Shown here: positions 1 through 20,885 of the stretch, in pieces | Position numbering within the stretch: position 1 is the first letter of the stretch | How the letters are laid out: the number at the start of each line of letters is the position of its first letter | Virus record (IMG/VR): IMGVR_UViG_3300047359_000059 | Span: 1 to 20,885 of that record | Strand: one strand, 5' to 3' | DNA from: a virus | Length of the DNA: 20,885 nt | Notes under the pieces: generated by a model | The model's database searches: none | Told to the model about the DNA's origin: nothing | The model's input: only the letters and a program-made list of their open reading frames with translations | Translations under genes and position numbers: made by a program

Positions 1-1
1 T

Positions 2-67
2 GAAGGTTTACTTGTTGGTTATGGGCCGGATGGCTCAGATCATGAAATGTTAGCGAGGTATGGCTGA
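2..67 (+). CDS. 3' end of an upstream gene (possibly terminase large subunit)
   Basis: An open frame enters from the left edge and ends at TGA 65-67. The last 21 residues include the run GPDGSDHEMLARYG. The stop overlaps the ATG of the next gene by one base (TGATG), which is typical of translationally coupled phage genes, so this is likely a real C-terminus. Too little is visible to recognise a family. A terminase large subunit is a reasonable guess because many marine podophages place it just before the small genes and portal, but this is inference from context only. Confidence 0.45.
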   Translation, partial: EGLLVGYGPDGSDHEMLARYG

Positions 68-279
68 TGTCATTTTTAAAAACGCCAAAACCGCCAGCGC
101 CTGACCCTGAGTTGAAGGCCGCTCAGGAAAGGCAGGAAGCGCGGCTAGACGCACAGGAAGAGCAAAAGATGCGAGCAATCGCATCGCGGCAACGCGCTCG
201 GCGTGTCGGTGGTCAGCGCATGTTATTATCAATGGAACGCGATACACCACAGACTGGTGTACAAGATACGTTAGGATAG
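67..279 (+). CDS. small hypothetical phage protein (70 aa), coiled-coil-like
   Basis: A 70-residue protein. It begins with a proline-rich stretch (KTPKPPAPDPE), continues as a charged helix rich in Gln, Glu, Lys and Arg (about residues 16-45, likely amphipathic or coiled coil), then an Arg-rich patch near residues 40-50. Start ATG 67 overlaps the stop of the upstream gene. Proteins of this shape (MSFxKxPKPPxP... QERQE ... RRxGGQRML) recur, to my recollection, just upstream of the portal in marine podophage genomes and have no assigned role. The position between a probable packaging gene and the portal suggests a head or packaging accessory. No catalytic motif is visible. Confidence 0.75.
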   Translation: MSFLKTPKPPAPDPELKAAQERQEARLDAQEEQKMRAIASRQRARRVGGQRMLLSMERDTPQTGVQDTLG

Positions 280-283
280 AGCT

Positions 284-532
284 ATGGGTAGTTTATTTGG
301 CGGCAAAAAGAAATCAGCACCAGCACCAAAGCCGGTGGTTGAAGAGAAGCCAACCGCGCCGACAGGTGCAACACGCGAAGAAAAGCTAGCGGCATCGCGC
401 CGAAGAGCTGGCGGTGGTCGTGGTGATAACCGGCCGCTGATGAGTTCCGCTGACAGATTAGGGCCGGGCAGTGGGCCGGGTCGTAATGACTTAATGACGG
501 CAAGGGCAGAGAAAACCAGATTAGGAGCTTAA
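284..532 (+). CDS. small basic hypothetical phage protein (82 aa)
   Basis: An 82-residue protein starting MGSLFGGKKK. It has a lysine-rich N-terminus, a Pro/Ala/Lys-rich low-complexity segment (about residues 11-30), an Arg/Gly-rich stretch (RRRAGGGRG, about 39-47) and a Gly/Pro-rich tail. A purine-rich sequence (taggataga) sits just before the ATG. The composition suggests a disordered, nucleic-acid-binding or capsid-interacting protein rather than an enzyme. It lies 4 bases after the previous gene and 1 base before the next, so it belongs to the same transcription unit. It is not a family I can name. Confidence 0.7.
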   Translation: MGSLFGGKKKSAPAPKPVVEEKPTAPTGATREEKLAASRRRAGGGRGDNRPLMSSADRLGPGSGPGRNDLMTARAEKTRLGA

Positions 533-533
533 A

Positions 534-680
534 ATGCCAAAGGTTGTATCCAAGGATGGTAAGACGCGCACATTTGCGTACACCAAGTCAGGCATGAAGA
601 TGGCAAAAGAGTATGCCAAGCAGACCGGTGGCCGTGTTGCTGGCGCGTCTATGAAAACTAAAATGGCGAAAAAGAAATGA
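534..680 (+). CDS. small Lys-rich protein (48 aa)
   Basis: A 48-codon ORF starting ATG 534, one base after the previous stop, with AGGAG (about 523-527) placed as a ribosome binding site. The protein starts MPKVVSKDGKTRTFAYTKSG and ends KTKMAKKK. The pattern PKV..K....FAYTKSGMKMAKEYAKQ resembles a short conserved phage protein type with a beta-hairpin and then a basic helix, often seen between terminase and portal in T7-like marine phages. Its stop overlaps the next start as ATGA (677-680), which supports real translation. Function unknown; with about a quarter of its residues Lys it may contact DNA or the acidic face of a capsid partner. Confidence 0.65.
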   Translation: MPKVVSKDGKTRTFAYTKSGMKMAKEYAKQTGGRVAGASMKTKMAKKK

Positions 681-829
681 AACAGGTGTGGGATAAAAAG
701 CGCCCAAAAGGCTTAGGCAAGCCAAAGGGTTTATCACCGGCAAAGAAGCGAGCCGCAATGCGAGCCGCTAAAAAGGCTGGCCGTCCATATCCAAATCTTA
801 TTGACAACATGAGAGCCGCGAGAAGCTGA
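677..829 (+). CDS. small basic conserved phage protein (50 aa), RPKGLGKPKGLSP...GRPYPNLIDNMRAA type
   Basis: A 50-codon ORF with ATGA overlaps at both ends (677-680, and start of the next gene at 829). The sequence has two recognisable blocks: KRPKGLGKPKGLSPAKKRAA at residues 8-27 and AGRPYPNLIDNMRAAR at about 34-49. I recall this two-block pattern in many Caudoviricetes small proteins preceding the portal; its function is not established. The strongly positive charge and conserved GRPYPN(L)xDN motif suggest a peptide that binds a fixed partner in the head or packaging complex. Conservation of the motif makes it clearly a gene despite its size. Confidence 0.7.
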   Translation: MKQVWDKKRPKGLGKPKGLSPAKKRAAMRAAKKAGRPYPNLIDNMRAARS

Positions 830-1098
830 TGCCAGCGAAAAAGTACCAGAACCCAGAAGGCGGTCTAAATGAGGCAGGGCGCAAGTATTTTAAGCGCAAA
901 GAGGGTTCTGACTTAAAGCGGCCAGTCAAGTCAGGAACTAATCCGCGCCGGGTGTCCTTTGCCGCACGGTTTGCTGGCATGTCTGGCGCTGAGAAGAAAG
1001 ACGGCAAGCCAACACGGCTTGGTTTGGCATTACGCGCTTGGGGCTTTGGTTCTAAGGAAGCGGCTCGGAACTTTGCACAAAGGCATAGAAAAACATGA
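829..1098 (+). CDS. DUF6321-like small phage protein (89 aa)
   Basis: An 89-residue protein. It carries the pattern GGLNEAGRKYFKRKEGSDLKRPV at its start (residues 11-33), SFAARFAGMSG in the middle (43-53) and KPTRLGLALRAWGFG near the end (60-74). This order (LxxxGRxxFxRxxGSxLxxPV, then SFxxRxxGMxG, then GKPTRxxLAxxxWxx) matches what I recall of the DUF6321 family of small phage proteins; a profile search is needed to confirm. The start is ATG 829, sharing one base with the preceding TGA. The stop overlaps the portal start (ATGATG at 1095-1100), so it is translationally coupled to the portal gene. Function unknown; co-location argues for a head-vertex or packaging role. Confidence 0.75.
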   Translation: MPAKKYQNPEGGLNEAGRKYFKRKEGSDLKRPVKSGTNPRRVSFAARFAGMSGAEKKDGKPTRLGLALRAWGFGSKEAARNFAQRHRKT

Positions 1099-2684
1099 TG
1101 GACGTACAGCAGATTATCAAGCGCTATGAGATAGCACAGCGCCGTAAAGACAATTGGCGGCAGATTTACGAAGATTGTTATGAGTTCGCTCTGCCACAGC
1201 GCAATCTGTATGACGGTAATTATGAAGGTGGTGGGTCGCCCGGCCAAAACAAAATGGCGCGTGTGTTCGATAGTACCGCCATCAATTCTACCCAGCGCTT
1301 TGCTAATCGCATTCAGTCTGGCTTATTTCCGCCATATTCTAATTGGTGTCGGCTAGAGCCGGGTACTGACATACCAGAGGCGCGGCGCTTAGAGGCGCAG
1401 TCTGCGCTCGACATCTATGCTGAGAAGATGTTTGCGTTGTTGCGTCAGACTAACTTTGATCTGGCTATGGGTGAGTTCTTGATGGACTTGGCAGTAGGCA
1501 CTGCCGTCATGCTGATCCAGCCCGGCGATGAGATCACGCCTATTAGGTTCACTGCTGTGCCGCAATATCTGGTGGCCATCGAAGAAGGCGCGCACGGCAA
1601 GGTAGACAACATTTATCGCCGGATGCGTATGAAGGCTGAAGCCATTAAGCAACATTGGTCTGACGCAGAGATATCGGAACGCCTACAGCGTTTGATTGAT
1701 GAGCATCCGACCAGTGAGATTGATCTGATGGAAGCCACGATGTATGACCCTGAGCAAGGCGATTACTGCTATTATGTGATCTGGCCAGAAGGCAAAGACC
1801 AGCTATTGATGCGCCGCATGAAGTCCAGCCCTTGGGTTGTGGCGCGATATATGAAGGTAGCCGGTGAGGTTTATGGCCGTGGGCCGCTAGTCACTGCTAT
1901 CCCAGACATTAAGACATTGAACAAAACACTAGAGCTGTTGTTGAAGAACGCCAGCATCAGTATAGCTGGTGTGTATACAGCGGCAGACGATGGTGTGCTT
2001 AACCCACAAGCGGTCAGCATTAGACCCGGCGCAATCATTCCGGTTGCGCGTAATGGTGGCCCGAACGGCGAAAGCCTGCGCCCATTGCCGCGAACCGGTG
2101 ATTTTAACGTCAGCCAGATTGTTATTAATGATCTGCGGATGAACATCAAAAAGATTATGATGGACGACACCCTGCCGCCAGACAATATGTCAGCTCGGTC
2201 AGCTACCGAGGTATCGGCAAAGATGCAAGAGCTGTCTACAAATCTAGGCAGTGCGTTTGGCCGCCTCATAAATGAAACAATGATACCGCTGATTTCACGC
2301 ATTCTATATGTGATGGATGAGCGCGGATTGATTGAGATGCCGCTAAAGGTAAATGGCCTTGAGGTTAAGGTTACACCGGTCAGCCCGATTGCTCAGGCTC
2401 AGAACCTTGGCGACATTGAGAAGATTATGCAGTGGGTTCAGCTCTCATCGAGCTTAGGCCCTGATGGCCAGCTCGCTGTTCGCACCACTGCAATACCGGA
2501 CTATGTGGCTGACAAGTTGGGCATACCGGCTGACTTGCGTACATCACCGCAAGAGCGTCAACAGGCCGCAGATATGGCGGCACAAATGGCACAAGCCGCC
2601 GCACAACAGCAGGGCATGTTGCCAGCAGAAGGTGGGCAGATGCCGCCAGAGGGTGCTGGCCTGCTGCCAGAGGGAGCTATCTAA
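1095..2684 (+). CDS. portal protein (T7 gp8-type head-tail connector)
   Basis: A 529-residue protein, close to the 536 aa of T7 gp8. The N-terminus has the connector-family signature: residues 10-45 (YEIAQRRKDNWRQIYEDCYEFALPQRN), then RVFDSTAINSTQRFANRIQSGLFPP and W-C-R-L. The core contains VYGRGPLVTAIPDIKTLN, typical of the family around the stem/crown region. The middle has the PPDNMSARSATEVSAKMQE segment, and the C-terminal part is Gln/Ala/Met- and Gly/Pro-rich, as in the disordered end of such connectors. It forms the dodecameric vertex ring through which DNA is packaged and ejected, and to which tail tubular protein A attaches. Either ATG 1095 or ATG 1098 could start translation; they differ by one residue. 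Confidence 0.97.
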   Translation: MMDVQQIIKRYEIAQRRKDNWRQIYEDCYEFALPQRNLYDGNYEGGGSPGQNKMARVFDSTAINSTQRFANRIQSGLFPPYSNWCRLEPGTDIPEARRLEAQSALDIYAEKMFALLRQTNFDLAMGEFLMDLAVGTAVMLIQPGDEITPIRFTAVPQYLVAIEEGAHGKVDNIYRRMRMKAEAIKQHWSDAEISERLQRLIDEHPTSEIDLMEATMYDPEQGDYCYYVIWPEGKDQLLMRRMKSSPWVVARYMKVAGEVYGRGPLVTAIPDIKTLNKTLELLLKNASISIAGVYTAADDGVLNPQAVSIRPGAIIPVARNGGPNGESLRPLPRTGDFNVSQIVINDLRMNIKKIMMDDTLPPDNMSARSATEVSAKMQELSTNLGSAFGRLINETMIPLISRILYVMDERGLIEMPLKVNGLEVKVTPVSPIAQAQNLGDIEKIMQWVQLSSSLGPDGQLAVRTTAIPDYVADKLGIPADLRTSPQERQQAADMAAQMAQAAAQQQGMLPAEGGQMPPEGAGLLPEGAI

Positions 2685-2954
2685 ATGATTGAAGAAGGTT
2701 GGGACGCGCTTAGGGCAGTTGAGCCTGAGTTGCGGAAGGACGTTGTGGATATGCAAGATGATGTTGATCGTCTGTATCTGCGCGTGTTTGGGTCTGACGA
2801 TGGGCAAGAGTTGCTACAGCATCTCAGGTCGCAAACGATTGAGCAACCGACTTGGTATCCCGGTGAAGAAGCCTCACACGGTTACGCTAGAGAAGGTCAA
2901 AACAGCATAGTTCGAGAAATCGAACGCAGAATGAAGAGGGCTAGACACCTATGA
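2685..2954 (+). CDS. Bbp19-like small structural/assembly protein (89 aa)
   Basis: An 89-residue protein starting immediately after the portal stop. The C-terminal two thirds read LRVFGSDDGQELLQHLRSQT followed by PTWYPG, then ASHGYAREGQNSIVREIERR. The order (xVFxxDDGxxxLxxL...PTwxpg...A..REGqrsxvxxI) is what I recall for the Bbp19-type phage protein family found between portal and scaffold/capsid genes in podophages such as BPP-1 relatives. The N-terminal 35 residues are an acidic helix. The stop overlaps the scaffold start by ATGA (2951-2954), so the two are coupled. The precise role is unknown; the context points to head assembly. Confidence 0.75.
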   Translation: MIEEGWDALRAVEPELRKDVVDMQDDVDRLYLRVFGSDDGQELLQHLRSQTIEQPTWYPGEEASHGYAREGQNSIVREIERRMKRARHL

Positions 2955-3760
2955 ATGATGAACCCGAAGGCTTGATGGCCTCTGCTGAAATCGAAAGCGA
3001 AGACAGCAAAGACAACCAGCAAGCAGATACAGGTATCTCACACATTAAACCCGATGCAGAGCCAACACTAGAAAGCACAACAGTTGCGGCTGAGGGTGAA
3101 GAAACTGAGTTTGAACGGCCAGACTGGTATCCAGAAAAATTCTGGAATGAAGACGAAGGGCCGGATTTAGAAAACCTTGTGAAAAGCTATAATGAGCTAC
3201 AAAAGAAATTTTCGCAGGGCAAACACAAAGCGCCGGAAGAGTATGACGTTAGTGCTTTCCAAGAGGCGAACATTCCCGAAGATGATGAGCTGTTCAATAC
3301 CTACAAGGATTGGGCAAAGCAGAATGGCGTTAGCCAAGCGGCGTTTGAAGAGCTGGCCAGTAAATTTGTTGATATGGCTGGCAATGAAGCGCAACAGGCT
3401 GAGGTTTCTTATCAGGAAGAATATAAGAAGCTGGGCAACAATGCTGACGCTGTCATCAAGTCTATGAGCGAATGGGGTCAGTCCTTGGTACGCAAAGGCG
3501 TATGGGGCAATGATGACTTCGAAGAGTTCAAGATTATGGGCGGCACAGCTCAGGGCATCCGAGCTTTGCAAAAGATTAGAAGCTATTATGGTGATCGCTC
3601 TATTCCTGTTGAGGTTGGCCAGCCGGAAGGTGCGCCATCCAAGGAAGAGCTAACCGCAATGGTGGGCAAGCCTGAGTATCTAAATGATCCGACCTACCGG
3701 GCTAAGGTAGAGAAGATGTTTGAGAAAATGTATGGCACTCAGGACTACCAAGCTATGTAA
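2951..3760 (+). CDS. capsid assembly scaffold protein (T7 gp9-like)
   Basis: A 269-residue, strongly acidic protein (T7 gp9 is 307 aa). Residues 1-55 are disordered and rich in Glu, Asp, Ser and Thr. The segment from about 50 carries the family pattern RPDWYPEKFWNEDEGPDLENLVKSYNELQKKF. The C-terminal half is mostly helical (about 85-269), ending in a charged helix (YRAKVEKMFEKMYGTQDYQ) as expected for a scaffold C-terminal coat-binding element. It directs coat protein polymerisation around the portal and is then released or expelled. Position directly before the major capsid gene agrees. A strong terminator follows its stop codon by 3 bases. Confidence 0.93.
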   Translation: MNDEPEGLMASAEIESEDSKDNQQADTGISHIKPDAEPTLESTTVAAEGEETEFERPDWYPEKFWNEDEGPDLENLVKSYNELQKKFSQGKHKAPEEYDVSAFQEANIPEDDELFNTYKDWAKQNGVSQAAFEELASKFVDMAGNEAQQAEVSYQEEYKKLGNNADAVIKSMSEWGQSLVRKGVWGNDDFEEFKIMGGTAQGIRALQKIRSYYGDRSIPVEVGQPEGAPSKEELTAMVGKPEYLNDPTYRAKVEKMFEKMYGTQDYQAM

Positions 3761-3763
3761 ATT

Positions 3764-3792
3764 AACTGGGGTGTTTACACGCCCCAGTTTTT
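3764..3792 (+). terminator. rho-independent terminator between scaffold and capsid genes
   Basis: A 10-bp stem AACTGGGGTG / CGCCCCAGTT (one G-T wobble) encloses the 6-base loop TTTACA. The right arm runs into TTTTT (3788-3792). It begins 3 bases after the scaffold stop. The form is that of a textbook intrinsic terminator. It should end or attenuate transcripts from the portal/scaffold region just before the capsid gene. Confidence 0.88.
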
Positions 3793-3810
3793 CCATTATT
3801 ATTTCTACTT

Positions 3811-3904
3811 GACAGGCAATCGTTCTTCGATCTGTCGCCCACGTTTGGGGGCGTAGCGTTTATGCCCAAGTGACAGCCCAGCCTCTGGATACCTGTAACG
3901 ACTT
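3811..3904 (+). ncRNA. candidate structured 5' leader of the capsid gene (three hairpins)
   Basis: The 143 bases between the terminator and the capsid start contain no convincing ORF. They can fold into three consecutive hairpins. Hairpin A: GACAG (3811-3815), bulge GCA, ATCG (3819-3822), loop TTCTT, CGAT, CTGTC (to 3836). Hairpin B: GGGCGTA (3849-3855), loop GCGTT, TATGCCC (3861-3867). Hairpin C: AAGT (3868-3871) with ACTT (3901-3904), ACAG (3873-3876) with CTGT (3893-3896), and inner CCAG/CTGG (3878-3888) with loop CCT. An alternative stem CGCCC (3836-3840) with GGGCG (3849-3853) would exclude B. It may be a stabilising 5' UTR, a processed RNA or a switch; I cannot tell which. No named RNA family is recognised. 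Confidence 0.4.
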
Positions 3905-3923
3905 ATGTATTTAACTTTATCCG

Positions 3924-3929
3924 AAGGAG
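3924..3929 (+). promoter_or_regulatory. strong ribosome binding site of the capsid gene
   Basis: AAGGAG with a 6-base spacer before ATG 3936. It is the best Shine-Dalgarno match I noticed in the window. That suits the most abundantly made virion protein, and it lies outside the three candidate leader hairpins, so it would remain exposed. Confidence 0.85.
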
Positions 3930-3935
3930 ATAGAA

Positions 3936-4769
3936 ATGGCAGTAGGCATTTCAAACGCTTTCGTTCAAATGTTCGATGCCGAGGTGAAGCAGGCATATCA
4001 GAGCGCTCGCGCTCTTGCTGGCGTAACTCGCGAAAGAACAAATGTCGAAGGTAATCAAGTGAAGTTCCCGAAGATCGGGAAAGGCACTGCGACTGTGCGC
4101 GTACCACAGTCAGACGTAACCCCTCTGAATGTTACCTATTCACAGGTTTCAGCTACAATGTCAGATTTCATTGCCGCTGAATATTCAGATATCTTTAACC
4201 AGCAGAAGGTCAACTTTGACGAGCGCCGTGAGCTTGTTCAAGTGGTTGGCGCGGCTATCGGCCGCCGGATGGATCAGCTAGTCATTGACGCGCTGAACGC
4301 CGCATCAGCCCCATCAACTGTCGGCACAGACATTGGTGGCACTGGCACAAACATGAACCTCGCCAAGTTGCTGGCGGCTAAAAAAGCAATGGATGCAAAC
4401 AACGTACCTTCCGAAGGCCGTTGCATGATCATCCACGCCAATGGCCTGTCATCACTGCTAGACGAAACTGAGCTGACTAGCTCTGACTTCGCCAGCGTGA
4501 AAGCACTGGTTCAAGGTGACATTGATACCTTCCTTGGTTTCAAGTTCATCACACTTGGTGATCGTGACGAAGGTGGCTTGCCGTTGCCATCCACACGCAC
4601 TAGTTTCGCATTCCACCGCGATGCTATTGGTATGGGCATTGGCATGAACCAGCGTAGTGAGATAAATTACATAGCTGAAAAAACGTCATTCCTTGTCAGC
4701 TCAATGTTCTCTGCTGGCGCAGTGGCCATTGACGATGAAGGCATCGTCAAGATCAGCGCAACCGAGTAG
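3936..4769 (+). CDS. major capsid protein
   Basis: A 277-residue protein. Diagnostic stretches are the N-terminal FVQMFDAEVKQAYQ (residues 9-22), VKFPKIGKGTATVR (about 42-55), SDFIAAEYSDIFNQQKVNFDERRELVQVVGAAIGRRMDQLVIDAL (roughly 76-120), a central LLAAKKAMDANNVP and the C-terminal SSMFSAGAVAID. These match the family of small HK97-fold coat proteins common in marine podophages. It is shorter than T7 gp10A (345 aa). It forms the icosahedral shell with the scaffold encoded upstream and the decoration-type protein downstream. It has its own strong ribosome binding site and a long leader after a terminator, implying separate high expression. The start is fixed by the AAGGAG site and the MAVGIS N-terminus. 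Confidence 0.95.
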   Translation: MAVGISNAFVQMFDAEVKQAYQSARALAGVTRERTNVEGNQVKFPKIGKGTATVRVPQSDVTPLNVTYSQVSATMSDFIAAEYSDIFNQQKVNFDERRELVQVVGAAIGRRMDQLVIDALNAASAPSTVGTDIGGTGTNMNLAKLLAAKKAMDANNVPSEGRCMIIHANGLSSLLDETELTSSDFASVKALVQGDIDTFLGFKFITLGDRDEGGLPLPSTRTSFAFHRDAIGMGIGMNQRSEINYIAEKTSFLVSSMFSAGAVAIDDEGIVKISATE

Positions 4770-4783
4770 GAAAGGATTATATA

Positions 4784-5056
4784 ATGGCTTTTTCATCTAC
4801 AGGTTGGGGCGTGATTGGCGCTTCTAAAAGAGGTAACGCACCGAGCATGTACACTTACACAAGTGCAGATGCTATTGCGACTGTGAACACATCCGGTTAT
4901 TTCAACGACTTGTCAGATACTCTGGCAGTTGGTGATGTGATCTTCGTTCACGACAGTGCAACACCTACGATGTCAATCGTTATGGTCGCATCAAACGCAT
5001 CAGGCGTTGTCGATGTGACTGACGGCACTGCCGTTGCAATGACTGACACCGACTAA
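4784..5056 (+). CDS. small virion protein, probable capsid decoration or head fibre component (90 aa)
   Basis: A 90-residue, Ser/Thr/Ala/Val-rich, beta-strand-like protein. The N-terminus MAFSSTGWGVIGASKRGNAP is followed by YTSADAIATVNTSGYFNDLSDTLAVGDVIFVHDS and ASGVVDVTDG. I recall small proteins with the pattern GN-AP-xxxTYxxxDAxATVxxSGYFND immediately after the capsid gene in marine phages, where they are treated as virion or head-decoration proteins; the role is not proven. The gene lies 14 bases after the capsid stop, with AGGAAAGG (about 4767-4774) as ribosome binding site. A GC-rich hairpin follows it, so it shares a unit with the capsid gene. Confidence 0.72.
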   Translation: MAFSSTGWGVIGASKRGNAPSMYTYTSADAIATVNTSGYFNDLSDTLAVGDVIFVHDSATPTMSIVMVASNASGVVDVTDGTAVAMTDTD

Positions 5057-5059
5057 TTT

Positions 5060-5086
5060 GGTTGGGGCGGCTTAGGTCGCCCCACC
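5060..5086 (+). terminator. GC-rich hairpin after the capsid/decoration unit (terminator or RNA-stabilising stem)
   Basis: The left arm GGT-T-GGGGCG (5060-5069, one bulged T) pairs with CGCCCCACC (5078-5086) for 9 bp around the 8-base loop GCTTAGGT. It starts 3 bases after the decoration-gene stop. There is no U-tract after it (TATCTATAGG), so it is a weak terminator at best. A 3'-end-protecting stem or RNA processing site is also possible. It shares a GGGGCG/CGCCCC core with the terminator at 3764-3792. Confidence 0.5.
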
Positions 5087-5104
5087 TATCTATAGGAGTA
5101 GAAT

Positions 5105-5719
5105 ATGGCCTCTGGCGACACTAAACTATCAATCTGCTCCGATGCGCTAATTATGCTTGGCGCTTCTCCACTATCATCATTTTCTGACGGCACAGACGAG
5201 GCACAGGTTGCAGATCGGCTTTATGACGATGTGCGTGACACCTTGCTGATGCAGTACCCATATAGCTGGACACTAAAGAAAGTACAGCTAGCGCAATTGC
5301 TCGATACACCAATCAATGAATGGAAATATAAATACCAGCTACCCGGCGACAGGCTAGGGCTACCCAAGGCGGTATTCCCGACCAGCGCTGTAGCGGAGCG
5401 CCCAGTGCGCGAATATGAGATTTATGCAGGCGGCTTATACACCAATCTGGAAACGGTTTATGTTGATTACCAGTATCGGCCAGAGCCTGCCGACTTCCCA
5501 CCATACTTTGTGCGTTTGCTAAAGACAGCGCTGGCCGCTGAGTTTGCCGAACCGATTACAGACCAGCTTACCAAGGCTGACTACTATCACGGCAAAGCAT
5601 ATGGTTCACCATCTGATAATATGCGTGGCGGCTTGGTTCGCGTTGCAATTAACATTGACGGCATTGACCAGCCAGCGAAGAGCATACAGGAATTCCCGAT
5701 TTCAGATATAAGGTTCTAA
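5105..5719 (+). CDS. tail tubular protein A (T7 gp11-like)
   Basis: A 204-residue protein, close to T7 gp11 (196 aa). The N-terminus KLSICSDALIMLGASPLSSF followed by ADRLYDDVRDTLLMQYPYSWTLKKVQLA is the family signature; the segment WKYKYQLPGDRLGLPKAVF and then VYVDYQYRPEPADFPPYF (about residues 118-135) are equally typical. It forms the adaptor ring between portal and nozzle. Its start is preceded by AGGAG (5094-5098). Order relative to the capsid and tail tubular B genes is as in T7. Confidence 0.95.
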   Translation: MASGDTKLSICSDALIMLGASPLSSFSDGTDEAQVADRLYDDVRDTLLMQYPYSWTLKKVQLAQLLDTPINEWKYKYQLPGDRLGLPKAVFPTSAVAERPVREYEIYAGGLYTNLETVYVDYQYRPEPADFPPYFVRLLKTALAAEFAEPITDQLTKADYYHGKAYGSPSDNMRGGLVRVAINIDGIDQPAKSIQEFPISDIRF

Positions 5720-5720
5720 C

Positions 5721-7748
5721 ATGAGCCGGATCATCCAGATACAAAACGACTTCACATCTGGCGAGCTTGACCCAAAGCTACGCGCCCGGACTGACATAGG
5801 TCAGTATGGGTCTGGGTTGACGACAGCTCGCAATGTCAGCATCCAGCCGCAGGGCGGTGCTAAACGGCGTGACGGTACTAAGTTTATAGCCGCGTTAGAC
5901 AGTGGCGCTGGTACGGCTGTGCGGATGGTGTCATTTGAGTTTAGTGTGTCTGACAGCTATATGCTGGTGTTTACTCCGGGCAAAATGTATGTCTTTAAAA
6001 ACGGCGCGTTGATTACCGACATCAATGGATCAGGCAATGACTATCTCACCGTGGCGGCTGTTACCAGCGCCATCATCCCAGAGATGAACTGGGTGCAGTC
6101 AGCGGATACCGTTATTGTTGTGCATGAAGACTTAGCGCCTTTAAAGATTGTACGCGGCGCAACTGATAGCGATTGGACGGCTAGCACACTATCGTTTACA
6201 TATGTGCCTAAGTATGCCTATACGCTATCTGTAACAGCAGGCAATGCTTTTAATACAGGCGTTCCACATGACCACATAGAACCCAGCGGCACATCTGGAA
6301 ACATAACTGTTACAGCAAAGCATAGCGGCTCTGACGCCCTCATATTTACAACCGGCGCTGTCGCCAATGGGTACGCTGGTCAATACATAAACGTGACACC
6401 ATTTGGCCGACTGCGTATTATTAGAAGGGTCAGCGATGCAAAGCTAGAATGTTTTGCTGAAGTGCCGCTTTTTGACACCGGCAATATAGATGATAGTGAC
6501 TGGGAGTTAGAAGAGGGGTATGAGGATGTCTGGTCAGCCAGTCGAGGCTATCCGCGTTCAGTTACATTTCACGAAGGCAGGCTATTTCTTGGCGGCACTA
6601 ACAGCCGACCATCAACGATATTTGGTTCGAGGGTGTCGGACTTTTTTAACTTTGATCCGGGTGAGGCGTTAGACGATGCGGCGGTAGAAGCCACGCTAGA
6701 CACCGGCACGTTTAATGCGATTGTTGATATTTTCTCAGGCCGTCACTTGCAAGTTTTTACAACCGGCGGTGAGTTCTATGTGCCGCAATCGCTAGACGAC
6801 CCGATTACGCCCAGCAATCTTATCGTGAAACAACAGACCGGCTTTGGCACTAAGCCCGGCATCAGACTCCAAAACATTGACGGCGCAACTATTTTTGTTC
6901 AGCGTCAGGGCAAGGCATTACAAGAGTTCTTATTTACCGACACGCAGAATGCATACACGTCAGCCAAGATATCACTGCTATCATCTCATCTGTTGAAGAC
7001 ACCAGAAGAGATGGCAGTGCGTAAATCGACTGGAACTGATGAGGGCGACCGGTTGCTAGTAGTCAATGGTGACGATGGGTCGATAGCGTGTTATACAGTA
7101 TTAAGATCACAGAACGTGATTGCGCCTAGTGAATGGACAACCGCTGGAGAGTTTTTAAATGTCGGGGTTGATGTCGATGATATCTATGTGGTGGTCAAGC
7201 GCACGGTCAACGGTGGAACGGTTTATTATGTGGAGCTATTTGATAGTACAGTCTTACTCGATTGCGCCAAGACCGGTGGGGCGGCATCATCTGTCACAAT
7301 GGATCACCTCGAAGCTGAAACAGTTAAGATCATCCGCGATGGGATTGTTGAGGCAGATCAAACTGTGCCTGCTTCGCCGTTCACGGTCACGTTTGCTACG
7401 GCGGCGACTACGAGCCATCAGGTCGGCCTCAACTTCACGCCGGAAGTAAAGACACTGCCAGTAGAGCCAAAGCTCCCCAGCGGCTCTCTGAAGGGCTTTA
7501 AGAAGCGGATATTCGAGGTCAACGCAGAATTATTTGAAACGCAGGCGCTGACAATCAATGGTAAGGAAGTACCCTTCCGGCGGTTTGGCGATGATGTGTT
7601 GGACGATGATGTTGATGAGTTTACAGGAATAAAGACATTGCACGGTATTCTGGGTTATACTTATGACGGCCAGATCACGATTGGTCAAACAGTACCGCTC
7701 AAGATGACTTTGTTGGGTATAGATTTTAAGGTTAGTATAGGACAGTAA
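5721..7748 (+). CDS. tail tubular protein B (T7 gp12-like nozzle)
   Basis: A 675-residue protein (T7 gp12 is 794 aa). The N-terminus has IQNDFTSGELDPKLRARTDIGQYGSGLTTARNVSIQPQGGAKRRDGT, the standard opening of marine gp12-type nozzle proteins, followed by FVQSADTVIVVHEDLAPLKI-like and AYTLSVTAGNAF-like beta-propeller segments. The stretch YPRSVTFHEGRLFLGGTNSRPSTIFGSRVSDFFNF (about 275-310) is also strongly conserved in the family, as is TGGEFYVPQS. It forms the hexameric tail nozzle, attached to the gp11-type ring and carrying the fibres. It starts one base after the tail A stop, so the two are coupled. Confidence 0.95.
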   Translation: MSRIIQIQNDFTSGELDPKLRARTDIGQYGSGLTTARNVSIQPQGGAKRRDGTKFIAALDSGAGTAVRMVSFEFSVSDSYMLVFTPGKMYVFKNGALITDINGSGNDYLTVAAVTSAIIPEMNWVQSADTVIVVHEDLAPLKIVRGATDSDWTASTLSFTYVPKYAYTLSVTAGNAFNTGVPHDHIEPSGTSGNITVTAKHSGSDALIFTTGAVANGYAGQYINVTPFGRLRIIRRVSDAKLECFAEVPLFDTGNIDDSDWELEEGYEDVWSASRGYPRSVTFHEGRLFLGGTNSRPSTIFGSRVSDFFNFDPGEALDDAAVEATLDTGTFNAIVDIFSGRHLQVFTTGGEFYVPQSLDDPITPSNLIVKQQTGFGTKPGIRLQNIDGATIFVQRQGKALQEFLFTDTQNAYTSAKISLLSSHLLKTPEEMAVRKSTGTDEGDRLLVVNGDDGSIACYTVLRSQNVIAPSEWTTAGEFLNVGVDVDDIYVVVKRTVNGGTVYYVELFDSTVLLDCAKTGGAASSVTMDHLEAETVKIIRDGIVEADQTVPASPFTVTFATAATTSHQVGLNFTPEVKTLPVEPKLPSGSLKGFKKRIFEVNAELFETQALTINGKEVPFRRFGDDVLDDDVDEFTGIKTLHGILGYTYDGQITIGQTVPLKMTLLGIDFKVSIGQ

Positions 7749-7749
7749 A

Positions 7750-8298
7750 ATGGCTTTTATGGCGGCGATAGGAACAGCGGCAGGCAGTATGACAGCGGCG
7801 CAAGGCATCGGGATGGTTGCGTCAGCGGCCAGTTCAATGTCGCAGATGCAGGCCGCTCGCTCGCAAGCCAGAGGGCTTGCGGCGCAAGCGACTATGGCGC
7901 GGTTACAGGCTAAGACTGAAAGCCTAAAATATAAACAGCAGGGGCTGTCTATATTAGACAACATACTGCAAACACAAGCCGCTATTAATGCAAGGGCTGG
8001 CGCTGGTGGCATTGACCCCAACAGCGGTAGCGCGAGAGCCTTAGCCCAATACGCATTAAGTCGTGGCGCACAAGAAACATACACTATTATGGATAATCAA
8101 GTTATTGCAGAGCGCGGCGGTGAGATGCAGGCACAGCAATATATGCAACAGGCTAGAGGCATTATGAGGGCTGGCATGATCGGCGCTATAGCCAAGGGCG
8201 CTACAACAGCTTACCAGTTTGATTTAATTGGTGGGCCAACAGCGCTTGAGCCAGAGATTGGTGGGCTTGGATCAATGAGGGGCTACTTTAGTCAATAG
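7750..8298 (+). CDS. internal virion protein, T7 gp14-like (small ejection protein)
   Basis: A 182-residue protein, near the 196 aa of T7 gp14. An Ala/Gly/Met-rich hydrophobic N-terminus (residues about 3-30, possibly membrane-inserting) is followed by a long Gln/Ala/Arg helix (SMSQMQAARSQARGLAAQA...), then LDNILQTQAAINARAGAGGIDPNSGSARALAQYAL. The INARAxAxGIxPxSGSxRxLA type motif is characteristic of gp14-type proteins. In T7 this protein leaves the particle first and helps form the channel in the outer membrane. The gene begins one base after the tail tubular B stop. Confidence 0.85.
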   Translation: MAFMAAIGTAAGSMTAAQGIGMVASAASSMSQMQAARSQARGLAAQATMARLQAKTESLKYKQQGLSILDNILQTQAAINARAGAGGIDPNSGSARALAQYALSRGAQETYTIMDNQVIAERGGEMQAQQYMQQARGIMRAGMIGAIAKGATTAYQFDLIGGPTALEPEIGGLGSMRGYFSQ

Positions 8299-8300
8299 AT

Positions 8301-10100
8301 ATGGCAGAATTACCACGTTACAGACCATTAGGGGCGGCAATAAGTAGTATGCCATCAGTTAATTTTATTCAAACTGGTGCGGCTCAAGCTCAGGTATACG
8401 ACAGCATCAGCAGTGCTTTGGATCAGGTGTCTGAGTTTGCGTTTGAGAAGGCAACGGCTCAGGCGCAACGTGAAGGCGCTTTGTATGGCTACAATAATCC
8501 ATTGACTAATGAGCAAATAAACCAAGCCCTAAAAGGCGGCTTAGACATTAATGATGTTATTGACGAGCCGGATACTATCTTTGGCGCGGCATCAAGGGCT
8601 GGGACAGCGGCGCGATTGCGTACAGACCTAGAAGCACAGATGCGTACTCAGCTTGCTGGCTTTAACGCCTATATAGATGGTGGCGCTGATCTTTCGCCGC
8701 AAGTGCTTAGTCAGATGGAAGCGCAGATACAAGGCAACATAACAGGTTACTCTGAGCTACTGGCGCAACTTGATGTGGATGAAGCGGCATCATTTTCTGC
8801 GACCGCAAACACACTTGCATCAGCCACATACAAGAACGGCTTAGAAACAGTGCTAAAGCGCGAACAAGCTGTGCGCCGCATCACTGCTGACAAAGCCCTT
8901 GATGAACTACCTAACCAGCTATACGCAATGATAAAGGCATCATCTGGTGGGTTTATTGATGATGAAAAAGGAAATCAAACATCAGAGTTGGAAGCGGCAC
9001 TGTCTGTCGAAGCTAATAGTGTTCAAACCCAAATTATCGGAACTAATGACATTGACTTTATCAACAGCAAGTCCACTGCCGTTGAAAGCGCTATTATAGA
9101 GGCCAAGCAGAACGTGTTGACTGATTTTGCATTTACAGAGGACTTTGCGGAAAACCCGGCAGACTTTAGCATCAAGTTGCGGTCTGGTGATTTTGGAAGG
9201 TACTCTGAGGTTTACAATTCACTCGACCCAAAACAACAGGCTGATGTGCGGCAAAGAATTAGAGCAGAACGCACAGCGCGTGAAAACGCAGACAAATCGC
9301 AACAAACAAAAAACAATAATCTGTATAAGTCAGAAGCGGCAAGTTTGTTAGTCACAATTTCAAAATCCGAGCTAGGCTCTAAAGAAGAGGCTGATGCTAT
9401 AGATGCGTATCGTTCTTTGTTTGCCACGTCTAATGGCAACATTATGCCATTAAGCACTATAGACGGTTTATTGTCTGCCAAGACTAAAAGGTATGAAAAG
9501 CCCACGCCTGCTAGCGCAAAGCTAGCGGTAAGGCAAAAGATATATGAGGGAATTATTACAGATATCACAGAATTAAAGAAAATTGGAGAAGTTGATTTTG
9601 GGTTGACTTCAAACGATGTGATAGAAATGTTGCCTTTGTTGAACACTGAAACTAAGGCGCAAGAAACGGCTGTTCACAAACAATTAATGAGATTAGCAAA
9701 GATTGTTCCGGGAACAGTGCCTAGCGAAGAAAAGTCAACTCAATACTTTAAGCTAAGGTCTAAAGCAGAGGATGAGCTGGCCTTGCAGATGCAAGAATGG
9801 GAAGCCAGTGGCGGCATAGGCAAAAAGCCAACAATGATGGATGTTCTCACTGGTGACTTTGAAACAACTACTGTCAACTCAATAGCCGATCAAAGAATTG
9901 ATGGCATATTGTCTACCTTGAATAGCTATTATGGCCAAGATGGACAGACCCTTGTGACAGGCATCGTGTTTGACGAAGATACAGATTTTGCAAAAATAGA
10001 AGGCGTTCTTAAAAAGTTGGGAATTAGCAAAGCTAATTTACAAGAAATAAAAGAAGGCTTAATTCAAGTTGAAAAAGAAATAGCGAAGCGGATAGACTAA
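8301..10100 (+). CDS. internal virion protein, T7 gp15-like position (599 aa)
   Basis: A 599-residue, mostly helical, acidic protein with no cysteine or catalytic motif noticed. The N-terminus MAELPRYRPLGAAISSMPSVNFIQTGAAQAQVYDSISSALDQVSEFAFEKATAQAQREGALYG resembles that of ejection proteins in marine podophages (a short PRY peptide, then a Gln/Ala helix). Most of the remainder looks alpha-helical. T7 gp15 is 747 aa. The location directly after a gp14-like gene and before two large virion proteins supports a role in the ejection conduit. The gene starts 2 bases after the previous stop, and its stop overlaps the next ATG (TAATG). Family assignment rests on context plus overall character, not on a decisive motif. 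Confidence 0.72.
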   Translation: MAELPRYRPLGAAISSMPSVNFIQTGAAQAQVYDSISSALDQVSEFAFEKATAQAQREGALYGYNNPLTNEQINQALKGGLDINDVIDEPDTIFGAASRAGTAARLRTDLEAQMRTQLAGFNAYIDGGADLSPQVLSQMEAQIQGNITGYSELLAQLDVDEAASFSATANTLASATYKNGLETVLKREQAVRRITADKALDELPNQLYAMIKASSGGFIDDEKGNQTSELEAALSVEANSVQTQIIGTNDIDFINSKSTAVESAIIEAKQNVLTDFAFTEDFAENPADFSIKLRSGDFGRYSEVYNSLDPKQQADVRQRIRAERTARENADKSQQTKNNNLYKSEAASLLVTISKSELGSKEEADAIDAYRSLFATSNGNIMPLSTIDGLLSAKTKRYEKPTPASAKLAVRQKIYEGIITDITELKKIGEVDFGLTSNDVIEMLPLLNTETKAQETAVHKQLMRLAKIVPGTVPSEEKSTQYFKLRSKAEDELALQMQEWEASGGIGKKPTMMDVLTGDFETTTVNSIADQRIDGILSTLNSYYGQDGQTLVTGIVFDEDTDFAKIEGVLKKLGISKANLQEIKEGLIQVEKEIAKRID

Positions 10101-12613
10101 TGGATGATTTTGAAGAATTATTTAATATTCTAGAAGACTCTGGCATGATGCCAGATGTGTCTGTTTCTAAGCGCGATGTCTATGTGCCTGCTTATGGTCA
10201 TCCCCCACAAGAACAGGGGCTTGATTATGCACAGGCTCAACAGGAAACTGAGATGCAAACGCGGCACGGTGTCCAGCTTACAAAAGATATGTTGCCGTAT
10301 GATCAAAATTTTGTGAATGCGGCTCGCAATGTTTATAAGCATTTTGAAGGAAAGCCCAAAACCATTGACACATTTGCGCCGTCACAAATGCAACAGGCCA
10401 TAGAACGATCCGACAAAGAGATGGTGGACTATGCCGTTGACTTGATGGGTGAGTTTTATTTTAACTTTGCCGGAACGCCTGTCACCGGGTCAGAGGGCAT
10501 GTTGTATCAAGCCGCATCAATTATTGGGGCTGGCGACGCAAAGAAGGCGCAAGACTTTTTATATGTTATGGATCAGTATGAGCGGTTGCCTCAATTTGGT
10601 GAGGGCGCGTTTTCCCGAATGTTTAAAGGGATACTGCAAGACCCAGCAAACTGGGCGGCGGCGGCAACGCTGGGCGGCAGTAAGTTAGTTACTGCTGGCA
10701 CTCAGCAAGCCACAAAGATTGGTGTTAGAAGCCAGCTTAGACAGCTTGCGGCGCGTAGCATTACAGATGCGGCAACAGAGCTGGCAGAAAAACCTGCAAT
10801 GTATGCCGGGCTGGGTGAGGCAACACGCGGCGCAATGGAAGAACGCGCATTAATCGGGACAGAACGCACGGCCGGTTATGAAGTGTCAGGTCTAGAAGAG
10901 GATTTGCGCGTTGGGCTAACCTCAGTGATTAGCGGCTTGATGGGCGCTGGGATGGTCAAAGGTGGCGAAGCATTGGCAGGCAATGTTGATGCCCCAGAAG
11001 TGCAAGAGTTAATAAGCCGCACGGCTAGCGACATTGTGGCCGGTGCTGAACGCCGGACATTAGAACGTGAGGGCAGTGTGCAGTTAGGTGCTGGCATTGA
11101 TCCAACTATGCTGGCAGACCGTGCAATTCTTGCGGCCAAAAACTTTTTTGGCGGCGATGACCCAGCAACGCCTACAACATTAATGCCGCCATCAGACGAG
11201 CCAAAGGTTGTTGGCCTTGATCCAGAATACAGGGTGACAGTTGCTGGCTTTGAGCCAGATAAAAAGGCATCAGTTCCAATTAAATTAACGCCTGCTAATT
11301 CTGAGGCAACTGTTGAAAAAATGAATAACATAGAACAACAGTATCCTGACCCACTATCATCGCCGGATAATTACGCCCAAATGGTGGCTAGAACAAAGAA
11401 TGCTGATGAAGTATCAGCGCCGCCAACTTGGCTTATTGAACATTCAAACGATACTGGAAAATGGGCAGGCTGGTTTAATAACCTAACGCCAGAACAAATT
11501 GAAGGGGCAAGAGAAGGGCTAGCTGTACAAGACGATTTCCGCAAGGCATATACGGCTGGGTCTAATGAGAGCTTGACAGGTCAACTAATGCTGTGGGCTA
11601 TTTTATCTCGCCGCATGTCAGCATATCCTCATGAAGCTGGTTACTTAGAATTGGCTGAGGCCGCTCAACCGTTTATTATGAAAGCGGCTCGCGGCGAATG
11701 GACAGAAGAGGATTCGGTTGCGTGGAAAGAAATGTCTATGTCTATTATGCCAGAAGACGCTGGTTCGCCGGGAAGGTCAGCCACATCTAATGCAAACGCA
11801 TTTGGCGAAACGTGGCTACGCAAAATGGCGGCAACAGACGAAAATGGTGTATCTGGGTTGACACGCTTACACAACATGATTGCTGATCCTAATATGTCTA
11901 GTAAGGATATCAGGCGTGAATACTACACGTTGGCTGATGCCACCGGCATTGGTAATAAGGTTCTGTCATTTGCTTTGTTAGTGTCAGGTCGTAATGATGT
12001 TGTTGTGCTTGACCGCATCCAAATCAATACTATGTGGGGTGGCGGCGACAAGATATATGACGACATTATGATGCAGTTTGAGGGCGCTCAGGGTCTGGTT
12101 CAATATGAGGCGCTTGAGCGATCATTAATGCCGCGTGTGGGCGATCTATATGACGCTGTAGGCAGGCCCGATGATGCGTCAGTAGGACGTTACCATTGGG
12201 AAAGCTGGGTGTTGTCATCTGGGCAAATTGTGTCACACCCAACACTAGAAGCTGTTGTAGGTATGGGGACAAAGCGCCCCGGCGCGAACCTGTCACCAAC
12301 AGACCTTATGCCAATAACCGAAGGGCGTTTTCACGCAAAACATTCTGGCGTTTCGTTTGAGAAATTACCGGGCGGCGGCAACAGGTTTGTTTACAATACC
12401 AGTGGCAACGAGCCTTATCAATTTACTAGAAAGCAACTTGATGCTATGTTTAAGGATGTGTTTAGTAAAAAGTCTGGCGTGTTGCCATCAGACTTTCCGG
12501 GAGTAAAAGCATTTGAGGGAGGCAACATCCCTTGGTATGAGTATGAAGGAGTAGATCGTGGAAAATTCGATGCAATCATCAAGAAATATGGAAAGCCAAA
12601 AGAAACCCTCTAA
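10100..12613 (+). CDS. large ejection-type virion protein with an apparent HhH-GPD DNA glycosylase core (837 aa)
   Basis: The N-terminal 160 residues look like virion-associated helices. Residues about 165-320 are Ala/Gly-rich, with hydrophobic GLTSVISGLMGAGMVKGG as seen in large phage ejection proteins. Residues 320-450 are a Pro-rich linker region. Residues about 490-646 look like a helix-hairpin-helix glycosylase: LMLWAILSRRMS resembles the family's early helix, then LADATGIGNK (611-620), a hydrophobic helix, and VVVLDR (634-639). The Lys620-to-Asp638 distance of 18 equals that of Lys120/Asp138 in E. coli endonuclease III, and the stretch after it (IQINTMW) fits the following helix. No cysteine is seen, so no iron-sulfur loop. 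The C-terminal 100 residues are unrecognised. Placement within the ejection module suggests delivery into the cell with the DNA; glycosylase activity is an inference. Confidence 0.8.
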   Translation: MDDFEELFNILEDSGMMPDVSVSKRDVYVPAYGHPPQEQGLDYAQAQQETEMQTRHGVQLTKDMLPYDQNFVNAARNVYKHFEGKPKTIDTFAPSQMQQAIERSDKEMVDYAVDLMGEFYFNFAGTPVTGSEGMLYQAASIIGAGDAKKAQDFLYVMDQYERLPQFGEGAFSRMFKGILQDPANWAAAATLGGSKLVTAGTQQATKIGVRSQLRQLAARSITDAATELAEKPAMYAGLGEATRGAMEERALIGTERTAGYEVSGLEEDLRVGLTSVISGLMGAGMVKGGEALAGNVDAPEVQELISRTASDIVAGAERRTLEREGSVQLGAGIDPTMLADRAILAAKNFFGGDDPATPTTLMPPSDEPKVVGLDPEYRVTVAGFEPDKKASVPIKLTPANSEATVEKMNNIEQQYPDPLSSPDNYAQMVARTKNADEVSAPPTWLIEHSNDTGKWAGWFNNLTPEQIEGAREGLAVQDDFRKAYTAGSNESLTGQLMLWAILSRRMSAYPHEAGYLELAEAAQPFIMKAARGEWTEEDSVAWKEMSMSIMPEDAGSPGRSATSNANAFGETWLRKMAATDENGVSGLTRLHNMIADPNMSSKDIRREYYTLADATGIGNKVLSFALLVSGRNDVVVLDRIQINTMWGGGDKIYDDIMMQFEGAQGLVQYEALERSLMPRVGDLYDAVGRPDDASVGRYHWESWVLSSGQIVSHPTLEAVVGMGTKRPGANLSPTDLMPITEGRFHAKHSGVSFEKLPGGGNRFVYNTSGNEPYQFTRKQLDAMFKDVFSKKSGVLPSDFPGVKAFEGGNIPWYEYEGVDRGKFDAIIKKYGKPKETL

Positions 12614-12617
12614 TAGT

Positions 12618-12731
12618 ATGGATTTGATCAAGCGCCTTTATAAGATGCGCGAGATGATGCCTATGCAAGCCGAGCCTGATGAGCCGGATCAACCTATGGA
12701 AAATGAAAATGGCACGACCACCAAAGATTGA
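12618..12731 (+). CDS. possible 37-aa small protein between the two large ejection genes
   Basis: ATG 12618 opens a 37-codon frame to TGA 12729-12731. The N-terminus DLIKRLYKMREMMPM would make an amphipathic helix; the rest is acidic and Pro-rich (EPDEPDQPMENEN). It starts 4 bases after the upstream stop and overlaps the start region of the next large gene in another frame. There is no clear ribosome binding site, and it is too short for strong coding evidence. If it is real, the next gene most likely starts at ATG 12709. It may be a small virion peptide or simply leader sequence. Confidence 0.35.
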   Translation: MDLIKRLYKMREMMPMQAEPDEPDQPMENENGTTTKD

Positions 12732-15700
12732 ACAACAGGTAACTGAAATGACATCAGGCGCAACTAACATTGCGCCGGGTGTTGATGCGCCGCAATCAGG
12801 CATTGAAGAAGCTGGTTACATTAGTCGTTACGTTACGCGCCCAACGGTAGGAAAGTTGATTGAGCCGTTGACTAAGCCGGGCGCAAAGATAGACCCAGAA
12901 TATAAAGTAAAGCCGCCTGAGCCAGAAAAGGTTGTAGAGCCGCCGGTTGAGGAAGCACCATCGCCCGAAGCTGAAGTTCAGCCTATGGAAGATGTGCCGC
13001 CTGATGAAGCGGTAACGCCTGAGCCACCAAAAGAACCAAAGACAAAAGTGCCTGAGCCTGTCAGCGAAGAGTATATGGAAGAGCGTATGGCGGCGCGTGA
13101 AGAGTATATGGGTGGCCCTAGAACTGCACCATCAGGCAAGGGCGAGGGTGTTATAGAAGGGCCGGTCAACACTAAGTTTTACGACAGCGACACACTTGCG
13201 GCCACTGTGCAAGCTATGGGGGATGTTGAGCCTGACTATAAGTCGCGCACTGTGCAGAGCTTTTTTGATCGCGCCATTATGACCGGCGTGCCTAAAAGAA
13301 TGCTTGACCAGTTATTCAAAGGCATCCCAATGGAATCAAAGGTTGGCGATCACAAGCTGGCAGAAAACATTGCAGGTCTACAGATACTGCATGACATCAG
13401 CGCAACACGCGTGGATGAGTTAATGGCTAAGGCGCTTGATGGTGAACTCGATGAAATGGGTAAGCTAGAACTGCGTGAAGCAATGGCGCAACATGAAATT
13501 ATTTTGTCTGAGCTAAAAGGCGTCAAGCGCGATGTGGCGAGGTCAATGAACGTCTTTAAGAACACATATGAAAAAGGCACGCCATCTGCCCTTGACATTA
13601 GATCAGCGCTTGAAAGCCAAGGTGGTGATGAGCAATTAATGCTGTTGGCTCATAAATATATGGCCTTCAAAAAAGACGACCCGAACTACAGAAGCAAACG
13701 AAATGGATTGCTTGAGCGTGGCGTGATTGGCAAGTCATATGATTCAATTATGTACGGCGCTCAAGCTATGGCGCTATCAGCCCCCGGCACAATTTTGTAC
13801 AATGTTGGGGCTGGCATTAGTTCTATCTTTATGGATGTGCCTGAGCGTCTGTTTGCAATTCCTGCAACAATACCGCGCCGTATATTGGAAGTAATATTAA
13901 GGCAAGAAACAGACCCAGACCGGTATACTCTTGACGACATATTGGCTAGAGCCAGCGGCATGAGAAACGGCATTCTTGATGGTATCATGTTGGCAGGGCG
14001 TTATATCTCAGAAGGCAAGACATCGGTTAAAGGCGAAGTCATACAAAGCCCACTGACCCCAGAGTATTGGTCAAATACGCCATTAATCATTGCAGGCAGG
14101 GAAATAGGACGACTGCCGGACAATTTAGAAGATAAGCCAGCCGCATACATTATTAGGGCATTAGGGTTTTTGCCAAACCTTGCAATGAAATCTATTGGCG
14201 TAACCGATGAGCTTGTTGGTGGGTTAGCACAGCGTATGGAGTTGCATGAGCAAGGCGCTCGGCTAGCCAGAAGAACATATGATGACGCAATACTGGCTGG
14301 GGAAGACCGAGAAAAAGCGCTTGCAATGGCTCAAGTTGAGGCTGACAAGCTGTTAACAGAACGCCCACACGACATTGAGGCAAGCACTGAAAGCTGGCGC
14401 AAACAAGTTACCTTGCAGTCAGACATTAAAAAAGTTGGCGCAATGGGCAATGCTATGTGGTGGTCTAACCGTATAATGAAAATGCCGCCAATCAAGCCAT
14501 TAGTTTTATTTAGTAAGTCGTTACTAAATCTAGCCAGCGAAGGTGCGGCTAGAACGCCTTTTCTTAATTTTGTGTCGCCACGTTTCTATAGTGAGTTTGC
14601 AAAGGGCGGCAGGCATCGTGACCTTGCGTTGGGTCGAGTTGCTTACGGCTACGCAATGTTTGAAGGCGGCAGGGCGCTTTATGAGAATGGGTTTACTACT
14701 GGGCCAGGGCCAAGTGACACAGAAGAAAAAAACACTTGGCGGTCTATGGGGTGGCAACCCTTTTCATTTATAGTTGATCTTGAGGATTGGGGCGGCGAAA
14801 GTGGTGTATATGTTGAACGGCTCAAAAACATACCCGGCTTTGAAAACGCTGTATCATTTGGTTCTGGCCAGTTTGAAGGCAAGATGTTTATATCTTTCTC
14901 GCGTCTTGAACCAGCCAACTTGCCATTTGTGTTTGGGTCAGCGTGGGCTGAAACATCAGCATATCATGAGTTTGACCCAACTGATGAAGAAGGCTCTGTT
15001 TTTATTGACGCTAGCCTTGCGACACTATCTGAGTTTTCAACAGTCGTGCCTCAGATGACGGTTATTAATGAGCTTGTTTCTATATTTGGTCAAAGGCAAG
15101 CCGACAAAGGCGAGAAGGCTACTGCTGTTATAACTAAAATAATGGAACAGTATGCAAATATTGCTATTATGGGTACGCCTGTGGTTGGTTATACTAATAG
15201 CTCAATGGCTAATTACATTGAAGGCATACTAAACCCAGATGTTCAGCCAACAGCAATGACAATGGCTCAAAAAGAATGGGCTGAAAACAACTTCTTAATT
15301 GGCGAGTACATTCCTGCCCCGGCTGTAAGGGCTGGATTTGAAGCCTTAAACAGATGGCGCAATAAAATACCGGCGTTCAACAAAGACGCGCCTGCAAAGC
15401 TAGATGCGTGGGGCGATCCAATATCTAAGCCCGGATCACTTATCACGATGATACCTACTAGAGTGACATTTGCAAAGCCAGACAGGACAAAAGAACTTGT
15501 GGCGGCATTGAGGCACGGCATCAGAGAGCCTAACTATAATATTCACGGCGTGTATCTGCCACAAGAAGTTCAAGAGAGATACAAGCAGTTATACGCTAAG
15601 GACATCAAGATTAACGGCGAAACAATGAGCGATGCCATCTATAACAACGTCACGCAAATGATTGATGACGGCAACCTTACAGGCATTGTGCCTAAGCTGG

Positions 15701-15918
15701 GCGACTTGCAGGCTGAGATTGACAGCACAGTAAATGCTTACAAGGCGGCGGCCAGAGAAAGAATGTTTGGAAAGACTAAGAATTATGGCAAGGAACTGGT
15801 CTATACAATGCAGGGCGTTGGCGTTAATTATGGCCTTACAAGTGATAAGGTTGAATACCCTGATCTAGCCTTAGAAATCCAAAAGGCACATAGGGATGCA
15901 AGGCTAGTAGGCCGTTAA
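12709..15918 (+). CDS. very large internal virion/ejection protein (T7 gp16 position, about 1069 aa)
   Basis: The frame is open from ATG 12679, but the start MARPPKIEQQVTEM at ATG 12709 is preferred because the first ten codons overlap the 37-aa ORF and look non-coding; no start has a strong ribosome site. Counting from ATG 12679, residues 75-150 are a Pro/Glu-rich disordered linker (VKPPEPEKVVEPPVEE...). Residues 355-400 form a hydrophobic stretch (MALSAPGTILYNVGAGISSI) that could meet a membrane. The remainder is a mix of helices ending with WRNKIPAFNKDAPAKLDAWGD and AKPDR, a C-terminal type seen in large marine phage virion proteins. T7 gp16 is 1318 aa and has an N-terminal transglycosylase; I see no such motif here. 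Likely role: translocation of DNA across the envelope. Confidence 0.82.
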   Translation: MARPPKIEQQVTEMTSGATNIAPGVDAPQSGIEEAGYISRYVTRPTVGKLIEPLTKPGAKIDPEYKVKPPEPEKVVEPPVEEAPSPEAEVQPMEDVPPDEAVTPEPPKEPKTKVPEPVSEEYMEERMAAREEYMGGPRTAPSGKGEGVIEGPVNTKFYDSDTLAATVQAMGDVEPDYKSRTVQSFFDRAIMTGVPKRMLDQLFKGIPMESKVGDHKLAENIAGLQILHDISATRVDELMAKALDGELDEMGKLELREAMAQHEIILSELKGVKRDVARSMNVFKNTYEKGTPSALDIRSALESQGGDEQLMLLAHKYMAFKKDDPNYRSKRNGLLERGVIGKSYDSIMYGAQAMALSAPGTILYNVGAGISSIFMDVPERLFAIPATIPRRILEVILRQETDPDRYTLDDILARASGMRNGILDGIMLAGRYISEGKTSVKGEVIQSPLTPEYWSNTPLIIAGREIGRLPDNLEDKPAAYIIRALGFLPNLAMKSIGVTDELVGGLAQRMELHEQGARLARRTYDDAILAGEDREKALAMAQVEADKLLTERPHDIEASTESWRKQVTLQSDIKKVGAMGNAMWWSNRIMKMPPIKPLVLFSKSLLNLASEGAARTPFLNFVSPRFYSEFAKGGRHRDLALGRVAYGYAMFEGGRALYENGFTTGPGPSDTEEKNTWRSMGWQPFSFIVDLEDWGGESGVYVERLKNIPGFENAVSFGSGQFEGKMFISFSRLEPANLPFVFGSAWAETSAYHEFDPTDEEGSVFIDASLATLSEFSTVVPQMTVINELVSIFGQRQADKGEKATAVITKIMEQYANIAIMGTPVVGYTNSSMANYIEGILNPDVQPTAMTMAQKEWAENNFLIGEYIPAPAVRAGFEALNRWRNKIPAFNKDAPAKLDAWGDPISKPGSLITMIPTRVTFAKPDRTKELVAALRHGIREPNYNIHGVYLPQEVQERYKQLYAKDIKINGETMSDAIYNNVTQMIDDGNLTGIVPKLGDLQAEIDSTVNAYKAAARERMFGKTKNYGKELVYTMQGVGVNYGLTSDKVEYPDLALEIQKAHRDARLVGR

Positions 15919-15952
15919 AAAATAGGTTATACTGCGAGGCAGAGAGGTAACT

Positions 15953-17533
15953 ATGGCAGATTACAATATTAATGCAGTGACGCGCCGTGTCGTGTTTACA
16001 GGTTCAGCCGGGCTAGGGCCGTACAGCTTCACGTTTGAGGTTTTGGATCAGAACGATCTGGCAGTATACTTCAACGCAACTAAGCTGACGCTGACGACTG
16101 ATTACACTGTCACCGTCAACGCCAATGGCACTGGGTCTGTTACTATAGTGACTGGCACAAACGTGCCATCAACGCCTACCGCCTCAGATCAGATTGTTGT
16201 TGTAGGCGCAAGGGATATTGAGCGCACCACCGACTTTGTGACGGCTGGTGATTTACGCGCCTCAGCTTTAAACGAACAGCTAGACGGCCAGATCATTATG
16301 ATCCAGCAGATTGCTGAAGAAAATAAGCGCGGAATGAGAGCGCCTGTTTATGACCCAGCGCTAGTTGAAGATGGCGGTGTTGTTGATATGGAACTGCCGA
16401 CCAAGGCATCACGCGCTGGCAAGACACTTGCGTTTGACAGTAACGGTAACCCAGTGGTCGGTGAGGATATCGGTAACTGGCGTGGAGATTGGGCGGCATC
16501 AACGGCCTATGGCGTTAGGGATATTGTCAAGGATGCTAGTAACTACAATGTCTATCGCTGTAATACTGCACACACCTCTAGCGGATCAACCCCAATTAGC
16601 TCTAACACAGACAGCGCCAAATGGGATTTGGTAGTTGATGCTGAGTACGCCGCGACCCAGGCCGCTAATGCGGCGGCCTCTGCCTCAGCGGCGGCAACTT
16701 CAGAAGCTAATAGCGCGACTTCTGCATCAGCCTCTGCATCATCCGCCACATCTGCGGCATCATCAGCCTCATCTGCATCAACAGCGCAAACTGCGGCAGA
16801 AGCGGCACAAGCGGCGGCAGAACTTGCGGCAGATAATTTTGACGACACCTACCTTGGCGCAAAGTCTAGCAACCCGACTGTAGACAATGACGGCGATGCT
16901 CTGACGGCTGGTGACTTGTACTTCAACACAACCAGCAATGAATTAAAAGTCTACAACGGTTCAGCTTGGCAGACTGCGGCAGTATCTACGGTTGGCTTGC
17001 TCACATCTGCTAATAACCTGTCTGACTTAGGTGATGCGGCTACGGCTATTGCAAACCTCGGCATTAGCGCAACTGCGGCAGAGTTAAATGTTCTTGATGG
17101 CATCACTGCAAGCACGGCTGAATTGAACTATACTGATGGAGTTACTAGCGCAATACAGACACAGCTAGACGCAAGGCTGGCATTAACTGGCGGTACACTG
17201 ACTGGTGCGGCTATCGGCTCAACTGACACTGACACCACAAACACTGGTAATGTCACACTAGACTTTAGCACTAACCAGAACTTTGTGTTAACGCTGACAG
17301 GCAATGTTACCTTAGACAACCCAACAACGGAAACAGTAGGTCAGTCTGGATTCATCACATTCATACAGGATGCAACTGGCGGCAGAACAGTTAGCCTTGG
17401 TACTGATTACGAAACGGCTGGTGCGGCTGGTCTTACTCTTTCAAGCGCGGCAAGCACAACAGACATTGTGCCATATGTGGTTGTTGCTTCGGGCAGAATC
17501 TTACTGGGTGCGCCACAACTGGCGTTTGCATAA
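15953..17533 (+). CDS. tail fibre protein with T7 gp17-type N-terminus, CBM-like module and coiled coil (526 aa)
   Basis: Similar in length to T7 gp17 (553 aa). Residues 1-120 look like the nozzle-binding gp17 N-terminal domain (RRVVFTGSAGLGPYSFTFEVL, then DIERTTDF...LNEQLDGQIIMIQQI). Residues 174-230 resemble a small chitin-binding-type (CBM5/12-like) fold: W at 176, 179 and 224, STAYGVRDIVKD, YRCNTAHTS. Residues 231-296 are an Ala/Ser-rich coiled coil, probably trimeric. Next come a GDLYFNTTSNELKVYNGSAW collar element (about 320-345) and two AELN(V/Y)xDGxT repeats (376-402). The C-terminal part (about 405-526) is beta-rich and would be the tip or a connector to the next adhesin. AGAGAGG (15940-15946) is the ribosome site; spacing is 6. 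Confidence 0.9.
   Translation: MADYNINAVTRRVVFTGSAGLGPYSFTFEVLDQNDLAVYFNATKLTLTTDYTVTVNANGTGSVTIVTGTNVPSTPTASDQIVVVGARDIERTTDFVTAGDLRASALNEQLDGQIIMIQQIAEENKRGMRAPVYDPALVEDGGVVDMELPTKASRAGKTLAFDSNGNPVVGEDIGNWRGDWAASTAYGVRDIVKDASNYNVYRCNTAHTSSGSTPISSNTDSAKWDLVVDAEYAATQAANAAASASAAATSEANSATSASASASSATSAASSASSASTAQTAAEAAQAAAELAADNFDDTYLGAKSSNPTVDNDGDALTAGDLYFNTTSNELKVYNGSAWQTAAVSTVGLLTSANNLSDLGDAATAIANLGISATAAELNVLDGITASTAELNYTDGVTSAIQTQLDARLALTGGTLTGAAIGSTDTDTTNTGNVTLDFSTNQNFVLTLTGNVTLDNPTTETVGQSGFITFIQDATGGRTVSLGTDYETAGAAGLTLSSAASTTDIVPYVVVASGRILLGAPQLAFA
16643..16840 (+). repeat. Ala/Ser-rich low-complexity coding tract in the tail fibre
   Basis: About 200 bases of imperfect GCN/TCN codon repetition encode residues 231-296 (mostly Ala and Ser with Thr, Glu and Gln). 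It forms a coiled-coil stalk between the CBM-like module and the distal part. Such tracts in phage fibres are prone to slippage and recombination, so variation between related phages is expected here. Confidence 0.75.
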
Positions 17534-20500
17534 TGAGCATTACAGGTTCAGAACAATGGATGTATTCCGCTGGTGCGGAGTTCTACGACTTTCCCATCGA
17601 ACAGTCCCTGCGCTTCAATGACAACGACAGCGCATATCTAAACTGGACACCAGCATCTGCTGGCAATCGTAAAACTTGGACTTGGAGTGGCTGGGTCAAG
17701 CGTGGAAACTTGGGAACAACACAACAACTCTTTCAAGCTAAGAGTGGTAGTGATTATGTACAAATAGGATTTACAACAGCTAATAAACTACAATTTCAAT
17801 TAGGAAGTCCAAGAAGAAGAACTAATAGATTATTCAGAGATGTAGGGGCTTGGTATAATATAGTTGCAGTTCTTGACACTACAAACGCAACTGGTGATGA
17901 CAGGATTCAACTGTGGGTGAACGGAGAAAGACTAACATCTTTTGATGAAGACACTGACCCATCTCAAAATGCCTCTTTTCAAGTGAACAACACAGTTGCA
18001 CACAATATTGGTAGAGGCGATAACACACATTACTTTGACGGCTATATGGCTGACGTTAACTTCATTGACGGTCAAGCCCTAGACGCTACCAGCTTCGGTG
18101 AAACTAAGTCAGGCATATGGATTCCCAAAGACACGGCTGACCTGACCTTCGGCACGAATGGTTTCCGGTTGCAGTTTGGCGACACGACAGAGGCTAGTGG
18201 GTTTAATGCTGTTACATATACTGGAAATCAAACAAACGGTCACGCCATAAGTGGAGTAGGTTTTTCCTCTGCGCCTGACCTTGTTTGGATTAAAGAACGG
18301 AGTTCTACATCATCGCATCTTCTTGTTGATTCTGTTCGTGGCGCATCAAAAGGACTGGCCTCAAACGCTACATCGGCTGAAGAAAATCTTTCATCTGGAG
18401 AGTTTTCTTCTTTTGATAGCGATGGATTTACTGTTGATAATAACAATAGGTCAAATCAATCAGGCCAAACATATGTCGCTTGGGCGTGGGACGCTGGCTC
18501 TGGTTCTGCCGCAAGCAATACTGATGGGTCAATCACCAGCACGGTCAAGGCTAATACTGACTACGGTTTTTCGATTGTGTCCTATACTGGGTCTGGCACA
18601 AATGGCGACACAGTCGGTCACGGTTTGGGCGTTGCTCCAGATATGTATATTGTTAAAAGCAGAGATAACGCGAGAGATTGGCGAGTATATCATTCGTCAC
18701 TGGGTGCAACAAAAGCTATACAATTAAACAAAACTGATGCGGCCAATACATCATCTGCCTTCTGGAACAATACCGAACCGACATCATCTGTATTTACAAT
18801 AGGTTCTGTGACTACCGTAAATGGGAGCGGTGAAGACTACATAGCGTATTGTTTCGCTGAAAAGACTGGCTACTCAAAGTTTGGTACATACACTGGAACT
18901 GGGGCGGCTGGAAATAGCATCACAGGGCTAGGATTTGCCCCAGCCTTCGTTATGATTAAACGCAGTGATAGTGGTTCTGAATGGGCAATGTATGACAACA
19001 CCCGCCAGACTAGCAACCCAAAGTATCAAATTCGTGCAAATGCTAGTGACGCTGAAAACAGTAATTCCGCTGTTTACGTTGATTTGGATTCTGATGGGTT
19101 TACTATTCAAACAACAGATGCGGCACAGAACGCATCAGGCGGCACATACATCTATATGGCGTTTGCAGAAACAAGGGATGCGGCCTTCTGGCGCGACACG
19201 TCCGGTGAGGGCAATGACTGGCAACCGAACAACCTAGTGTTCAGTGACGTTGTGCCGGACAGTGCGACTAATAACTTTGCGGTTGTTCCTTCTACTACTT
19301 TACCAAGCACAGGCTATTCACAACATACTGAAGGTAATCTTCAACTGTATCAACCATCGTGGGGTGGCTGGGACATTAACCTTGCCAACTTTAACTTACC
19401 TTCTTCTGGGAAATATTATTGGGAAGTAATGCCAGTACAAGGAATTTTTAACGCTGGGTATGGGGCTTTTGTTTTTGGTATTGGTAATATTAGAGGCAGA
19501 GAAAATATCTCTGGTTTTCCTACCTTTGGAAATCCTTTAATCCAAGTAGACAGTAGAGGAATAGGCGAATACAGACAGTACCCAAGTTGGGTTAACTATA
19601 CAACAAGTGGGAGTTTTGGATTTACTGTTGGCAGTACAGTCTATGGAATTGCTGTTGATTGTGATAACAAAAAGTTTTGGTTTTCTCTTAATAACTCTTG
19701 GGCAGGAACTAGCGGAACTACATTAACTGCTGGAACTGGCGACCCTGCAAATGGCACAAATGGCGACCCTATTTCTGGAGACATGACGGATTACGTTCCT
19801 TTCTTTAACTTAGGCGACCAACAATCATCTTGTCGTCTTGGTATAAACTTCGGTCAGGACAGCACCTTCGCTGGTGCAAGAGCCGCTGGCGGCAACGCTG
19901 ACGAGAACGGCTATGGTGACTTTGCCTATGCACCACCGTCTGGCTTTTTGTCACTCTGTTCAGCCAATCTTCCAACAGGTGCTATCGACACGCTGGCTGA
20001 TGAAACGCCAGAGGATTATTTTAATACTGTGCTTTATAGTGCTACCGCAGGGGTTGCTGGCTCTGTCACAGGCTATGGGTTCGCACCCGATTGGCTTTGG
20101 ACTAAAGCACGGAACGCAACACAAAGTCACCAGCTTTTTGACAATGTTCGTGGTGATGGTGTACGGCTTATTACAAACTCCACAGCCGCAGAATTAGCGG
20201 CAGGTGCTAGTTATGTGTCGCTCGAAGACGATGGCTTTGATTATGGCTCGACAACATTTTCATCTAACAACTTTGTTGGTTGGGGCTGGAAAGCAAACGG
20301 TGCTGGCGTAAGCAACACAGATGGCAGTATCACCAGCACAGTTAGCGTGGGTGCTACTAGCCAGCAAAACTGGTTTAGTATTGTAGGTTATCAGGGCAAT
20401 GGCACGGCTGGTGCTACTGTTGGACACGGCTTGGGCGTTACACCTGACTGGGTTGTGGTGAAGGATAGGGATAACGGCTCTACACAGTGGGTGCATAATC

Positions 20501-20885
20501 CATTTGGTGCATTTGGCTCTAACCAGTATATTTACTTTGACACTCAGGGAATTACTGCTGATTCAAATATATTTTGGAATGGCAACCCTAACAGCACAAC
20601 AATAGGATTAGATGACCACCCAGAAACAAATGGGAGCGGCACTAATTACATAGCCTACTGTTTCGCAAACGCTGAAAATCTGTGTAAGGCTGGGTCATAT
20701 GTGGGCAATGGTTCGACAGATGGTACGTTTATTCACACAGGTTTCCGCCCTGCCTATATTATGATTAAACGCACTGATGGTACAGGTAACTGGGTAATTG
20801 AGGATATAGCACGTTCACCTTCTAATGTTGCGGATGACCGCCTGTACGCTGACAGCGCAAATGCGGAAGACGCTAATTCAGCTAA
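17533..20885 (+). CDS. giant modular adhesin / receptor-binding protein (LamG, beta-repeats, SPRY), 3' end outside window
   Basis: ATG 17533 shares one base with the fibre stop codon (TAATG). I read the frame codon by codon: it stays open for 1117 codons to the window edge. Residues 25-200 resemble a LamG/concanavalin-like sandwich (WTWSGWVKRG, WYNIVAVLDTT, IQLWVNGE, YFDGYMADVNFIDG). Residues 225-546 hold three repeats of about 95 residues with Gly-rich turns and an APDxxxxK core. Residues about 580-800 look like a SPRY domain (GKYYWEV, YGIAVDCDNKKFWFSLNN, PFFNLGD...INFGQ). From 833 the three repeats recur. The repeat character fits tail-associated repeat families such as DUF7483, as I recall them. 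Expected role: host-surface glycan or protein recognition, assembled with the upstream fibre. Confidence 0.9.
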   Translation, partial: MSITGSEQWMYSAGAEFYDFPIEQSLRFNDNDSAYLNWTPASAGNRKTWTWSGWVKRGNLGTTQQLFQAKSGSDYVQIGFTTANKLQFQLGSPRRRTNRLFRDVGAWYNIVAVLDTTNATGDDRIQLWVNGERLTSFDEDTDPSQNASFQVNNTVAHNIGRGDNTHYFDGYMADVNFIDGQALDATSFGETKSGIWIPKDTADLTFGTNGFRLQFGDTTEASGFNAVTYTGNQTNGHAISGVGFSSAPDLVWIKERSSTSSHLLVDSVRGASKGLASNATSAEENLSSGEFSSFDSDGFTVDNNNRSNQSGQTYVAWAWDAGSGSAASNTDGSITSTVKANTDYGFSIVSYTGSGTNGDTVGHGLGVAPDMYIVKSRDNARDWRVYHSSLGATKAIQLNKTDAANTSSAFWNNTEPTSSVFTIGSVTTVNGSGEDYIAYCFAEKTGYSKFGTYTGTGAAGNSITGLGFAPAFVMIKRSDSGSEWAMYDNTRQTSNPKYQIRANASDAENSNSAVYVDLDSDGFTIQTTDAAQNASGGTYIYMAFAETRDAAFWRDTSGEGNDWQPNNLVFSDVVPDSATNNFAVVPSTTLPSTGYSQHTEGNLQLYQPSWGGWDINLANFNLPSSGKYYWEVMPVQGIFNAGYGAFVFGIGNIRGRENISGFPTFGNPLIQVDSRGIGEYRQYPSWVNYTTSGSFGFTVGSTVYGIAVDCDNKKFWFSLNNSWAGTSGTTLTAGTGDPANGTNGDPISGDMTDYVPFFNLGDQQSSCRLGINFGQDSTFAGARAAGGNADENGYGDFAYAPPSGFLSLCSANLPTGAIDTLADETPEDYFNTVLYSATAGVAGSVTGYGFAPDWLWTKARNATQSHQLFDNVRGDGVRLITNSTAAELAAGASYVSLEDDGFDYGSTTFSSNNFVGWGWKANGAGVSNTDGSITSTVSVGATSQQNWFSIVGYQGNGTAGATVGHGLGVTPDWVVVKDRDNGSTQWVHNPFGAFGSNQYIYFDTQGITADSNIFWNGNPNSTTIGLDDHPETNGSGTNYIAYCFANAENLCKAGSYVGNGSTDGTFIHTGFRPAYIMIKRTDGTGNWVIEDIARSPSNVADDRLYADSANAEDANSA
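18205..19170 (+). repeat. first block of three tandem protein repeats (R1-R3) in the adhesin
   Basis: R1 at residues 227-322, R2 at 347-444, R3 at 453-546 of the adhesin starting at 17533. Each unit reads Y(T/S)G..., then a Gly-hairpin with G(V/L)GF-AP (GLGVAPD in R2), then an (I/V)K core, a variable segment, and ends with a hydrophobic strand (YVAWAW, YIAYCF or YIYMAF). They are diverged at the DNA level, so this is an old amplification rather than a recent copy. Confidence 0.8.
20029..20885 (+). repeat. second block of the same three repeats (R4-R6), R6 cut by the window edge
   Basis: R4 at residues 833-921, R5 at 951-1046, R6 from 1055 to the window end. Pairwise, R4 resembles R1 (NVRGDG...NSTAAE with SVRGAS...NATSAE), R5 resembles R2 (both preceded by NTDGSITSTV, both with TVGHGLGV and an NGSG-YIAYCFA ending), and R6 resembles R3 (FxPAxxMIKR, with DAxxSNSA/EDANSA). 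The order is therefore preserved as a block. Confidence 0.8.

Follow-up and report, generated by a model that had tools for sequence, protein, structure and literature searches.

A gene that lies in a phage ejection module and appears to encode a DNA glycosylase raises the question of whether a base-excising enzyme could enter the cell together with the phage genome, and on which DNA it would act. The gene is an 837-aa open reading frame on the + strand of a 20,885-base IMG/VR virus record, which over its full length is referred to here as the window. An earlier note on this DNA had described an HhH-GPD layout at residues 490-646 (positions 11567-12037) with Lys620 and Asp638 as catalytic residues. 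In the translated reading frame the motifs and both residues stand where they were claimed, 18 residues apart (codons 11957-11959 and 12011-12013), and the GxGxK-17-D pattern occurs only once across the six frames of the whole 20,885-nt window. The domain is present, but the interval assigned to it covers only the middle of a fold that extends from about residue 447 to 713. The protein divides as follows.

10100-12613, + strand: 837-aa open reading frame, an N-terminal ejection-protein scaffold followed by a C-terminal OGG2-like glycosylase module (from the translation and the position in the ejection module).
10100-11191, + strand: residues 1-364, N-terminal scaffold and linker, about 30% identical to the nearest syntenic relatives, L001 and L002.
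11192-12610, + strand: residues 365-837, the complete conserved module (~473 aa), which travels between phages (AlphaFold2 pLDDT 92.3, pTM 0.91).
11438-12238, + strand: residues 447-713, OGG2-like HhH-GPD glycosylase fold (207 of 208 residues aligned with 3n0u).
11585-11620, + strand: residues 496-507, LMLWAILSRRMS, conserved N-terminal helix of the glycosylase fold (homologue alignment).
11945-12016, + strand: residues 616-639, GIGNK...VVVLDR, HhH hairpin and GPD segment, with Lys620 and Asp638.
12185-12238, + strand: residues 696-713, GRYHWESWVLSSGQIVSH, near-invariant block where OGG2 has its C-terminal helix and C-terminal lysine.
12239-12610, + strand: residues 714-837, conserved extension for which three beta strands are predicted and which cellular OGG2 lacks.

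The structure prediction called for in the earlier note returned a two-domain HhH-GPD fold. AlphaFold2 modelled residues 441-739 from a 51-sequence alignment (pLDDT 90.5, pTM 0.91), and the four top VIA-align matches to this model, over 202-207 residues, were all OGG2 entries: Thermotoga Tm1821 3n0u (Z 17.4, 207 residues, 3.1 Å), MjOgg 3knt (17.0), SsOgg 3fhg (16.5) and MjOgg 3fhf (16.4). Human OGG1 came next at Z 11.2, followed by many other HhH-GPD enzymes, with EndoIII at 9.1; Foldseek alone gave E 2e-3 at probability 1.00. For a model of the 473-aa module (residues 365-837) OGG2 was again first (Z 15.4-14.3), and structures outside the HhH-GPD fold scored Z 3.6 or less. The predicted two-domain helical fold around an HhH motif supports placing the domain in the HhH-GPD superfamily, with D638 as the catalytic Asp after the HhH and K620 as the Lys of bifunctional members.

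Within that superfamily the predicted module resembles the OGG2 enzymes, archaeal-type 8-oxoguanine glycosylases, along almost their entire length (205 of 206 residues with 3knt): the fold is compact, the HhH carries a Lys and an Asp 18 residues apart, and both the FeS cluster and the A-domain are absent. It differs from OGG2 in its low identity (about 14-18%), its long conserved flanks and its location inside ejection or polyvalent proteins. OGG1, EndoIII, MutY, MagIII and AGOG share the superfamily fold, and the bifunctional ones the Lys/Asp pair, but they score Z 11.2 and below; moreover, EndoIII and MutY have FeS cysteines and OGG1 an A-domain, whereas the phage module has neither. The absence of cysteine noted earlier holds for all 837 residues, and the assignment to a cluster-free OGG type was correct and can be narrowed to OGG2-like, without the N-terminal A-domain of the OGG1/AlkA type. 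As a separate observation, cysteine is nearly absent from the family as a whole (81 of 83 homologous domains have none), possibly in connection with unfolding and passage through the tail.

At the level of sequence the same register was recovered. A PDB profile search found MjOgg at E 0.16, aligning K620 with the catalytic lysine (a Q in 3knt) and D638 with the MjOgg Asp, and hhalign matched a profile of cellular OGG2 locally (P 0.014-0.022) over exactly the K620/D638 segment; a low-confidence hhalign path also paired the LMLWAILSRRMS helix with the FSELCFCILTANS helix of cellular OGG2. The case is carried by the structural evidence, the sequence evidence being in register yet weak. These weak scores, and a window protein without any Pfam match, count in favour of an all-helical ejection protein in which the GxGxK-D spacing had arisen by chance. 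Such an accident is extremely improbable: it is strongly disfavoured by the Z scores of 16.4-17.4, by a ranking in which the four OGG2 entries lead and their only near neighbours are HhH-GPD enzymes, and by the invariance of the catalytic pair.

This invariance was assessed in 83 distinct homologues (pairwise identity median 46%, minimum 33%), as the earlier note had proposed, and K620 and D638 are kept in 83 of 83. Other invariant positions include G616, N619, S623, F624, L627, G630, D633, R639 and Q641, and a second block, H699-W700-E701, W703-V704, S707, Q709 and H713, is intact in 82 of 82 sequences, one being gapped there. Both synonymous codons are used at the catalytic positions (Lys620 AAG 50, AAA 33; Asp638 GAC 46, GAT 37), and third codon positions of nine relatives agree with the window at only 28-45%, so that silent sites are near saturation. 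The invariance of Lys and Asp therefore reflects selection, and the GxGxK-D arrangement is not a chance pattern. Neither of the two outcomes that the earlier note had named as contradicting its reading, a model lacking the fold or a freely varying Lys and Asp, was seen. Together, fold and residues suggest that the domain may work as a bifunctional HhH-GPD glycosylase does.

The base-recognition end of the domain differs from that of OGG2. According to a review, OGG2 tells 8-oxoG from G through a C-terminal lysine that is strictly conserved and whose free carboxylate reads N7-H, and removal of the enzyme's C-terminus abolishes 8-oxoG cleavage while AP-lyase activity is retained (PMC3397491). 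Among 77 cellular OGG2 proteins gathered, 74 end in this Lys, typically as LDLYLWYxxTGKVLK. The structural alignment stops at model residue 349, which is His713, opposite OGG2 residue 207, the end of the cellular OGG2 chain; here, the phage chain runs 124 residues beyond the invariant His713 and no C-terminal Lys carboxylate is available. Two further OGG2 residues that contact the base, Asp194 and Trp198, lie in the C-terminal helix (PMC3397491). The last helix of the phage domain is GRYHWESWV, and an ungapped register places Asp194 on His699 and Trp198 on Trp703, whereas the low-confidence hhalign path places them on Gly696 and Trp700; the register differs between the two, with the Trp retained in both and Asp194 in neither. 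The OGG2 8-oxoG sensor is absent from the phage module, and we do not claim it as OGG2 proper; 8-oxoG specificity should therefore not be assumed.

These differences bear on two readings of the module. The first is that it rids the incoming phage DNA of 8-oxoguanine or another oxidised purine, a virion-borne start of base excision repair that host enzymes would finish. The nearest fold is the 8-oxoG-specific OGG2 group and the catalytic pair is intact, but the lysine carboxylate that separates 8-oxoG from G in OGG2 (PMC3397491) is missing and Asp194 is kept in neither plausible register; we consider this role possible, though short of probable. The second reading holds that the fold is kept without catalysis, as a structural piece of the channel for DNA or as an anchor for the end of the genome. 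It is in keeping with an ejection machine, with the HhH as a DNA-binding element and with a pocket unlike that of OGG2, but we judge it rather unlikely: pure binding would not need both Lys620 and Asp638, which are invariant in 83 sequences within very different host proteins, and the syntenic relative L002 has no module at all.

Relatives of the module were numerous among uncultivated viruses. An IMG/VR query with residues 441-739 found 115 relatives (identity 41-77% among the 80 matches listed), an alignment-based query found at least 353, and queries with divergent members gave further ones. Single-sequence searches of Pfam, PHROGs and the PDB returned nothing useful, and none of 60 module members had a PHROG match. 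No Pfam or NCBIfam model matched convincingly, the best members reaching E 0.12 for Ogg-HhH and 0.17 for PRK01229, under the cut-offs; the NCBIfam search gave chance-level matches and one weak match to an N-glycosylase/DNA lyase. A tblastn search of the isolate phage collection with three module members gave no match, and a scan of prokaryote genomes found no relative, although it used two short patterns that could miss divergent copies. In BFVD, two uncultured Caudovirales proteins named uncharacterized are clear homologues, and later matches are weak. Searches of the open-access literature for an earlier account of a glycosylase within ejection or polyvalent proteins yielded none.

The genes surrounding the reading frame are those of an ejection module.

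7750-8298, + strand: T7 gp14-like internal virion protein gene (Pfam T7_gp14 E 3e-4, below the curated cut-off; phrog_418 E 3e-7).
8301-10100, + strand: gene in the gp15 position, whose homologues hold this place upstream of module genes.
12679-15918, + strand: internal virion protein gene in the gp16 position, the downstream neighbour in many module loci (phrog_6651 E 5e-11).

The glycosylase gene thus lies between gp15-like and gp16-like genes of a T7-like ejection module. Among 96 distinct module-bearing loci, 40 have reading frames above 1,200 aa; for the 55 mid-size ones, gp15-like and gp16-like neighbours are both present in 25 and one of them in 20, and because some contigs are cut the absence of a neighbour is uninformative. 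Residues 63-247 of the window protein are 32% identical to the N-terminus of gp47 from Pseudomonas phage LUZ100, whose annotation cites similarity to T7 gp16 (internal virion protein D), and in LUZ100 this segment is part of a 1,210-aa gp16-like protein. The likeness to T7 gp16 extends from position to N-terminal sequence, but here the equivalent is split over two reading frames and the glycosylase module ends the first. Gene order and domain architecture suggest that the protein is packaged in the virion and delivered. Further downstream in the window lie a tail fibre-like protein (15953-17533), with a sub-threshold match to the carbohydrate-binding CBM_5_12 (residues 180-217, E 0.0012), and an open-ended reading frame (17533-20883) with Pfam DUF7483 (E 5e-194) and Laminin_G_3, close to the virion structural protein phrog_19943.

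Iyer et al (2017, PMC5512222) surveyed the polyvalent proteins of phages and conjugative elements, which combine many domains in one large chain and are predicted to be injected together with DNA. The module is also found in reading frames of 1,200-3,200 aa with this kind of architecture, many of which carry the polyvalent-protein domain LPD38; LPD38 lies near the C-terminal end in 7 of 7 scanned frames above 2,000 aa and was not found in three shorter scanned frames above 1,200 aa, some of them cut. LPD38 and ART-PolyVal occur together with the glycosylase module or in its place, whereas no Pfam LPD model convincingly covers the module itself, and the word "glycosylase" is absent from the main text of the polyvalent-protein survey (PMC5512222). 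A match to LPD24 (E 0.079, one member only) was judged to be chance. Two of the giant reading frames are described here in their own right: a 3,015-aa frame (L054:1303-10347) combines an ART-PolyVal-like stretch (E 1e-4, below the curated cut-off), a weak methyltransferase match, the glycosylase module and LPD38, and another (L059:1972-10518) has a weak match to the zincin-type Peptidase_M90 (residues 1054-1174, E 0.003), which fits the metallopeptidases of other polyvalent proteins.

The place of the module was compared with that in the syntenic relatives. L001 and L002 share flanking genes with the window (gp16-like, 39%; tail protein, about 70%). In L002 the scaffold reading frame ends at about 290 aa, with the gp16-like gene directly after and no glycosylase module, while in L001 (6001-7947) similarity continues through the linker to about window residue 370 and is followed by an ART-PolyVal-like domain (Pfam E 9e-6, below the curated cut-off). 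From these few examples we infer that a gp16-type N-terminal domain has an exchangeable slot at its end; scanning with the L002 scaffold recovered its own contig and nothing else, so that the idea is based on L001, L002, LUZ100 and the window. The location in an ejection module proposed earlier is backed by this synteny, by the LPD38-bearing polyvalent relatives and by the ART-like domain in the same slot of a syntenic relative.

The slot brings in a further reading, namely that the module belongs to a set of interchangeable effectors which are injected at entry, and attacks host DNA or defence-modified DNA. The ART-PolyVal-like domain of L001, the giant frames with LPD38, one of them also with an ART-PolyVal match, and the altered base pocket are consistent with it. 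Against this, glycosylase attack on phage DNA is documented as a host defence and not as a phage weapon (PMC11078745), and the slot argument is built on few loci; attack is possible rather than probable. Repair and attack on host or modified DNA stand about level, the fold family favouring the first, and the slot shared with ART and the altered pocket the second. Slightly less likely again is the idea of a new HhH-GPD subfamily that, having lost the 8-oxoG sensor of OGG2, would be injected as the genome enters and would excise a modified base, in counter-defence or host attack.

Taken together, the module is probably an active OGG2-like HhH-GPD glycosylase, and probably an AP lyase too; it would be the exchangeable cargo of a T7 gp16-type ejection protein and would enter with the phage genome. 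Its fold comes from prediction and the conservation of its catalytic pair from alignment, and the conserved residues in turn point to activity. Against it stand the weak sequence-level support described above, the absent OGG2 base sensor, which would also be compatible with a glycosylase that only binds DNA or has an unusual substrate, and an ejection argument drawn from context, with very few examples of the slot. According to this model, the module would enter the cell with the phage genome as cargo of the ejection protein and act before phage gene expression. Its hairpin would grip DNA, a base would be flipped out, Asp638 and Lys620 would break the glycosidic bond, and the backbone might be broken as well through a Schiff base. 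The substrate would probably be a damaged or modified purine, located either in the incoming phage DNA, which would mean repair, or in the DNA of the host, which would mean attack.

Were the module delivered in active form, excision of bases would begin as the genome enters, ahead of the reading of any phage gene. A DNA glycosylase would then join the domains known in injected polyvalent proteins, and several hundred phage loci would constitute a testable family. Should the subfamily reading be true, DNA glycosylases would form a class of phage-injected effectors. Related phages that share one scaffold but carry on it the module, a replacement or nothing constitute a natural experiment on what ejected cargo does.

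T4 endonuclease V, the pyrimidine dimer glycosylase of phages, is likewise a phage-encoded glycosylase with AP-lyase activity. Its fold, however, is unrelated to the HhH-GPD module, and it is made after infection and is not known as part of an ejection protein. A pyrimidine dimer glycosylase has also been reported in marine roseophages (PMC11288001). Finally, two weaker structural matches in BFVD, A0A6J7WE55 and G8EYE9 of Synechococcus phage S-CBP42, may be further phage HhH-type glycosylases; G8EYE9 is a stand-alone protein of 198 aa.
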